DNA of 64,000 nt, taken from Jannaschia faecimaris (GTDB lineage Bacteria; Pseudomonadota; Alphaproteobacteria; Rhodobacterales; Rhodobacteraceae). Positions within the stretch are counted from its first letter, which is position 1, and each line of letters begins with the position of its first letter. The stretch spans positions 186,001 to 250,000 of the forward strand of contig NZ_FNPX01000002.1 of the NCBI RefSeq assembly GCF_900107415.1, written 5' to 3'. The notes below the pieces were generated by a model. It was not told the origin of the DNA. It made no database searches and was given only the letters and a program-made list of their open reading frames with translations. Below, one piece after another: positions 1-64,000 of the stretch. Position numbers and translations under genes: made by a program.

Positions 1-240
1 ACCTCTTCGGTGGTCGGGTCGGTCGTCGACACGGCGCTGTTCTTCACGATCGCCTTCGCAGGTTTCCTCGCATTTCCAGCGTCTTGGGGCGACGTTTCCT
101 GGGCGCAGGACGCGACAGTTGTGGGCCCGTTGTGGGTTGGTCTGGCACTTGCGGATTGGGTGGTGAAAATCTCGATCGCGCTGCTTGCGCTGGTGCCATT
201 CCGTGTCATTACGACCAAGTTTGCACAAAGGGTTGCGTAA
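1..240 (+). CDS. yhhQ: Queuosine precursor transporter (VUT/YhhQ family), C-terminal part
   Basis: This is the 3' end of an integral membrane protein; the reading frame is open back to base 1, so the gene starts outside the window. The visible 79 residues begin with TSSVVGSVVDTALFF, which resembles the conserved SxxVDTxxF region of YhhQ/VUT transporters, and continue with two hydrophobic segments before a short basic end. The family imports precursors of the modified tRNA base queuosine. A GTG at base 10 is internal and not the start. A separate RNA-like element and a terminator follow the stop. Confidence 0.8.
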   Translation, partial: TSSVVGSVVDTALFFTIAFAGFLAFPASWGDVSWAQDATVVGPLWVGLALADWVVKISIALLALVPFRVITTKFAQRVA

Positions 241-309
241 AGGGTCTTGACCCACACAAAATCTGTGCCAACCTCCTACCTGTGAAACCCATTGAAAGGA
301 GGTGATCCA

Positions 310-366
310 GTGTCAAGAAAGATAGTGGAGAAGATGGTCGGGACAACTTCGGGGATTCGCGTCTAG
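310..366 (+). CDS. Possible 18-residue peptide behind an extended Shine-Dalgarno
   Basis: A GTG at 310 sits at correct spacing behind the extended AAGGAGGTGATC and opens an 18-codon frame, VSRKIVEKMVGTTSGIRV, ending in TAG at 364-366. The spacing is the only direct support; the peptide matches no family I recognise. Translation of this frame could be what decides which of the two alternative SD-sequestering hairpins forms. It may equally be fortuitous if the SD-like run acts as an RNA-binding site instead. Confidence 0.3.
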   Translation: MSRKIVEKMVGTTSGIRV

Positions 367-435
367 GGCAGCCCTTAAACGTTTGAAACCGTTGAGGTTG
401 ATGCGTCTAACCGACCACACCTCCTGATACTTTCG

Positions 436-475
436 GAAGGCCGCCCTCTGTATTTGGGGGCGGCCTTCTTTGCTT
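436..475 (+). terminator. Intrinsic terminator
   Basis: A perfect 11-bp stem, GAAGGCCGCCC at 436-446 with GGGCGGCCTTC at 458-468, is followed by TTTGCTT. It ends the RNA element after yhhQ and separates it from arfB. Confidence 0.75.
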
Positions 476-559
476 CTACCCCCTGCCAAACGACGTATGA
501 TCCGGGTATGTTTCACGGGTGATCCACGTCCTACGTTCATCAGATCCAAGGCCCGCACC

Positions 560-976
560 ATGCCCCTGACCGTGACCCCGACCATCGAGATCCAGGACTG
601 GGAACTGACCGAGCACTTCGTGCGCGCGGGCGGGCCGGGCGGACAGAACGTCAACAAGGTGTCGTCGGCGGTGGAGTTGCGATTCGAGGCGGAACGGTCG
701 CCGTCGATCCCAGGCCCGGTCAAGGCGCGGTTGCGGCGGCTGGCCGGGCGGCGGTGGACGAAGGAGGGGGCACTGATCTTCCAGGTTTCCGAGGAACGCT
801 CGCAGGCTCGCAATCGGGAGATTGCGCGGGACCGGCTGGTGGAGTTGATCCGCGCGGCCACCGTGGTGCCCAAACGGCGGGTAAAGACAAAGGTGTCGCA
901 AAACCAGAAGCGCAAGCGAGTGGAGGCGAAGAAGAAACGGGGGGAGATCAAGGCGCTGCGACAAGGACCGCTCTGA
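560..976 (+). CDS. arfB: Alternative ribosome-rescue factor ArfB (YaeJ/ICT1 family)
   Basis: This 138-residue protein is a codon-independent peptidyl-tRNA hydrolase that frees ribosomes stalled on mRNA ends. The release-factor GGQ motif is seen in AGGPGGQNVNK (GGQ at residues 27-29), and the last third is a strongly basic tail rich in Lys and Arg, which in this family threads into the empty mRNA channel. I chose the ATG at 560 because the family normally begins just before the ITPTI-like segment (here VTPTIEIQDWEL); in-frame ATGs at 497 and 506 would add about 20 residues unlike the family. The ribosome binding site is weak. It follows the terminator at 436-475. Confidence 0.9.
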   Translation: MPLTVTPTIEIQDWELTEHFVRAGGPGGQNVNKVSSAVELRFEAERSPSIPGPVKARLRRLAGRRWTKEGALIFQVSEERSQARNREIARDRLVELIRAATVVPKRRVKTKVSQNQKRKRVEAKKKRGEIKALRQGPL

Positions 977-1056
977 CCGTTCCGACCGGGGTGGCACCCG
1001 AAGTGGCACCGCGCGGCAACCGCACGATGCCGGGTGTCTTGGCCGGGTTTCGGGGC

Positions 1057-1389
1057 TCAGGCGTGCGCCGGGACGTAGCTTTTGGAGGCGTCGTGCGCTT
1101 TCTTCATCGCCGACTGCGCCTCCGCCGCGGTCATGAGCTTGGTCGTCATCATGCCGCCGAACGCGCCCGATGCGCCGAGCGCCAGGACAGACGCGGCAAT
1201 GGCCTCATCGTCCGGAGCCTCGACCAGCACCATGACGTCTTCGCGCCCGAAGCAGAAGAACAGGTGATGCATCTTCACACCGGTGGCATCGAAGAGCTTC
1301 TTCGCAGGACCGGTCCGATCCTGCGGCTTGTCGACGAGAGCCTTGACGGCTTCTGCGGTGTACTGACCCTGAAGCATGTAAAACGGCAT
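1057..1389 (-). CDS. GYD-domain protein
   Basis: This 110-residue soluble protein begins MPFYMLQGQYT and carries the GYD-family pattern: an N-terminal strand, a short helix with VKALVDKPQDR, and a central hydrophobic strand around FGREDVMVLVEAPDD. GYD proteins are small ferredoxin-like folds of unknown role, common in alphaproteobacteria. The start at 1389 has a good site, GGAGG, directly upstream on the minus strand. It stands alone and converges on arfB. Confidence 0.75.
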   Translation of the reverse strand: MPFYMLQGQYTAEAVKALVDKPQDRTGPAKKLFDATGVKMHHLFFCFGREDVMVLVEAPDDEAIAASVLALGASGAFGGMMTTKLMTAAEAQSAMKKAHDASKSYVPAHA

Positions 1390-1922
1390 GATATTTCCTC
1401 CCAAACGTTGCGTGAAACATGCGGAACGGCGGATCACGCAACGGGTCCGCCAAACTAAAGGATACCACATTTCGGGTGCCCAGAGTCCGGGTTTGTTCGG
1501 ACGGGGGGCAGCGAGACAGCGATCGGTGCGGAATCGGTGATCGGCGCGGCGAAGAGGACGCGAAGGGGACTACGGCGCTCAAGAGTGGGGTGGAGAGTTG
1601 TGGGCGGTGTGCGCTTGCAGCAAGCACGGCCCCGACGCGGCCATGCCTTGGCCCGCGCAACGAACCGGGCACTCCGAGCGCACGGCGCACGATCAGACCG
1701 GGACTCGGCTTTTTCGCGTCCTTGGGGCGTCTGGTTTCCCCGCTGACTGCGCGTGTTGGTTTCCCGCCCTTGCGGAACGGCCCGGACGCGCCGGCGAAGG
1801 AGCAGGCCTTCCACCTTGCGTCGCTTGTTATGCCGAGACCGTGGTTTCGTCGCACGGGTCGATATTGAACACCGGCATCGCTGACGCTAGACGGACGCGA
1901 CCTGACATCCCGGAGGCCTCGC
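1390..1922. other. Intergenic region without a recognised gene
   Basis: Between the divergent GYD gene and gatC I see no frame with family resemblance, a good ribosome binding site and typical composition. Several frames stay open only because the DNA is GC-rich. It must hold the promoters of both neighbours, but I cannot place them with confidence. Confidence 0.5.
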
Positions 1923-2210
1923 ATGTCCATCGACAAGGAAACCGCGCGCCGCGTGGCCAAGCTGGCCCGCATCGCCGTCCCCGAAGACCGGCTGGAGCCG
2001 CTCGCCGGTGAATTCAACGCCATTCTCGGCTTCATCGAGCAGTTGCAGGAGGTCGACGTTGACGGCGTGGAGCCCATGGTCTCGGTCACGCCCCAGCGTC
2101 TGAAACGGCGCGAAGATATCGTCACCGACGGCAATCAGGCCGAGGCCGTTCTCGCAAATGCCCCCGATGCCCGCGAAGGATTCTTCGCCGTGCCGAAAGT
2201 TGTCGAATGA
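1923..2210 (+). CDS. gatC: Aspartyl/glutamyl-tRNA amidotransferase subunit C
   Basis: GatC is the small clamp subunit of the GatCAB complex, which converts misacylated Glu-tRNA(Gln) and Asp-tRNA(Asn) to the amidated forms. The 95 residues match the family in length and pattern: [17 protein letters not shown] at the N-terminus, an [11 protein letters not shown] helix, and a proline-rich mid-section that wraps GatA. CCGGAGG precedes the ATG. Its last four bases overlap gatA, so the subunits are translationally coupled. gatB is not in the window. Confidence 0.95.
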
Positions 2211-3694
2211 CCCAGTTGACCGATCTAACCATTGCCGGTGCACGCGACGCGCTGCGCGCCGGCGACACCACCGCCGCCGAACTGACCGACGCGCATCTGG
2301 CCGCGATCGAAGGCGCAGGCGCGCTCAACGCCTTCGTACACCACACACCGGAAATCGCGCGCGCGCAGGCCACCGCCGCCGATGCGCGGATCAAGGCCGG
2401 GGATGCGCCCGCCATGTGCGGCATCCCAATCGGCGTGAAGGATCTGTTCTGCACCAAAGGCGTCGCATCGCAAGCGGGGTCGCGTATCCTTGAGGGGTTC
2501 AAGCCCGAGTACGAATCGACCATCACGTCACAGCTTTTCGACGCGGGTTCCATCATGCTGGGCAAGCTCAACATGGACGAATTCGCCATGGGGAGCAGCA
2601 ACGAGACTTCGACCTACGGCAACGCGGTGAACCCGTGGAAGGCTGGAAATTCCGACGCGGCCCTCACGCCCGGCGGCTCCTCCGGCGGGTCGGCTGCCGC
2701 GGTGGCCGCAAGGCTTTGCCTGGGCGCGCTTGGCACCGATACGGGTGGCTCCATCCGACAACCGGCCGCCTTCACCGGCATCACCGGGATCAAGCCGACC
2801 TATGGACGCTGCTCCCGCTGGGGCGTTGTGGCCTTCGCCTCCTCGCTGGATCAGGCCGGACCGATGACGCGCACGGTGCGCGACAGCGCCATCATGCTGG
2901 CCGCCATGTCGGGCCACGACCCAAAGGACAGCACCTCCGCCGATCTGGCCGTGCCGGATTTCGAGGCGATGCTGACGGGCGACATCAAGGGTCAGGTCAT
3001 CGGCATCCCCCGCGAATACCGCATGGACGGCATGCCAGAGGAGATCGAGACACTCTGGCAGGACGGTATCGCCATGCTCAAGGATGCGGGGGCCGAGATC
3101 CGCGACATCTCCCTGCCGCATACGAAATACGCGCTGCCCGCATACTACGTGATCGCGCCCGCCGAAGCCTCGTCGAACCTTGCGCGCTATGACGGCGTAC
3201 GTTTCGGCCACCGCGCCAAGCTGAGCCAGGGCGATGGCATCACCGAGATGTATGAAAAGACCCGCGCCGAAGGCTTCGGAGACGAAGTTCAGCGCCGTGT
3301 CATGGTCGGCACGTACGTTCTGTCTGCGGGGTTCTACGACGCCTATTACAACCGCGCCCGCAAGGTCCGCGCGCTGATCAAGAAGGATTTCGAGGATGTC
3401 TTCGCCGACGGCATAGATGCCATCCTGACGCCCGCGACGCCATCATCGGCCTTCGAATTGGGCGCAATGAAAGACGCCGACCCAATCCAGATGTACCTCA
3501 ACGATGTGTTCACCGTGACCGTGAACCTTGCAGGCCTGCCCGGCGTGGCGGTTCCGACGGGCCAGGACAAGCGCGGCCTGCCGATGGGCCTGCAACTGAT
3601 AGGCAAGCCTTGGGAGGAGGGTGCCCTGCTGAATGTCGCACAATGCCTTGAGGATCGCGCGGGCTTCGTGGCGCAGCCGAGCAAGTGGTGGTAA
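2207..3694 (+). CDS. gatA: Aspartyl/glutamyl-tRNA amidotransferase subunit A
   Basis: GatA is the glutaminase subunit of GatCAB; it releases ammonia from glutamine for tRNA-bound transamidation. The 495-residue length is normal. The amidase-signature triad is visible: Lys78 in GVKDLF, the cis-Ser158 in [10 protein letters not shown] and the nucleophile Ser182 in DTGGSIRQP. The start overlaps the gatC stop (ATGA). Together with aspS in this window, this suggests that at least one amide aminoacyl-tRNA is made by the indirect route, which is usual for alphaproteobacteria. Confidence 0.97.
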
Positions 3695-3722
3695 GCCGTC
3701 CGAAACTGAAGTCGAGGCAGAT

Positions 3723-4514
3723 ATGCAAACGACCACAATGATCATCCGTGGCCTCGGGGGCCTTGCCAGCGTCGTCCTGCTCGCAGCTTGCCAGCCGACG
3801 GTGCCCGACAGCGGCGCGCGCGGTGCCGGGTTCGACAGCCCCTCGCAAGTCGCTCAGCGGCGCGAGGCCCTGCTCAGGGGGCAGACACCGCTGCGGCCGT
3901 CCGCCACTGTGCGTCCGCCGGCACCCGGCAGTGTGTTTGCCGGCACCAGCACGACGCAGCCTGCCCCCGCCGCGTCCGAGGCGGAAGACCTTGCCAACCA
4001 GACCCGCATCGCGCTTGGACGTCCGACAACGGACTCCGCGACCGGCGCAGGGGGCCCCGCCGCCCTTCCCGACTCAAGCCAGACGAGCGCGGCCGACCTG
4101 AATCTCGACCGCGACAACCCGACAATCAGCAGCGAACAGGACTTCGCCGCCGTATCGGCGCAGCGTGACATCGAGGCCGACGCCGAGCGTTTGCGCGCCG
4201 CGCGCCAGCAATACCAACTGGTCACCCCGACCGAATTGCAGCGCCCCGACTCGACCGGGCCGAACATTTTCGCCTACGCACTCGGGCCCGCAAAACCGGT
4301 GGGTACGCAGGGGGCCTATCGCCGTGGTCTCAGGGCTTCGGAAAACCGGGCTGCGGCGAATTGCCAGAATTATCGCAGCGACGACATCGCGCAGGAAGAC
4401 TTCCTGGCCTCCGGTGGGCCCGAGCGCGACCGGCTGGGCATCGATCCCGATGGCGACGGCAACGCCTGCGGCTGGGACCCGGCGGTCGTCCGACGCCTTG
4501 TCCAGAGCCAGTAG
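3723..4514 (+). CDS. Excalibur-domain lipoprotein
   Basis: The 263-residue product starts with a lipoprotein signal peptide whose lipobox is LAAC (Cys23), so it should be anchored in the envelope. A low-complexity Ala/Ser/Pro/Thr region follows, then a charged region around residues 150-175, and the C-terminus carries the calcium-binding excalibur motif DPDGDGNAC with Asp241, Asp243, Asp245 and Cys249. I chose the ATG at 3723 because an upstream start at 3633 lies inside gatA and would bury the signal peptide. It is followed 13 bases later by a peptidoglycan amidase gene, which fits a wall-related role. Its exact function is unknown. Confidence 0.75.
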   Translation: MQTTTMIIRGLGGLASVVLLAACQPTVPDSGARGAGFDSPSQVAQRREALLRGQTPLRPSATVRPPAPGSVFAGTSTTQPAPAASEAEDLANQTRIALGRPTTDSATGAGGPAALPDSSQTSAADLNLDRDNPTISSEQDFAAVSAQRDIEADAERLRAARQQYQLVTPTELQRPDSTGPNIFAYALGPAKPVGTQGAYRRGLRASENRAAANCQNYRSDDIAQEDFLASGGPERDRLGIDPDGDGNACGWDPAVVRRLVQSQ

Positions 4515-4527
4515 CCCTGCGTCGCGC

Positions 4528-5199
4528 GTGACCCTCGATATCCGCGATTGCCCCAGCCCAAACCACGGCCCCCGCAAGGGGGGCGTTACCGAACCCGACC
4601 TGATCCTGATCCATTACACCGCGATGCAAGGGGGACCGGGTCCTGCGATCAAGCGGCTCTGCGATCCGTCGACCGAAGTTTCCTGCCACTATGTCGTGGG
4701 CGAGACGGGGGATATCGCGCGGCTCGTTCCCGACGACCGCCGCGCATGGCACGCGGGCGCGGGCCGTTGGGGGGCATCGGAGGACATCAACTCCCGCTCC
4801 CTCGGGATCGAATTGTCGAACGACGGTTTCTCGCCGTTTCCCGCGCCGCAGATGGAGGCACTCGACGCGCTGCTCCACGACCTGCTCGACCGGTATGGCA
4901 TCGAACCGGAAGGCGTCATCGGCCACTCGGACTGCGCACCGGGACGCAAGATCGATCCCGGCCGCCGTTTCGACTGGCGCAGGCTTGCACTCCGGGGTTT
5001 GGCCGTCTGGCCCGAGACCGCGACCGCCGCGACCGAGACGTTCCGCGATCACGCGCGTGCCTTCGGGTTCACCGCCGACGTGGACGAAGACACGCTCCTC
5101 TCGGCCTTCCGCCTGCACTTCCGCCCCCAGGCGAGAGGTCCACTCGACAATATTGATGCCGGAATGGCGCGCGACCTCGCCATTCGCTTTCCGGCCTGA
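4528..5199 (+). CDS. N-acetylmuramoyl-L-alanine amidase (AmiD-like)
   Basis: This 223-residue Amidase_2 enzyme should cleave the bond between muramic acid and the stem peptide. Likely zinc ligands are His29 (LIHYTAM), His133 and Asp143 (GHSDCAPGRKIDPG). The last 55 residues resemble the small helical peptidoglycan-binding domain of AmiD. I chose GTG 4528, since the N-terminal TLDIRDCPSPNHGPR is typical of the family; an earlier frame opening lies inside the lipoprotein gene. No signal peptide is visible, so a role in recycling or a non-classical location is possible. It is probably co-transcribed with the lipoprotein gene. Confidence 0.88.
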   Translation: MTLDIRDCPSPNHGPRKGGVTEPDLILIHYTAMQGGPGPAIKRLCDPSTEVSCHYVVGETGDIARLVPDDRRAWHAGAGRWGASEDINSRSLGIELSNDGFSPFPAPQMEALDALLHDLLDRYGIEPEGVIGHSDCAPGRKIDPGRRFDWRRLALRGLAVWPETATAATETFRDHARAFGFTADVDEDTLLSAFRLHFRPQARGPLDNIDAGMARDLAIRFPA

Positions 5200-5300
5200 G
5201 CCTTCCCCTTGTAAAAAATATCCCCGCCGGAGGCTCCTACGCCCGAACCGGTACACCATTTCCATTGACGCACTGGCGCGGCAAGCATACCTCGCGATCC

Positions 5301-5695
5301 GTGCGGGGGGCCGGACGGCCGCCGACGGGCAATCGCTTGCGATGAACGTCGGAGGAAAGTCCGGACTCCACGAAGTGACGGTGCCGGGTAACGCCCGGGC
5401 GGGGCAACCCGACGGACAGCGCCACAGAGAACAGACCACCGCGGGTTCGCCCGCGGCCAGGGTGAAACGGTGCGGTAAGAGCGCACCGGGGGGGCGGCAA
5501 CGTCCCCCGCATGGCAAGCCCCACCGGGAGCAATGCCAAATAGGGATCCCGCGTCCGCCGCAAGGCAGGCAAGGCGCTTCGCCCCAGGGGTCCGGGTTGG
5601 CAGCTTGAGGCCGCGAAGCGATTCGCGGTCCAGATGAATGGTCGTCGAACCGGAGTAATCCGGGGAACAAAATCCGGCTTACAGGCCCCCCGCAC
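5301..5695 (+). ncRNA. rnpB: RNase P RNA, bacterial type A
   Basis: The catalytic RNA of RNase P, which trims the 5' leader of precursor tRNAs. The ends form a perfect 12-bp P1 helix, GTGCGGGGGGCC at 5301-5312 with GGCCCCCCGCAC at 5684-5695. Inside are the universal blocks GAGGAAAGTCCGGACTCC, ACAGAGAACAGACC, GGGTGAAACGGTGCGGTAAG and, near the 3' end, AGATGAATGGTCGTC and AATCCGGCTTACAGG. The roughly 395-nt length is normal for alphaproteobacteria. A short T-rich run follows P1. Confidence 0.97.
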
Positions 5696-5821
5696 AACTT
5701 TTCCAAAAGATAGATGCGCCAGACTCGGCCTATGTTGCGTTTTTGTCCGCAGCGCCCTTGCAATGTCCAATATTCCTCTGAACTCTCAATTCTGCACAAT
5801 CGGTAAACAGTGGAGAGTACG

Positions 5822-6199
5822 GTGCCACACCCCGAAACGGGTCATCTGGCTTTCGGATCGCGCGGATCCGACCTGTCACGACAGGCGGTTCGGAAGATCA
5901 AGGATGATATGATTCCCGAGGGATTGATCCTGGCAGATGGACGAATCGCCACGACGGCGCATCGCTTGCTGCAGGAATTGGGGTTCGCGCCCACCGATGA
6001 CCTCAGGGGCCTCCCGTTCACCAGTTTCTGGGATCATCGTGAGCGAGCCGCCGCCGCCGAAGCCCTGCGCCGTGCCCGTGCGGGCGAAGAAACGCGGGTC
6101 CGGCTCGACCTTGGCTATATCCGCGGTCGCGGCAATAAATGTACCCTGGTGCTCTCCTCCGCAGGTCCGGGCGGCATGGTGCTGATGACACTGATCTGA
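5822..6199 (+). CDS. Small PAS-like domain protein
   Basis: The 125-residue product looks like one isolated PAS fold: EGLILADGRIATTAHRLL is a PAS-type opening strand pair, LRGLPFTSFWDH resembles the Phi-G-x-x-x-x-D/E segment, and the last 25 residues form two strands (TRVRLDL and KCTLVLSS). No output domain is present, so it may sense a signal and act through a partner. I chose GTG 5822 because GGAG at 5812-5815 gives ideal spacing; GTG 5810 is possible. It sits between rnpB and rpmG. Family assignment is by pattern only. Confidence 0.55.
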   Translation: MPHPETGHLAFGSRGSDLSRQAVRKIKDDMIPEGLILADGRIATTAHRLLQELGFAPTDDLRGLPFTSFWDHRERAAAAEALRRARAGEETRVRLDLGYIRGRGNKCTLVLSSAGPGGMVLMTLI

Positions 6200-6230
6200 A
6201 GAACCCCTTATCGGCACGCTCGGGATCGGG

Positions 6231-6258
6231 TTGACACCCCCCCTGAGGCGGCTAGAAG
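6231..6258 (+). promoter_or_regulatory. Likely housekeeping promoter of rpmG
   Basis: A perfect -35 TTGACA at 6231-6236 is followed after 16 bases by TAGAAG at 6253-6258. It lies about 64 bases ahead of the rpmG start, suiting strong constitutive expression of a ribosomal protein gene. Confidence 0.6.
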
Positions 6259-6321
6259 GCAGCTTCCCGGATTTAACGGAAGGACCCGACGCGTTCTTCC
6301 GCCCGTTGCAGGAGACACCCG

Positions 6322-6489
6322 ATGGCGAAGCCCACCACGATCAAGATCCGGCTGAATTCATCCGCCGGCACCGGCCACTTCTATGTGACCAAGAAGAATG
6401 CCCGCACCATGACTGAAAAGATGGTCGTCAAGAAATATGACCCGGTCGTGCGCAAGCACGTCGAGTACAAGGAAGGCAAGATCAAGTAA
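6322..6489 (+). CDS. rpmG: 50S ribosomal protein L33
   Basis: L33 is a small basic protein of the large ribosomal subunit near the E site. The 55 residues, beginning [18 protein letters not shown] and ending YKEGKIK, match the proteobacterial family. The paired Cys-x-x-Cys motifs found in zinc-binding L33 variants are absent, so this is the zinc-free type. AGGAG precedes the ATG. It is monocistronic, with a TTGACA promoter upstream and a terminator downstream. Confidence 0.96.
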
Positions 6490-6526
6490 GGCAACGCCTG
6501 AAAGACCTACCGACCAGATTACGACA

Positions 6527-6564
6527 GGGCCGCGCGGGCAAACCGCAGCGGCCCTTTTGTTTTG
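6527..6564 (+). terminator. Intrinsic terminator of rpmG
   Basis: GGGCCGC at 6527-6533 pairs with GCGGCCC at 6548-6554, with a smaller CGG/CCG pair inside, and is followed by TTTTGTTTTG. Confidence 0.8.
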
Positions 6565-6565
6565 T

Positions 6566-6892
6566 CATGCATTAAACGAGGATCACGCGCCAGCGCCGCG
6601 CGTCTCGCCTCCTGACGCGGCGACGCGCCGGCGGGCCTGGGCGACACGCGGACCGTGGTGCCGTCTCGCCCGGCCAATGTGAGGCCAACGGCCACCGACC
6701 TGTCCACGAGCGGGACGGCGTAATCGTTTCCCATGCCTCAACAGTCTGGAACAAGCGTCGATACTTGTGCCGGGAATCCGGTCCTCGCGCCCCATAGGGA
6801 CCAAGACTGGACCCAAATTGAGCCCCCCTTTCCAGCGGATAAATCCGTGTTCTGACCGTCACGGTCAGGACGCCATCCCATTGGAGGCTCAA
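6566..6892. other. Intergenic region with a 15-bp palindrome
   Basis: No convincing gene is seen. A perfect inverted repeat, TGACCGT-C-ACGGTCA, occupies 6853-6867 about 25 bases ahead of the acetyltransferase start, and could be an operator for that gene. Confidence 0.4.
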
Positions 6893-7405
6893 ATGAACGT
6901 CACACTTCGCACGGCCAATCTCGCCGATCGAGCGGCCGTGGACAGGCTTCTTGGCACCGTCTATCCGCACATGCTGGCTTGCGATTATCCTGCGGACGTC
7001 CTGCGCGTCGCGCATCCACTTATTGCGAAGTCGAACCCGGATTTGTTGTCCAGCGGCACTTACCACCTGATCGAGGAAGACGGCGTTCTGGTTTCGATCG
7101 GAGGCTGGTCGCGCGGCTATCCCACCGCCAAGGATGCAGGCGATACGGGACACGTGCGCCACGTTGCGACCCACCCGGACCATCTGCACAAAGGGCACGC
7201 TGGACGGATCATGCGCCGAGTCCTTGACGAAGCGCAGGATGCGGGCCTTGCCCGGCTGGAGTGCCTGTCGACCGTGACCGCGCGAAAGTTCTACGCCGGC
7301 ATGGGTTTCAAGACGCAGCGCGAGATCATCGCGGACATCGGCGGCGGCGTGCCATTTCCCGCGGTCAAGATGGAAGCGCGCCTGCACGCCCACGCCTTGG
7401 CCTAG
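6893..7405 (+). CDS. GNAT-family N-acetyltransferase
   Basis: This 170-residue protein has the GNAT fold: an N-terminal VTLRTANLADRAAVDRLL segment, a central GVLVSIGGW strand, and motif A around VRHVATHPDHLHKGHAGRIM, in which the HKGHAG stretch takes the place of the usual acetyl-CoA loop Q/RxxGxG/A. The FYAGMGFK near residue 145 is the conserved C-terminal GNAT element. The substrate cannot be told from sequence. The ATG at 6893 has a perfect GGAGG six bases upstream. It converges on the DUF1501 gene with a 4-base overlap of the ends. Confidence 0.85.
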   Translation: MNVTLRTANLADRAAVDRLLGTVYPHMLACDYPADVLRVAHPLIAKSNPDLLSSGTYHLIEEDGVLVSIGGWSRGYPTAKDAGDTGHVRHVATHPDHLHKGHAGRIMRRVLDEAQDAGLARLECLSTVTARKFYAGMGFKTQREIIADIGGGVPFPAVKMEARLHAHALA

Positions 7406-8559
7406 ATCAGCAGCTTGGGGTCCGTTCCCATGTCGAGGCCGGGAAATACGACCGAGGACAGGGCCGCACGCCCTGTCCCGAACAAACCGTGCAGCGCCCA
7501 GGCTGCATAGGCGCGCACGTCGCGGGTGGGCATCAGGTCACGGCGGTCCAACAGCTGCGCCTCGTCGAGGCCCGGCCAGTCGCCCCAAACGCACCCACCG
7601 TTCAGCGCCCCTCCGGCCAGGATTATGGTACCGCCGGTCCCGTGGTCCGTCCCGCGCGAGCCGTTCTCGAAGGCGGTACGCCCGAACTCCGTCATCACCA
7701 CAACCATTGTCTTGTCCCATGTCGGACCGAGGTCGGCCCGCAGCCGCAAAAGCCCTGCCGAAAGGGCCGAAAAGGCGCGGCGCAACTGTTGTGATTGCCC
7801 CCGGTGCGAATCCCAGCCGCCCAGTGACAGCGCAGCGATCCGCGCATCCTGCCGCAACTGGCTTGCCGCGAAACCGAAAAGCGCGTCGCCCCGCTTCCCC
7901 TCGACCGAGGGCGTTGTCCCGGCCAGTCCTAGTGCGATCTCGGCGCTTTCGCGGAACAGCGGATCGTCGTGATAGGCATGCAGCAGCAGGTCCGCCGTCG
8001 CCGGGGCCATGTCCAGCCGCGTGTCCGGGGCCCAACTGGCATGATCGGCGGGACCGCGCAGGATCAGCATCTCCTCCCGCCCCACGGCAAACGCCGTGCG
8101 ACCGTGGGCACCGGGGATCAGCGGCAGCAAACGGTTCAGCCAGCCGTCGCGGCCGGTCATGGGGGGAATGTCTCCGGCGGTGCCCGCCTCCAGAATGTCC
8201 TGCCCGTCGAAATGACTGCGGCCTGCGCGGTATGGTGTACTGACGGCCTGAACAAAGCCCAGGTCCCCCGACCGCCACAGCGGCAGCAACGGGGAAAGAT
8301 AGGGGTGCAGGGCGTGAAAACCCGTCAGGTCCGTCGCCCCCGCCTCCGGGCCGATCTCGAACTGTGGGCGAAGTCGCGCCAAACCCGGATCGCCGTAAGG
8401 TTGCAGCGCGTCCATCCCATCCATCGCGCCGCGCAGGATCACGACGACCAGCCGATTGTCCGAAGGCAGTGCGGCAAAGGCCATCGGCGTCATCAGCGGG
8501 AAGGCCGCAGCCGAACAGCCAAGCATCGTCAGAACGTCGCGGCGGTTGATACGGTTCAT
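7402..8559 (-). CDS. DUF1501-domain exported protein
   Basis: The 385-residue product starts MNRINRRDVLTMLG followed by a hydrophobic stretch and an Ala-rich cleavage region, which looks like a twin-arginine signal peptide. The body has DUF1501 (sulfatase-like superfamily) features: LVVVILRGAMDGMDALQPYGD near residue 40, GWDSHRGQSQQLRRAFS, and VVVMTEFGRTAFENGSRGTDHG near residue 290. Its ribosome binding site, AAGGAGG, lies in the last codons of the upstream DUF1800 gene, so the two are coupled. The pair is widespread in bacteria and biochemically uncharacterised. Confidence 0.88.
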   Translation of the reverse strand: MNRINRRDVLTMLGCSAAAFPLMTPMAFAALPSDNRLVVVILRGAMDGMDALQPYGDPGLARLRPQFEIGPEAGATDLTGFHALHPYLSPLLPLWRSGDLGFVQAVSTPYRAGRSHFDGQDILEAGTAGDIPPMTGRDGWLNRLLPLIPGAHGRTAFAVGREEMLILRGPADHASWAPDTRLDMAPATADLLLHAYHDDPLFRESAEIALGLAGTTPSVEGKRGDALFGFAASQLRQDARIAALSLGGWDSHRGQSQQLRRAFSALSAGLLRLRADLGPTWDKTMVVVMTEFGRTAFENGSRGTDHGTGGTIILAGGALNGGCVWGDWPGLDEAQLLDRRDLMPTRDVRAYAAWALHGLFGTGRAALSSVVFPGLDMGTDPKLLI

Positions 8560-8564
8560 CGCCG

Positions 8565-9911
8565 CTACCTCCTTTGAAATTCAGGGGATGCCAGGACGAG
8601 GCCGACACCGGCACCGCGATCCTCCGCCGCCCGCGCGGCGAACCGCGTGCGAGGGCCTGCCAGCGGACCAAGCGCGACATCCACGAAGGCACGCGGATCC
8701 GGCACGGGGTCAAGCCACCCGACCAGAGCGGCGATCCAGTCCAGCCGCGCCGCAAGGCCCTGCGGCGTGATCCAGGCCTCAGCCTCTTCCGGCCAGCCAT
8801 CCGGTCCGGGTGGGCGCAACCAGGGTTGCCCCATCTGTGCCAGCGGGGCCGTCAGGTTGCCCCGAATGAGCCGTATCCGTTCACCGGCAAGCCGTTCCGC
8901 GCTGCCGGTGACCCGCAAGGCCGCCGCCACGAAGTCGAGCGGCTGGCGCGCCTTTTGTAATGCCTCCCCCCAAGCCGCCGGATGATCAAGCATCGTGCTG
9001 TAGACTGCCGCAAGCGCACCGTCTGTGCGGACCCAGGTCGCGGTCATCGCCTCAACCAGGTCCGGCGGCGGGATATCGGCGATGAAATGCCGCGCCAGCT
9101 TGCCTGACAGGTGCCGAGCGGTCGCAGGATGCACGGACAAATCGTCAAGCACCGCGTCGATATCATGGCGATTTGGGAGATCGCCGCCATAGCTGCGCGA
9201 CAGGACGATCTCTGCGCCGGGCTCGACGAAGTTCCGGCGGAAGACGGGTGTTCCCTCCCGGTCGATGCCCAGCCCGGTAAGGAGTTCAGCCAGTTGCCGC
9301 ACGTCTACCTGCGCGTACCCGCCGCCGACGCCCAACGTGTGCAGTTCCAGAACCTCGCGGGCGAGGTTTTCATTCAACCCGCCACCGCGACGACCGCGAA
9401 CCGAATTCGGTCCGATCGACTGCGCCTGGTCCAGATAGGCCAGCATCGCGGGATGCGTCACCGCAGATTTCAATAGCTCCGCGAAAGATCCCGCGACATG
9501 GGGACGGATCGCCGCATCGTGATAGGAGCCGACATTGCGCCGCAGCAGGCCCGGTCCGTCGGCCACGGCGAAATGCCCCGACCAGAACCAGGTCAGGCGT
9601 TCCCGGAAGCCGACCGGGGTGGCCGCCGCGCGGCGCATCGTCTGAACCAGATCCTGATGATAGCCGTCGGTGACTGCGCGGTTGATGGCACGAAACGCTT
9701 CGGCGGCGGCGTCATCCTCGCGCCGCGCGCGGCGCAAGCGCCCCCACTCCCTGATCCTCAGAACCCGCGTGCCCCACTCTTCGACGGGAAAGACCGCAGC
9801 CAGATCGTCCGGCCCCAGCACGTCATCCAGAACCGCCCCCGCGTCGGCGGGCGGCGGCATGTCAGGGGACAGACCGGTTCCGAACCGGATGGCGGCAAGC
9901 GTCGATTTCAT
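8565..9911 (-). CDS. DUF1800-domain protein
   Basis: This 448-residue protein begins MKSTLAAIRFGTGLSP, the RFG-containing opening typical of DUF1800. Further family segments include the central LTWFWSGHFAVAD, the LARAVLELHT-like NLAREVLELHTLG and the HFIADIPPPDLV region. I chose the ATG at 9911; an in-frame start at 9938 would add nine residues before the family start. DUF1800 and DUF1501 proteins are usually encoded next to each other, as here with 5 bases between them, and are thought to work together in or outside the cell envelope. The function is unknown. Confidence 0.88.
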   Translation of the reverse strand: MKSTLAAIRFGTGLSPDMPPPADAGAVLDDVLGPDDLAAVFPVEEWGTRVLRIREWGRLRRARREDDAAAEAFRAINRAVTDGYHQDLVQTMRRAAATPVGFRERLTWFWSGHFAVADGPGLLRRNVGSYHDAAIRPHVAGSFAELLKSAVTHPAMLAYLDQAQSIGPNSVRGRRGGGLNENLAREVLELHTLGVGGGYAQVDVRQLAELLTGLGIDREGTPVFRRNFVEPGAEIVLSRSYGGDLPNRHDIDAVLDDLSVHPATARHLSGKLARHFIADIPPPDLVEAMTATWVRTDGALAAVYSTMLDHPAAWGEALQKARQPLDFVAAALRVTGSAERLAGERIRLIRGNLTAPLAQMGQPWLRPPGPDGWPEEAEAWITPQGLAARLDWIAALVGWLDPVPDPRAFVDVALGPLAGPRTRFAARAAEDRGAGVGLVLASPEFQRR

Positions 9912-9925
9912 GGCCTGAACATACG

Positions 9926-9959
9926 TACGCCGCGCCACCTTGCACAGGGGCGCGGCGTA
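9926..9959 (-). terminator. Inverted repeat between aspS and the DUF1800 gene
   Basis: An 11-bp perfect inverted repeat, TACGCCGCGCC at 9926-9936 with GGCGCGGCGTA at 9949-9959, lies just past the aspS stop. It could stop aspS transcription, but no T-run follows, so the role is uncertain. Confidence 0.4.
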
Positions 9960-9980
9960 TGACGAACTGGGCTGGCCCGA

Positions 9981-11921
9981 TCAGTCCTTGGGGGCCAACC
10001 GCAGGCCCAGTTCCATCAGTTGACCGGCGATCGGCTCCGACGGGGCCCCCATCATCGAATCTTCCGCGCGCTGGTTCATGGGGAACAGGATGACCTCGCG
10101 GATGTTCGCCTCCTCGGCCAGCAACATGACGATACGGTCGATGCCCGCCGCACACCCGCCGTGGGGCGGCGCGCCGTACTGGAACGCCTTGACCATGCCG
10201 CCGAAGCGCTTTTCAACCTCGTCCTTGCCGTACCCGGCCAGTTCGAACGCCTTGAACATGATCTCCGGGCGGTGGTTCCGGATCGCGCCCGAAATCAATT
10301 CATAGCCGTTGCAGGCCAGATCGTATTGATACCCCAGAACGTCCAGCGGATCGCCCTCCAGCGCCTCCATTCCGCCCTGCGGCATGGAAAACGGGTTGTG
10401 GCTGAAGTCGATCTTTCCCTCGTCGTCCTTCTCGTAGAGCGGGAAGTCGACGATCCAGGCGAAGGCGAAGCGATCCTGATCGGTCAGGCCCAGTTCGTCG
10501 CCGATAACGGTGCGCGCACGGCCCGCAACCGCTTCGAAATCGCCGGCCTTGCCGCCCAGGAAGAACGCCGCGTCGCCGACGCCCAGGCCCAGTTGCTGCC
10601 GGATCGCCTCGGTCCGCTCGGGCCCGATGTTCTTGGCCAGCGGGCCGGCGGCTTCATGGTCACCGAAGAAAGCTTCTGTAATGAACTTGGCCTGCTCAGC
10701 ATCCCCGGCTCTCAAAGCAGCAATAATCCGTTTCTGAGCGTCATTCTCTATCGCGTCTGAGAGAGCCAATTCCTCGACAGCTTGCTCACCTTTCAACATA
10801 CCGTAGAGCCTGTCCCAAGCGGGACTTCTCTCCTGACGTTTACGCCAGAAGATATATCCCATGCCCGGCAGGCCCTGCTCCTGCGCGAACTTGTTCATCC
10901 GGTCGCAGAACTTGCGCGACCCGCCGGTGGGTGCGGGAATGGCGCGGATTTCGGTGCCGTCCTTTTCCAGAAGCGACGCGAAGATCGCAAAGCCGGAGCC
11001 GCGGAAATGTTCGGACACGTCCTGCATCCGGATCGGGTTGCGCAGGTCCGGCTTGTCTGTTCCGAACATCAGCGCCGCATCCTTGTAGGAGATCAGCGGC
11101 CACTCGGCATCGACTTTCTTGCCGCCGCCAAACTCCTCGAACAGGCCGCCGACGACCGGCTGAATCGTATCGAAAACATCCTGCTGCGAGACGAAGCTCA
11201 TCTCCATGTCGAGCTGGTAGAAATCGGTCGGGGAGCGGTCGGCCCGCGGGTCTTCGTCGCGGAAGCAGGGCGCGATCTGAAAGTACTTATCGAACCCTGA
11301 CACCATCAACAGCTGCTTGAACTGCTGCGGGGCCTGCGGCAGCGCATAGACCTTGCCCGGGTGCAGGCGCGACGGCACCACGAAATCGCGCGCGCCCTCG
11401 GGGGAGGACGCGGTGATGATCGGCGTCTGGAATTCGTTGAAGCCCTTGTCCCACATGCGGTTGCGGATCGACCGCACGACATTGGACCGCAGGATCATGT
11501 TGCGCTGCATCTGTTCGCGCCGCAGGTCGAGGAACCGGTACTTGAGGCGCGTCTCCTCGGGGTACTCCTGATCGCCGAAGACCATCAGCGGTAGTTCCGC
11601 GGCCGCGCCGAGGACTTCGAGATCGCGCACGAAGACCTCGATCTCACCGGTCGGGATCTTGGCGTTCACCAACTCGGGGTCGCGCGCTTTGACCGTCCCG
11701 TCGATGCGGATGCACCACTCGGAGCGCACTTTTTCCATCTCGGCGAAGACCGGGCTGTCGGGATCGCACAGCACTTGCGTCATGCCGTAATGGTCGCGCA
11801 GGTCGATGAACAGGATGCCGCCATGGTCGCGGATACGATGGACCCAGCCCGACAGACGGACCGTATCGCCCACGTCGTCCTTGGTCAGACCGGCGCAGGT
11901 GTGGGTGCGAAAGGCATGCAT
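9981..11921 (-). CDS. aspS: Aspartyl-tRNA synthetase with internal insertion
   Basis: AspS charges tRNA with aspartate. The 646-residue product has the N-terminal OB-fold anticodon-binding domain ([13 protein letters not shown] at 23-35), motif 2 [19 protein letters not shown] at 220-238, the bacterial GAD domain (about 290-440) and C-terminal motif 3 [14 protein letters not shown]. Bacterial AspRS is normally near 590 residues. The excess lies at about 362-422, between GYIFWRK and [15 protein letters not shown], where the DNA is AT-richer and uses different codons; it is listed separately. Reading frame and all catalytic motifs are intact, so the enzyme is probably functional. Confidence 0.95.
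10656..10841 (-). other. Foreign-looking in-frame insert in aspS, about 62 codons
   Basis: This segment encodes residues of the type [17 protein letters not shown] ... [10 protein letters not shown] between two conserved AspRS blocks. Its DNA is 47-55 percent GC per 60-base line, against about 65 percent just beyond it, and it uses AGA, AGG, AAA, ATA and TTG codons that are rare nearby. The length is a multiple of three and the predicted segment is helical and charged. I know of no AspRS domain at this place, and the source is unidentified. The exact ends are uncertain by a few codons. Confidence 0.7.
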
Positions 11922-12196
11922 GGTGGGTCTCCGGGTCAGTACGAGATCGGTGCGAAATCGGGTTCGGCCCGATCAACACGCCCCCTTGCCGGGTGTCAAC
12001 CTACTCCGCCACTGTCCGCGTGGTGTCCGGGCAATCGATTTGTACCTGCACGTCCGCATCGCAGGACACTCGGCAAAGATAGAAAACGCCTGCGTGAAGA
12101 TTATGCTGGGCCCGGTTTGCCAACGCCGCCTCTTGTCCCCGCCGCGCGCGCGGCCTAAACGGCGCACGTTTGCCAACACACCCCGGGGAGGCCGCG

Positions 12197-15100
12197 ATGC
12201 CCAAGCGCACCGACATAAAGTCGATCATGATCATCGGTGCCGGTCCCATCGTGATCGGGCAGGCCTGCGAATTCGATTACTCCGGCGCACAGGCCTGCAA
12301 GGCTCTGCGCGAGGAAGGCTATCGCGTCATCCTGGTGAACTCGAACCCCGCGACGATCATGACCGACCCCGGTCTGGCCGACGCGACCTATATCGAACCG
12401 ATCACGCCGGACGTCGTCGCCAAGATCATCGAGAAGGAGCGCCCCGACGCGCTCCTGCCGACGATGGGTGGACAGACCGGCCTGAACACGTCGCTTGCCC
12501 TCGACGATATGGGCGTGCTGGAGAAATTCGGCGTCGAACTGATCGGGGCCAAGCGCGCGGCCATCGAAATGGCCGAGGATCGCAAGCTTTTCCGCGAAGC
12601 GATGGATCGTCTGGGCATCGAAAACCCCAAGGCCACGATCGTCGCCGCCCCGAAGAAAGCCAACGGCAAGTATGACATCAACGCAGGTCTGTCGGACGCG
12701 ATGGATGCGATCGAATTCGTCGGATTGCCCGCGATCATCCGCCCCGCCTTCACGCTGGGCGGCACGGGCGGCGGCGTGGCCTATAATCGCGCCGATTACG
12801 AACGAATCTGCCGTTCTGGGCTGGAAGCGTCGCCGATGGCGCAAATCCTCGTCGACGAAAGCCTGCTGGGCTGGAAAGAATACGAGATGGAGGTGGTGCG
12901 CGACACCGCCGACAACGCCATCATCGTCTGCGCCATCGAGAACGTTGACCCGATGGGCGTCCACACCGGCGATTCCATCACGGTCGCCCCCGCGCTGACG
13001 CTGACGGACAAGGAATACCAGATCATGCGTACGCACAGCATCAACGTGCTGCGCGAGATCGGCGTGGAGACCGGCGGATCGAACGTGCAGTGGGCCGTGA
13101 ACCCCGCCGACGGCCGCATGGTCGTGATCGAGATGAACCCGCGCGTATCGCGCTCCTCCGCGCTGGCGTCCAAGGCGACAGGCTTCCCTATCGCCAAGAT
13201 CGCCGCCAAATTGGCCGTTGGCTACACCTTGGACGAGCTGGACAACGACATCACGCGCGTCACGCCCGCCTCGTTCGAGCCAACGATCGACTATGTCGTC
13301 ACAAAGATCCCGCGCTTCGCCTTCGAGAAATTCCCCGGTTCCGAACCGCACCTGACCACGGCCATGAAATCCGTGGGCGAAGTGATGGCCATCGGCCGCA
13401 CCTTCCACGAGTCGATGCAGAAGGCCCTCGCCTCGATGGAAACCGGCCTGACCGGGTTCGACGAAATCGAACTGCCCAATGACCCGGCAGCCATCAAGGC
13501 GGCCTTGGGCAAGCAGACGCCGGATCGCATCCGCGTCATCGCCCAGGCCATGCGTCAGGGCCTCTCGGATGACGAGATAAACGCTGTGACGTCCTATGAC
13601 CCATGGTTCCTTGCCCGGATCAGGGAAATTATGAACCTGGAAGCCGATATCAAGAAGAACGGCCTGCCGGTCGAGGAGGCTCCGCTGCGCCGACTGAAGA
13701 CCTTTGGATTTACGGATGCGCGCCTTGCCAAACTGACGGGGCGCACCGAAGACAACGTTCGGCGCGCGCGCCAGAACCTTGGCGTCGTTGCGCAATTCAA
13801 GCGCATCGACACCTGCGCCGCCGAGTTCGAGGCGCAGACCCCATACATGTACTCCACCTATGAGACGCCCGTCATGGGCGAGGCCGAATGCGAATCCCGG
13901 CCGTCGGATGCCAAGAAGGTCGTCATTCTGGGCGGTGGCCCGAACCGGATCGGTCAGGGGATCGAGTTCGACTACTGTTGTTGCCACGCGTGTTTCGCCC
14001 TCAGCGATCAGGGGTATGAGACGATCATGGTCAACTGTAACCCCGAGACGGTCTCGACCGACTATGACACCTCGGACCGGTTGTATTTCGAACCGCTGAC
14101 TTTCGAACACGTGATGGAAATCCTGCGTGTGGAGCAGGAAAACGGCACCCTTCACGGCGTCATCGTCCAGTTCGGTGGCCAGACGCCCCTGAAGCTGGCC
14201 AACTCGCTGCACGATGCGGGCATCCCGATCCTTGGCACGACACCTGACGCCATTGATCTTGCCGAGGATCGGGAGCGGTTCTCGGCCCTGGTGGAGAAGC
14301 TGGGCCTGAAGCAGCCGCAGAACGCGATCGCCCATTCCGACGAGGAAGCCCGCCTGCGTGCCGAGGAACTGGGCTATCCGCTAGTAATCCGCCCCTCCTA
14401 TGTTCTGGGGGGGCGCGCGATGGAGATCGTCCGCGATACCGCACAGCTGGAGCGCTATATCCGCGACGCCGTTGTCGTGTCGGGCGACAGCCCCGTCCTG
14501 CTTGACGGGTATCTCTCGGGCGCGATCGAGGTCGATGTCGATGCCCTGTCCGATGGCGAGAACGTCCACGTCGCGGGCATCATGCAGCACATCGAAGAGG
14601 CCGGCGTGCATTCGGGCGACTCCGCCTGTTGCCTGCCGCCCCACACGCTCAGCCAGGATGTGATCAACACCATCCGCGACCAGACCGTCGCCTTGGCCTT
14701 GGCACTGCGCGTGGTCGGGTTGATGAACGTGCAGTTCGCGGTGAAGGAAGAAGAGGTTTACCTGATCGAGGTGAACCCCCGCGCCTCGCGGACCGTGCCC
14801 TTCGTCGCCAAGGCCGTGGACAGTGCCATCGCCTCCATCGCCGCGCGCCTTATGGCCGGGGAGCCGCTGTCGAATTTCCCGCTGCGCGACCCCTACCCGG
14901 CTGACGCGGCAATCGAACACGTGCCCATGGGCGATACCATGATGCTCAGCCATCCAGACACGCCGTGGTTCTCGGTCAAGGAAGCGGTGCTGCCATTTGC
15001 GCGCTTCCCGGGCGTCGATACCCTGCTGGGACCCGAAATGCGCTCCACTGGCGAAGTCATGGGATGGGACCGCAGTTTCGCCCGCGCCTTCCTCAAGGCG

Positions 15101-15517
15101 CAGCTTGGGGCCAGTGTCGTCCTGCCCGACAGCGGCACAGCCTTCCTGTCGATCAAGGAGGCCGACAAGACCGTGCAATTGGTCGAAACCGCCGCTCTGC
15201 TGACAGACCTGGGGTTTTCCATCCTCGCGACGTCCGGCACAGCCGAATTCCTGTCGCGCCATGGAATCGAGAGCCGGCACGTGAACAAGGCCTATGAAGG
15301 CGGGCGCACCGTGGTCGACGTAATGAAGGACGGCGAAGTCGCGCTGGTGATGAACACCACGGAAGGCGCGCAGGCCGTCGAGGACAGCCGCTCCATGCGG
15401 AACGTCGCGCTAATGGATCGCATCCCCTATTACACCACGCTGTCTGGGGCGCACGCCGCAGCTCTGGCAATGCAGGCACGGGTCGAAGGCGACGTCGAAG
15501 TACGCTCCTTGCAGTGA
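12197..15517 (+). CDS. carB: Carbamoyl-phosphate synthase large subunit
   Basis: CarB makes carbamoyl phosphate from bicarbonate, ammonia and two ATP, feeding arginine and pyrimidine synthesis. At 1106 residues it is full length: two homologous ATP-grasp halves (first with [20 protein letters not shown], second with [20 protein letters not shown]), an oligomerisation region between them, and the C-terminal MGS-like allosteric domain ending near the last 130 residues. GGGGAGG precedes the ATG at 12197; a frame opening at 12170 lacks such a site. It is divergent from aspS with 275 bases between. The small subunit carA is not in the window. Confidence 0.97.
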
Positions 15518-15900
15518 ACAAAGGGCTCCGGCCCTTCACCCGAAGGACCGCGCCCGCCAGGGTCTGATCACAACCAGCGAATGATGATCTGGCCCCGAGG
15601 GGCCGGTCCGGGCGATTTCAGCGTTCTCAGTCGAATTCCGGCAGTCGGGACATTGCCAAATCGGACGCCAGCGCCGGATGGTCTGGCGCATGGCGTCGGT
15701 CGGGGCCGAGCCATACGCGACACCAAAGTCGCCAAAACGGTATCCGATGGTGATTCGCATGCGATCGAAGAAACCGCCGCGGTGCCTTCCTTGCTGTCCG
15801 TGACATCGGTCAATTCGGTCGGTACAAGCGCTGGTACTTTGACGGCTGAGCCATTGACGCTCGCGGAACTTCAGTCTCGCCTGATCAAAGGATTTTCAAC
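15518..15900. other. Intergenic region after carB
   Basis: AAGGGC-TCCG-GCCCTT at about 15520-15535 may be a weak carB terminator without a T-run. A minus-strand frame of 74 codons (15536-15760) contains one CPDC motif but has no other support. I see no gene I can defend. The last bases hold the AAAGGA ribosome binding site of the RTX gene. Confidence 0.4.
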
Positions 15901-17142
15901 ATGTTCAGCAGATATATCATCAACAGAATTCTGGGCACTCCTGACGCGGACTTGCTCACGGGAACCTATCGGAAGAATTTCATTCTCGGTTTACCGGGCG
16001 ACGATACCATCAACGGTGATTTCAGTATCCGCTCGCCCAACGGTGCCGGGGTGGAGGTCACGGGTGCGGCGGATATTCTGCTGGGCGGCTCCGGAAACGA
16101 TACAGTTCTCGGCGACGGGGACATCTTTGTGGTGCCCGGCGACGCCGGTGGCATAACGCGCATCACTGGCGGGAATGATCTTATCAAGGGGCAGGCCGGC
16201 GATGATGTGCTCGATGGCGACGGCACGATTTTTGCCGATTTCCTGACAGATGATGCGGTCTTGGTCGGCGGGAACGATACGGTTTTCGGTGGAACCGGCG
16301 ATGATACGATGCGGGGCGACGGCGAAAGCGCCGAATACGGCTCTGCGGAAGCCTTACTGAAGGGCGGGGACGATCTTCTGAACGGAGGAAAGGGCCGCGA
16401 CGAAATTCAGGGCGACGGAGCCGCAGCAGCAGCCTTCGGAGGAAGCGCCATTCTCATCGGCGGAGACGACAACATTTCTGGCGGTCGCGATGCTGACGTC
16501 CTCTGGGGCGATGGCGTGGTCTGGGGGCGCGACAGTGGACCCCACGAACTCATTGGCGGTGCCGATACGGTTGTCGGAGGGCACGGCGATGACACGATCT
16601 ATGGGGACGGAACGACGAATGTAGGACGTTCGCCGGGGACCATGACCGGGGGCAACGACCTGCTTCTGGGCGGTCGTGGCGACGATCTGATTTTTGGGGA
16701 CGGCGATGTGCAATCAGGCGGGGTTGCCCCTGAGTTCCATACACTGGACGGCGGCGATGACACGATCAACGGCGGTCGCGGCGATGACATCCTTTATGGG
16801 GACGGTCTCATACGAGTTCAGGGCGAAGTGTCCATCACAGACGTGAATGGCGGTGCCGATACATTCATCTTCAATGACAGAAGCGGGATCGACACGATCA
16901 TGGATTTCCGCAGCGGCGATGGGGATGTGATCGACCTGTCCGGACAGCGCCAGCTTTCCTGGTCCCGCTTCGACGTGAACGACAGCGGAGTTCTGGACGT
17001 AGGCGACGCCTTTGTGACCTTTGATGACGGCAGCACGTCCATGGACCTTGGAGCGGCTCGCGGCTGGCAAGCCGACAGAGACGTCGTCACCCTGCTTGAC
17101 GTGACCGGGTTGACCGAGAGCGATTTCCTGTTTGTTGCCTGA
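15901..17142 (+). CDS. RTX-type calcium-binding protein
   Basis: The 413-residue protein is built of hemolysin-type repeats and is probably secreted by a type I exporter, whose uncleaved signal would lie at the C-terminus. About eight units with the core GGxDxxxGGxGDDxxxGDG are spread from residue 30 to 300, each followed by 15-30 variable residues instead of more repeats. The region GGADTFIFNDRSGIDTIMDF resembles the serralysin C-terminal domain, and DVNDSGVLDVGD at 358-369 fits an EF-hand loop. No catalytic domain is seen, so it may be structural, adhesive or ion-binding. AAAGGA lies eight bases before the ATG. No exporter gene is nearby. Confidence 0.85.
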   Translation: MFSRYIINRILGTPDADLLTGTYRKNFILGLPGDDTINGDFSIRSPNGAGVEVTGAADILLGGSGNDTVLGDGDIFVVPGDAGGITRITGGNDLIKGQAGDDVLDGDGTIFADFLTDDAVLVGGNDTVFGGTGDDTMRGDGESAEYGSAEALLKGGDDLLNGGKGRDEIQGDGAAAAAFGGSAILIGGDDNISGGRDADVLWGDGVVWGRDSGPHELIGGADTVVGGHGDDTIYGDGTTNVGRSPGTMTGGNDLLLGGRGDDLIFGDGDVQSGGVAPEFHTLDGGDDTINGGRGDDILYGDGLIRVQGEVSITDVNGGADTFIFNDRSGIDTIMDFRSGDGDVIDLSGQRQLSWSRFDVNDSGVLDVGDAFVTFDDGSTSMDLGAARGWQADRDVVTLLDVTGLTESDFLFVA

Positions 17143-17654
17143 GCCGACCGGTGCGTGACGCGGGGCCCGTCCGGACGGGTGGCTTTGGAACGGGCGCTTT
17201 CCTGCCAATTTCAGGATTTCGGAGCCATCAACGAAGCGAGGGGCGGCTTCATCCGCGATAGGCACCTCGCGCACCGCCAAGTCGGCAAGGATAATCAGGT
17301 CGCGGCGATCATTGAAGGCAACCGCTCCAAGCGCAACGTCGCCCCCACGGACCGCGGCCCGGACTTGGGTGGTACAAGGCCTTCCCGTGCACGACGGTGC
17401 CACCCTCTACACAGGCGCAAGGCGAACGGATTTGTCGGGTTGCAGTCATTGCAAAACGCGAAACCGGGCGGAGTTCCCTTTTCGCAGCCTGCGTCCGAAG
17501 GCTTCAGGTTCGGACTGATTGCTGAATTTCAACAGATGTCTGCCGTGTGATAACTTGGCGGTGCCAGTACATTTGTGTTTGCGTCTGGACTATGGGCCGC
17601 GAAACCCGCAAAGGCCTTGGCAATCCGAAAACAGCGTGATGCGGGAGATGAAGT
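17143..17654. other. Intergenic region after the RTX gene
   Basis: Two overlapping frames have patches that look protein-like (plus strand near 17360-17440, VVQGLPVHDGATLYTGARR; minus strand near 17220-17370), but neither has a start signal or family match. It may be the decayed remains of a gene. Nothing else is recognised. Confidence 0.35.
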
Positions 17655-18578
17655 ATGGCCGATATAGCCCTTCTGGACGGTGGCAACGGCCAGGAAATCA
17701 GCAAGCGTTCGCGGGGCGTCACTCATCCCCTTTGGTCTGTGGAGGTCATGTTCGAAACGCCGGAGCTGGTCGTAGATGTGCACTCGGAGTTTATCGAGGC
17801 CGGTGCGCGAGTTCTTACCGTCAACACCTACGCCGCGACGCCGACCCGCATGGAAAACCACGGCTATGGTGACCGCTTCGAGGAAGCACACGCCACCGCG
17901 ATCCAACTGGCCCGGAGCGCGATCGCGAAGTCGGGGCAGTCTGCGCACTACGTTCAGATCGCCGGTTGCCTGCCGCCGTTGGTGGCGAGCTTCAGATCCG
18001 AGGTCAGCAAGAACTACGCCGACTCCCTTGAGGAATTTCGGCGGATCGTTCGCGGCCAAGTGGAGCATGTCGATCTCTTCCTCATCGAAACCATGTCGAA
18101 TATCGAAGAGGCCTCTGCCGCACTGGACGCGGCAACGGAGGCAGGCAGGCCGGTCTATTTGGGCCTGACGCTGTCGGACGATATGTCCAACACACTTCGG
18201 TCCGGTGAACGGTTGGAAGCTGCCATTTCCGCCCTCGCGCGCAAAAGCCCTAATGGAATTCTACTCAATTGCTCCACGCCCGAGGCCATAACCAAGGCCA
18301 TGCCCATTCTCGCGCAATCGGGCATCAGGTTCGGTGGCTATGCCAATGGCTTCACATCCGTAGAGGCCTTTGAACCGGGCGGCACAGTCGATTCCCTCCG
18401 GGCGCGGCGGGATCTGTCTCCGGACGTGTATGCGGACTTTGTCGAGCAATGGGTTGATCTCGGCGCAACGATCGTGGGCGGATGTTGCGAAGTTGCCCCC
18501 GCGCACATCAAACATCTGGCTGACCGGCTGATTGCATCAGGACACACCATCGCGAACCTTGGCGGCGCGCCCGGCTGA
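17655..18578 (+). CDS. Homocysteine S-methyltransferase family protein
   Basis: The 307-residue protein has the Pfam S-methyl_trans barrel. The three zinc-binding cysteines are present: Cys206 in LLNCSTPEA and Cys277-Cys278 in VGGCCEVAP. The N-terminus LLDGGNGQEISKRS matches the usual LLDGGxGTxL opening, and VLTVNTYAATPTRM the conserved NTYxA segment. Such enzymes move a methyl group to homocysteine, from S-methylmethionine, betaine or similar donors; the donor here is unknown. It stands alone, with no betaine or methionine genes next to it. Confidence 0.87.
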   Translation: MADIALLDGGNGQEISKRSRGVTHPLWSVEVMFETPELVVDVHSEFIEAGARVLTVNTYAATPTRMENHGYGDRFEEAHATAIQLARSAIAKSGQSAHYVQIAGCLPPLVASFRSEVSKNYADSLEEFRRIVRGQVEHVDLFLIETMSNIEEASAALDAATEAGRPVYLGLTLSDDMSNTLRSGERLEAAISALARKSPNGILLNCSTPEAITKAMPILAQSGIRFGGYANGFTSVEAFEPGGTVDSLRARRDLSPDVYADFVEQWVDLGATIVGGCCEVAPAHIKHLADRLIASGHTIANLGGAPG

Positions 18579-19089
18579 ACGAAGCTCGACCCTGAGCCTT
18601 TGACTGGCATGGAAAGGGCTGCCCGGGCGACCGTCACAGGGCGAGGCGGGGAATCGCGGCCGCCAACGCCCCTAGTCAAAGGCTTGGCAACGCAAGCCCT
18701 CCGATCCGCCATAATCCGGCGCATGAACTGTGGCGGCGGCCATTTTCTGGCCCCTCAACCATCACCCGCCAATTGCGACCCGCCCGAAACCCGACCGCGC
18801 CGGTGACCTTTCAGCGCCACAAGGCGGCCGGGAACAGTCACAACTGTTTCACCTTCCGCATCAGTACGGGTGCCAGCGACCGCATCGTACTCCCTCGTTG
18901 CGGATCGGCCACGCGGTTGCGGCGAAGATGTGTCAGGAAGTGCAGATATCGAAACAATCGATGCCGATTGCGAAAATCATAGCGTGCAAACCGGCATGTT
19001 GGCACCTGTAATGGCCACAGTCGCACCCAGATCAGGCCACCACCGGGCGCTAACCTGATTCCAGTAACAAACCAGAACCGGAGCTTCCT
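18579..19089. other. Intergenic region with a long-range inverted repeat
   Basis: No gene is supported. The 11-bp repeat AGCCTTTGACT at 18595-18605 recurs inverted as AGTCAAAGGCT at 18674-18684, with 68 bases between. It could fold in RNA downstream of the methyltransferase gene. Confidence 0.4.
18595..18684. repeat. 11-bp perfect inverted repeat with 68-base spacer
   Basis: The arms are AGCCTTTGACT (18595-18605) and AGTCAAAGGCT (18674-18684). They begin 17 bases after the upstream stop codon. No transposase or target duplication is seen, so a mobile origin is only one possibility. Confidence 0.5.
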
Positions 19090-19650
19090 ATGGAACCGAT
19101 CTCGATGTCCCTTCTTGCGATCAGCTCCTGTGGCTTGGCCGCATGCCGCTCGGTCAGGGACGATGGTGTTATCGACTTTCCCGCACACCGCGTTGACGCG
19201 TCACCCCGCACGTCGGTCCTCGCGACCCTCGCCGCGGGCCTCAAGAAGCGCAAGCTTTTCGCACCCGGCCAATCCGACATGCTGCACGCCCTTGCGCGTT
19301 TTGCCGCCAGTCAGGGCCTGCGCATCGATATGCAGGTCTCCCTCTCCGCTCTGTTCGACGACGATGAAGATCGCGACGTGGCAAGCGCCCTGCGCCAGCG
19401 TCGCGTCGACGTCGTGATTTCCGATATGGACGGAACGCCGTTGTGCGGTGTCGAACTGCCTGCCGGACGCGGCCCCGCGTACCGCGATGCGGTCCGCCGC
19501 ATGGCATTTGACGGCGCTAAGCTGCCGCTGTTGACCCTGCACGACTACGCCGATTGGAATGTCTGCCGTTGCCAGCTGGTGAATGCACTTCGGCTGGACG
19601 ATGATCCGGTGAACGATCCGCAGGAAGAAGGCAGCGTCGAAGCCGCCTGA
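19090..19650 (+). CDS. DUF2726-like protein
   Basis: The 186-residue protein has the strand-helix pattern of DUF2726: a helical SDMLHALARFAASQGLRI start, the strand MQVSLSALF, the core VDVVISDMDGTPLCGVEL, and then GAKLPLLTL. DUF2726 is distantly related to PD-(D/E)xK nuclease folds, but its usual charged catalytic residues are not clear here. The N-terminal 25 residues are mildly hydrophobic and contain LAAC, although without a basic head. Its overall layout resembles the protein at 38136-38765. Function unknown. Confidence 0.55.
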   Translation: MEPISMSLLAISSCGLAACRSVRDDGVIDFPAHRVDASPRTSVLATLAAGLKKRKLFAPGQSDMLHALARFAASQGLRIDMQVSLSALFDDDEDRDVASALRQRRVDVVISDMDGTPLCGVELPAGRGPAYRDAVRRMAFDGAKLPLLTLHDYADWNVCRCQLVNALRLDDDPVNDPQEEGSVEAA

Positions 19651-19796
19651 TCCTGAAGTTACGCGACCGTGACCGCGGCCCCGGACCTGTCATCCGGGGC
19701 TGCGTTGCGTTTGTCCGTGGCGTCACGGCACCGCCATCCGCCTTGACCTGAACGGCCCTGCCCGTCACACCTCCTCAACCCGAGGAGGAGGCCAAG

Positions 19797-20924
19797 ATGC
19801 CGAGCCAACGCCGCGCCGCGATCACCGGATCGGGCGTTTTCACACCTTCGCAGATCATCACGAACGACGAGCTTGTTGTTGCCTTCAACGCCTACGCCGA
19901 TCGTCAGAACGCACTGCATGCCGATGCAATTGCGGCAGGCGAACGCGACGCCATCCCCCAGTCCAGCGCTGGTTTCATCAAGTCCGCCAGCGGGATCGAA
20001 CAACGCCACGTCCTAGACAAGGCCGGCGTACTGGACCCGGACCGGATGTATCCGCGTTTGGCCCCGCGCCCCGATGACGCACCATGCCAAATGGCCGAGA
20101 TGGCGGTTGCCGCCTGCACCGACGCGTTGGCGCAGGCGGGTGTGGACGCCGGAGAGATCGACGCGGTGATCTGCGCCGCCTCGAACCACGAACGCGCCTA
20201 CCCGGCGATCGCGATCGAGATTCAGGACCTGCTGGGCACCGGCGGCTTTGCCTTCGACATGAACGTCGCCTGTTCGTCGGCCACCTTCGGCATTCAGGCC
20301 GCCGCCGACATGATCCGCGCGGGGTCGATCCGTCGTGCCATCGTGGTGAACCCCGAAATCTGTTCTGCCCACCTCGAATGGCGCGACCGCGATTGCCATT
20401 TTATTTTCGGAGATGTCTGCACCGCCTTGGTGCTGGAGGCCGAGGACTTGGCGCAGAGCGACCATTTCGTCATCCGCTCGACCCGCTGTGCCACGCAGTT
20501 CTCCAACAATATCCGCAACAACGACGGATTCCTGCGCCGCACCCGCGACGCCATGGACGACCGGCGCGATATGCAGTTCGTGCAGAACGGCCGCAAGGTA
20601 TTCAAGGAAGTCTTGCCGATGGTGTCGAGGCACATCGCGGACCACATGGCCGACGAAGGTGTGGCACCCGACGACCTGAAGCGGCTCTGGCTGCATCAGG
20701 CGAACAAGGCAATGAACGACTTCATCGGCAAGAAGGTCCTGGGGCGCGTGCCCGACCCCGCCGAGCAGCCCAATATCCTTCAGGATTACGCCAACACGTC
20801 CTCCGCCGGGTCGATCATCGCCTTCACGAAATACTCCGCCGATCTGGGACCCGGCGACACCGGGCTTATCTGTTCGTTCGGGGCGGGCTATTCCGTTGGA
20901 TCTGTGCTGGTCACCCGCGCCTGA
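19797..20924 (+). CDS. Beta-ketoacyl-ACP synthase III-type enzyme (FabH-like)
   Basis: The 375-residue protein is a condensing enzyme starting fatty acid chains from acyl-CoA or acyl-ACP and malonyl-ACP. The catalytic triad is present: Cys159 in NVACSSATFG, His300 in LWLHQANKAMN and Asn333 in DYANTSSAGS. It is longer than typical FabH (about 320) and resembles, from memory, the Pseudomonas beta-ketodecanoyl-ACP synthase, sharing ISNDELV-, FIxxASGI- and RDRDxHFIFGD-like blocks. That would imply use of medium-chain starters. GAGGAGG precedes the ATG. The neighbour tdk follows after 40 bases. Confidence 0.87.
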   Translation: MPSQRRAAITGSGVFTPSQIITNDELVVAFNAYADRQNALHADAIAAGERDAIPQSSAGFIKSASGIEQRHVLDKAGVLDPDRMYPRLAPRPDDAPCQMAEMAVAACTDALAQAGVDAGEIDAVICAASNHERAYPAIAIEIQDLLGTGGFAFDMNVACSSATFGIQAAADMIRAGSIRRAIVVNPEICSAHLEWRDRDCHFIFGDVCTALVLEAEDLAQSDHFVIRSTRCATQFSNNIRNNDGFLRRTRDAMDDRRDMQFVQNGRKVFKEVLPMVSRHIADHMADEGVAPDDLKRLWLHQANKAMNDFIGKKVLGRVPDPAEQPNILQDYANTSSAGSIIAFTKYSADLGPGDTGLICSFGAGYSVGSVLVTRA

Positions 20925-20964
20925 CGGCCTTGCCCCCGGCAGCCCGGCGCGGCAAGGAGCGACC

Positions 20965-21567
20965 ATGGCCAAGCTGTATTTTCATTACTCCACCATGAAT
21001 GCAGGCAAGAGCACGCTGCTCCTGCAGGCGTCGTACAACTACATCGAGCGCGGGATGCAGACCTATCTGCTGACGGCGAACTTTGACGACCGCGCGGGGA
21101 CGGGACGCATCGCAAGCCGGATCGGCATCGATGCCGAGGCGGACACCTATGCGGCTACGACCGACCTTTACGAAATGATCGAGGCGCGCCTGGCGCAGGG
21201 ACCGTGTCACTGCGTCTTTCTGGACGAGGCGCAGTGGCTGTCGCGTGAACAGGTCTGGCAGTTGGCCCGCGCTGTCGATGATCTGGGCGTGCCGATCATG
21301 GCTTACGGGTTGCGCGTCGATTTTCGTGGAGAACTTTTTCCAGGCTCGGCCGCGCTTCTGGCTTTGGCGGACGATTTGCGCGAAGTGCGTACGATCTGTC
21401 ACTGCGGGCGCAAGGCGACGATGGTGATCCGCGTGGGCGAAGACGGGCAGGCCCTCTCCGAGGGCGCACAGGTCGAGGTCGGCGGTAACGACCGCTACGT
21501 CAGCCTGTGCCGCCGCCATTTCCGCGAAGCAACCGGCGACCGCGTCACGCCGGATCCGCCAGTCTAG
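20965..21567 (+). CDS. tdk: Thymidine kinase
   Basis: Tdk phosphorylates thymidine to dTMP in pyrimidine salvage. The 200-residue length is typical of the bacterial type II family. The P-loop MNAGKST is at residues 11-17, the DEAQWL catalytic segment lies near residue 90, and C-terminal cysteines in CHCGRKATM plus a later Cys form the zinc lasso. I chose the ATG at 20965, preceded by AAGGAG; an in-frame start at 20896 lies inside the FabH-like gene. The last four bases overlap the convergent amidohydrolase gene. Confidence 0.95.
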   Translation: MAKLYFHYSTMNAGKSTLLLQASYNYIERGMQTYLLTANFDDRAGTGRIASRIGIDAEADTYAATTDLYEMIEARLAQGPCHCVFLDEAQWLSREQVWQLARAVDDLGVPIMAYGLRVDFRGELFPGSAALLALADDLREVRTICHCGRKATMVIRVGEDGQALSEGAQVEVGGNDRYVSLCRRHFREATGDRVTPDPPV

Positions 21568-22892
21568 CCTGTCATCAGATCGCGCAGCAGCCGCTCGGCC
21601 CGCGCGATCACACGCGGCAGGTCGATGGTGATGACTTGACCGTCACGCACCACCTGCCGGCCTTCGACGAACAGGTCACGCACCCGGCGCGGCCCTGCCA
21701 GCAGAAGGGCGGCGCGGTCCCAACTGCCCGCAACCTCGACGCCCGACATGTCCCAGATGGCGATATCAGCGCGCATTCCCACGACAAGCCGCCCGATGTC
21801 GTCGCGGCCCAGCACCTGCGCCCCGCCTGCCGTGGCTACGCGCAGCGACTCCGCCCCCGACATCGCATCCGCGCCGTGCAATACCCGCTGCAAAAGCATC
21901 GCCTGCCGGGCCTCGTCCAGCAGGTTGGCCCGGTCGTTCGACGCGGACCCGTCGACACCCAGCCCCACCGGCAAGCCCGCGTCCAGCATCGCGCGCAGCG
22001 GCGCAATACCCGAGCCGAGGCGGCAGTTGGAACAAGGGCAATGGGCGACCCCGGTCCGGGTGCGGGCGAACAAGTCGATCTCGCCAGCGTCCAGCTTGAC
22101 GCAATGCGCGTGCCAGACATCTGGCCCGGTCCAGCCCAGGTCCTGCGCATATTGGCCGGGACGGCAGCCGAACATCGCCTCGGAGTAGCGCACGTCCTCC
22201 TCGTTTTCGGCCAGGTGGGTATGGAGCATCACGCCCTTGTCCCGCGCCAGAAGGGCCGCGTCGCGCATCAACTCCCGGCTGACCGAAAATGGCGAACAAG
22301 GAGCCACGCCGACGCGGCACATCGACCCTGTCGCGGGGTCGTGGAAGGCGTCGATTACCCGGATTGCATCGTTCAGGATTGCGCGTTCCCCTTCGACCAG
22401 CGAATCGGGGGGCAAGCCCCCCGCACTTTCGCCGATGGACATCGCGCCCCGGGTCGGGTGGAACCGAAGGCCGACCTCGTTCGCTGCGTGGATCGTGTCT
22501 TCCAGACGCACGCCGCTGGGAAACAGGTACAAATGGTCCGAAGACGTGGTGCAGCCCGAAAGCGCCAATTCCGCCAGCCCGATTTGCGTCGCGACATGCA
22601 CATGTTCCGGCGTGAAACGCGCCCAGATGGGATAAAGCGCCTTGAGCCACCCGAACAGGAGCGCATCCTGACCGGCAGGCACGGCACGGGTCAGCGTCTG
22701 ATAAAGATGGTGGTGCGTGTTCACGAGGCCCGGCGTAACAAAGCATCCGTTTGCGTCGATCACCTCACCCTGGTTCTGCAGCCCCGATCCGATCGCCGCG
22801 ATGACGCCATCGCGGATCAGGATGTCCGGGCCACCGGCGGCCGCATCCATCGTCAGGACGTCACCCGCCCCCCGGATCAGGATATCAGGCAT
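21564..22892 (-). CDS. Amidohydrolase, probably 8-oxoguanine deaminase
   Basis: The 442-residue protein is a metal-dependent deaminase of the TrzN/AtzA-like amidohydrolases. The HxH metal site is His60 and His62 (VNTHHHLYQTL); further ligands are in MLHTHLAENEED and the DGSASND region. The block HCPCSNCRLGSGIAP is close to that of Pseudomonas 8-oxoguanine deaminases and is the main ground for that call. Such enzymes convert 8-oxoguanine to urate. It overlaps the upstream phosphatase gene by eight bases, so both are co-translated. Other guanine- or cytosine-like substrates cannot be excluded. Confidence 0.8.
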   Translation of the reverse strand: MPDILIRGAGDVLTMDAAAGGPDILIRDGVIAAIGSGLQNQGEVIDANGCFVTPGLVNTHHHLYQTLTRAVPAGQDALLFGWLKALYPIWARFTPEHVHVATQIGLAELALSGCTTSSDHLYLFPSGVRLEDTIHAANEVGLRFHPTRGAMSIGESAGGLPPDSLVEGERAILNDAIRVIDAFHDPATGSMCRVGVAPCSPFSVSRELMRDAALLARDKGVMLHTHLAENEEDVRYSEAMFGCRPGQYAQDLGWTGPDVWHAHCVKLDAGEIDLFARTRTGVAHCPCSNCRLGSGIAPLRAMLDAGLPVGLGVDGSASNDRANLLDEARQAMLLQRVLHGADAMSGAESLRVATAGGAQVLGRDDIGRLVVGMRADIAIWDMSGVEVAGSWDRAALLLAGPRRVRDLFVEGRQVVRDGQVITIDLPRVIARAERLLRDLMTG

Positions 22893-23673
22893 TTAGCAGG
22901 GCCAATGCGGCGGCGTGCAACTCCGGTGTGGCAGCGGCGATGCAGGTGCCGCCGTCATGCGCCGGATTGCCCGACCAATCGGTCACGATACCGCCCGCCG
23001 CCCGTACCACTGCGATTGGAGCCACGATGTCGTAGGATTGCAGTCCCGCCTCGATCACCAGGTCGACATGCCCGCCGGACAAAAGCGCGTAAGCATAGCA
23101 ATCCATCCCATACCGCGTCAGCTGGCATTGGCGCGCGACGCGGTGGAACGCGGCCCCTTCATCCGGCGTACCGACTTCCGGAAAAGTGGTCAGAATCGTC
23201 GCCTGGGCCAGCGTACGGGTTTCACTGACAGCTAGCTGGCGGTGCTCTTCGCCTCGTGTCCAATGCGCTCCGAAGGACCCGCCCTCGAACCGCTCACCGG
23301 TGAAAGGCTGGTCGATAAGACCAAAAAGCGGCCCCTCCGCGTTGCGCAGACCAACGAGGACACCCCAGGTGGGCGTGCCCGAGATGAAACCCCGCGTCCC
23401 GTCGATCGGGTCGAGCACCCAGGTCAAGCCGCTGGTCCCCGCGACGGCCTCGGCCTCCTCGCCCAGGATGCCGTCGTCGGGGCGCAACTCGGCCAGGATC
23501 GCTCGCATCGCCGCTTCTGCCTCGCGGTCCGCGATGGTGACGGGGTCGAACGCTGCGGCCTTGCTTTCAACGGACAGCGGTCGGCGGAAGTGCCCAAGGG
23601 TCACGACACGCGCGGCGTCGGCCACCTTGTGGGCAACGGCCCGGATCGCTTCGTCGAAAGGTTCTGATTTCAT
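22885..23673 (-). CDS. hisN: Inositol-monophosphatase family enzyme, HisN-like
   Basis: The 262-residue protein is a Mg-dependent phosphatase. Metal-binding residues are seen in GILGEEAE (Glu72-Glu73), WVLDPIDGTRGF (Asp88, Asp91) and near the C-terminus in QSYDIVAPIAVVRAAGG. Within the family the GTPTWGVLVGL and DCYAYALLSGG segments resemble the histidinol-phosphatase branch of alphaproteobacteria, so a role in histidine synthesis is likely but not certain; inositol or nucleotide phosphatase activity is the alternative. It overlaps the deaminase gene that follows. Confidence 0.75.
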   Translation of the reverse strand: MKSEPFDEAIRAVAHKVADAARVVTLGHFRRPLSVESKAAAFDPVTIADREAEAAMRAILAELRPDDGILGEEAEAVAGTSGLTWVLDPIDGTRGFISGTPTWGVLVGLRNAEGPLFGLIDQPFTGERFEGGSFGAHWTRGEEHRQLAVSETRTLAQATILTTFPEVGTPDEGAAFHRVARQCQLTRYGMDCYAYALLSGGHVDLVIEAGLQSYDIVAPIAVVRAAGGIVTDWSGNPAHDGGTCIAAATPELHAAALALLNA

Positions 23674-23721
23674 GCGTCGCAGGTCGCATCCCGCTGCCAG
23701 ACGGTCAAGTCACCGCGCGGA

Positions 23722-24081
23722 TCAGGCCGCCCCCTCCGACAGTGAGCACGCCAGCTCGAACAAGCGGCGGCGTTGGTTCTTGGGCATCGCGTAGTAGGCG
23801 CGGACCAACTCCAACGATTCCTTATCGGCAACGATATCCTGACCCTCCGCAGACGCGGTGCCTTCCTTCAAGCCTTGAAAGAAATAATCGACGGGGACAT
23901 CGAGCGCTTCAGAAATTTCCCACAGGCGGGACGCCGAAACGCGGTTCGTGCCGGTTTCGTATTTCTGGATTTGCTGGAACTTGATTCCCACCGCCTCGGC
24001 GAGTTGCTGTTGCGTCATCCCCACCAGCCATCGCCGATGGCGTACACGTGCGCCCACATGCACATCCACGGGGTGTTTCAT
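23722..24081 (-). CDS. XRE-family transcriptional regulator
   Basis: The 119-residue protein has an N-terminal lambda-repressor-type helix-turn-helix over about residues 10-63, with TQQQLAEAVGIKFQQIQKYE as the core and NRVSASRLWEISEALDVP after it. The C-terminal half is short and helical. Near-identical small regulators, as I recall them, occur throughout the Rhodobacterales, often in several copies. The start at 24081 follows AAGGGATC on the minus strand. The 288-base region upstream is unusually AT-rich for this genome and probably holds its promoter. Confidence 0.88.
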   Translation of the reverse strand: MKHPVDVHVGARVRHRRWLVGMTQQQLAEAVGIKFQQIQKYETGTNRVSASRLWEISEALDVPVDYFFQGLKEGTASAEGQDIVADKESLELVRAYYAMPKNQRRRLFELACSLSEGAA

Positions 24082-24369
24082 TTGCGTGATCCCTTTCGGC
24101 GGCGATACTCTAAAACTCGGATTATGCTGACAGAGTTGCGGTGTGTTATCCCTATGCACAAACACAAAACTATCTTTTAGATATTGCTCACACCGCGATG
24201 GATGATCCATTGGGGCAAGGTCCCTCACGCCATCCGGAGTTTTCCCGGCGACCAAATTTCTCCTGTTTCCAGAGCGTTGCAAGATCGTGCCCGATATCAT
24301 CTGCCTGCGGAAAGGGCTTTCGCCCGCGCGCGTTAGTTGCAAGGTAACACAGGAAAAGCGGGACAAAAT

Positions 24370-25329
24370 ATGCGCGGATACGTTGTAACTGGGGCGGACG
24401 AAGCCGCTCTCATGTCCGATCAGGGCATTCCGGCACCTGATTCGGGTGAAGTCTCCCTTCGGATCGAGGCGACCGGCCTGAACTTCGCCGATCTGCTGAT
24501 GGTGAAGGGCACATATCAGGCGACCCCGCCCACCCCCTTCATTCCCGGTCTGGAAGTCTGCGGCACGGTAACCGCGATCGGCCCAAACACCAACGGCCCC
24601 GCCGTAGGCACGCGGGTTGCCGTGTTCGGCGGTCAGGGCGGGCTGGCCGAATACGGGGTTTTTCCGGTCGACCGCCTGGTGCCTGTACCGGAGGATATGC
24701 CATCGGACATCGCGGCGGGCTTCATCGTCGCGTGGTCGACCAGCCACCTTGCCCTGACGCACCGGGCCCGATTGCAACCCGGCGAACGCCTTGTCGTGCT
24801 GGGGGCGGCTGGCGGCGTCGGCCTGACAGCAGTGGAACTGGGGGCAAAAATGGGGGCCGACGTCATCGCGGTGGCCCGCGGGGCCGAAAAGCTCGCCGTC
24901 GCACGCGATCACGGCGCATGCCACCTCATTGATGCCGAGGCCACCGACCTGCGGGAACAGATCAAGGCCCTGGGCGGCGCGGACGTTGTGTATGACGCCG
25001 TCGGAGGTACCGCTGCCAAGGCGGCCTTCCGCGCCACCAACCCCGGCGGGCGCTATGTCGTGATCGGTTTCGCCAGCGGCGATGTTCCGGTGTTCCCGGC
25101 CAATCATCTCTTGGTCAAGAACGTCGACCTGATCGGGTTCTACTGGGGCGGCTACATGGAGTTTGATCCCAAGCCGGTGACAGACAGCATCGCAGCCCTG
25201 TTCGCGATGTACGAGTCCGGCGAGATCCGCCCTCACATCAGCCACGTCCTGCCACTTGAACAGGTTGAGGACGGCCTCGCCCTTCTGCGGGACCGCAAAT
25301 CAACTGGCAAAGTAGTCATTACGCCTTGA
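24370..25329 (+). CDS. NADPH:quinone reductase-like zinc-independent MDR
   Basis: The 319-residue protein belongs to the medium-chain dehydrogenase/reductase superfamily. The N-terminal GroES-like domain has GLNFADLLMVKGTYQ and FIPGLEVCGTV; the Rossmann domain has the nucleotide loop GAAGGVG near residues 145-151. The structural and catalytic zinc cysteines of alcohol dehydrogenases are missing, pointing to the quinone oxidoreductase branch. I chose the ATG at 24370, since the family starts at MRGYVV-like. The LysR gene downstream is convergent and so is not an obvious local regulator. Confidence 0.85.
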   Translation: MRGYVVTGADEAALMSDQGIPAPDSGEVSLRIEATGLNFADLLMVKGTYQATPPTPFIPGLEVCGTVTAIGPNTNGPAVGTRVAVFGGQGGLAEYGVFPVDRLVPVPEDMPSDIAAGFIVAWSTSHLALTHRARLQPGERLVVLGAAGGVGLTAVELGAKMGADVIAVARGAEKLAVARDHGACHLIDAEATDLREQIKALGGADVVYDAVGGTAAKAAFRATNPGGRYVVIGFASGDVPVFPANHLLVKNVDLIGFYWGGYMEFDPKPVTDSIAALFAMYESGEIRPHISHVLPLEQVEDGLALLRDRKSTGKVVITP

Positions 25330-25395
25330 AGTCGAGTGTGCGCTGTTCGATCGCGGCACTGCCATCCTAAGGTAAGTCGACAGCCCCACAACCTG

Positions 25396-26286
25396 TTAGC
25401 CGCTGACCAGAACCGGCCGCTTTCGTTCCGAGCGCAGCGAGCTATAGGTATCGCGGATAATCTCAAGCAGCCGCGCGCGTGCCGGATCGGGCGCGCCGGG
25501 CGCAGAGTAGAGTGAGATGCCCAGTTCGCCCAAATTCGGCAGGCTGCCACCATGGGGGACCGGGGCCAAGTCCATCATGTCGAATCCGTCGATCAGCACG
25601 TGGCAGGCCAGATCGGCGCTGACGGTTGCATCCACGGCCCGGTCGCTGTCGGCGGTCAGCGCCATTGCCCAGGGGATATCAGCCCGGTCCAGCGCGTCCT
25701 GCGCCGCCGCGCGGAAAATGCAATTCTGCGAAAACGCCAGGCGCAGCGGCCGCTGTTGCCACATCGTCCCGCCTTCCGCGCCGACCCAGATCAGGGGCAG
25801 ACGCACGATTTCCTGCCCACCGGCGTCGGGCGCGGCTTCGGTGGTCAGGATCACGTCGCAGGCCCCTTCAGCATACATCTCTTTGAGCATGCGGGTCGCA
25901 CCAGAGATCAGCGTGATCGTCACCCTGGGATAGTCTGCGGCAAAGGCCCGCAGGATCGCCGGAATACAGCGTGGAACAATGTCGTGGGGGACGCCCAGCC
26001 GGATCTCGCCCGCAGGCGCGCTCTCGCGCATTCGGTCCAGTAATTCGTCGTTCAGCATCAGCATCCGCCGGGCATAGGCCAGCACTAGCTCTCCTTGGGG
26101 GGTCAGCGTTACTCCCCGGCCCGTCCGGTCCAGCAACTGCACGTCCAGCGCCTCCTCCAATCGCTTGACCTGCATGGACACAGCGGATTGCGTCAGGTGC
26201 AGCAAAGCGGCGGCGCGCGTGACGCCGCCTGCGGCCACTACGGTCGCAAAGGCGCGGAGTGCGGTTGTATCAATATTTCGGACCAT
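25396..26286 (-). CDS. LysR-family transcriptional regulator
   Basis: This 296-residue regulator has the N-terminal winged helix-turn-helix (DTTALRAFATVVAAGGVTRAA... with LTQSAVSMQVKRLEEAL) and a periplasmic-binding-like effector domain from about residue 95. I chose the ATG at 26286 because AAGGAG lies six bases upstream; an in-frame start at 26325 lacks this. It is divergent from the BI-1 gene across 248 bases of AT-rich DNA, where its operator is likely to be. The effector is unknown. Confidence 0.9.
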   Translation of the reverse strand: MVRNIDTTALRAFATVVAAGGVTRAAALLHLTQSAVSMQVKRLEEALDVQLLDRTGRGVTLTPQGELVLAYARRMLMLNDELLDRMRESAPAGEIRLGVPHDIVPRCIPAILRAFAADYPRVTITLISGATRMLKEMYAEGACDVILTTEAAPDAGGQEIVRLPLIWVGAEGGTMWQQRPLRLAFSQNCIFRAAAQDALDRADIPWAMALTADSDRAVDATVSADLACHVLIDGFDMMDLAPVPHGGSLPNLGELGISLYSAPGAPDPARARLLEIIRDTYSSLRSERKRPVLVSG

Positions 26287-26534
26287 CTGATGCTCCTTCC
26301 CCGATAGGCTAGCAACCCGGAACAATCAAAGGAAGTTCGAAGGCCTTATGTCATCCATCACCAAAAGCGATGGCATCAATAGGGGAACTGCGACATTTCA
26401 ATAGCTAATATCAATCAAAAAGCGACCAAACGATGATAATGACCGCTTGAAAATCGCTCCGGTGCGCCCGATATTCCCTCGTGAGGGGCGCATACCGCGC
26501 TCCACCCAACGTGTTATCCTTCTGGAGGAGCCTA

Positions 26535-27317
26535 ATGGCACAATTCGACACCATGCAGACCGGAGCGATCGGTGGCGCCCGTGCCGCCGAGATCGATCAG
26601 GGCCTGCGTACTCATATGAACAAGGTCTACGGCACGATGTCCGTGGGCATGTTGATCACATTCGCGGCTGCCTGGGCTCTGTCGGGTTTGGCCGTAACCG
26701 CAGATGCCGGTGCTGGCGTCGCAGAATTGTCGGAAGGTCAGTACCTGACCAACCTCGGCTATGCGCTCTACGCCTCGCCGCTTAAGTGGGTTGTGATGTT
26801 TGCGCCGCTGGCCTTCGTGTTCGGTTTCTCGGCGATGATCAACAAGATGTCTGCCGCCACTGCGCAGATCGTTTTCTACGCCTTCGCCGCAGTAATGGGT
26901 ATCTCGATCAGCTCGATCTTCCTGGTCTTCACCGGTACCTCGATCGCGCAGACCTTCCTGGTGACCTCGATCGCCTTCGCGGCCCTGTCGCTCTACGGCT
27001 ACACCACCAAAAAGGACCTGTCCGCGATGGGCACGTTCCTGATGATGGGTGTGATCGGCCTGATCGTTGCGATGATCGTGAACCTGTTCATTCAGTCCGG
27101 TCCCCTCGGGATGGCTATCTCGGCCCTCGGCGTGCTGATTTTCGCGGGCCTGACCGCCTACGACACGCAGAAGATCAAGACCGAGTACATCGCCCACGCG
27201 ATGCATGCAGACAGTGAGTGGCTTGGGAAGTCTGCGATCATGGGCGCGCTGATGCTCTATCTCGACTTCATCAACATGTTCATGTTCCTGCTACAGTTCC
27301 TCGGCAACCGCGAGTAA
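26535..27317 (+). CDS. Bax inhibitor-1/YccA family membrane protein
   Basis: The 260-residue inner-membrane protein has a soluble N-terminus of about 35 residues and seven predicted hydrophobic segments. The family hallmarks are the conserved start MNKVYGTMSVGMLITFAAAW and the C-terminal LTAYDTQKIK. Relatives act as pH-dependent calcium leak channels or partner the FtsH protease; which applies here is unknown. GGAGGAG precedes the ATG at 26535. A terminator follows, so it is a single-gene unit. Confidence 0.92.
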   Translation: MAQFDTMQTGAIGGARAAEIDQGLRTHMNKVYGTMSVGMLITFAAAWALSGLAVTADAGAGVAELSEGQYLTNLGYALYASPLKWVVMFAPLAFVFGFSAMINKMSAATAQIVFYAFAAVMGISISSIFLVFTGTSIAQTFLVTSIAFAALSLYGYTTKKDLSAMGTFLMMGVIGLIVAMIVNLFIQSGPLGMAISALGVLIFAGLTAYDTQKIKTEYIAHAMHADSEWLGKSAIMGALMLYLDFINMFMFLLQFLGNRE

Positions 27318-27338
27318 CCTGCGCTACATGACGGACAA

Positions 27339-27366
27339 AGGGCTGCCCTTCGGGGCGGCCCTTTTT
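27339..27366 (+). terminator. Intrinsic terminator of the BI-1 gene
   Basis: AGGGCTGCCC at 27339-27348 pairs with GGGCGGCCCT at 27353-27362 (one G-U pair) around a TTCG loop and is followed by TTTT. Confidence 0.85.
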
Positions 27367-27548
27367 GGTTGACGGCTACATGCGGGATTGTCCCGTGCCA
27401 CGTAGCGACGCACACACGCCCGACCGTGCAAAGGCAGACGTGGTCGGCTTCGGGCACGTCTTGGTGTCCTGTTACCGGGTCACGCACGATAACTCCGGTG
27501 CATCCGTGATCCGGCGTAGCGAGCGGCTACTTGACCCGCCCCCCCCTG

Positions 27549-28715
27549 CTAGCGCTTGAAAAGCTGTCCTTCGCCCTGCGCGCGCGGGCGATGCACGTGA
27601 GCAGACTGCACGATCCCAAAGGCGAGCATAAGAACCAGCATCGCTGATCCCCCATAGCTCACCAAGGGCAACGGCACGCCGACCACAGGGGCCAGCCCCA
27701 TCACCATCGACATATTGACTGCGAAGAACAGGAAGAACGCGACCGCGATGCCCAGCGTTGCCAGCGACGCGAACCGGTCCTTCATTCGCAGGGCAGAAGC
27801 CACGCAGAACGCGATGATCAGCAGGTAGAGCGCCAGCAGGCTGACCCCGCCGATCAGGCCGAACTCCTCGGCCAGTGTGGTGAAGATGAAGTCGGTATGT
27901 TTCTCGGGCAGGAAGTTCAACCGCGCCTGCGTGCCCTGCATGAAACCCTTGCCCGTCCAGCCGCCTGAGCCGAGCGCGATCTTGGACTGGGTAATGTGGT
28001 ATCCAGCGCCCAAGGGATCGCTGTCAGGGTCGAGGAAGGTATCGATCCGGCGATACTGGTAGTCCTTGATAAGTTGCCAGGTCGTGCCGCGCGACTGCAA
28101 CACCGCCGTCACCAGCCCCACGCCCGCCGCGATGACAGTGGCGAAATAGGCCCAATGGACACCGGCGAGGAACATCACGGCCCCGCCCCCGGTCAGCAAC
28201 AGGATTGAGGTTCCAAGATCGGGCTGCTTGAGGACAAGCGCGGTCGGCACGCAGATGAACAGAATCGGGATGATGACCCAGATCGGGCGACTGACCTTGG
28301 TCGGAGGCAGCCAGTCGTAGTACGCCGCCAGCATCAGAACCAGCGTGACCTTCATCAGCTCGGACGGTTGCAGGCGCATGAAACCAATGTCTATCCATCG
28401 CTGGGCCCCGCCCCCGGTCGAGCCCACGAATTCCACCGCCAGCAGCAACAGGACCGAAATCCCGTACATCGCAGCCGATATGTTGCGCCAGAACCAGATC
28501 GGGATCATCCCTACGATCAGCATCACGCCCAAGCCAAGCACGAACCGTTGCATCTGCGGCTCGGCCCAGCGCCAGTCGCCGCCCGCCACGGAATAGAGCA
28601 CCAAGAACCCGATGCAGGCCACGGCCGTCACCAGCAGGATCAAACCCCAGTTGAGCGCGACAACCTTGCCCAGCCCACTTGGGACGCGGGCGACGTTGTA
28701 TTCAAGATAGCTCAT
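27549..28715 (-). CDS. rodA: Rod-shape peptidoglycan glycosyltransferase RodA
   Basis: RodA is the SEDS-family polymerase that makes glycan strands along the cell side wall with PBP2. The 388 residues contain about ten membrane segments. SEDS features include MRLQPSELMKVTLVLMLA, the extracellular loop with SRGTTWQLIKDYQYRRIDTF, and VVGVPLPLVSYGGSAML near the C-terminus. It is the last gene of the mreB-mreC-mreD-mrdA-rodA group and starts one base after the mrdA stop, so the partners are coupled. Confidence 0.96.
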   Translation of the reverse strand: MSYLEYNVARVPSGLGKVVALNWGLILLVTAVACIGFLVLYSVAGGDWRWAEPQMQRFVLGLGVMLIVGMIPIWFWRNISAAMYGISVLLLLAVEFVGSTGGGAQRWIDIGFMRLQPSELMKVTLVLMLAAYYDWLPPTKVSRPIWVIIPILFICVPTALVLKQPDLGTSILLLTGGGAVMFLAGVHWAYFATVIAAGVGLVTAVLQSRGTTWQLIKDYQYRRIDTFLDPDSDPLGAGYHITQSKIALGSGGWTGKGFMQGTQARLNFLPEKHTDFIFTTLAEEFGLIGGVSLLALYLLIIAFCVASALRMKDRFASLATLGIAVAFFLFFAVNMSMVMGLAPVVGVPLPLVSYGGSAMLVLMLAFGIVQSAHVHRPRAQGEGQLFKR

Positions 28716-28716
28716 C

Positions 28717-30660
28717 TCAGGCCTCTGAGATGCCGGACCCGCGCCGAACGACGGCCGGGTTCAGTTCAAGCGATGATAGCCTCTGTTCCGCTTCTTCTCT
28801 CTGGCTGCTGGGATAGGCCTCCAACGGCGGCATACCCCCGTTGAGCGCATAGAGTATCACGTCACGGGCGATGGGAGCCGCCGCGGTCGATCCGCCGCCG
28901 CCATGTTCCACGACGACAGAGACCGAGTATTTCGGGTCGTCATACGGCGCGTACCCCACAAACAGCGCGTGATCCCGTCGTTCCCACGGCAGATCCTCGT
29001 TGCGGCTGACGCCGCGCGCGCGTTCGGCCGCGGTGATGTTGCGGACCTGGCTGGTGCCAGTCTTGCCCGCCCATTTCAGACCACCCATGTCGAACTTGGA
29101 CCGCCCGGCCGTACCGCCGCGCGCGTTCACGACCTGGTACATACCGTCCCGCGCACGGTCGAGCCAGCTGCGCGGCAGGTCCAGCGGCCCCTTCACGCCC
29201 GTCGGTCGCATGATGCCATCGACCGACCGCACCAACCGCGGGGACACTTCCAGCCCGCTGGCGATCCGCGCGGTCATCACCGCCAGCTGCATCGGCGAGG
29301 CCAGAACGAAACCCTGTCCGATGGCGGCATTCAGGCTGTCACCGACAACCCAGGCCTCGCCATACCGCGCGCGTTTCCAGTCCCGATCGGGGATCAGCCC
29401 CTCGTTCACCGAGGTCATCTCCAGATCGTGCGCGACACCCAGGCCAAGCTTGCGTGCCATTTTGGAAATGTTGTCGATCCCGGCCTTTTGGGCCAGTTCG
29501 TAATAGAAGACGTCACAGCTTTCCCGTAGCGACATAGCCGCATCGACCCAACCGTGGCCCGCCCGCTTCCAGCAATGGAACCTCCGATTGGCCACGGTGG
29601 TATGACCAGGGCAATAAAACGTATCGCTGGGGGTAATCACGCCCGCGTCCAGTGCGGCCAGCAAGGTCACCATCTTGAAAGTCGATCCCGGCGGGTACAG
29701 GCCCTGAACGATCTTGTTGTGCAGCGGACGGTGATCGTTTTCACGCAACTCTGCGTAGTCGGGCACACTGATCCCGGAAACGAACTTGTTTGCATCGTAA
29801 CTGGGCGACGACACAGCCGCCAACAAGTCGCCGTTGCGCACATCCATCACAACGGCGCTGGCGGATTCCTGGCCCAGACGCGCCTGTGTGAAATTCTGCA
29901 GCCCCGCATCGATGGTCAGTTGGACATCGCCGCCCGACGTGCTTTCGGAGCGGCCCAACTCCCGCATGATCCGGCCGGCGGCGTTCTGTTCGACGCGGCG
30001 CGCACCCGCCCTGCCCCGCAGGACATCCTCTAACTGGCGCTCCACGCCCAGCTTGCCGATCTGGAACTGCGGTGTCTGAAGCAACGGATCCGGCGTCTGG
30101 GCCGCCTCGATATCCCGCTCCGACACGCGCCCCACATACCCCACGACATGCGCGTAATCCTGGCCCAGCGGATAGATACGGCTCAGCCCCACCTCGGGCG
30201 TGATGCCCTGCATCGCGGGAACATTGACCGCAATCGTGGACAGCTCTTCCCAGCTCAGCCGATCGGCCAGCGTCACGGCCTGGTGCGGCCGGCGATCCAT
30301 CTCGCGCAGGGCGCGCTGCAACACCTCCTCATCAAGGCGGACCAACCCGCGCAGGCGTGTGATGACCGCGTCGACATCGTCGGCATCCTCCCGGATCATG
30401 GAGACGCGGTAGATCTGTTCGTTGCCCGCAAGCTCCACGCCGTTGCGGTCATAGATAATGCCCCGCGCAGGGGCGATCAGTCGCACCTTGATGCGGTTTT
30501 CTTCCGCCAGGAGCAGAAATTCGTCTGCCTGATCCACCTGAAGGTGCCGCATACGTCCGAGAAGCAGCGCCCCAAATCCCAGTTGCGCCCCGCCAAGCAG
30601 CAGGGCCCGGCGACTGATCTGGCGGGTGGACAGCGAGATGTCGTGCGCGTTGCGTTTCAT
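28717..30660 (-). CDS. mrdA: Penicillin-binding protein 2
   Basis: PBP2 is the transpeptidase of the elongation complex. The 647-residue class B protein has a short cytoplasmic head, one membrane anchor (residues about 18-38), a pedestal with RGIIYDRNGVELA, and the penicillin-binding domain. The active-site SxxK is Ser326-Thr-Phe-Lys329 (YPPGSTFKM); the second motif is in RESCDVFYYE, and KTGTSQVRN is the third. It lies 36 bases after mreD and one base before rodA. Confidence 0.96.
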   Translation of the reverse strand: MKRNAHDISLSTRQISRRALLLGGAQLGFGALLLGRMRHLQVDQADEFLLLAEENRIKVRLIAPARGIIYDRNGVELAGNEQIYRVSMIREDADDVDAVITRLRGLVRLDEEVLQRALREMDRRPHQAVTLADRLSWEELSTIAVNVPAMQGITPEVGLSRIYPLGQDYAHVVGYVGRVSERDIEAAQTPDPLLQTPQFQIGKLGVERQLEDVLRGRAGARRVEQNAAGRIMRELGRSESTSGGDVQLTIDAGLQNFTQARLGQESASAVVMDVRNGDLLAAVSSPSYDANKFVSGISVPDYAELRENDHRPLHNKIVQGLYPPGSTFKMVTLLAALDAGVITPSDTFYCPGHTTVANRRFHCWKRAGHGWVDAAMSLRESCDVFYYELAQKAGIDNISKMARKLGLGVAHDLEMTSVNEGLIPDRDWKRARYGEAWVVGDSLNAAIGQGFVLASPMQLAVMTARIASGLEVSPRLVRSVDGIMRPTGVKGPLDLPRSWLDRARDGMYQVVNARGGTAGRSKFDMGGLKWAGKTGTSQVRNITAAERARGVSRNEDLPWERRDHALFVGYAPYDDPKYSVSVVVEHGGGGSTAAAPIARDVILYALNGGMPPLEAYPSSQREEAEQRLSSLELNPAVVRRGSGISEA

Positions 30661-30696
30661 GGCCTGCCTTGATGGGTCAAAGGTCGGGTGTCCGCG

Positions 30697-31224
30697 TCAG
30701 GCGCGGGTGCCGAGGCTGTCCAACTCGCCGGGGGCGAGCCGTCTCACCCCGATCATTTGAGAGAATATGGCGATAGCAGGGTAAAAGACAATCGTGGCCA
30801 GCGCATGCAACCCCTGTCCCAGCAAAGGCGGCGTCTTGGCAAGAAGCAGCACAAGCGCGAGATAATCGACCACGAATGCACCCGCAATGCAGGCCGACAC
30901 CAACCCCACCTCGGACCAGAACGGCAATGCCTCCGCGTGGTCCACCCGGCGGCGAAGGTATTCGCTGACCAAGATCAGAATCAGTGTCCAGAGCCCCAGC
31001 GGTCGCATCAGAAGGAAATCGGCAAGCAAAAACACACCAAGCAGAAGCCAGACTGGCAGGTAATCGGGCCGTCGCAGGATCCAGGCCGCCATCAGGCAAT
31101 AGATCAGGTCGGGACCGGGAACCCCGCCCTGCCCCGTATCAAAGGGCAGGATCGCGAAGAAGATGACCGCCGCACAAAGCGCCACGAAGATCGCACGGTA
31201 CCGCCAGACCAGACGAACGGCCAT
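30697..31224 (-). CDS. mreD: Rod shape-determining membrane protein MreD
   Basis: The 175-residue protein has five or six hydrophobic segments and little else, the normal form of MreD, a scaffold that links MreC with the cytoplasmic MreB filament. LPVWLLLGVFLLADFLLM is the type of segment conserved in alphaproteobacterial MreD. Sequence identity in this family is low, so the call relies strongly on position between mreC (3 bases away) and mrdA. Confidence 0.9.
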   Translation of the reverse strand: MAVRLVWRYRAIFVALCAAVIFFAILPFDTGQGGVPGPDLIYCLMAAWILRRPDYLPVWLLLGVFLLADFLLMRPLGLWTLILILVSEYLRRRVDHAEALPFWSEVGLVSACIAGAFVVDYLALVLLLAKTPPLLGQGLHALATIVFYPAIAIFSQMIGVRRLAPGELDSLGTRA

Positions 31225-31227
31225 GCC

Positions 31228-32148
31228 CTAACCCCCGTCCGCAGGCGCGTCGGTCGCCACTGGGGCCGGCGGGCCCTGTTCCGGTCCCGGCAGCGGTGGG
31301 AGAAGGTCGCCGGTAGTGCCGATGGTCTGCGCCTCGCGGGTGCGCAAGACGCGCAGAAACTCCAGTCGGTTCGTATCCGCCGACAGACGCACCCGCAGGC
31401 GACCGTCGGCCCCACGCACGACTTGCCCCACGGTCAGGTCCGGCGGGAAGACGCCACCGTCACCCGAGGTGACGATACGGTCGCCCGCGCGCACGTCCTC
31501 CGGGTTCTCCACGAAATCCAACGCCGGAGCTGCGGTCGTGTCGCCCGCCAGGATCGCACGTTTGCCCGATGGCTCGATCGTGACCGGCACCCTGCTGTTG
31601 CCGTCGGTCAGCAACAGAACCCGCGACGTGCGTACGCCGACGCCCGAAATCCGACCAACCAGGCCCAGGCCATCCATTGCCGCCCAGCCGTCCTGAATGC
31701 CGTCATCCGCCCCGATGTTCAGCAACACCGAACGCCGGAACGGCGACCCGGAATCGGTCAGGACGACACCGGTCACGTAAGTCAGTTCAGGTGACAGCCG
31801 CACCTTGTTGAGGTCCAGCAGCCGCGCATTTTCCTGCTCTAGCTGGATCGCCGCTTCGCGCCAGGCCTTCATCTGCTGCAGTTCGCGCCGCAGTTCCTGA
31901 TTCTGATCGTAGACGCGGGCGTAGCCTTCAAAATCCTCGACCAGGCGGCCCGCCCAAGTGACCGGGATCAGAGCCCATTCAACGTTCGGGACCACCCGGT
32001 CGACCAGTGCCGCGCGAATGCGTTCGGCGCGCGGATTGTCGATGCGCCAGAGAAGGACAAGCGCCACCAACACGACACAGATCAGCGTGATAAACAGCCG
32101 CCGCAACGGGCGGCTGTAGATATCTTCGCCGGGCCGAGTCCGCGCCAC
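31228..32148 (-). CDS. mreC: Rod shape-determining protein MreC
   Basis: The 306-residue protein has a cytoplasmic tail, one membrane helix at about residues 15-35, a coiled coil (YDQNQELRRELQQMKAWREA) and two beta-barrel domains, with YVTGVVLTDSGSPFRRSVLLN and the DGLGLVGRISGV block typical of MreC. It organises PBP2 and RodA from the periplasmic side. The start is a GTG at 32148, six bases after mreB. The C-terminal 30 residues are Pro/Ala-rich and probably disordered. Confidence 0.94.
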   Translation of the reverse strand: MARTRPGEDIYSRPLRRLFITLICVVLVALVLLWRIDNPRAERIRAALVDRVVPNVEWALIPVTWAGRLVEDFEGYARVYDQNQELRRELQQMKAWREAAIQLEQENARLLDLNKVRLSPELTYVTGVVLTDSGSPFRRSVLLNIGADDGIQDGWAAMDGLGLVGRISGVGVRTSRVLLLTDGNSRVPVTIEPSGKRAILAGDTTAAPALDFVENPEDVRAGDRIVTSGDGGVFPPDLTVGQVVRGADGRLRVRLSADTNRLEFLRVLRTREAQTIGTTGDLLPPLPGPEQGPPAPVATDAPADGG

Positions 32149-32154
32149 CCTGGA

Positions 32155-33610
<1,456 letters not shown>

Positions 33611-35185
33611 CTAGCCAACATCCTTGTAAGAAATTTCCCGCGCGTCCTTGCCAGCCTTCTCCCGACGCACCAGCAGACGGTTGAGCGCATTCACATAGGC
33701 GCGCACGCTCGCCACGACCGTGTCCGTATCCGCCGACTGGCCCGACACGATGCGACCGTCTTCCTCCATCCGCACCGACACCGTGGCCTGCGCGTCGGTG
33801 CCTTCGGTCACGGCGGACACCTGGTAGAGTTGCAGCCGCGCGTCGTGCGGGACCAGTGCCTTGACGGCGTTGAACGCCGCGTCCACGGGGCCGTCGCCTG
33901 TCGCCTTTGCCGACTTCGCCTCGCCGTCGATCATAAGGGTCAAATCGGCCGTCTGGGGCCCATCGGTGCCGCAGACCACGCGCAGATGCTCGACCTTGAT
34001 GCGGTCCTCTCCGGCGCGTTCCTCGGCTTGCATCAGCGCGATCAGGTCCTCGTCGTAGATTTCCTTCTTCTGATCGGCCAGCGTCTTGAAGCGCACAAAG
34101 ACGTCGGCCAACTGGTTGCCCTCCACCTCGTAGCCCAACTCCTTCAGCTTGGAGCGCAGCGCCGCCCGGCCCGAATGCTTGCCCATGACCAGATTGGTCT
34201 CCGTCAGGCCGACATCCTCTGGGCGCATGATCTCGAAGGTTTCCGCATTTTTCAGCATTCCGTCCTGGTGGATGCCGCTCTCATGGGCAAAGGCGTTCTT
34301 GCCGACGATGGCCTTGTTGAACTGCACGGCAAAGCCAGAAACGCTGGCCACGCGGCGGGAGATCGCGATCAGCTTGCGTGAATCGACGCCGGTGCTGAAA
34401 GGCATGATGTCGTGGCGCACCTTCAGGGCCATCACGACTTCCTCAAGTGCGGTGTTGCCCGCCCGCTCGCCCAGACCGTTTATCGTGCATTCGATCTGTC
34501 GCGCGCCGCCTTCGACCGCGGCCAGCGAGTTGGCCGTCGCCATTCCGAGGTCATTGTGACAGTGCGTCGCGAAGATGATGTCCTCTGCGCCGGGCACTTC
34601 GGCGATCAGGCGGCGGATCAGGTCGGCGGATTCATTGGGCGCGGTGTATCCGACCGTATCGGGGATGTTGATGGTGGTTGCCCCGGCCTTGATGGCGATC
34701 TCGACCGTGCGGGCCAAGTAGTCCCACTCGGTCCGCGTCGCATCCATCGGCGACCATTGCACGTTGTCGCACAGGTTTCGGGCATGGGTGACGGTGTCGT
34801 GGATCCGCTCGGCCATCTCGTCCATGGTCAGGTTCGGGATGGCGCGGTGCAGCGGCGACGTGCCGATGAAAGTGTGGATACGCGGAGATTTCGCGTGTTT
34901 CACCGCCTCCCAGCAGCGGTCGATATCCTTGAAGTTCGCCCGCGCCAGACCGCAAATTGTGGCGTCCTTGGCGTTCTTCGCGATCTCGGAGACGGCGGCG
35001 AAATCCCCGTCGGAGGCGATGGGAAAGCCCGCTTCGATCACGTCGACGCCCATGTCGTCGAGCATGGAGGCAATCTCCAGCTTTTCGTCGTGGGTCATGG
35101 TAGCGCCGGGCGATTGCTCACCGTCGCGCAGGGTGGTGTCAAAAATGATGACGCGGCTGTCGGACGGGGGAGTGGAGGTGGTCAT
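33611..35185 (-). CDS. leuA: 2-isopropylmalate synthase
   Basis: LeuA condenses acetyl-CoA with 2-oxoisovalerate, the first committed step of leucine synthesis, and is inhibited by leucine. The 524-residue protein has the DmpG/HMG-CoA-lyase-like barrel with DTTLRDGEQSPG (residues 16-27), the metal-binding HCHND, and a C-terminal LeuA regulatory domain (about residues 390-505). A short Leu-rich peptide precedes it, pointing to control by leucyl-tRNA supply. leuBCD are not in the window. Confidence 0.96.
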   Translation of the reverse strand: MTTSTPPSDSRVIIFDTTLRDGEQSPGATMTHDEKLEIASMLDDMGVDVIEAGFPIASDGDFAAVSEIAKNAKDATICGLARANFKDIDRCWEAVKHAKSPRIHTFIGTSPLHRAIPNLTMDEMAERIHDTVTHARNLCDNVQWSPMDATRTEWDYLARTVEIAIKAGATTINIPDTVGYTAPNESADLIRRLIAEVPGAEDIIFATHCHNDLGMATANSLAAVEGGARQIECTINGLGERAGNTALEEVVMALKVRHDIMPFSTGVDSRKLIAISRRVASVSGFAVQFNKAIVGKNAFAHESGIHQDGMLKNAETFEIMRPEDVGLTETNLVMGKHSGRAALRSKLKELGYEVEGNQLADVFVRFKTLADQKKEIYDEDLIALMQAEERAGEDRIKVEHLRVVCGTDGPQTADLTLMIDGEAKSAKATGDGPVDAAFNAVKALVPHDARLQLYQVSAVTEGTDAQATVSVRMEEDGRIVSGQSADTDTVVASVRAYVNALNRLLVRREKAGKDAREISYKDVG

Positions 35186-35228
35186 GGCGAAGTCCTGAGG
35201 TTGGTTGATCCGGTCCGGCGCTGCATCC

Positions 35229-35264
35229 CTCCTGAGCGGTCGCGCCGAAAGGCACGCTCAGGAG
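35229..35264 (-). promoter_or_regulatory. Leader hairpin between leuL and leuA
   Basis: On the minus strand CTCCTGAGCG (35264-35255) pairs perfectly over 10 bp with CGCTCAGGAG (35238-35229). The 5' arm contains the leuL stop codon, so a ribosome finishing the peptide would block this stem. No T-run follows, so this is not an ordinary terminator; anti-termination, Rho access or translation control are all possible. Confidence 0.5.
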
Positions 35265-35305
35265 CGGGTAAGAAGCAGGTCCAGGATCAGTAGGCTCTTC
35301 GTCAT
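35258..35305 (-). CDS. leuL: leu leader peptide
   Basis: The 15-residue peptide MTKSLLILDLLLTRS ends 72 bases before leuA. Six of its 15 codons are for leucine (CTA, CTG and CTT among them), the classic sign of ribosome-mediated attenuation. Its stop codon lies in the leader hairpin. The predicted -10 box ends only seven bases before the ATG, so the transcript should begin at or next to the start codon, which would make it leaderless. A similar arrangement is known for trpL of Sinorhizobium. Confidence 0.75.
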   Translation of the reverse strand: MTKSLLILDLLLTRS

Positions 35306-35312
35306 GTCGCTT

Positions 35313-35340
35313 AAGATACGGAAACGCGTGGGGATGTGAA
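35313..35340 (-). promoter_or_regulatory. Predicted promoter of leuL-leuA
   Basis: On the minus strand TTCACA (35340-35335) and TATCTT (35318-35313) are 16 bases apart. The expected transcription start, seven bases on, falls on about 35305-35306, the A of the leuL ATG. Confidence 0.55.
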
Positions 35341-35367
35341 GCCCCGATTTAGCGCAATTTTTGCCCG

Positions 35368-35768
35368 ATGCGCTTTCTTCTCCTGATTTTCGCCCTGCAT
35401 GCCCCTCCAACCTTCGCCTGCGGGACGGATACCGATTGCCCCTGCCTGGCACCGTCTGGAAGGGCCCGCCTTGCGCCTGCGACTCGGATGCGATCGTCAC
35501 CCACGTACACGGAACCGCCAACCGCGTTGTGCCAATCGGCGGGCGGCGCACTTGCCCCACGCGACAAGGCGATATAGCCACGGCCATCGCCTTCTACGTC
35601 GCCAACCGCAGACTAACCGGCACCATGCGCACGCCTTCGCCCGACGGCCTGATCTGCGCCCGGTGGGACGGGGACGCCGATGCGATGCCTGAGCATTGCA
35701 CCCACGGCGGCGGCCAGCGGTGTTCAATCGACTACATCCGACGCATTTGGCTGCGGCAGCTGGGTTAA
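35368..35768 (+). pseudogene. Remnant of a PHB-depolymerase-like secreted esterase
   Basis: The start MRFLLLIFALHAPPTFACG is a good signal peptide followed by CGTDTDC, a typical mature N-terminus of LpqC/PHB-depolymerase-like esterases. That frame soon loses sense, while the next frame reads DGYRLPLPGT and then, after a jump, VTHVHGTANRVVPIGGR and TRQGDIATA, which belong near the C-terminus of such enzymes. About 150 residues, including the GxSxG nucleophile region, are missing. So the gene has an internal deletion and a frameshift. The family call is from remembered relatives. Confidence 0.55.
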
Positions 35769-35867
35769 CCGTTCCATGACACCGCCTCCTTCGAGAACGG
35801 CCCTTGCGTGGGGCGGAGTTCCCCCCCGCCCCTAGACGTCGCGCGCCACCCCGCTAGGTCGACTTGC

Positions 35868-36515
35868 ATGACACACGCACTCATTATCGGCGCTTCGGGC
35901 GGGGTTGGCGCGGCTTTGGCCGATCACCTTGCCGCGGAGCATACAGTCACCCGCCTGGGTCGCAGCACGACTGGCCTCGACATCACCGACGAGGCGAGCG
36001 TCGCTGCAGCCCTCGCCGACCTTGATCCGGTCGACATCGCCTTCGTCGCGACGGGCATTCTGGCCCCCGACGAACGCGGTCCGGAAAAGGCGCTGGATGC
36101 GATCGACGCGACCGCCATGGCGCACACCTTCGCGGTCAACAGCATCGGCCCCGCGCTGATCCTTAAACATCTGGCTCCCAAGCTTACCGACACGGCGCGC
36201 GTGGGTGTTCTTACCGCGCGGGTCGGCTCCATCGGGGACAACCGGATGGGTGGGTGGTATTCGTACCGCGCGTCCAAGGCGGCGGCGAACCAGATCACCC
36301 ATGGGGCCGCCATCGAAATCGGGCGCAAATGCAAGAAGGCCGTCATCGTGGCACTTCACCCTGGTACGGTCGAAACGCCTTTCACGAAGGACTACAAAGC
36401 CCCCAAGGTCTCGGCGGCGGAGGCGGCGGCAAACCTCACCGACGTACTGATGGGCCTGGCACCCGAGGACACCGGCGGCTTTTTCGACTACGCAGGCAAG
36501 GTTATCGAGTGGTGA
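35868..36515 (+). CDS. Short-chain dehydrogenase/reductase (C-factor-like)
   Basis: The 215-residue SDR begins MTHALIIGASGGVGAALADH with the TGxxxGxG-type nucleotide loop near residues 8-14. The catalytic Tyr-x-x-x-Lys is in YSYRASKAAANQ, and LHPGTVETPF follows. Short SDRs of this kind resemble the Myxococcus C-factor subgroup, whose substrates are mostly unknown. It ends inside the start of the photolyase gene (GTGA overlap), so the two are translated together. Confidence 0.85.
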   Translation: MTHALIIGASGGVGAALADHLAAEHTVTRLGRSTTGLDITDEASVAAALADLDPVDIAFVATGILAPDERGPEKALDAIDATAMAHTFAVNSIGPALILKHLAPKLTDTARVGVLTARVGSIGDNRMGGWYSYRASKAAANQITHGAAIEIGRKCKKAVIVALHPGTVETPFTKDYKAPKVSAAEAAANLTDVLMGLAPEDTGGFFDYAGKVIEW

Positions 36516-38038
36516 CGCGTCTAATCCTTGTCCTGGGTGACCAGCTTTCCGACAACCTGAGCGCGCTGCGCGAGGGGTCCAAAGAAACTGACGTGGTGGT
36601 CATGGCCGAAGTCCAGGCCGAGACGGATTACGTCCCCCATCACCCACGAAAGATCGCGTTTCTGTTTGCCGCGATGCGCAAATTTGCCGCCCACCTAAAA
36701 GACGACGGGTGGACCGTGCGCTACACCACGCTCGATGATGTCGAAAACACCCAGTCGATCCCCGGCGAACTGCTGCGCGCCGCCGAGGCGACGGGCGCGG
36801 AGGAGGCGATCAGCACCGAGCCGGGCGAATTTCGCCTGATCGCCGCGCTGGAAGACGCCCCGATACCGGTTCACCTTTTCCCCGACGACCGGTTCCTGTG
36901 CTCCCACGCCGAATTCGAGGAGTGGGCCGAGGGGCGCAAGGAACTGCGGATGGAATGGTTCTACCGCGAGATGCGCCGCAAAACGGGCCTGATGATGGAG
37001 GGCGACGAGCCCGCCGGCGACAAGTGGAATTTCGACCACGACAACCGCAAACGCGCACCCAAAGACCTCGACCCGCCCGGACCGCTGCGGCACGCGCCCG
37101 ACAAAGTGACCGAAGATGTAATCGAACTGGTGCGCGCGCGGTTCGGCAACCGCTACGGCTCGGTCGATGATTTCTGGTTCGCGACAGACCGGGCAGGGGC
37201 GTTGGCGTCGTTGGAGCACTTTGTCGACCACAGCCTGCCGACGTTCGGAGACTACCAAGACGCGATGGTCAGCGGGCAGCCTTTCATGTTTCACGCCCTG
37301 CTGTCGCCCTACATCAATGCGGGGCTCTTGGGCTGGCAAGAGGTTTGCGAGGCGGCGGAGGCCGCCTGGCAGGCGGGCGACGTGCCGATCAACGCGGCCG
37401 AAGGTTTCATCCGCCAGATCATCGGCTGGCGCGAATACATCCGCGGCATCTATTTCCGAGAAGGCCCCGATTACACGTCGCGCAACGCCCTTGAGGCCAC
37501 GCGCGCGCTGCCGGATTTCTACTGGACGGGCGATACGGACATGAAATGCGTCTCGGAGGCGGTACACACCACCATGGCCGAGGCCTATGCCCACCATATC
37601 CAGCGCCTGATGGTGACGGGGAACTTTGCGATCTTGTCCGGACTGGACCCGCAACAGGTCAGCGACTGGTACCTCGTCGTCTATGCCGACGCCTATGAAT
37701 GGGTGGAAGCCCCGAACGTCATCGGGATGAGCCAGTTTGCCGATGGCGGTGTTGTCGCATCGAAGCCATATGTTTCGGGCGGCAACTACATCAACAAGAT
37801 GTCGGACTACTGCAAGACGTGCACCTATTCCGTCAGCCAGAAGACGGGAGAAGGGGCCTGCCCGTTCAACCTGCTCTACTGGGATTTCCTGAACCGTCAC
37901 CGCGACCGGTTCGAGAACAATCCACGCATGGCGCAGATGTACAGCACGTGGGACCGGATGGACGAAACGCGGCGCGAGACGGTGCTGTCGGATGCCGCCT
38001 CGATCCTGGCCCGGCTGGACGAGGGCAAACGCATCTGA
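36512..38038 (+). CDS. Iron-sulfur bacterial cryptochrome/photolyase (FeS-BCP)
   Basis: The 508-residue flavoprotein belongs to the PhrB/CryB group, which repair (6-4) photoproducts or signal light. All four [4Fe-4S] ligands are present: Cys346, Cys434, Cys437 and Cys450, with spacing identical to Agrobacterium PhrB (350, 438, 441, 454). The N-terminal LILVLGDQLSDNLSAL binds the antenna, as in relatives carrying dimethyl-ribityl-lumazine, and the helical domain holds FAD. The GTG start at 36512 overlaps the SDR stop. Roseobacter-type bacteria often carry this enzyme. Confidence 0.93.
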   Translation: MTRLILVLGDQLSDNLSALREGSKETDVVVMAEVQAETDYVPHHPRKIAFLFAAMRKFAAHLKDDGWTVRYTTLDDVENTQSIPGELLRAAEATGAEEAISTEPGEFRLIAALEDAPIPVHLFPDDRFLCSHAEFEEWAEGRKELRMEWFYREMRRKTGLMMEGDEPAGDKWNFDHDNRKRAPKDLDPPGPLRHAPDKVTEDVIELVRARFGNRYGSVDDFWFATDRAGALASLEHFVDHSLPTFGDYQDAMVSGQPFMFHALLSPYINAGLLGWQEVCEAAEAAWQAGDVPINAAEGFIRQIIGWREYIRGIYFREGPDYTSRNALEATRALPDFYWTGDTDMKCVSEAVHTTMAEAYAHHIQRLMVTGNFAILSGLDPQQVSDWYLVVYADAYEWVEAPNVIGMSQFADGGVVASKPYVSGGNYINKMSDYCKTCTYSVSQKTGEGACPFNLLYWDFLNRHRDRFENNPRMAQMYSTWDRMDETRRETVLSDAASILARLDEGKRI

Positions 38039-38135
38039 GGCACGACAAGACCGCCGATTTTCCCAAGGCTCGCCCCAATTAAGCCGCGTCTTGGGTTCAA
38101 ACAAAGCCTCAGTAACGTTTACCCGAGGTCCCGAC

Positions 38136-38765
38136 ATGCAGCTCGATCGCCTGATGGCCAAGGCCATGACACGTATCACCAAGACCGGCATCGCCGCGCT
38201 GCGTGATACATCCGAGTCGGCCAATGAGGGCACGGCGAAGCGCAAGGCGATGCCGCACGGTCTTCGCGGATCGGGCAGTTGGGCCAACGAATGGGTCGGT
38301 GCCCGTGCGGCGGTTGCGCGGGCCAAGGCCGTTGCATCCCCCGGAAAATTCCGCGCCGAGGAAATAAATCGTGCCGTTGATCAAATCGCGGAAGGCACCA
38401 TCAGGGCCCGCCCGTTGATGTCCAAGCGTGACGTGCAGTTGCATAACTGGCTTCTGGATCGGATGGAGGCCGAAGCCCCGTGCTGCACCCTTCACGTCGG
38501 CGTCGCGCTGCAAGCGTTCCTGGTGGCTTCGACCGCTTACGAGGGGCATGATCCGCTTAACGGCCTGTTCGTCGACATGTTGATCGTTGACGAACACGGT
38601 CAACCTGCTGCGGCCCTGATCCGCGAAAACGCGCCAAATCCGGCCAAGCAACTCCTTCTGATCGACGCCCTGATGGACGCCGACGTCCCAATCATCGACA
38701 TCCCGCCGCGTCCGTCACTGGCCGTGCTCTGGGAAGCGGTCGCGGCGACGCTGCCCAAGACCTGA
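38136..38765 (+). CDS. DUF2726-like protein
   Basis: The 209-residue protein has a basic, Ala-rich N-terminal 70 residues and a C-terminal domain with the order helix (VQLHNWLLDRMEAEAP), strand (LHVGVALQAFL), core strands (VDMLIVDEHGQPAAALI) and KQLLLIDALMDADVPIIDIP. This follows DUF2726, like the protein at 19090-19650. The Asp-x-x-Ile-Val-Asp core matches, while a full nuclease triad is not clear. The ATG at 38136 is the first sensible start. A strong terminator follows. Confidence 0.55.
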   Translation: MQLDRLMAKAMTRITKTGIAALRDTSESANEGTAKRKAMPHGLRGSGSWANEWVGARAAVARAKAVASPGKFRAEEINRAVDQIAEGTIRARPLMSKRDVQLHNWLLDRMEAEAPCCTLHVGVALQAFLVASTAYEGHDPLNGLFVDMLIVDEHGQPAAALIRENAPNPAKQLLLIDALMDADVPIIDIPPRPSLAVLWEAVAATLPKT

Positions 38766-38786
38766 ACGCAAGACTTTCCCTCGATT

Positions 38787-38822
38787 GGGGCGCGTCCGGG
38801 CGAACGGATGCGCCCCTTTTTT
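38787..38822 (+). terminator. Intrinsic terminator
   Basis: GGGGCGCGTCCG at 38787-38798 pairs with CGGATGCGCCCC at 38805-38816 (one G-U pair), followed by six T residues. Confidence 0.9.
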
Positions 38823-38860
38823 GATGGCGCGCCCCATTCTTGGACGACCATGGTGCCGCT

Positions 38861-40327
38861 TCAGTTGTCGCTGGCTGCCGGCGCGGGCGCAGCAGGTGCC
38901 GGGTCTTCATTGTCCGCTGGGGTGTTCACAGTCACGGCCGCTGCGCCATCGCGCTCGGCCAGATCGCCGTCGTTCCAGCGGCCGCTCTCGACCTGGCCTG
39001 TGGCATATCGCATCGTTCCCGGTCCCTCGCGCCGCCCGGCGACGAACGACCCGGTGTAGACATCGCCGTTGGCATAGGTCGCAACACCTTCACCGTCGAT
39101 CTCCCCGTCTTTCCAGCCGCCGGAATAGGTGAAACCGTCTGCCATCGTGATCGTGCCCTCGCCCTGCCGTTGGCCCCGGACGAAGTTGCCTTCGTAGACA
39201 GTGCCGTCGGCATAGGTCGCCCGGCCCTGCCCGTTGCGCAGCCCCTCGGCCCATTCGCCCTCGTAGCGGTACCCGTCGGTGAAGGTCATCACCCCCAGCC
39301 CGTGGTTCTGCGCGTTGAGGAAGCCGCCTTCGTAGATCAGGCCATTGGGATAGACCGCGCGGCCCTGCCCCTCGATCACGCCTTCCTTCCAATCGCCTTC
39401 ATAAGTGGCACCGTCGATATAGGTTATCTTTCCGGTGCCATGTGCCAGGTCGTTCGCGAACTCTCCGACATATACCGAACCGTCGGGATAGGTGACTTCG
39501 CCTGTCCCCTCGATCCGTCCATCGATCCAGCCCCCGCTGTAGACATAGCCGTCCGTGCCGGTGAAGGTGCCCTGCCCATGGCGGCGGTCGTTGCGGAATT
39601 CGCCCTCGTAGACGTCGCCGTTGGCGTAGGTCACCTTGCCCTGCCCGTCGCGCTTGCCGGCCACCAGCCTGCCTTCGTAGACGTCGCCGTTGGCCTGCCG
39701 CAGCGTACCCGTGCCGTTGATCTGACCGTTTTCCCAAGCACCATCATAAGTCAGTCCGTCAGGCGTGCGCAGGATGCCCTGGCCCGACCGAACGTTACCC
39801 GCCATGTCCCCCTCATAGGTGGAACCGTCAGGATAGGTGATCCGCCCCTGGCCTTCCTTCAGCCCCATGGCCCAACCGCCTTCATAGCGGTAGCCGTTCG
39901 GGGCCTCCATCACGCCCTGCCCGTCATGGACCGCGTTCACGAAGTCGCCGGTATAGCGCGTGCCGTTCGCATAATCGGCGACGCCCTCACCCTCGATCCG
40001 TCCATCTGTCCATTCACCCGTATAGGTGGCCCCATCGGCGAAGGTGATCGTGCCCGTTCCGTTCGGCTCCCCTTTCGCGAATTGGCCCTCGTAGATGGAG
40101 CCATCGGGAAACACCGCGCGGCCCTGGCCCACGATTTCACCGTTCGCCCATTCCCCGGTGTAGGTATAGCCCGACGGCAACGTATAGGTGCCCGTCCCGT
40201 GCTGCTTGCCGTCAAGGAAAGTGCCCTCGTAGATGCCCCCATCGCCATATTGCTTGGTGATGACGTCCTGCGCAGCCGCGCCTCCCGCCAGCAAGCTTAG
40301 CATGACTGCCCCGATCAGCTTGTTCAT
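38861..40327 (-). CDS. Exported MORN-repeat protein
   Basis: The 488-residue protein has a signal peptide (MNKLIGAVMLSLLAGGAAAQ) and then 18 complete MORN repeats of exactly 23 residues each, with the form Y-x-G-x-W/F-x-x-G-x-x-x-G-x-G. A partial repeat and a Pro/Ala tail end it. MORN repeats form an elongated beta-sheet that binds lipids, proteins or carbohydrate; bacterial periplasmic examples have no settled function. The start at 40327 gives the signal peptide; an upstream start at 40597 does not. It is divergent from nadE. Confidence 0.88.
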   Translation of the reverse strand: MNKLIGAVMLSLLAGGAAAQDVITKQYGDGGIYEGTFLDGKQHGTGTYTLPSGYTYTGEWANGEIVGQGRAVFPDGSIYEGQFAKGEPNGTGTITFADGATYTGEWTDGRIEGEGVADYANGTRYTGDFVNAVHDGQGVMEAPNGYRYEGGWAMGLKEGQGRITYPDGSTYEGDMAGNVRSGQGILRTPDGLTYDGAWENGQINGTGTLRQANGDVYEGRLVAGKRDGQGKVTYANGDVYEGEFRNDRRHGQGTFTGTDGYVYSGGWIDGRIEGTGEVTYPDGSVYVGEFANDLAHGTGKITYIDGATYEGDWKEGVIEGQGRAVYPNGLIYEGGFLNAQNHGLGVMTFTDGYRYEGEWAEGLRNGQGRATYADGTVYEGNFVRGQRQGEGTITMADGFTYSGGWKDGEIDGEGVATYANGDVYTGSFVAGRREGPGTMRYATGQVESGRWNDGDLAERDGAAAVTVNTPADNEDPAPAAPAPAASDN

Positions 40328-40478
40328 CCGATAGCCCCTTCGCCCCATTCTCGACCCGCAGGCTAGGCAATGGCGGGGCGTCAGGCAACGGTGGATGCGG
40401 CACTTGGTGCAGCATCGGTGCTTCCCCCTGCCGCGCAGGCGCGCTACGTCCGCTGGCGAAAAGCCTTCGGAGGCCAAG

Positions 40479-42143
40479 ATGACCGAGACGTTCCGCCTGA
40501 CCCTGGCCCAATTGAACCCCGCGATGGGCGATCTGGAGGGCAATGCCGCCATGGCCCGTGACGCATGGCAGGCCGCGCGGGACGCGGGCGCGGACATGGT
40601 GGCCCTGCCCGAGATGTTTCTGACCGGCTATCAGCCGCAGGACCTCATCCGCAAACCCGCCTTCGTCGCCCATGCCCGCGCTGTACTCGACACTTTGGTC
40701 GCCGATTGCGCCGATGGCCCGGCAATCGGCCTTGGGCTGGCCCATTGGCCCGCAGAGGAGGAAAAGCCCTTCAACTCCTATGTCGTGGCCCACGGCGGCA
40801 AGGTCGTCGCCGAAATCCACAAGCACCACCTTCCTAACTACAAGGTCTTCGACGAGAAGCGGTATTTCACCTCCGGCGATATTTCCGGCCCCTACACCGT
40901 CGGGCCGGTCCGTTTGGGCACGCCGATCTGCGAAGACGCATGGTTCGACGACGTGACCGAAACGCTGGCCGAGACGGGGGCCGAGATCCTGCTGGTGCCA
41001 AACGGCTCGCCCTATTTCCGGGGCAAGCAGGATGTCCGCTATGGCCACATGGTCGCACGCACCATCGAAACGGGCCTGCCGTTGGTTTACCTGAACCTTG
41101 TTGGCGGACAGGACGACCAGATTTTCGACGGGGCCAGTTTCGTGCTGAACCCGCACGGAAAGTTGACCCATCACTTGCCGGCCTTCCAGGAAACATTGGT
41201 CCACATCGATTTTGATCGCACCGACGACGGCTGGCTGGCCCGCGACGGCGAGCGCGTCTCCCAGCCCGAGGGGCCCGGTGCAGACTACGCGGCAATGGTC
41301 ATCGCGCTGCGCGATTACATGACCAAGGCCGGGTTCGACCGCGCGATCCTTGGCCTGTCGGGGGGCGTGGATTCGGCCATCGTGGCGGCAATCGCCGCCG
41401 ATGCGCTTGGTCCGCAGAACGTGCACTGCATCATGCTGCCGTCGGAATACACCTCCGAACACAGCCTGGAAGACGCCCGCGGCGTGGCAGAACGGCTGGG
41501 CTGCAAGCTCGACACCCTGCCGATCGCCGGATCGCGCGCCGCCGTGACAGAAACGCTGGCCCCCCTTTTCGCGGGCACGACACCCGACCTGACCGAAGAA
41601 AACATCCAGTCCCGTTTGCGCGGCCTGCTGCTGATGGCGATGTCCAACAAGTTCGGTGCCATGCTTTTGACCACCGGCAACAAGTCTGAGGTCGCCGTGG
41701 GATATTCCACGATCTACGGCGACATGTCGGGTGGCTATAACCCGGTCAAGGACCTTTACAAGACGGATCTGTTCGACGTCTGCCGCTGGCGGAACGCCAA
41801 TACCTTCGATTGGTTCAAGGGCCCGGACGGGGAGGTCATGCCCCAGCGCGTGATCGACAAGCCACCGAGCGCGGAGCTGCGCGACGACCAGAAGGACGAA
41901 GACAGCCTGCCGCCGTATCCAGTCCTGGATGACATCCTGAAACGCCTGATCGATGAGGAGCAGTCGGTCCCGGAGGTCGTCGCCGCCGGTCACGACCGGG
42001 ACGTGGTCAAGCATGTCGAACGGTTGATCTACCTGTCTGAATACAAACGGTTCCAGTCCGCGCCCGGTGCCCGCCTGTCGCAGCGGGCGTTCTGGCTGGA
42101 CCGGCGATATCCGATCGTGAACCGATGGCGCGACCCCGACTGA
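40479..42143 (+). CDS. nadE: Glutamine-dependent NAD+ synthase
   Basis: NadE amidates nicotinic acid adenine dinucleotide to NAD+. The 554-residue protein fuses an N-terminal nitrilase-type glutaminase (Glu45 in ALPEMF, Lys115 in HKHHLPNY, Cys151 in PICEDAW) with a C-terminal ammonia-dependent synthase that has the P-loop LSGGVDS at about 293-299 and NKSEVAVGYSTIYGD. The ATG at 40479 follows GGAGG. The fusion form uses glutamine directly. Confidence 0.95.
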   Translation: MTETFRLTLAQLNPAMGDLEGNAAMARDAWQAARDAGADMVALPEMFLTGYQPQDLIRKPAFVAHARAVLDTLVADCADGPAIGLGLAHWPAEEEKPFNSYVVAHGGKVVAEIHKHHLPNYKVFDEKRYFTSGDISGPYTVGPVRLGTPICEDAWFDDVTETLAETGAEILLVPNGSPYFRGKQDVRYGHMVARTIETGLPLVYLNLVGGQDDQIFDGASFVLNPHGKLTHHLPAFQETLVHIDFDRTDDGWLARDGERVSQPEGPGADYAAMVIALRDYMTKAGFDRAILGLSGGVDSAIVAAIAADALGPQNVHCIMLPSEYTSEHSLEDARGVAERLGCKLDTLPIAGSRAAVTETLAPLFAGTTPDLTEENIQSRLRGLLLMAMSNKFGAMLLTTGNKSEVAVGYSTIYGDMSGGYNPVKDLYKTDLFDVCRWRNANTFDWFKGPDGEVMPQRVIDKPPSAELRDDQKDEDSLPPYPVLDDILKRLIDEEQSVPEVVAAGHDRDVVKHVERLIYLSEYKRFQSAPGARLSQRAFWLDRRYPIVNRWRDPD

Positions 42144-42240
42144 AGGATCGGGGGTTTCACACCCCCGGACCCCCGTGGGATATTTGGAAAACAGAGAACG
42201 GACGAATAGAACGCGTCCAACGTCACTTAAGGAATTCCCA

Positions 42241-42651
42241 GTGAGCATTTTCCATCTGGCCTTCAACATCCGCGACCTTGATCAGGCCCGCGCCTTCTAT
42301 GGCGATCTGCTGGGTTGCAAGGAAGGACGATCGACAGAAACCTGGGTCGATTTTGACTTTTTCGGCCATCAGATCAGCCTGCATCTGGGCGAGCCGTTCG
42401 CCCATCGTCCAACCGGCAAGGTCGGCGATCATATGGTACCGATGCCGCACTTCGGTGTCCTTTTGCCGATGGAGGAGTGGCGTGCGTTGGCCGAGCGGCT
42501 CAGTGCCGCAGGCACGGATTTCGTGCTTGAGCCGCATCTGCGTTTCGAGGGACAGCCGGGCGAACAGGCGACGATGTTCCTGCTCGACCCCTTCGGCAAC
42601 CCGTTGGAATTCAAAGGCATGCGGGACCCTGCAGGGGCCTTCGAGACATGA
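42241..42651 (+). CDS. VOC-family protein (glyoxalase/dioxygenase superfamily)
   Basis: The 136-residue protein has two beta-alpha-beta-beta-beta units: FHLAFNIRDLDQARAFYGDLLG at the start and a second one with MPHFGVLLPMEEW. Metal ligand candidates are His5, His68-type and Glu in DPFGNPLEFKG. Substrate is unknown. It starts with GTG at 42241 and overlaps ghrA by four bases (ATGA), so it may serve the same pathway. Confidence 0.85.
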   Translation: MSIFHLAFNIRDLDQARAFYGDLLGCKEGRSTETWVDFDFFGHQISLHLGEPFAHRPTGKVGDHMVPMPHFGVLLPMEEWRALAERLSAAGTDFVLEPHLRFEGQPGEQATMFLLDPFGNPLEFKGMRDPAGAFET

Positions 42652-43577
42652 CGACAGTCCTTTTCGCCGCAAAGCCCTCGACTTGGGAGGATTACCGCGA
42701 GGCGTTACCGGCAGCGCTGGACGCGGCAGGTATCTCGGCCCGGATCGTGCAGGTCGCCGACCCGCACGACCCCGGCGCGATCGACTGGATCGTTTATGCC
42801 CCAAACTCCGAATTGCAGGATTTCACGCCCTACACGGCGGTCAGGGGCGTGCTCAACCTATGGGCCGGCGTCGAGCAGGTGGAGGGCAACCGTACCCTGA
42901 CCGCGCCCCTTTGCCGGATGGTCGACGGCGGGCTTACGCAAGGCATGGTCGAATGGGTGACAGGGCATGTGCTGCGCCATCACCTTGGCATGGACGCGCA
43001 GATCAAGGGCTGCCCTTGGAGTCCGGACGCCCCGCCGCTGGCCGCGCACCGGCCCATCGCGATGCTTGGTATGGGGGAACTGGGGTCGGCCTGCGCCGCA
43101 GCCCTGGTAAATCTGGGCTTTCCGGTGACCGGTTGGTCGCGCAGCCCCAAGGATCAGCCCGGCGTTCGCTCGGTTACCGGACGCGACGGGTTGCGGCAGG
43201 CTTTGGAAGGTGCGGACATCGTCGTCCTCCTGACGCCGCATACGCGCTCCACCGAAAATCTGATGAATGCGCAAACACTTGGCTGGATGCGCGATGATGC
43301 CGTCCTGTTGAACCCCGGACGCGGGGCGCTGATCGACGACGACGCACTTCTGGCGGCACTGGGCCGGCTGGGCCATGCCACGCTGGACACGTTCCGCGTC
43401 GAACCCTTGCCCGATGACGATCCCTATTGGTCGCATCCCAAGGTAACCGTCACTCCGCATATCGCCTCCGCTACCCGGCCCGCGACCGCCGCGCAGGTCG
43501 TGGCTGAGAACATTCGCAGGGGCGAGGCGGGTGAGCCACTTCTACACCTCGTGGACCGCGACGAGGCGTTGGCGTAG
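42648..43577 (+). CDS. ghrA: Glyoxylate/hydroxypyruvate reductase A
   Basis: GhrA reduces glyoxylate and hydroxypyruvate with NADPH. The 309-residue protein has the D-2-hydroxyacid dehydrogenase fold: nucleotide loop AMLGMGELGSACAAAL, VVLLTPHTRSTENLM, LLNPGRGALIDDDALLAAL with the substrate Arg segment, and PHIASATRP with the catalytic His. It is translationally coupled to the VOC gene. Downstream lies an aminotransferase gene; a serine-glyoxylate aminotransferase-like gene is 2 kb away. Confidence 0.9.
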   Translation: MTTVLFAAKPSTWEDYREALPAALDAAGISARIVQVADPHDPGAIDWIVYAPNSELQDFTPYTAVRGVLNLWAGVEQVEGNRTLTAPLCRMVDGGLTQGMVEWVTGHVLRHHLGMDAQIKGCPWSPDAPPLAAHRPIAMLGMGELGSACAAALVNLGFPVTGWSRSPKDQPGVRSVTGRDGLRQALEGADIVVLLTPHTRSTENLMNAQTLGWMRDDAVLLNPGRGALIDDDALLAALGRLGHATLDTFRVEPLPDDDPYWSHPKVTVTPHIASATRPATAAQVVAENIRRGEAGEPLLHLVDRDEALA

Positions 43578-43605
43578 ACGCAGGTCTATCTCCGGAGGAC
43601 ACGCG

Positions 43606-44703
43606 ATGAAACTGACCCCGCTTGCCGACAGCCTACCCGCATCTGTCCCCTTCGTCGGACCGGAAGCTCAGGAGCGTGCGCGCGGAGCGCCCTTTGCGGC
43701 AAGACTGGGCGCAAACGAGAGCGTCTTCGGCCCCTCCCCCCGCGCGATCGGAGCCATGGAACGCGCCGCGCGCGAAGCCTGGATGTATGGCGACCCCGAG
43801 TATTACACCTTGCGGCAGGCGCTGGCCGCGCACCATGGCATCGCGGCAAAGAACGTCGTCGCCGGTGAGGGGATAGACGGGTTGCTGGCCTATCTGGTGC
43901 GTCTGCTGGTCGGTCCGGGGGACGCGGTGGTGACTTCGGCCGGGGCGTACCCGACGTTTAATTATCATGTCACGGGCTTTGGCGGCACGCTCCACACCGT
44001 GCCGTTCAAGGGCGACCACGAGGACCCCGAAGCGCTGCTGAAGAAGGCGGGAGACGTGGGGGCCAAGCTCATCTATCTCTCGAACCCCGACAATCCGATG
44101 GGAAGCTGGCACGACGCGAACGTCATCGCGGACATGATAGCACGGATCCCTGAGGGATGCGTCCTCTGCCTTGACGAGGCCTATGCCGACCTGGCGCCGC
44201 CTGACGCAGTGCCGCCGCTGAACGTGACCGAGGATCGCGTGATCCGGATGCGGACGTTCTCAAAGGCGCACGGACTGGCAGGCCTGCGCGTGGGCTACGC
44301 CTTGGGGCACGCGGACCTGATCGGGGCGTTCGACAAGGTTCGCAATCATTTCGGGTTGGGCCGCGTGGCGCAAGCGGGGGCAGTCGCGGCGCTGGCGGAT
44401 CTTGATTGGCTGGCCGAAGTGCAGGCCCGCGTGGCCCAGTCGCGCGATGCAATTGCCGCCATCGCAGAACAGAACGGGCTGACGCCTCTGCCCTCGGCCA
44501 CGAATTTCGTGACTGTGGATTGCGGCAGCGACGGCGGATTCGCGCGGGCGGTTTTGGCCGCTTTGATCACCCAGGGCATCTTTGTGCGGATGCCGGGAAT
44601 CGCGCCTCTGGACCGCTGTATCCGGATCGGCTGCGGCACGGCCGCCGACATGGATGCCCTGCGCGTGGCATTGCCCAAGGCCCTCGCCCAAGCGGTATCG
44701 TGA
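43606..44703 (+). CDS. Class I/II PLP-dependent aminotransferase, HisC-like
   Basis: The 365-residue fold-type I enzyme has the PLP Lys220 in MRTFSKAHGLAGLRVGY, the Asp-x-x-Tyr in VLCLDEAYADL, LSNPDNPMG, and the C-terminal CIRIGCGT Arg that binds the substrate carboxylate. The pattern is that of histidinol-phosphate aminotransferase and its paralogues that act on aromatic or other amino acids. Genome context (ghrA just upstream) gives no histidine link, so the substrate stays open. GGAGG lies before the ATG at 43606. Confidence 0.87.
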   Translation: MKLTPLADSLPASVPFVGPEAQERARGAPFAARLGANESVFGPSPRAIGAMERAAREAWMYGDPEYYTLRQALAAHHGIAAKNVVAGEGIDGLLAYLVRLLVGPGDAVVTSAGAYPTFNYHVTGFGGTLHTVPFKGDHEDPEALLKKAGDVGAKLIYLSNPDNPMGSWHDANVIADMIARIPEGCVLCLDEAYADLAPPDAVPPLNVTEDRVIRMRTFSKAHGLAGLRVGYALGHADLIGAFDKVRNHFGLGRVAQAGAVAALADLDWLAEVQARVAQSRDAIAAIAEQNGLTPLPSATNFVTVDCGSDGGFARAVLAALITQGIFVRMPGIAPLDRCIRIGCGTAADMDALRVALPKALAQAVS

Positions 44704-44754
44704 CTTTTCTTGCGGCGGCTTCGCGCTAAACTGCCCCAAAGGAGGAGAGCAGCG

Positions 44755-44994
44755 ATGCGCGAAGACAGTCAGTTTGAACGGGTTCAGGATTATACGAATG
44801 CGTTTTTGGGCATGTTCTATCTGATCCTCGTGATGACGCTGGTGATTATCTGGGGCGTCTGGGGCTATCCAGTATCGCTGGCGATCTGCGCCGTGATGCA
44901 TTGGGGCATACGGCGGTGGGGACAATTCCGGGCCGCGCGTGAAGCAGCCTGGGAGGCGCGCGTTCAGGCTGCCTTGGCGCGCCGGCGCGACTAG
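44755..44994 (+). CDS. Small membrane protein, hypothetical
   Basis: The 79-residue product has two hydrophobic segments, FLGMFYLILVMTLVIIWGVW and YPVSLAICAVMHWGI, between a short acidic start and a basic, Arg-rich C-terminus. GGAGGAG is well placed before the ATG at 44755. It resembles no characterised family that I can name. It lies 50 bases after the aminotransferase gene and may share its transcript. Confidence 0.65.
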   Translation: MREDSQFERVQDYTNAFLGMFYLILVMTLVIIWGVWGYPVSLAICAVMHWGIRRWGQFRAAREAAWEARVQAALARRRD

Positions 44995-45018
44995 CGGGGC
45001 TTTTCGGCCCTTCGCGAC

Positions 45019-45378
45019 TCAGGGAGTGGTATTGGCGGGATCGTCCAGGTTCGACAGGCTGCCCTGCCGCGTCAGGCCTTTCAGTCGTTCGATCGCGGAA
45101 TCATCGGACGATGTTCCCATGGGGATGGCAGTCACCTCGGTCACGATCAGATCCGCATGCGAATCTGGCCGCATCGACGGCAGAGACACTCTAAGATCTG
45201 TTTCGACCTGTGCCGTCTTATGTTCGGAAACCCGCCCCACCGCGTCCAGCACGGAGGCCAGGATGGGTCCCCACATCAGACCGAGGACAGACGCTGCCAG
45301 AAAGGTCTTCGCTGGCCCCCCGGTGATAATATCACGCAGGGGACGTCTTGTTGTCGTCGGTGCTTCTTCCGCGTTCAT
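45019..45378 (-). CDS. Hypothetical protein with one membrane segment
   Basis: The 119-residue product has one hydrophobic stretch (TFLAASVLGLMWGPILASVL, about residues 25-44) after a basic head, and a hydrophilic C-terminal part. GGAGG precedes the ATG at 45378 at good spacing. The C-terminal 70 residues look partly disordered. No family is recognised. It is 94 bases from the aminotransferase gene upstream, on the same strand. Confidence 0.6.
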   Translation of the reverse strand: MNAEEAPTTTRRPLRDIITGGPAKTFLAASVLGLMWGPILASVLDAVGRVSEHKTAQVETDLRVSLPSMRPDSHADLIVTEVTAIPMGTSSDDSAIERLKGLTRQGSLSNLDDPANTTP

Positions 45379-45472
45379 CTCGCCTCCGAATGGCCGGTTC
45401 CGAATTGGCAGGGGAATCGGCCGATTAGGGGGAAATTGCCCCAAGATCAGGGCATAATTCGGGCAGCCCGCT

Positions 45473-46741
45473 TCAGCCCGACAAGCCAGACGCGACTTGA
45501 TGCAGTGTGACGCAAGAGTCAGAGACCGGGTGCGCTGTCCCGGCGACCACGGCACTGGCCGCGTCCATTGCTCCGGAGCCGTGCGGCACCCCGAGTGCCT
45601 TGAGGCCCGCGTCGATCGAGGCGAGGGTTCCCATCATCGAATGCCCCGAAACATGCCCCATGTGACCGACCCGGAAGAAGCCGAGCTCGGCCGGATCGCC
45701 ATGCGGGACCATGCCGAGGCCGATTCCCAGCGTCAGACCCATCTCGTCCTCGCACCACATGCGCAGCTTGGTCCCGTTTTCGGGCAGGCGCACGGCCGTA
45801 ACGGCATTTGAGCGGATGGCCGGGTCGCGGACGTTCATCTCGACACCAGCCCCGTTTGTGCCGTGATCCTCCCAACGCGCGAAGGCTGCATGAAGCGCCC
45901 CGGCAAGCGTGCCGTGGCGTGCCCAGACGTTCTCGATCCCTTCCTCGTGGACGATCATGTCCAGCGACTCGCGCAGCCCAAAAAGGTGGTGCGTCGGGCC
46001 GGTGCCCTGGAAGTAACGGAAGTACACGTCGGGTGTCGTGCGCGGCTTCCAGTCCCAGTAGAACGTGGCCAGGTCGGACCGTTCGCGCGACCTGGCCGCC
46101 CGATCGTTGTAGAAGACGAACGCCACACCGGCAGGCGTCATAAGTCCCTTCTGGCACCCCGCAAAGGCGACATCCACGCCCCATTCGTCCATCCGCATCT
46201 CGTCACAGCCCAAGCTGGCCATGCAATCGGCCTGCAGCAACGCGGGGTGGCCAGCGGCATCGATTTCCGCCCGGATCGCCTTCAGATCAGCCTTGATCGA
46301 TGACGAAGTGTCCACGTGAACGCAAAGGACGGACTTGATCTCGTGCTCCGTATCCTCGCGCAGGCGCTGCCCAATGGCGGCGGGATCCATCGCATGACGG
46401 TTGCCAAAATCCAGCATCTCCGTCCGGATCCCCATGCTGCGCGCGACCTCGGCCCAGCCGTCGGCAAACGTGCCCGTGCGCGGCACGAGGACAAGATCCC
46501 CCTTCGCGTGCGTGTTGGCCAGTGCCGCCTCCCACGCGGCATGGCCGTTGCCAATGTAGATGGTCGCGTTGTGCTCTGTCTGCGCCACCGTCTTGAGGTC
46601 GGGAATCAACGAATGCGTCATGTCGATCAGCGGACCGACGTAGATATTCGGAGATGGGCGATGCATCGCGCGCAGCACGCGGTCCGGAATGATCGAAGGG
46701 CCGGGAATGGCGAGCGTCTTGGGACCGTGGGCAAGCGACAT
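45473..46741 (-). CDS. Serine-glyoxylate aminotransferase-like enzyme
   Basis: The 422-residue protein is a class V aminotransferase. It opens with TLAIPGPSIIPDRVLRAMHRP, which is typical of alanine/serine-glyoxylate aminotransferases; the PLP lysine is Lys198 in AGCQKGLMTPAG, and VDTSSSIKADL and FYWDWKPR are further conserved pieces. It would use glyoxylate as amino acceptor in the serine cycle or photorespiration-like metabolism. The ghrA gene, about 3 kb away, fits this. It is divergent from ygfZ. Confidence 0.88.
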   Translation of the reverse strand: MSLAHGPKTLAIPGPSIIPDRVLRAMHRPSPNIYVGPLIDMTHSLIPDLKTVAQTEHNATIYIGNGHAAWEAALANTHAKGDLVLVPRTGTFADGWAEVARSMGIRTEMLDFGNRHAMDPAAIGQRLREDTEHEIKSVLCVHVDTSSSIKADLKAIRAEIDAAGHPALLQADCMASLGCDEMRMDEWGVDVAFAGCQKGLMTPAGVAFVFYNDRAARSRERSDLATFYWDWKPRTTPDVYFRYFQGTGPTHHLFGLRESLDMIVHEEGIENVWARHGTLAGALHAAFARWEDHGTNGAGVEMNVRDPAIRSNAVTAVRLPENGTKLRMWCEDEMGLTLGIGLGMVPHGDPAELGFFRVGHMGHVSGHSMMGTLASIDAGLKALGVPHGSGAMDAASAVVAGTAHPVSDSCVTLHQVASGLSG

Positions 46742-46871
46742 GAAAGCTCCTGATATGCTTTGTCAGATCGGTAAGCCCCGCCTTCGACAGGGTCAATGTG
46801 TGACGGCAATCGGGATCAATGTGCGGCAGCAAGGGGTTGGCGCGGCGGCGCGCTTGCGCCATCTATTGCCC

Positions 46872-47594
46872 GTGAAACGCATTATCCTTCGTGTCTCGGG
46901 TAACGACCGGGAAAAATTTCTTCATGGCTTGCTGACGCGGGACGTGCCCGAAACCGGCCTGGGCTATGCCGCGCTGCTGACTCCGCAAGGCAAATACCTA
47001 GCCGATTTCCTGACGTTCCGTGACGCGGACGCCTTCTATCTCGACGTATCGGCCGACCAGGCCCCTGGCCTAGCGCAGCGGCTTGCGATGTACCGGCTGC
47101 GCTCGAAGGTGGAGATCGCGGACAGCGGCCTGTCCGTGGCGCGCGGGATTGGTGAGGCTCCCAAGGACGCGGTGGTCGACCCCCGGCCGGGCATGGGCTG
47201 GAGACAGTATGCCACAGAGGGCGGCGCACAGGGCGGCGATGATATCGACTGGGATGCCGTCCGTGTGGAGAACATCGTTCCGCAGGCGGGGATCGAGCTG
47301 ATCCCCAACGAAAGCTATATTCTGGAAATGGGGTTCGAGCGGCTGGGTGGCGTCGACTTCAAAAAGGGCTGTTTCGTCGGGCAGGAAATCGTCGCCCGCA
47401 TGAAGCACAAGACCGAGCTGCGCAAAGGGCTGGTCCGGGTCAAAGGGGCCGTTGCACCGGGGGCCGAGATCACCAACGCGGGCCGTCCGGCGGGCACGGT
47501 CCACACGGTGTCGGGCAACCGCGCGCTAGCCTACCTGCGATTTGACCGCGCCGAGGGGATGGAGACTGAGGCGGGGCCGCTCACGCTGGTCTGA
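46872..47594 (+). CDS. ygfZ: Folate-binding Fe-S cluster repair protein YgfZ
   Basis: The 240-residue protein is a relative of the glycine-cleavage T protein and helps maintain certain [Fe-S] enzymes. The hallmark KGCFVGQEI is present near residue 165, and LHGLLTRDVPETG with the LTPQGKYLADF segment matches the N-terminus. The GTG at 46872 gives the family start; a frame opening further upstream (46689) runs into the divergent aminotransferase gene. Confidence 0.92.
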   Translation: MKRIILRVSGNDREKFLHGLLTRDVPETGLGYAALLTPQGKYLADFLTFRDADAFYLDVSADQAPGLAQRLAMYRLRSKVEIADSGLSVARGIGEAPKDAVVDPRPGMGWRQYATEGGAQGGDDIDWDAVRVENIVPQAGIELIPNESYILEMGFERLGGVDFKKGCFVGQEIVARMKHKTELRKGLVRVKGAVAPGAEITNAGRPAGTVHTVSGNRALAYLRFDRAEGMETEAGPLTLV

Positions 47595-47718
47595 CTGTGC
47601 GACCTAGTTGCAGGCGCTGATCATCAAGCATTCTGAACTCAGGGATCACCAACCTTCGTTGGCGTCGAAACTCCCTGCACTCTACCTGTCCGGGCGAAAC
47701 GCTTTGAAAGGACAGAAC

Positions 47719-48555
47719 ATGATTCCCAGCCGTATCGCCGCCTTTGCCGATGGAATGCTTGGCGGAAACCCCGCCGGTGTCGTTGTTGCCGACGCCCTGC
47801 CCCCTGCGACCGAAATGCAGCGCGTGGCGCAAGACCTGGGCTATTCCGAAACGGCCTTCGCCGCGCCCGACGGCGACGTCTGGATCACCCGCTACTATGC
47901 GCCCGAGGGCGAGGTCGCCTTCTGTGGACACGCCACGATCGCACTGGCGGTCGAACTGGGCGCGCGCCACGGGGCGGGCACCTACAGGCTGTCGCTGTCA
48001 GGTGGCGAAATCACGGTCGACGCACGGTCAGAGTCGGATGGCTGGGTGGCGGAATTGACCTCGCCCCCGACGTGGTCGCGCCCGTTGGAGGCAGACGCGC
48101 TGGCCGAGGTTCTTGCGCTCTTCGACCTTGGGCATGGCGACCTCGACCCGGCCTTGCCCCCAACCCTCGCCCATGCCGGCGTGCAGCACGCCATTCTGAC
48201 CCTGAGCGACCGCGCCCGCCTTGCCGCAATGGACTACGATCTTGACGCGGGCCACGCGATCATGGCCCGCCACGACCTGACGACGATCAGTCTGCTGCAC
48301 ATCACATCGGACGTTGAGTTCGCCTCCCGGAATGCCTTCGCCAGCGGCGGCGTGCCGGAGGATCCGGCGACGGGTGCGGCGGCGGCGGCCCTTGGCGGTG
48401 CCTTGGTCGACCTCGACTGGCCGGGCCTGAGTGAAGGCGGCGAGTTCACTATCCGGCAAGGTCAGGACATGGGCGCGCCGTCCGTGTTGCGCGTCGCCGT
48501 CACCGGCAAACCCGGCGACCGGGTGCGCGTTGCGGGTCGGACGCGGGCGATCTGA
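47719..48555 (+). CDS. PhzF-family isomerase/epimerase-like protein
   Basis: The 278-residue protein has the two-lobed diaminopimelate-epimerase-like fold. PhzF features are the start AAFADGMLGGNPAGVVV, YSETAFAAP (catalytic Glu about residue 43), YYAPEGEVAFCGHATIALA, and the C-terminal GVPEDPATGAAAAALGG. Phenazine genes are absent, so it acts on an unknown metabolite. AAAGGA lies before the ATG at 47719. Confidence 0.9.
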   Translation: MIPSRIAAFADGMLGGNPAGVVVADALPPATEMQRVAQDLGYSETAFAAPDGDVWITRYYAPEGEVAFCGHATIALAVELGARHGAGTYRLSLSGGEITVDARSESDGWVAELTSPPTWSRPLEADALAEVLALFDLGHGDLDPALPPTLAHAGVQHAILTLSDRARLAAMDYDLDAGHAIMARHDLTTISLLHITSDVEFASRNAFASGGVPEDPATGAAAAALGGALVDLDWPGLSEGGEFTIRQGQDMGAPSVLRVAVTGKPGDRVRVAGRTRAI

Positions 48556-48624
48556 CGCCACGGGGGTTTGCGATCCGAAGGGGAACGACCTACCTGTGTC
48601 GCAACCAACAGACACGAGGCCCCG

Positions 48625-50475
48625 ATGACCCACTTCCCCGCCAGCCTGACCACGCTGAACCGCACCCTTCCCCGCGACGCAAACGCCGCGCCTGCGGGTG
48701 GCGATCCGCTGGGCGACTTGCCAGAATGGGACCTGACCGACCTCTATGCTTCGGAAGACGCGCCGGAGCTGAAGCGCGACATGGAATGGCTGGAAACCGA
48801 ATGCGCCGCCTTTGCCGCCGACTACGAAGGCAAGCTGGCGGGTCTGAGCGCCGAGGACATGCTCCGCTGCATCCAGCGCAACGAAAAGATCGACGAGATC
48901 GCAGGCCGCATCATGTCCTTCGCAGGCCTGCGATACTATCAGGTCACCACCGACGGCGACCGGGCCAAGTTCATGTCCGACTGTCAGGACAAGCTGACCA
49001 CCTTCACCACGCCGCTGGTGTTCTTCAGCCTGGAGTTCAACCGGATCGACGACGCACGCTACGGAGAGTTGATGGCGGCCAACGCCGACCTGGCGCGCTA
49101 CCGTCCCGCACTGGACCGCCTGCGCGCGATGAAGCCGTATCAGTTGTCCGATGAGTTGGAGAAGTTTCTTCACGACACTTCGGTCGTCGGGGCCTCGGCC
49201 TGGAACAAGCTTTTCGACGAAACGATCGCCGGCCTGACGTTCGTGGTCGACGGCGAAGAACTCGGCATCGAGGGGACGCTGAACCTGCTGACCGATCACG
49301 ACCGGGCAAAGCGCGAAGCCGGTGCCCGCGTGCTGGCCGAGGTGTTCGGCAGAAACGTCCGGACCTTCGCCCGCGTCCACAATACGTTGACCAAGGAAAA
49401 GGAAATCACAGACCGCTGGCGCGGCCTGCCAACGCCGCAGTCGGGCCGCCACCTGGCCAATGATGTTGAACCCGAGGTGGTCGAGGCGTTGCGCAACGCC
49501 GTGGTCGCCGCCTATCCGCGCCTGTCGCACCGGTACTATAAGCTCAAGGCGAAATGGCTGGGGCTGGACACGCTTCAGGTCTGGGACCGCAACGCGCCCC
49601 TGCCGATGGAGGAAACGCGGCTGGTCGGCTGGGACGAGGCACGCAAGACCGTAATGGACGCCTATGCCGGTTTCTCGCCCGAGATGGCGAAACTGGCCGA
49701 GCCGTTCTTCGACAAGGGCTGGATCGACGCGGGCGTCAAACCGGGCAAGGCCCCCGGTGCCTTTGCGCACCCCACGGTCACGACGGTGCACCCCTACGTG
49801 ATGCTGAACTATCTTGGCAAACCGCGCGACGTGATGACTTTGGCGCATGAACTGGGCCACGGCGTGCATCAGGTCCTGGCCGCAGATCAGGGCGAGATGC
49901 TGTCCTCCACACCGCTGACGCTGGCCGAAACGGCGTCGGTCTTTGGCGAGATGCTGACCTTCCGCGCCATGCTGGATGGGGCAAAGGACGACGCGCAGCG
50001 AAAAGTCATGCTGGCTGGCAAGGTAGAGGACATGATCAACACGGTCGTCCGCCAGATCGCCTTCTATGACTTCGAGTGCAAACTTCACGCCGCCCGTCGC
50101 GAGGGCGAATTGACGCCCGACGATATTGACGCGCTGTGGATGTCGGTACAGGCGGAATCTCTGGGGCCGGTTTTCGAATACATGGAAGGCTACGAGCACT
50201 TCTGGGCCTACATCCCCCACTTCGTGCATTCGCCCTTCTACGTCTATGCATATGCCTTCGGGGACGGCCTCGTGAACGCGCTCTACGCGGCCTATCAGGA
50301 CGCGCCCGAGGGGTTCCAGGACAAGTACTTCGACATGCTGAAGGCCGGCGGCTCCAAGCACCACAAGGAGCTTCTGGCCCCCTTCGGCCTTGACGCCTCC
50401 GACCCGGCATTCTGGGACAAGGGCCTGTCCATGATCGAAGGTTTCATCGACGAATTGGAAGCCTTGGAGGAGTAA
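48625..50475 (+). CDS. pepF: M3-family oligoendopeptidase F-like
   Basis: The 616-residue zinc metallopeptidase cleaves short peptides in the cytosol. The HExxH motif is His408-Glu409-Leu-Gly-His412 (TLAHELGHGVHQ), with the third ligand in a later Glu (TLAETASVFGEM). The N-terminal region has DLYASEDAPELKRDME and a long helical domain typical of oligoendopeptidase F. There is no signal peptide. The ATG at 48625 follows GAGG. A weak hairpin lies after the stop at 50494-50516. Confidence 0.92.
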   Translation: MTHFPASLTTLNRTLPRDANAAPAGGDPLGDLPEWDLTDLYASEDAPELKRDMEWLETECAAFAADYEGKLAGLSAEDMLRCIQRNEKIDEIAGRIMSFAGLRYYQVTTDGDRAKFMSDCQDKLTTFTTPLVFFSLEFNRIDDARYGELMAANADLARYRPALDRLRAMKPYQLSDELEKFLHDTSVVGASAWNKLFDETIAGLTFVVDGEELGIEGTLNLLTDHDRAKREAGARVLAEVFGRNVRTFARVHNTLTKEKEITDRWRGLPTPQSGRHLANDVEPEVVEALRNAVVAAYPRLSHRYYKLKAKWLGLDTLQVWDRNAPLPMEETRLVGWDEARKTVMDAYAGFSPEMAKLAEPFFDKGWIDAGVKPGKAPGAFAHPTVTTVHPYVMLNYLGKPRDVMTLAHELGHGVHQVLAADQGEMLSSTPLTLAETASVFGEMLTFRAMLDGAKDDAQRKVMLAGKVEDMINTVVRQIAFYDFECKLHAARREGELTPDDIDALWMSVQAESLGPVFEYMEGYEHFWAYIPHFVHSPFYVYAYAFGDGLVNALYAAYQDAPEGFQDKYFDMLKAGGSKHHKELLAPFGLDASDPAFWDKGLSMIEGFIDELEALEE

Positions 50476-50683
50476 CGCCCCACCAAAGACAAGGGCCCGC
50501 AGGTTTTATGCGGGCCATTCGCGGCGAAGGTGACATTAGTTTCGGGGACGCCCCCAGAACCACGAACCCGCAGCCGAGCGGTCAGGTCATGGTTCAATAG
50601 ACCACGCCCGCCTTTCGTCCCGGCCTCTGGCCCCCCGCGCCTGATTGCCCTAGCCTCATGACGCGAAATTCGAGGAACCCTGC

Positions 50684-51376
50684 ATGCAACTCTGGGTGGG
50701 CCTGGGCAATCCGGGCGCAAAATACGCGGGAAACCGGCACAACATCGGCTTCATGGCACTTGACCGGATCGCCGAGGAGCAGGGCGCGCCTTGGCGGTCG
50801 AAGTTCCAAGGCGACCTTGCCGAAGTGCGTTTCGGGTCCGAGAAGGTCTGGCTGCTTAAGCCTCACACTTTCATGAACCTGTCCGGCCAGTCAGTGGGCG
50901 AAGCGATGCGTTTTCACAAGCTGGAGCCGGGCGACGTAACTGTGTTCCATGATGAGCTTGACCTGGCCCCCGGCAAACTGCGCCTGAAACAGGGGGGCGG
51001 ACATGCCGGGCATAACGGTCTGCGCTCCATCCATCAGCATATCGGGCCGGACTATGCCCGCGTGCGGCTGGGCATCGGCCATCCGGGGCACAAGGACCGG
51101 GTTGCGGCGTACGTTCTGTCGGATTTCGCCAAGGCCGAGGGCCAGATGCTGGAGGATCTGTTGCGCGGCATCTGCGACGGCGCGTCGAAGCTGGCCGCGG
51201 GGGACGGACCGGGCTTTACCAATGCCGTGGCCCTGCGCGTCGCGCCGCCGCGGTCTTCAGGTGGCGGTGGGCCCAAACAGGACAAGGCGAAACCCGAGCC
51301 GGACAAGCCCACGGATGCCCCAACCATCCAGGAAAAGCTGTCGCCGCTGCAAAGACTCGCTGCGAAATTCAAGTGA
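50684..51376 (+). CDS. pth: Peptidyl-tRNA hydrolase
   Basis: Pth recycles peptidyl-tRNAs that fall off ribosomes. The 230-residue protein carries the catalytic His19 in YAGNRHNIGF, Asn in TFMNLSGQS, and the Asp in VFHDELDL, with GGGHAGHNGLRSI after it. It has an extra Pro/Lys-rich tail of about 40 residues, longer than the E. coli enzyme (194 residues), which is common in alphaproteobacteria. In this order rplY often stands upstream; it does not here. Confidence 0.95.
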   Translation: MQLWVGLGNPGAKYAGNRHNIGFMALDRIAEEQGAPWRSKFQGDLAEVRFGSEKVWLLKPHTFMNLSGQSVGEAMRFHKLEPGDVTVFHDELDLAPGKLRLKQGGGHAGHNGLRSIHQHIGPDYARVRLGIGHPGHKDRVAAYVLSDFAKAEGQMLEDLLRGICDGASKLAAGDGPGFTNAVALRVAPPRSSGGGGPKQDKAKPEPDKPTDAPTIQEKLSPLQRLAAKFK

Positions 51377-51438
51377 CGCGACACCTCCCTTCAACGACGT
51401 AGCTGCCCAATAGTTATCGGGGCGCGGAGGACCTTCAC

Positions 51439-52590
51439 ATGCGCAAATGGCTGACACGGATTGGATTGATCCTGCTTGCGCTGGTGCTGGCGGGCGGTGG
51501 CCTTGCCATCGTCAAGCGCGAGGAGATCACGCGTCTGCTGGCGGTCAACACGCTCTTCGCACCCGACAGGATCGTCGCGAATTTCTCGGATATGAGGGGC
51601 GCGTTTCTCTGGGTGCCGCTGCAGGGTCAGGCGGGCGAGCCGCCGCCCCAAGGCGTGGAAACGCGCCTGCCGGTCGGGGCCGAGCAGTGGATCATCGACC
51701 GGCAGATCACCGGCCTTGTCGTGCTGCGCGGCGGCGCGGTCGCACACGAGAGCTATTACCTCGGCACCGGGCCGGACGATTTGCGGATCAGTTGGTCAGT
51801 TGCCAAGTCCTTCCTGTCGCTGCTGACCGGCATCTTGGTGGACGAGGGGCGCATCGACCTGTCGGATCCGGTCGAGAAATACGCGCCTGTCCTTGCGACC
51901 TCCGCCTACGCGGGGGCGACGGTGCAGGATATCCTGCAAATGGAATCCGGAGTCGCCTTCGACGAAGATTATTTCGACCCCGACAGCGACATCAACCGTA
52001 TGGGCCGGGTCATCGCATTGGGCGGCGCACTGGATGAGTTCACCGCCGCGCTCGACACGCGTGACCGTGCACCGGGGGAGGCAATGACGTATGTTTCCAT
52101 GGATTCGCACGTGCTGGGGATGGTGCTGCGCGGGGCAACCGGGGCAACCATCCCTGTCCTGATGGCAGAACGGCTGACTGGCCCGATGGGCATCGGCCCC
52201 GCCTATTTCCTGACCGACGGAGAGGGCGTGGCCTTCGTTCTGGGCGGGCTGAACATGCGCACGCGCGACTATGCCCGTATGGGCCTGCTGGTCTCTCAGG
52301 GTGGGCGGCTCGACGGGCAGCAGATCGTGCCCGCACATTGGGTCAATGTTTCAACCGTGCCATCGGCCAAGACAGGGGCAGGGCAGATGAAGTACGGCTA
52401 TCAATGGTGGATGCCGTCGGACGCGCGCGCGGGTGAGGTCATGGCGCAGGGCGTCTACGGCCAGTTCGTCTATATCGACCGGGCGCGGGATGTGGTGATC
52501 GCCGTCAACGCGGCAGACCGCAATTTCCGCGCGACAGGAGTGTCGAAAGCCAATATCGAGATGTTCCGCGCCATCGCCGCCGCGCAATAG
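51439..52590 (+). CDS. Beta-lactamase-family serine hydrolase
   Basis: The 383-residue protein has an N-terminal membrane anchor or signal (residues 6-25) and the class C beta-lactamase/esterase fold. The SxxK motif is Ser120-Val-Ala-Lys123 in ISWSVAKSFLS; the Tyr-x-Ser element is in MTYVSMDSHVLG near residue 216, and YGYQWWMPSD marks the C-terminal part. Such proteins can be esterases, D-aminopeptidases or inactive relatives. It starts 62 bases after pth and may share its transcript. Confidence 0.87.
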   Translation: MRKWLTRIGLILLALVLAGGGLAIVKREEITRLLAVNTLFAPDRIVANFSDMRGAFLWVPLQGQAGEPPPQGVETRLPVGAEQWIIDRQITGLVVLRGGAVAHESYYLGTGPDDLRISWSVAKSFLSLLTGILVDEGRIDLSDPVEKYAPVLATSAYAGATVQDILQMESGVAFDEDYFDPDSDINRMGRVIALGGALDEFTAALDTRDRAPGEAMTYVSMDSHVLGMVLRGATGATIPVLMAERLTGPMGIGPAYFLTDGEGVAFVLGGLNMRTRDYARMGLLVSQGGRLDGQQIVPAHWVNVSTVPSAKTGAGQMKYGYQWWMPSDARAGEVMAQGVYGQFVYIDRARDVVIAVNAADRNFRATGVSKANIEMFRAIAAAQ

Positions 52591-52641
52591 CATTTCGCGC
52601 TTCCTATGTTACCTGTCGCCCCAACCAAGTCAGGAGGCCCC

Positions 52642-53028
52642 ATGTCCCAATCCGTTCCCGGCCAGGTGGCCGCACTCAACGTCTTCGGCGAACCACTGGC
52701 CGTCTGCGGCATGGACCCAGTCACCGGCTTTTTCCGCGACGGCTGCTGCAACACCGGCCCGATGGATGTCGGCGTCCACACCGTGTGCGCGGTTATGACG
52801 GCGGAGTTCCTCGCCTATTCCAAGTACTTGGGCAACGATCTGTCGACCCCCCGCCCGGAATACGGCTTCGCAGGCCTGAACCCCGGCGACCGCTGGTGCC
52901 TTTGTGCCGCGCGGTTTCTGCAAGCGCACCACGAGGATTGCGCGCCACGCGTCAATCTGACCGCGACGCACCAGCGAACTCTGGACATCGTGCCACTCGA
53001 AATCTTGCAGCAGTATGCCGAGGGCTGA
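52642..53028 (+). CDS. DUF2237-family protein
   Basis: The 128-residue protein matches DUF2237: ALNVFGEPLAVCGMDPVTGFFRDGCC at the start, HTVCAVMTAEFLAYSKYLGND in the centre and GLNPGDRWCLCAARF with conserved cysteines, ending in APRVNLTATH. The many cysteines suggest metal binding. The function is unknown. AGGAGG precedes the ATG at 52642. Confidence 0.9.
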   Translation: MSQSVPGQVAALNVFGEPLAVCGMDPVTGFFRDGCCNTGPMDVGVHTVCAVMTAEFLAYSKYLGNDLSTPRPEYGFAGLNPGDRWCLCAARFLQAHHEDCAPRVNLTATHQRTLDIVPLEILQQYAEG

Positions 53029-53177
53029 AACACGCAGGCCGCTTGCCGCTGCCCGGAGGCCGGATCCCGACGATCCTGTTCGATGTCGCCCTGTTCAGGA
53101 TGATGCTGTACAGACACCACCCGATGTCGAAACTCCATATTGGAATCCCACGTGGATGTCCTGTACCTGACGAAGCC

Positions 53178-53777
53178 ATGATAACTCCTGGTTTCCACCC
53201 CGTCCCGCCCGGCAAAATCGCCGCCGTCGTCACCCATCTGGAGATGGTAGAGCCGCCCGCGATGCGTCCCGCGACCCTGCCCGACGGCGCGGCGCTGACA
53301 CGGGTGGAGCGGCCTGAGGTCGATTGGTATCGCGACCTTTTCACTCGCGTCGGCGCGCTGGACTGGCTGTGGTTTTCCCGGCTTCGGATGGCGGATGCCT
53401 CGTTGCAGGGCATCCTGCGCGACCGGGACGTCGAAGTTTATGCGCTCACACTCAACGATCAGACTGAAGGGCTCCTGGAACTGGATTTCCGCGATGGCGA
53501 ATCCTGCGAACTGGCCTTTCTGGGTCTAACGCCCGCCGCGCAGGGGATCGGGGCCGGACGCGCCCTGATGACAACCGCGATAACCCGCGCCTTCGCCCGG
53601 CCCATCACACGGTTTCAAATCCACACCTGCACGTTCGACAGCCCCGTCGCGCTGCCGTTTTACATGCGCTCGGGGTTCGTGCCCGTGCGCCGCGAGATTG
53701 AAATTGTGGATGATCCGCGTCTGGACGGGACCATCCCCGAGACCGCAGCGGCGCATCACCCCATCATCAAGGGGTGA
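53178..53777 (+). CDS. GNAT-family N-acetyltransferase
   Basis: The 199-residue protein has GNAT motif A in LAFLGLTPAAQGIGAGRALM (Gln/Gly-x-Gly-x-Gly/Ala loop) and the B motif FYMRSGFVPVRREIEI. The N-terminal TRVERPEVDWYRDLF and WLWFSRLRM are shared with a group of alphaproteobacterial GNATs of unknown substrate. The start is uncertain: ATG 53178 gives a sensible product, while in-frame starts at 53100-53140 are possible. Confidence 0.8.
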   Translation: MITPGFHPVPPGKIAAVVTHLEMVEPPAMRPATLPDGAALTRVERPEVDWYRDLFTRVGALDWLWFSRLRMADASLQGILRDRDVEVYALTLNDQTEGLLELDFRDGESCELAFLGLTPAAQGIGAGRALMTTAITRAFARPITRFQIHTCTFDSPVALPFYMRSGFVPVRREIEIVDDPRLDGTIPETAAAHHPIIKG

Positions 53778-53789
53778 CGCCAGACCGCG

Positions 53790-54296
53790 TTACTTCCGCC
53801 CGTTTCCATTTCCGCCGCCGTTACCGCCGCCATTGCCGTTATTGCCGCCGCCGTTACCACCGTTGCCGTTACCACGGCCTTGCGACCTCGAGGCCTGGCG
53901 ATCATCACGCTCGGCGCGACGCTCGGCGCGGGCCTCGTCTCGCGTGGCAGCACGTTCGGCATTCCGCAGGTGCGCCTCCAAGGCGGTTTCGATACCCTTG
54001 AGACCGGGATGGCGCGCGCCTTCCTCGATTTCCTCACCCTCTTCGGTCTCCATTCGACCGGCCAGTTTATCGTAAACGACGATAAGGGACTCTGTCCCCT
54101 TCTTCATCTCGTATTCCGTCTCGTTCCAACGGTCCCGAATTGAAACCTGCTCAAAGCCTTCTTCTGCGGCGGCCTCGACGACTTCTTCTGTCACCTCGTC
54201 GACTTCGACGGTTTGTGACATCGCCGGGCTTCCCATGACGAAGACAAGGGATAAGGCGCTCAGGGCACCAAGATGAACAAAACGGAAAGCGGACAT
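53790..54296 (-). CDS. Exported protein with Gly/Asn tail, hypothetical
   Basis: The 168-residue product starts with a signal peptide (MSAFRFVHLGALSALSLVFV ... AMSQ), followed by an acidic stretch (VDEVTEEVVEAAAEEGFEQV), a charged helical middle, an Arg/Ala-rich stretch and a tail of about 28 residues made almost only of Gly and Asn. The composition points to a periplasmic or secreted protein with a disordered end. No family is recognised. It is the last gene of the minus-strand train and lies 142 bases after trpB. Confidence 0.65.
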   Translation of the reverse strand: MSAFRFVHLGALSALSLVFVMGSPAMSQTVEVDEVTEEVVEAAAEEGFEQVSIRDRWNETEYEMKKGTESLIVVYDKLAGRMETEEGEEIEEGARHPGLKGIETALEAHLRNAERAATRDEARAERRAERDDRQASRSQGRGNGNGGNGGGNNGNGGGNGGGNGNGRK

Positions 54297-54438
54297 TTGA
54301 CAGGCTCCAGCAGATTTCAGGTTTCTTGCCAAAAGTTAAGTTCAGCAATGTGGCCAAATCAAGGACGCGCCCCGGCAGGTCGGAAACCCGCCAAGACCCG
54401 CCTGCCCCCGCGCGACGAACCTCGACCCCTGCGTCAGG

Positions 54439-55671
54439 CTAGAGAACGTCCCCCATCTCCCAGCCAAGCGCGCGGGCAACGGTGAAGATATCCTTGTCGC
54501 CACGACCGCACATGTTCATGACGATGATGTGGTCTGCCGGCAGGTCCGGCGCGATCTTCATGACATGGGCCAGTGCGTGGCTGGGCTCCAGCGCGGGGAT
54601 GATCCCCTCCATCTCGCAACACAACTGGAACGCCTCAAGCGCTTCCTTGTCAGTGATCGAGACGTATTGGGCTCGCCCGATGTCGTGCAGCCAGGAATGC
54701 TCCGGCCCGATGCCTGGATAGTCGAGTCCGGCGGAAATGCTGAATCCTTCCAGGATCTGACCGTCGTCATCCTGCAGCAGATACGTCCGGTTTCCGTGCA
54801 GAACGCCGGGGCGTCCACCCGTCAGGGAGGCGCAGTGCTCCATCTTGGCGTTCACGCCCTTCCCACCGGCTTCTACACCGATGATGTTAACTTCCTTGTC
54901 ATCAAGGAACGGAAAGAACAGGCCCATCGCGTTCGAGCCACCACCGATCGCGGCAATGATCGTGTCTGGCAGACGGCCTTCGGCGTCCTGAATCTGGGTC
55001 TTGGCTTCCTGGCCGATAATGGCTTGGAAATCCCGGACCATGGCAGGATAGGGGTGCGGACCCGCAACGGTCCCAATGCAGTAGAACGTGTCATCCACAT
55101 TCGTCACCCAATCGCGCAGCGCGTCGTTCATCGCGTCCTTGAGCGTACCGCGACCCGAGGTCACCGGCACGACCTCCGCCCCCAGCAGCTTCATGCGGAA
55201 GACGTTGGGCGATTGTCGTTCCACGTCGTGCGCGCCCATGTAGACGACGCATTTGATACCAAACTTCGCGCAGACGGTCGCCGTGGCGACGCCGTGCTGA
55301 CCCGCGCCGGTTTCCGCAATGATACGCGTCTTTCCCATGCGACGTGCCAAGATGATCTGGCCCAGCACATTGTTGATCTTGTGAGCCCCTGTGTGGTTCA
55401 ACTCGTCACGCTTGAGATAGACTTTCGCACCGCCCAGACGCTCGGTCAGGCGCGCGGCGAAATACATCGGGCTGGGGCGGCCGACGTAATGTGTCCACAG
55501 GTCGTGCATCTCGGCCCAGAAACTGTCATCGGTCTTGGCGAATTCGTACTGACGTTCCAGCTCGAGGATCAGGGGCATCAGTGTCTCGGAGACAAAGCGT
55601 CCGCCGAAGTCGCCAAAGCGCCCGTTCTCGTCCGGGCCGGTCATGAAGCTGTTGAGAAGATCGTCGGGCAT
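54439..55671 (-). CDS. trpB: Tryptophan synthase beta chain
   Basis: TrpB joins indole with serine to make tryptophan. The 410-residue protein is of the TrpB1 type. PLP Lys98 is in [24 protein letters not shown] binds the cofactor phosphate, and GQHGVATAT and the C-terminal [13 protein letters not shown] are conserved. It follows trpF with a 71-base gap. trpA is not found in the window, a split that occurs in this order. Confidence 0.96.
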
Positions 55672-55742
55672 GGGTTTGCTCCCCCTCGTGTCAGATTGGG
55701 TCTAAAGCGCAGAACCGGCACCTGCAACGGGGGCGACGCGCG

Positions 55743-56405
55743 TCAGCCCGCCGCAGCGGCCACGAATGCCGCGATTTTTGCGGCGTCCTTCACACCCGGC
55801 GCGCTTTCGACGCCAGAGGACACGTCGACCTGGCATGCGCCCGTCAGACGCACCGCTTCGGTGACGTTGTCGGGGGTCAGGCCGCCGGCCAGCATCCAGG
55901 GGCGGGACCACTCCCGCCCAGCGATCAGCCGCCAGTCGAAGCCGACGCCATTCCCCCCCGGCAGGTCCGCCCCCTTGGGCGGCTTCGCGTCTACAAGTAA
56001 CTGATCCGCGACGGCGGCATAGGCATCAAGCGCGGGCAGATCGTCAGCATCGCGCAGACCCACGGCCTTCATCACCGGCAGACCGGTCCGCAGGCGCACC
56101 TCGAGAACACGCTCAGGGGTTTCGTCGCCGTGCAACTGGATCATGTCCAGGGGGACGGCACCCGTGATCGCGTCAAGCGCCGCGTCATCGGGATTGACCA
56201 GCAGGGCCACCTTGGCCAGCCCGACCGGCGCGGCAACCGCCAGGTCCCGGGCTTGTTCGATGGTCACGTTCCGGGGTGATTTCGGAAAGAATACCAGACC
56301 CATGTACGCCGCCCCTGCCGCAGCCACCGCATCGACATCGTCAAGCGTGGTCAGGCCACAGATCTTGGTGCGAACGCCCCGGCCCGGCTGTGTCACTCGC
56401 ATCAT
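55743..56405 (-). CDS. trpF: Phosphoribosylanthranilate isomerase
   Basis: TrpF catalyses the Amadori rearrangement in tryptophan synthesis. The 220-residue barrel has the catalytic Cys in [10 protein letters not shown] (about residue 16), [23 protein letters not shown], and the catalytic Asp in [10 protein letters not shown]. The start could be ATG 56405 or 56402. It lies 21 bases after the LapA-like gene, so it is part of the rpsA-to-trpB unit. Confidence 0.95.
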
Positions 56406-56426
56406 CTCAGGAAGACCGTGCCGGGA

Positions 56427-56768
56427 TCAGGCATCGCCCAGAATGGTTAGAACATCGTCTGAGTCGGACTTTTTCCGAGTCTTGGCGAGTTCCTTTTCCA
56501 GCTTTTCTTTTTGCGCACGCTCCGACCGGGCCTCGGCCCGGTGCTTGTGCTCTCGCAGCCATTCCCAGACGAACCCGATCAGCAGGCCCAGCCCCATCGC
56601 AAGGAAGATAACGACGAACATCGGCATCGTAATCGACAGGTTTAGTCCGATGAACCCCGACATGTCCTCGGGGATGATCCGCAACGTCACCATCGAACGG
56701 TTAGCCAAAGCCAGCACCACAAGGCAAAGGGCGAGCAGGCCAAGAAACAGATATCGGATAAATCTCAT
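56427..56768 (-). CDS. LapA-domain membrane protein
   Basis: The 113-residue protein has two membrane helices (IRYLFLGLLALCLVVLAL and MPMFVVIFLAMGLGLLIGFVW) joined by a short loop, followed by a cytoplasmic coiled coil rich in Lys, Glu and Arg. This matches LapA (formerly DUF1049), which in enterobacteria works with LapB in control of lipopolysaccharide synthesis. It sits between ihfB and trpF, which is its usual place in Rhodobacterales. Confidence 0.88.
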   Translation of the reverse strand: MRFIRYLFLGLLALCLVVLALANRSMVTLRIIPEDMSGFIGLNLSITMPMFVVIFLAMGLGLLIGFVWEWLREHKHRAEARSERAQKEKLEKELAKTRKKSDSDDVLTILGDA

Positions 56769-56827
56769 ATGATTGACCTAGCCCCGTCGCGCGACGCTGT
56801 CCAGATGGATGCAGCGTGCCGGATGGC

Positions 56828-57112
56828 TCAGGCCTTGTCGTTCAGGCGATCGCGCAGAAGCTTGCCGGCCTTGAAAAAAGGCACGTGCTTTTCTTCAACC
56901 TGAACGGCTTCGCCCGTGCGCGGGTTGCGGCCCGTGCGGGCATCGCGTTGCTTGACCGAAAATGCTCCGAACCCCCTCAACTCCACACGATTTCCATCGG
57001 CCATCGCGTCGATGATCTCTTCGAAAATCGTGTTCACGATCTTCTCGACATCACGCTGGTAAAGGTGCGGATTCTCATCCGCGACTTTCTGGATGAGTTC
57101 GGAACGTATCAT
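56828..57112 (-). CDS. ihfB: Integration host factor beta subunit
   Basis: IhfB bends DNA as a heterodimer with IhfA. The 94-residue protein has the N-terminal [17 protein letters not shown], the [14 protein letters not shown] beta-sheet and the intercalating arm with RNPRTGEAV, all characteristic of IHF beta. It lies after rpsA, a very old gene pair, with its own predicted promoter (TATACT at 57168-57173). Confidence 0.95.
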
Positions 57113-57167
57113 GTCTTCCCTTTCCTGCCTTGGCCTGAAGAAAATTTCGTCTCATGCAGGTCTGTTT

Positions 57168-57196
57168 AGTATAGACAATTTCGCTTTTGCAAAAAA
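57168..57196 (-). promoter_or_regulatory. Predicted promoter of ihfB
   Basis: The minus strand has a near-consensus -10 TATACT at 57173-57168 within AT-rich DNA. The -35 region at 17-base spacing is only a T-run (TTTTTT), so the promoter is weak or needs help; the distance to the start codon is about 55 bases. Confidence 0.4.
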
Positions 57197-57460
57197 GGGG
57201 TTCTCTGGATCGCAGCCGCTTGAATGTCCAACTTTTCCTATCAGTGAAGCTATGAGACGCAGGCAGGCTACCCCCTCGGTATCGGCAATTCCATCACCCA
57301 GCATATTCAGGTTGTTGATCAAATTCCGCGCCGCAAGTCACGGGGATCATTGCAAATGCCCGCCACAGCACACCGCCTTGTGACATTTTTACCAAGATAC
57401 TTTTCCCGCCTTTACGGCTGGGAATTTGGTCCCGCCCCGAAAAGCAAACCTTTTCAGACG

Positions 57461-57486
57461 AAAAGCGGCCCCCCAAAAGGAGGGCC
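57461..57486 (-). terminator. Intrinsic terminator of rpsA
   Basis: On the minus strand GGCCCTCC (57486-57479) pairs with GGGGGGCC (57474-57467) around a TTTT loop, followed by GCTTTTC. Confidence 0.75.
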
Positions 57487-57515
57487 ACCTTATCCAAACG
57501 ACGTATGTCGTTCTT

Positions 57516-59198
57516 TCAGTCGTCGTCGCCCTTAAGCGCGGCACCCAGGATGTCGCCAAGCGATGCACCCGAATCAGAGGACCCGAACTGTTCGACGGCC
57601 TCTTGCTCCTCGGCGATCTCACGCGCCTTGATCGACAGACCCAAGCGACGGTTCTTGCTGTCGACATTCGTCACGCGGACGTCGATCTTGTCACCGGTGC
57701 CGAAACGCTCGGGGCGCTGATCGGCACGATCGCGGGCCAGGTCGGACCGACGGATGAAGGACTTCATGCCCTCGTATTCAACCTCGATGCCACCCTCTTC
57801 TATCTTGGTGACCTCGACGGTGATGATCGAGCCGCGTTTCACGCCACCGATGGCTTCCGCATAGGGATCGCCGCCTGCCGCCTTGATGGACAGAGAGATA
57901 CGCTCCTTGTCGGTATCGACCTCGGAGACGACCGCCTTGACGATGTCGCCCTTGCGATAGTCGCCGATCACGTCTTCGCCACGGCCTTCCCAAGTCAGGT
58001 CCGACAGGTGGACCATGCCGTCGATGTCGCCCGGAAGCCCAATGAACAGACCGAACTCGGTGATGTTCTTGACCTCGCCCTCGACCTGCGTGCCCTCGGG
58101 GTGTGTTTCCGCGAACACTTCCCACGGGTTGCGCATGGTCTGCTTGAGGCCAAGCGAAACGCGGCGCTTGGCGGTATCGATTTCCAGCACCATGACTTCG
58201 ACTTCCTGCGAGGTCGAAACGATCTTGCCGGGGTGCACGTTCTTTTTGGTCCAGGACATTTCCGAGACGTGAACGAGGCCCTCGACGCCCGGCTCCAGCT
58301 CCACGAATGCACCATAGTCGGTGATATTCGTGACGCGACCGGTGTGGTTGCTGTCGAGTGGATACTTGGCGATCACGGCATCCCACGGATCATCCTGCAG
58401 CTGCTTCATGCCGAGGCTGATGCGATGGGTCTCCTTGTTGATCTTGATGACCTGCACCTTGACGGTCTCGCCGATCGACAGGATCTCGCGCGGGTCATTC
58501 ACACGGCGCCAGGCCATGTCGGTGACGTGAAGCAGGCCATCAACGCCACCCAGATCGACGAACGCGCCGTACTCGGTGATGTTCTTGACGACGCCGTCCA
58601 CGGTCTGACCTTCGGCCAGGTTGCCGATGACTTCGGCGCGCTGCTCGGCACGGCTCTCTTCGAGGATCGCACGACGCGAAACCACGATGTTACCGCGACG
58701 GCGATCCATCTTCAGTATCTGGAACGGCTGCTTGAGGCCCATCAGCGGGCCGGCGTCGCGCACGGGGCGTACGTCAACCTGCGATCCGGGAAGGAAGGCC
58801 ACGGCACCGCCGAGGTCGACCGTGAAGCCGCCCTTGACGCGACCGAAGATTGCGCCTTCGACCCGCTCTTCCTTGCCATAGGCTTCTTCGAGGCGGTCCC
58901 ATGCGGCTTCGCGGCGGGCCATCTCGTGCGAGATGACGGCTTCGCCACGGGCGTTTTCAACGTTGCGCAGGAAGACTTCGACTTCATCGCCGACTTCGAT
59001 TTCCGCAGGCTCACCGGGATTCGCGAATTCTTTGAGATCGACGCGGCCTTCCATCTTGTAGCCAACGTCGATGATGGCCTGGCCGGCTTCGATTGCCAGC
59101 ACTTTGCCTTTGACGACGCTGCCTTCTTGCGGCGTGTCGATTTCGAGGCTTTCGTTCAAGAGGGCCTCGAACTCCTCCATGGATGCATTGGTAGCCAT
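57516..59198 (-). CDS. rpsA: 30S ribosomal protein S1
   Basis: S1 binds mRNA and assists its loading on the 30S subunit. The 560-residue protein has six S1/OB-fold repeats, recognisable by ITEYGAFVDLGGVDGLLHV, ITDYGAFVELEPGVEGLVHV and ITEFGLFIGLPGDIDGMVHL. The ATG at 59198 gives MATNASMEEFEALLNESL, the usual start, preceded by AGGAA; an upstream frame opening at 59381 has no family match. In most proteobacteria cmk is the direct upstream neighbour; here it is 3 kb upstream. Confidence 0.97.
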   Translation of the reverse strand: MATNASMEEFEALLNESLEIDTPQEGSVVKGKVLAIEAGQAIIDVGYKMEGRVDLKEFANPGEPAEIEVGDEVEVFLRNVENARGEAVISHEMARREAAWDRLEEAYGKEERVEGAIFGRVKGGFTVDLGGAVAFLPGSQVDVRPVRDAGPLMGLKQPFQILKMDRRRGNIVVSRRAILEESRAEQRAEVIGNLAEGQTVDGVVKNITEYGAFVDLGGVDGLLHVTDMAWRRVNDPREILSIGETVKVQVIKINKETHRISLGMKQLQDDPWDAVIAKYPLDSNHTGRVTNITDYGAFVELEPGVEGLVHVSEMSWTKKNVHPGKIVSTSQEVEVMVLEIDTAKRRVSLGLKQTMRNPWEVFAETHPEGTQVEGEVKNITEFGLFIGLPGDIDGMVHLSDLTWEGRGEDVIGDYRKGDIVKAVVSEVDTDKERISLSIKAAGGDPYAEAIGGVKRGSIITVEVTKIEEGGIEVEYEGMKSFIRRSDLARDRADQRPERFGTGDKIDVRVTNVDSKNRRLGLSIKAREIAEEQEAVEQFGSSDSGASLGDILGAALKGDDD

Positions 59199-59609
59199 AT
59201 GGCGTTCAGTTCCTAACGTTTGCATTTGTCTGGCCGCGCGGTTGGCTCCGCCGGTCTGGGTTGATGTCTGCCTTCGGCAGAACGGTTTGGTCGGAAAGCG
59301 CCTCAGACGCAGGTTGAACCGCTTGTCCGTCGCGCTGTCGGGTGACGCGGGGGGAATAGGCCAAAAACGTCTAACGCACAAGGGGAATGGACGTCACGCC
59401 TCAGCGGTCAGGCGGCCGTCCCAATATCCGCGCCAATCGCGAGGGAAACGTCTGCGGGCACTCCGCCAAGCCTGACGACGTCACAGCGGAATTGCGGCGC
59501 GCCCGTCCGGTCCGGCCCAGTGCTGCGCGCCTGCGACGCAAGCACTCGGAAGGCCCGAAATTCGGGGCACTTTCTCGCTGCAGCGGCGGCAACGCTACAG
59601 CCGAGAGTG
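59199..59609 (-). other. Region upstream of rpsA
   Basis: The 411 bases between the dienelactone hydrolase stop and rpsA contain an imperfect hairpin just after that stop (about 59566-59608) and the rpsA leader. A minus-strand frame ending at 59408 has a protein-like end (RCDVVRLGGVPADVSLAIG) but no start or family. No defended gene. Confidence 0.4.
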
Positions 59610-60284
59610 TCACCCGACCAGATGCTCCGCCAGGAACGCCCCCGCCGCAGCCCAACTGCGCCGGGTCGAATTCGCAACGTATCCTTCGGTGCGTGCCGGG
59701 TCGGTAAAGGCATGTTCGGTGTGCCCAAAGCAAAGCGCGTGCCAGTCGGCGCAATGCTCCTCCAATTCGGCGGTCATCTCCCCGAATTGCGCCGGTGTGG
59801 CCAGCGGGTCGGCCCAACCGTGGCATAGCAGGACCGGCGGCATGGTCTGCGTAGGTGTCGGCGGTCGGTCGAACAAACCGTGGAACGAGACGATCGCATC
59901 CCCTTGCCCCGATCGCGCCAGGTCCAAGACGGCCTTGCCGCCAAGGCAGAACCCGAAAGCCCCCACGCGAACCGGCCCCCACCCGCGCACTTCGGCCAAG
60001 CCGGCCTGCATCCGACGCAGAAGCGCCGGGCGGTCGTTCTGCACCTCGCCCATCTTCTGGCTGGCTTCGCCGCTGTCGTTCGTGCGCCAGCCATCGCCGT
60101 AGTAGTCGAGGGCCAGCACGTCATAGCCCTTGGTGGCCCAGAGATCCGCTTGCTCCATCTCGAACTCCCGCAGACCGGCAAAAGCCGGCGCAATCAGCAG
60201 CCCCGCGCCGTTCGGTGTCCCGGGCTGCGCGCGGTAGCCGACAAGGGTCCGGTCGTCGCCGGAATATTCGTAACGTTCGCCCAT
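59610..60284 (-). CDS. Dienelactone hydrolase family protein
   Basis: The 224-residue alpha/beta hydrolase carries the Cys nucleophile in VGAFGFCLGGKAVLDL, the acid in LLCHGWADPLATP, and the His in HTEHAFTDPAR. The Cys in place of Ser is the mark of the dienelactone hydrolase family. Members act on lactones or small esters; the substrate here is unknown. Its start shares one base with the stop of the DUF2130 gene (TGATG), so the two are coupled. Confidence 0.88.
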   Translation of the reverse strand: MGERYEYSGDDRTLVGYRAQPGTPNGAGLLIAPAFAGLREFEMEQADLWATKGYDVLALDYYGDGWRTNDSGEASQKMGEVQNDRPALLRRMQAGLAEVRGWGPVRVGAFGFCLGGKAVLDLARSGQGDAIVSFHGLFDRPPTPTQTMPPVLLCHGWADPLATPAQFGEMTAELEEHCADWHALCFGHTEHAFTDPARTEGYVANSTRRSWAAAGAFLAEHLVG

Positions 60285-61486
60285 CAGTCTTCCTCCAACA
60301 TGTCAGGCTCGAAGGCCTCTATTTGACCCACTGCCGCGCCTGCGATGCCACGCACGTCGCCATACATGCCCATCATCGCGCCGATGGCCTTTTCCAGTTG
60401 CTTTTCGCGTGTCGCCCATTGCGAGGTCATGTGCTTCTTTTCCTTCGCGAGCGCGGCCTGCATCGCCTCGAAGGGCTCCACCACCGCCTCCATGCGCGCC
60501 CGAAACTGCGGCCCGGTCAGGTAATCATAAAGCATCTCGGACTTCGTCGCCTGCCCGTCCCGGGCCCCCCGCGCTTCGGCCACGCGCAGCATTCCGTCAC
60601 GCAGGGCATGGGCCAGCGACACCGCATAGCGCGGGGCCACGACCCAGACGCCATCAATCATCGCGAAGGTGCTCAGGCCCTCCGGGCGCGCCTGACTGAC
60701 CAGAACGGCCACGTCGGCCCCGGCACCGCGTGCATCGTCGCGCAGCTTGGGCAGCCAATCCTTCGACCAATTCGCCGTGGCCTTGGACTCCCAGATGATG
60801 GTTCCCGCGCCCGCGACGGTCTGCAGGCAATCCGCCCCGCGCACGCCCTTGCCCACCTCGGCGATGCCGTCTGCCGGAAACGCCTGGCGCAGTTGGTCTT
60901 CCAGAACGATCTCCGCCGCTTCGCCCTGCAACTGTTGCGAGCCTTGCTCGACCTTTTGCTTGAGGACATCGATTTGCCGCTTCAGCGTGTCCATCTGCTG
61001 ATCCTTCTCGACCAGCTTGAGCCGCGACGCATCCTCCTGCGCGCGAAGCCGGTCGGCGGCCAGGGCTTCCGCCTCCTGCGCCAGCTTCGCGCGGGCGATC
61101 TCGGTCTGGGCGGCGACCTGCTTCTGAATCGTCAGATCCATTTCCCGTGCGCGATCCTTAAGCTCCGCCTCCAGCTTGAGAGCCTGGGTCTGCGCGGCCT
61201 GCGCCTGCGCCAGCTTGGCCTCTCTGGCCTTGTCCTGCGCGCGCAATGCGGCAAGCTCGGCCTCACGCTGCGCCTCGGCTTCTTCCATCTGGGCCAATCT
61301 CTCGGCCTGAGCAGCGCGGGCGGCCTTGGTCGCCTGCTCTTCGATCTGGGCTTTCTGGGCGACCAGCGCCGCGGCCTGGGCCTCGGCCATGTCGCGTTTG
61401 GTCTGGGCCAGAAGCGGCCCGGCCAATGACTCGGTCAGTTTGATGTCGCTGCCGCAATCGGGGCAGGAAATTGTGGGATCACTCAT
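60284..61486 (-). CDS. DUF2130-domain coiled-coil protein
   Basis: The 400-residue protein starts with a small CPDCG knuckle (residues 8-12), has a long Ala/Gln/Glu-rich coiled coil (about 30-185), and then a DUF2130 domain. In this domain LEDQLRQAFPADGIAEV, GADCLQTV (Asp219) and TIIWESKAT (Glu233-Ser-Lys235) line up with a PD-(D/E)xK nuclease core. The C-terminal 120 residues are helical. Function is unproven; the architecture suggests a DNA-acting protein held on a long rod. It is coupled to the hydrolase gene. Confidence 0.87.
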   Translation of the reverse strand: MSDPTISCPDCGSDIKLTESLAGPLLAQTKRDMAEAQAAALVAQKAQIEEQATKAARAAQAERLAQMEEAEAQREAELAALRAQDKAREAKLAQAQAAQTQALKLEAELKDRAREMDLTIQKQVAAQTEIARAKLAQEAEALAADRLRAQEDASRLKLVEKDQQMDTLKRQIDVLKQKVEQGSQQLQGEAAEIVLEDQLRQAFPADGIAEVGKGVRGADCLQTVAGAGTIIWESKATANWSKDWLPKLRDDARGAGADVAVLVSQARPEGLSTFAMIDGVWVVAPRYAVSLAHALRDGMLRVAEARGARDGQATKSEMLYDYLTGPQFRARMEAVVEPFEAMQAALAKEKKHMTSQWATREKQLEKAIGAMMGMYGDVRGIAGAAVGQIEAFEPDMLEED

Positions 61487-61534
61487 GCCACCACGCTGCC
61501 CCGCGCGGCGACGGTCTTCAAGCGGATTACAGCT

Positions 61535-62137
61535 TCAGATGTCCTGCCCGCGATCCAGCAACCGTTCCAGAAGCTGTCGCTGCTCGTCCCGGCTGTCCCC
61601 CCGTCCGAATTGAATCGCCCCTGACGAAAAAAGCGTGCCGTAGGTCAGCGCCGTATTCACGGTCTGCCCGATGCCCGAGATCAGTTGATCCCGGCGCAAG
61701 CTTCGCAGCGGATGGATGAACACCGCCCAGACGCGGCCTTCCGCAATGGCGTAGCGTGCGTCCAGAACGCTGTCGAAATTGGCCTGCATCATCCGGGTCA
61801 GTTCCTGTTGGGACAATCCTTCAACGGACCGGATGGGCACCATCGCGCGCATCCGGTCGGCGCGAGGATCGGTCACGATCAGGACCGGCACGTCCTCGAC
61901 CGTCAGGCGGAAAGCCGCGCCAGCCTGTTCCACGGCGGGATCAAGGGCGGAAAGGATCGACGCCATCCGCTCAAGATTCATGTCGACGATGGCCGGGGGC
62001 GACGCCTCGGGGGCCATCGACTGGCCGTGCGCCAAGCCGGAGAGGCCGATGATAAGCACCATCGGAGCGACGGTCATGGTGAGCAGTCGCATGGACGTTT
62101 GCGCAGCGGCGGTCAGGACCGATAGGACGCGAGGCAT
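61535..62137 (-). CDS. Exported hypothetical protein (YbjN-like fold possible)
   Basis: The 200-residue product starts with a long signal peptide (hydrophobic core LLTMTVAPMVLIIGLSGLAHG, which I read as cleaved near AHGQS). The mature part alternates strands and helices (FRLTVEDVPVLIVTD, RYAIAEGRVWAVFIHPL, LISGIGQTVNTALTYG), in an order that recalls YbjN/type III chaperone folds, though this is weak. The start at 62137 is supported by GGAGA; a start at 62092 would give a shorter signal. It lies between cmk and DUF2130. Confidence 0.6.
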   Translation of the reverse strand: MPRVLSVLTAAAQTSMRLLTMTVAPMVLIIGLSGLAHGQSMAPEASPPAIVDMNLERMASILSALDPAVEQAGAAFRLTVEDVPVLIVTDPRADRMRAMVPIRSVEGLSQQELTRMMQANFDSVLDARYAIAEGRVWAVFIHPLRSLRRDQLISGIGQTVNTALTYGTLFSSGAIQFGRGDSRDEQRQLLERLLDRGQDI

Positions 62138-62219
62138 GGCAATCTCCGATAACGAACCGTCCCAAGGCTAGACCCAAGGTCGATCACGTCGCCATGCACC
62201 TTTCGGTGATCGCCGCAGA

Positions 62220-62834
62220 TCAGAGCGCGTCGAGCGCCGCCTGAACTCGGGCGGCCGCGGCATCGACAGCCGCATTGATATCCATCTCAGAGGTATCGAT
62301 GATCGTCGCGCCGGGCGCGGGCTTCAATGGTGCCTCGACCCGGTTGATGTCGCGCGCGTCGCGCGCCAACACGTCCTCCAGAACACCGCCGGGCGTGACG
62401 TCATGACCCTTGTCCGAAAGTTCCCGGTACCTGCGGTCGGCGCGCACCTCGGCAGATGCCGTGACATAGAGCTTCACCTCCGCGTCGGGACAGATGACGG
62501 TGCAGATGTCGCGCCCATCCAGAACGGCCCCGCCTTCGGCCCGCGCGAAATGACGCTGGAACTCGGTTAGCGCGGCGCGCACCTCGGACAGAACGGCAAC
62601 CCGGCTGGCCGCCTGCGCCACCTCTGTCGTGCGAAGCGTATCGGCGTCCATGTCCTCGGGGCGCAGCGACAGCGCCGCCTCGACCGGATCTTCCCCCGAA
62701 AGGGTCCGCGCCCCGACCGCACGATACAGCAGGCCTGTATCGAGGTGCCGAAAACCGAAACGCGCGGCGACGGCCTTGCTTATGGTGCCTTTTCCGGCTG
62801 CCGCTGGTCCATCTATCGCGACCGTAAAGATCAT
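62220..62834 (-). CDS. cmk: Cytidylate kinase
   Basis: Cmk phosphorylates CMP and dCMP. The 204-residue protein has the P-loop GPAAAGKGT at 9-17, [12 protein letters not shown], the NMP-binding region with [20 protein letters not shown], and the lid [17 protein letters not shown] chose the ATG at 62834, which gives [12 protein letters not shown], the normal start. In other proteobacteria it directly precedes rpsA; here three genes lie between. Confidence 0.95.
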
Positions 62835-62929
62835 GCGTGCCCCCTGTTCTGTCGTCGTCCGCACCTACGGACACATTTCGGCGACTTCGTATCAGCCCGG
62901 TCCGTCGGCGCAATGGGCGCGCAGGGTCG

Positions 62930-63340
62930 TCACGCTTCCACCTCTGGCCCGCTGCGACCCGCAGCAAAGCAGGGCAGACCGTCGGTGGCGCGGTAGTAAT
63001 CGCCCCGGTCGGCATAGAAGATATGCGCGTCCATCGACAAACCGGTATCTCCGTCCAGCGACCCCGCCATCAGATAAACCGTGCCGTCCCCCTCCTCCCA
63101 GAAAAGGTAGCTGCCGCAGATGCCGCAGAATCCGCGCCGCCCCTGCGGACTGCTCCGGTACCAGTTCACTTCACCGGTCAGTTCGATGCTGCTCCAAGGT
63201 GCCGGCGTAGCGGCGGCGTAGTGGCCCGTCTGCTTGCGACACTGGCCGCAGTGGCAGGCCGTCACCGGGCCAAGCGCATGCGTCGTGGTGTAGGTAACTT
63301 GCCTGCAAAGACAGGATCCGTGTTGGGTAATATCGGTCAT
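62930..63340 (-). CDS. GFA-family (Mss4-like) zinc protein
   Basis: The 136-residue protein has the cysteine pattern of the GFA family: HGSCLCRQVTY (two Cys), ACHCGQCRKQTG (three Cys) and FCGICGSYLFW (two Cys), forming two zinc sites in an Mss4-like fold. Named after glutathione-dependent formaldehyde-activating enzyme, most members have no proven activity. The start is ATG 63340. Confidence 0.92.
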   Translation of the reverse strand: MTDITQHGSCLCRQVTYTTTHALGPVTACHCGQCRKQTGHYAAATPAPWSSIELTGEVNWYRSSPQGRRGFCGICGSYLFWEEGDGTVYLMAGSLDGDTGLSMDAHIFYADRGDYYRATDGLPCFAAGRSGPEVEA

Positions 63341-63488
63341 TGAACCCTTCCCGCCGAGCTTTCATGCGCGTGTCGTAACATCTTTCATCAAATGATGATC
63401 GTCGGCCAGCCACGCGAGGCAAGGGCGCATTGGGACTGGCGAGCGTAACGGGGCGGTGCAATCTGCGCGCCGCGCCCGGCACGCACGG

Positions 63489-64000
63489 TCAATAGGTGCT
63501 GTCGCCGCCCAGCGCCTGCACGAGTGAGATTTCGGGCCAGGTTCCACGCCCACCGCCCGCGCGGATCAGGCAAAGCTGTGCTTCGGCCCCGGCGCGGTCG
63601 CCCTCCTCCAGAAGGCCTTGCGCCAGATAGCTGCGCGCCTGCCAATTCTCAGGATCGATCTTGATTGCCGCGTGATAGAACGCCACGCCTGCTTGGAAGT
63701 CGCCCCCCTTCCGTGTGGCGTATCCGCGCAGCGTCAGCGCGTCGGGCGTGGTCGGATCCTCCAGCGTCGCAAGAACGCGCAGCGCATCATTCGCCCGGCC
63801 GAAACTAGCCAATTCGCGCGCGCCCTCGATCCGTTCCGCATCATTCAGGCGGCTATCGCCGCTGTCGACGCAGGTCTTGCTTTCAGCGTCGTAAATCTGG
63901 CTGCCGGTGCAGTCCTCGGACGTCTTGGTCTTGACCGGCGGCGCGGTGCCCGCGGCCAGCGCGGACAGCGGCATCAACGCGGCCAGAATGGCAAAGTAAA
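63489..64000 (-). CDS. TPR-like exported protein, N-terminus outside window
   Basis: The frame is open to the right edge of the window, where it encodes YFAILAALMPLSALAAG, the end of a signal peptide, so the gene continues past base 64000. The mature part has a CTGSQIYDAESKTC disulfide-type segment and then helical pairs such as ASFGRANDALRVLATLED and GVAFYHAAIKIDPENWQARS, which match tetratricopeptide repeats. Such proteins serve as scaffolds. Its partner is unknown. In-frame ATG at 63974 and TTG at 63977 are internal. Confidence 0.75.
   Translation of the reverse strand, partial: YFAILAALMPLSALAAGTAPPVKTKTSEDCTGSQIYDAESKTCVDSGDSRLNDAERIEGARELASFGRANDALRVLATLEDPTTPDALTLRGYATRKGGDFQAGVAFYHAAIKIDPENWQARSYLAQGLLEEGDRAGAEAQLCLIRAGGGRGTWPEISLVQALGGDSTY

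Follow-up and report, generated by a model that had tools for sequence, protein, structure and literature searches.

CC2171 is an sRNA of Caulobacter, reportedly first described by Landt et al. in 2008, and its Rfam model, RF01867, is filed as noncoding and contains neither an SD lock nor a crossing helix. According to the portions of the literature available to us, Rfam 15 added one covarying pair for this family (PMC11701678), and a Mesorhizobium RF01867 prediction is on a list of 35 non-riboswitch RNAs with RNA-seq products for 34, the exception being a different RNA, which is indirect evidence of expression (PMC5596092). In the same portions, which do not include the original report, translation, a pseudoknot, or a 16S antisense sequence of CC2171 is nowhere described. 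Most Caulobacter noncoding RNAs stem from intergenic regions that are untranslated according to ribosome profiling (PMC4117421; CC2171 is not named in the available sections), a statement that counts against translation of the element described here. In Flavobacterium johnsoniae, rpsU, which codes for bS21, has an extended, exceptionally strong SD whose pairing with the 16S tail regulates the gene via a subset of ribosomes, as stated in the accessible text (PMC9976891). The extended SD of Staphylococcus aureus, as far as the available text goes, adds two base pairs to the SD pairing of ordinary mRNAs, in the direction of the start codon (PMC13009471). The alphaproteobacterial odc1 uORF motif is presented in the consulted sections as a structured RNA with a sequestered ribosome site, a short frame of fixed length encoding a conserved peptide of 11 residues, and a constant gene downstream (PMC8632094).

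The element compared with these systems is an RNA gene on the plus strand of Jannaschia faecimaris, at the beginning of a 64,000-nt stretch of DNA (the whole stretch analyzed, referred to below as the window). Like RF01867, it has a 5' block with the start codon, an outer stem (here P1), and a terminator, and it aligns with the model over the full length of the latter. Its SD is exceptionally strong, as in F. johnsoniae, but its frame of 18 codons does not encode bS21 and has no conserved peptide, and its ribosome site is locked by RNA. Pairing is also stretched toward the start codon, as in S. aureus, but over 17 nt and with a self-complementary partner. With the odc1 motif it shares the structured RNA, the sequestered ribosome site, and the short frame of fixed length, but not the conserved peptide or the fixed downstream gene. 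Synthetic toehold switches hold the start codon in a hairpin that can be opened by a trigger strand. The element likewise places its start codon in a hairpin that such a strand might open. It is natural, however, with the 16S tail as the putative trigger, and opening by this tail is predicted from computed energies.

The gene lies between the C-terminal part of what we take, from its sequence, to be vut (positions 1 to 240) and a gene likewise presumed to be arfB (560 to 976). Its features are listed in Table 1. TTGA was present upstream in 50 of the 59 relatives examined, 47 of which had xAxxxT behind it at a spacing of 16. Because the putative -10 box lies at 269 to 274, 16 nt behind TTGACC, the RNA would start near position 281, downstream of the ACCTCCT arm at 271 to 277, and the transcript probably extends from about 281 to 469 (about 190 nt). 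The terminator that had been proposed to close the unit was recovered by a terminator scan, with 14 pairs when G-T pairs are allowed. The minimum-energy fold has an energy of -83.3 kcal/mol (z, -5.9), and none of 200 shuffled sequences folded equally well. The element is a stand-alone gene. RNase P was the sole match at the gathering score when the window was searched with Rfam; positions 5303 to 5697 encode a bacterial class A RNase P RNA (275.6 bits).

Table 1. Features of the element, with positions in the window
Feature	Positions	Strand	Evidence or remark
-35 box TTGACC, putative	247-252	+	TTGAC upstream in 45/59 relatives; 30-locus alignment
-10 box CAACCT, putative	269-274	+	overlaps the proposed upstream arm 271-277
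Full-length RF01867 (CC2171) match	286-466	+	43.2 bits; model positions 1-159 of 159
17-nt complement of the 16S rRNA 3' tail, GAAAGGAGGTGATCCAG	294-310	+	includes SD GGAGG (298-302); core conserved
P0 5' side (SD)	297-304	+	6 counted pairs; 98.9% of cells paired
P3 5' side, UCCA	306-309	+	pairs with 326-329; start codon in loop
18-codon frame GTG ... TAG, VSRKIVEKMVGTTSGIRV	310-366	+	18 codons in 57/59 relatives, 20 in 2
P1 5' side, GAAAG, in codons 3-4	317-321	+	pairs with 430-434; crosses P0 and P3
P3 3' side, UGGA	326-329	+	99.6% of cells paired; also in minimum-energy fold
P2 5' side	335-341	+	pairs with 411-417; five counted pairs (337-341:411-415)
P2 3' side	411-417	+	covariation count; minimum-energy fold
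P0 3' side, anti-SD arm CACCTCCT	418-425	+	pairs with 297-304, 8 bp, in minimum-energy fold
P1 3' side, CTTTC	430-434	+	directly 5' of the terminator
Intrinsic terminator	435-469	+	terminator scan; stem covaries

The 17-nt match to the complement of the 16S rRNA 3' end, on which the original prediction was centered, was exact: GAAAGGAGGTGATCCAG complements CTGGATCACCTCCTTTC at every base. This 16S end was read, in antisense, in two genomes of the same family (L043 and L046); no 16S gene was found in the host assembly or in those of two genus mates (0 of 3 in all). By chance, the two strands of 3.81 Mb would contain about 0.0004 such 17-mers. The duplex between the 18-nt 16S tail and this element was computed at -32.2 kcal/mol, which is stronger than the -13 kcal/mol associated with rpsU, as calculated by a method different from that of PMC9976891.

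The element is conserved, as comparison among genomes shows. In a DNA search of 60 genomes, each of the 19 genus mates included gave a match (E value, 1.7e-21 or better), as did, more weakly, many members of the family. The exact pattern AAAGGAGGTGATCCNNTG occurred in 72 of 387 alphaproteobacterial genomes, at a single place in each, and the same pattern read backwards occurred in none of the 387. AAGGAGGTGATCCNNTG was found in 82 of 397 genomes of the phylum, namely, 80 of 161 Alphaproteobacteria versus 2 of 236 other Pseudomonadota (counted by hand). With up to two mismatches to the core, 209 of 246 genomes of the family (taken to be Rhodobacteraceae here and below) gave a match, a number that includes antisense-16S and chance places. 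Many of the family's genomes share a second place, CGAGGAGGTGATCCAGTG, which matches with two mismatches. Records from Ruegeria and Cereibacter are also of the 18-codon type, in keeping with the assignment to Rhodobacteraceae.

In a permissive Rfam search, RF01867 was aligned with the element along its whole length, with a score below the curated cutoff of 75 bits; in the whole host genome, this was the sole match of the model (E value, 1.4e-7). In a control set of 14 genomes, RF01867 also matched Caulobacter vibrioides and Deinobacterium chartae, one of them above the cutoff. All 19 loci submitted to a second Rfam search matched RF01867 (27.8 to 81.7 bits; one above the cutoff), and among 290 genomes of the class, 80 had matches at an E value of 0.01 or better, just 10 of which exceeded the cutoff. 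The stem between the first codons and the bases before the terminator is present in the element as P1, which covaries in the family and across the other families. The element is thus a diverged relative of CC2171 within a group wider than the Rfam model. Pos19, a coding sRNA of R. sphaeroides, was considered as the same RNA and rejected.

The family alignment, A1, comprised 59 rows from 64 candidates; a false hit (L144), a copy of L023 (L136), and three loci of the 26-codon type (L040, L152, and L157) were left out. The short frame proposed behind the ribosome site was borne out, with GTG at position 310, TAG at its end, and its length kept in 57 of the 59 rows. At codon 19, the family rows have TGA (25 rows), TAG (23), TAA (9), and never TGG, for which about 10 occurrences are estimated if the purines were independent. 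The first stops of the +1 and +2 frames scatter widely (standard deviations of 29 and 32 codons versus 0.4 for the true frame), so comparison shows frame length and stop to be conserved. The entropies of the three codon positions were flat (0.86, 0.92, and 0.96 in 57 rows, i.e., A1 minus the 20-codon rows L131 and L147) and gave no sign of constraint at the peptide level. The peptide as the selected product thus found no support in these entropies. In one lineage, marked by MSS-type starts, the frame is 26 codons long in 12 of 18 cases.

In the family, at least seven contiguous P0 pairs are formed in 53 of the 59 rows, with CACCTCC, CGCCTCC, or CATCTCC as the arm. P0 pairs vary on one side only in these rows, and P0 hardly covaries because there is almost no variation in the SD. 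A C after GGTG is partnered by G in 3 of 4 rows, and an A in 1 of 42. A G at this place has C as its partner in 13 of 13 rows, yet C is in any case the most frequent partner (30 of 42), which leaves the comparison of C with A as the telling one. The original prediction had proposed that an upstream or a downstream anti-SD arm closes the SD, giving two mutually exclusive states. The downstream arm is real in the minimum-energy fold and is kept, with one-sided changes; the upstream arm is not conserved, as ACCTCC is found upstream in only 11 of 59 relatives. Since the arm at 271 to 277 lies inside the putative promoter and is not conserved, a switch between the two arms is unsupported, and this arm was rejected as half of a two-state switch.

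P1 and P2 covary, and all 10 of their counted pairs have two-sided changes. P1 alone has a covariation of 0.435 versus 0.194 in shuffles, and one of its pairs is A-U in 31 rows and G-C in 28; two of five measures for P1 alone were matched by 16 and 20 of 500 shuffles. Taken jointly, P0, P1, and P2 have a covariation of 0.287 versus 0.185 (0 of 500 shuffles), and 94.5% of their cells are paired versus 36 to 53% in slid versions. P3 is near-invariant in the family, with two rows changed from A-U to G-C and weak covariation: P3 slid by +3 covaries more than the true helix (0.145 versus 0.074), and its number of pair types was reached by 500 of 500 shuffles. The minimum-energy fold contains the nested part (P0, P2, and P3). 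P1 crosses P0 and P3 and must therefore form a pseudoknot with them or exclude them, and its crossing of the SD lock suggests a pseudoknot. The competing interaction kept by relatives is that of codons 3 to 5 with the bases immediately 5' of the terminator.

A similar plan was detected outside Rhodobacteraceae. Of 106 loci, 34 were from Rhodobacteraceae and 72 from elsewhere; 65 of the latter passed the filters for a test of the GATCCNN motif, and 55 were left after removal of near-identical ones. A start-proximal GATCCNN pairs with an NNGGATC inside the frame, a P3-like arrangement in which the variable bases match: CTGGATC accompanies GATCCAG (L031), CAGGATC accompanies GATCCTG (L038), and CGGGATC accompanies GATCCCG (L048). 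The pairing score was 13.77 versus 12.49 ± 0.19 when 5' segments were permuted among the 55 loci (0 of 5,000). TCCNN:NNGGA was found in 39 of the 55 loci versus 24 ± 2.7 after permutation (0 of 2,000), and full pairing was absent from 16. P1-like pairing was evaluated for 67 loci with frames of up to 45 codons, of which 66 had a terminator and 61 were left after removal of near-identical ones. In these 61 loci, the first codons and the bases before the terminator scored 13.75 versus 11.17 ± 0.32 (0 of 5,000), with 11.34 for a reversed control; examples are CATTGTC:GACAATG, ATGAGATT:AATCTCAT, and CATGAAT:ATTCATG. P1-like and P3-like pairing elsewhere is thus shown by comparison; the relatedness of the loci inflates all covariation and permutation tests, in the family and outside. 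A cruder test of the SD helix against shuffles, at the 0.05 level, was passed by 12 of 34 family loci (control, 0 of 34) and by 16 of the 72 loci from elsewhere (control, 3 of 72). The anti-SD arm of Rhodobacteraceae is not common to the other families.

In nested folds of the family, the SD core was 2% unpaired, compared with 34% when the downstream sequence was shuffled (a control made with 30 of the 59 rows). Annealing of the 18-nt 16S tail averaged -31.0 kcal/mol over the family versus an opening cost of 9.9 kcal/mol; thus, a fully annealing ribosome tail could pay for the opening. Outside the family, nested folds, which omit the pseudoknot and have Rhodobacteraceae rows as their control, revealed no lock (SD core unpaired, 0.30 versus 0.34 in the control), and there the start codon was freer (0.52 versus 0.34) and the opening cost lower (6.6 versus 7.3). 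Because these folds show no lock, the case outside the family rests on the covarying crossing pairs.

These observations are consistent with a structured, stand-alone micro-mRNA of about 190 nt that would lock itself, be opened by the 16S tail, and be selected for the act of translation over the peptide, a reading to which we assign about an even chance. The RNA's own folds would lock the SD (through P0, in Rhodobacteraceae), while the P3 hairpin would hold the start codon in a loop that P1 would join to the sequence preceding the terminator, P0 and P1 presumably being formed together. A free 30S subunit would anneal to the 17-nt site through its 16S tail, which would invade the helices as the trigger strand of a toehold switch does. 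The ribosome would then translate the short frame of fixed length in the cell, opening P1, P2, and P3 and releasing the 3' half, and the RNA would in this way respond to free 30S subunits. In a tentative and less probable extension, the element may be a natural toehold switch with the ribosome as its trigger, in which the 16S tail pulls open a pseudoknot covering the start codon, and translation itself, not the peptide, signals how plentiful free 30S subunits are. The earlier proposal of a ribosome-sensing or ribosome-holding RNA with a locked site is compatible with all of the evidence, and the RNA is conserved far more widely than could be seen from the one sequence. Rfam lists CC2171 as an sRNA; the comparison points to one gene across much of Alphaproteobacteria, apparently translated and probably pseudoknotted, with a sequence antisense to the free 16S tail. 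Should the ribosome prove to be its ligand, it would be an unusual case of a natural RNA sensing or holding free 30S subunits, in a class that includes the SD-poor Caulobacter, in which the majority of genes have no SD, as given in the available part of PMC4117421.

Other readings account for parts of the same evidence. The 17-nt antisense sequence might hold the 30S subunit or mask its anti-SD and so lower SD-dependent initiation, the frame serving to clear or time the ribosome. The very strong computed duplex agrees with this, as does a 16S complement kept far past an ordinary SD even in lineages with different internal partners; we consider it unlikely nonetheless, given that sequestration alone needs no conserved frame length and stop and that the SD is locked in Rhodobacteraceae. 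The conserved start, length, and stop would also be expected of an mRNA for a short functional peptide, with a simply optimal SD and a regulatory fold, and E7 (59 of 59 rows), V10 (51), G11 (53), and T12 (57 of 59) recur. But these residues are no more fixed than their codons (GAG in 57, GTC in 47, and ACA in 56 of 59), GTC and GGG fall within P2, codon positions carry no signal, and the peptides vary from lineage to lineage, which makes a peptide mRNA rather improbable. We judge equally improbable a base-pairing sRNA whose 3' half, once freed by translation or binding, would target the SD regions of other mRNAs via CACCTCC: the anti-SD-like arm is retained in Rhodobacteraceae, and the 3' part weakly matches two Rfam models at scores well short of their cutoffs, NsiR4 with 15.6 bits and suhB with 12.3 bits, but the arm is absent from the features shared by other families.

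The next gene had been pointed out to be the ribosome-rescue factor arfB, and a transcription attenuator or leader of arfB was weighed. Of 30 loci, 29 have vut upstream and 23 have arfB downstream; at the remaining 7, no arfB was found next to the element. The three largest neighbor clusters among those listed (32, 32, and 26 loci) consist exclusively of family loci, and the remaining listed clusters have 3 to 16 loci, two small ones mixing family and other loci. A leader of arfB was therefore rejected as the general function, and no conserved regulated gene is found downstream. A conserved GGCARCCC after the stop does pair with the terminator arm (-13.0 versus -10.4 kcal/mol when shuffled), but this pairing is not sequence specific, with 164 of 200 permutations doing at least as well, and it is far weaker than the terminator (-23.9 kcal/mol). 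GGCARCCC was thus rejected as an antiterminator candidate, no covarying antiterminator being found, and attenuation of arfB is a very improbable explanation of the element.

Several loci depart from the common pattern. One genome (G047) has two elements of different subtypes (L047 and L102), and RF01867 matches twice in a few other genomes. In L050, L053, L074, L113, and L114, the same 16S-antisense SD precedes a frame of 55 to 58 codons in place of the short one, and these longer frames begin like an exported small protein. An MSSEI-type block was found in L200, L207, L227, and L233 (and also in G706 and G745), which are metagenome bins titled Gammaproteobacteria, Deltaproteobacteria, or Klebsiella; among these four loci, a clear terminator is absent only from L227. 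The block in these bins probably reflects mislabeled bins or transfer.
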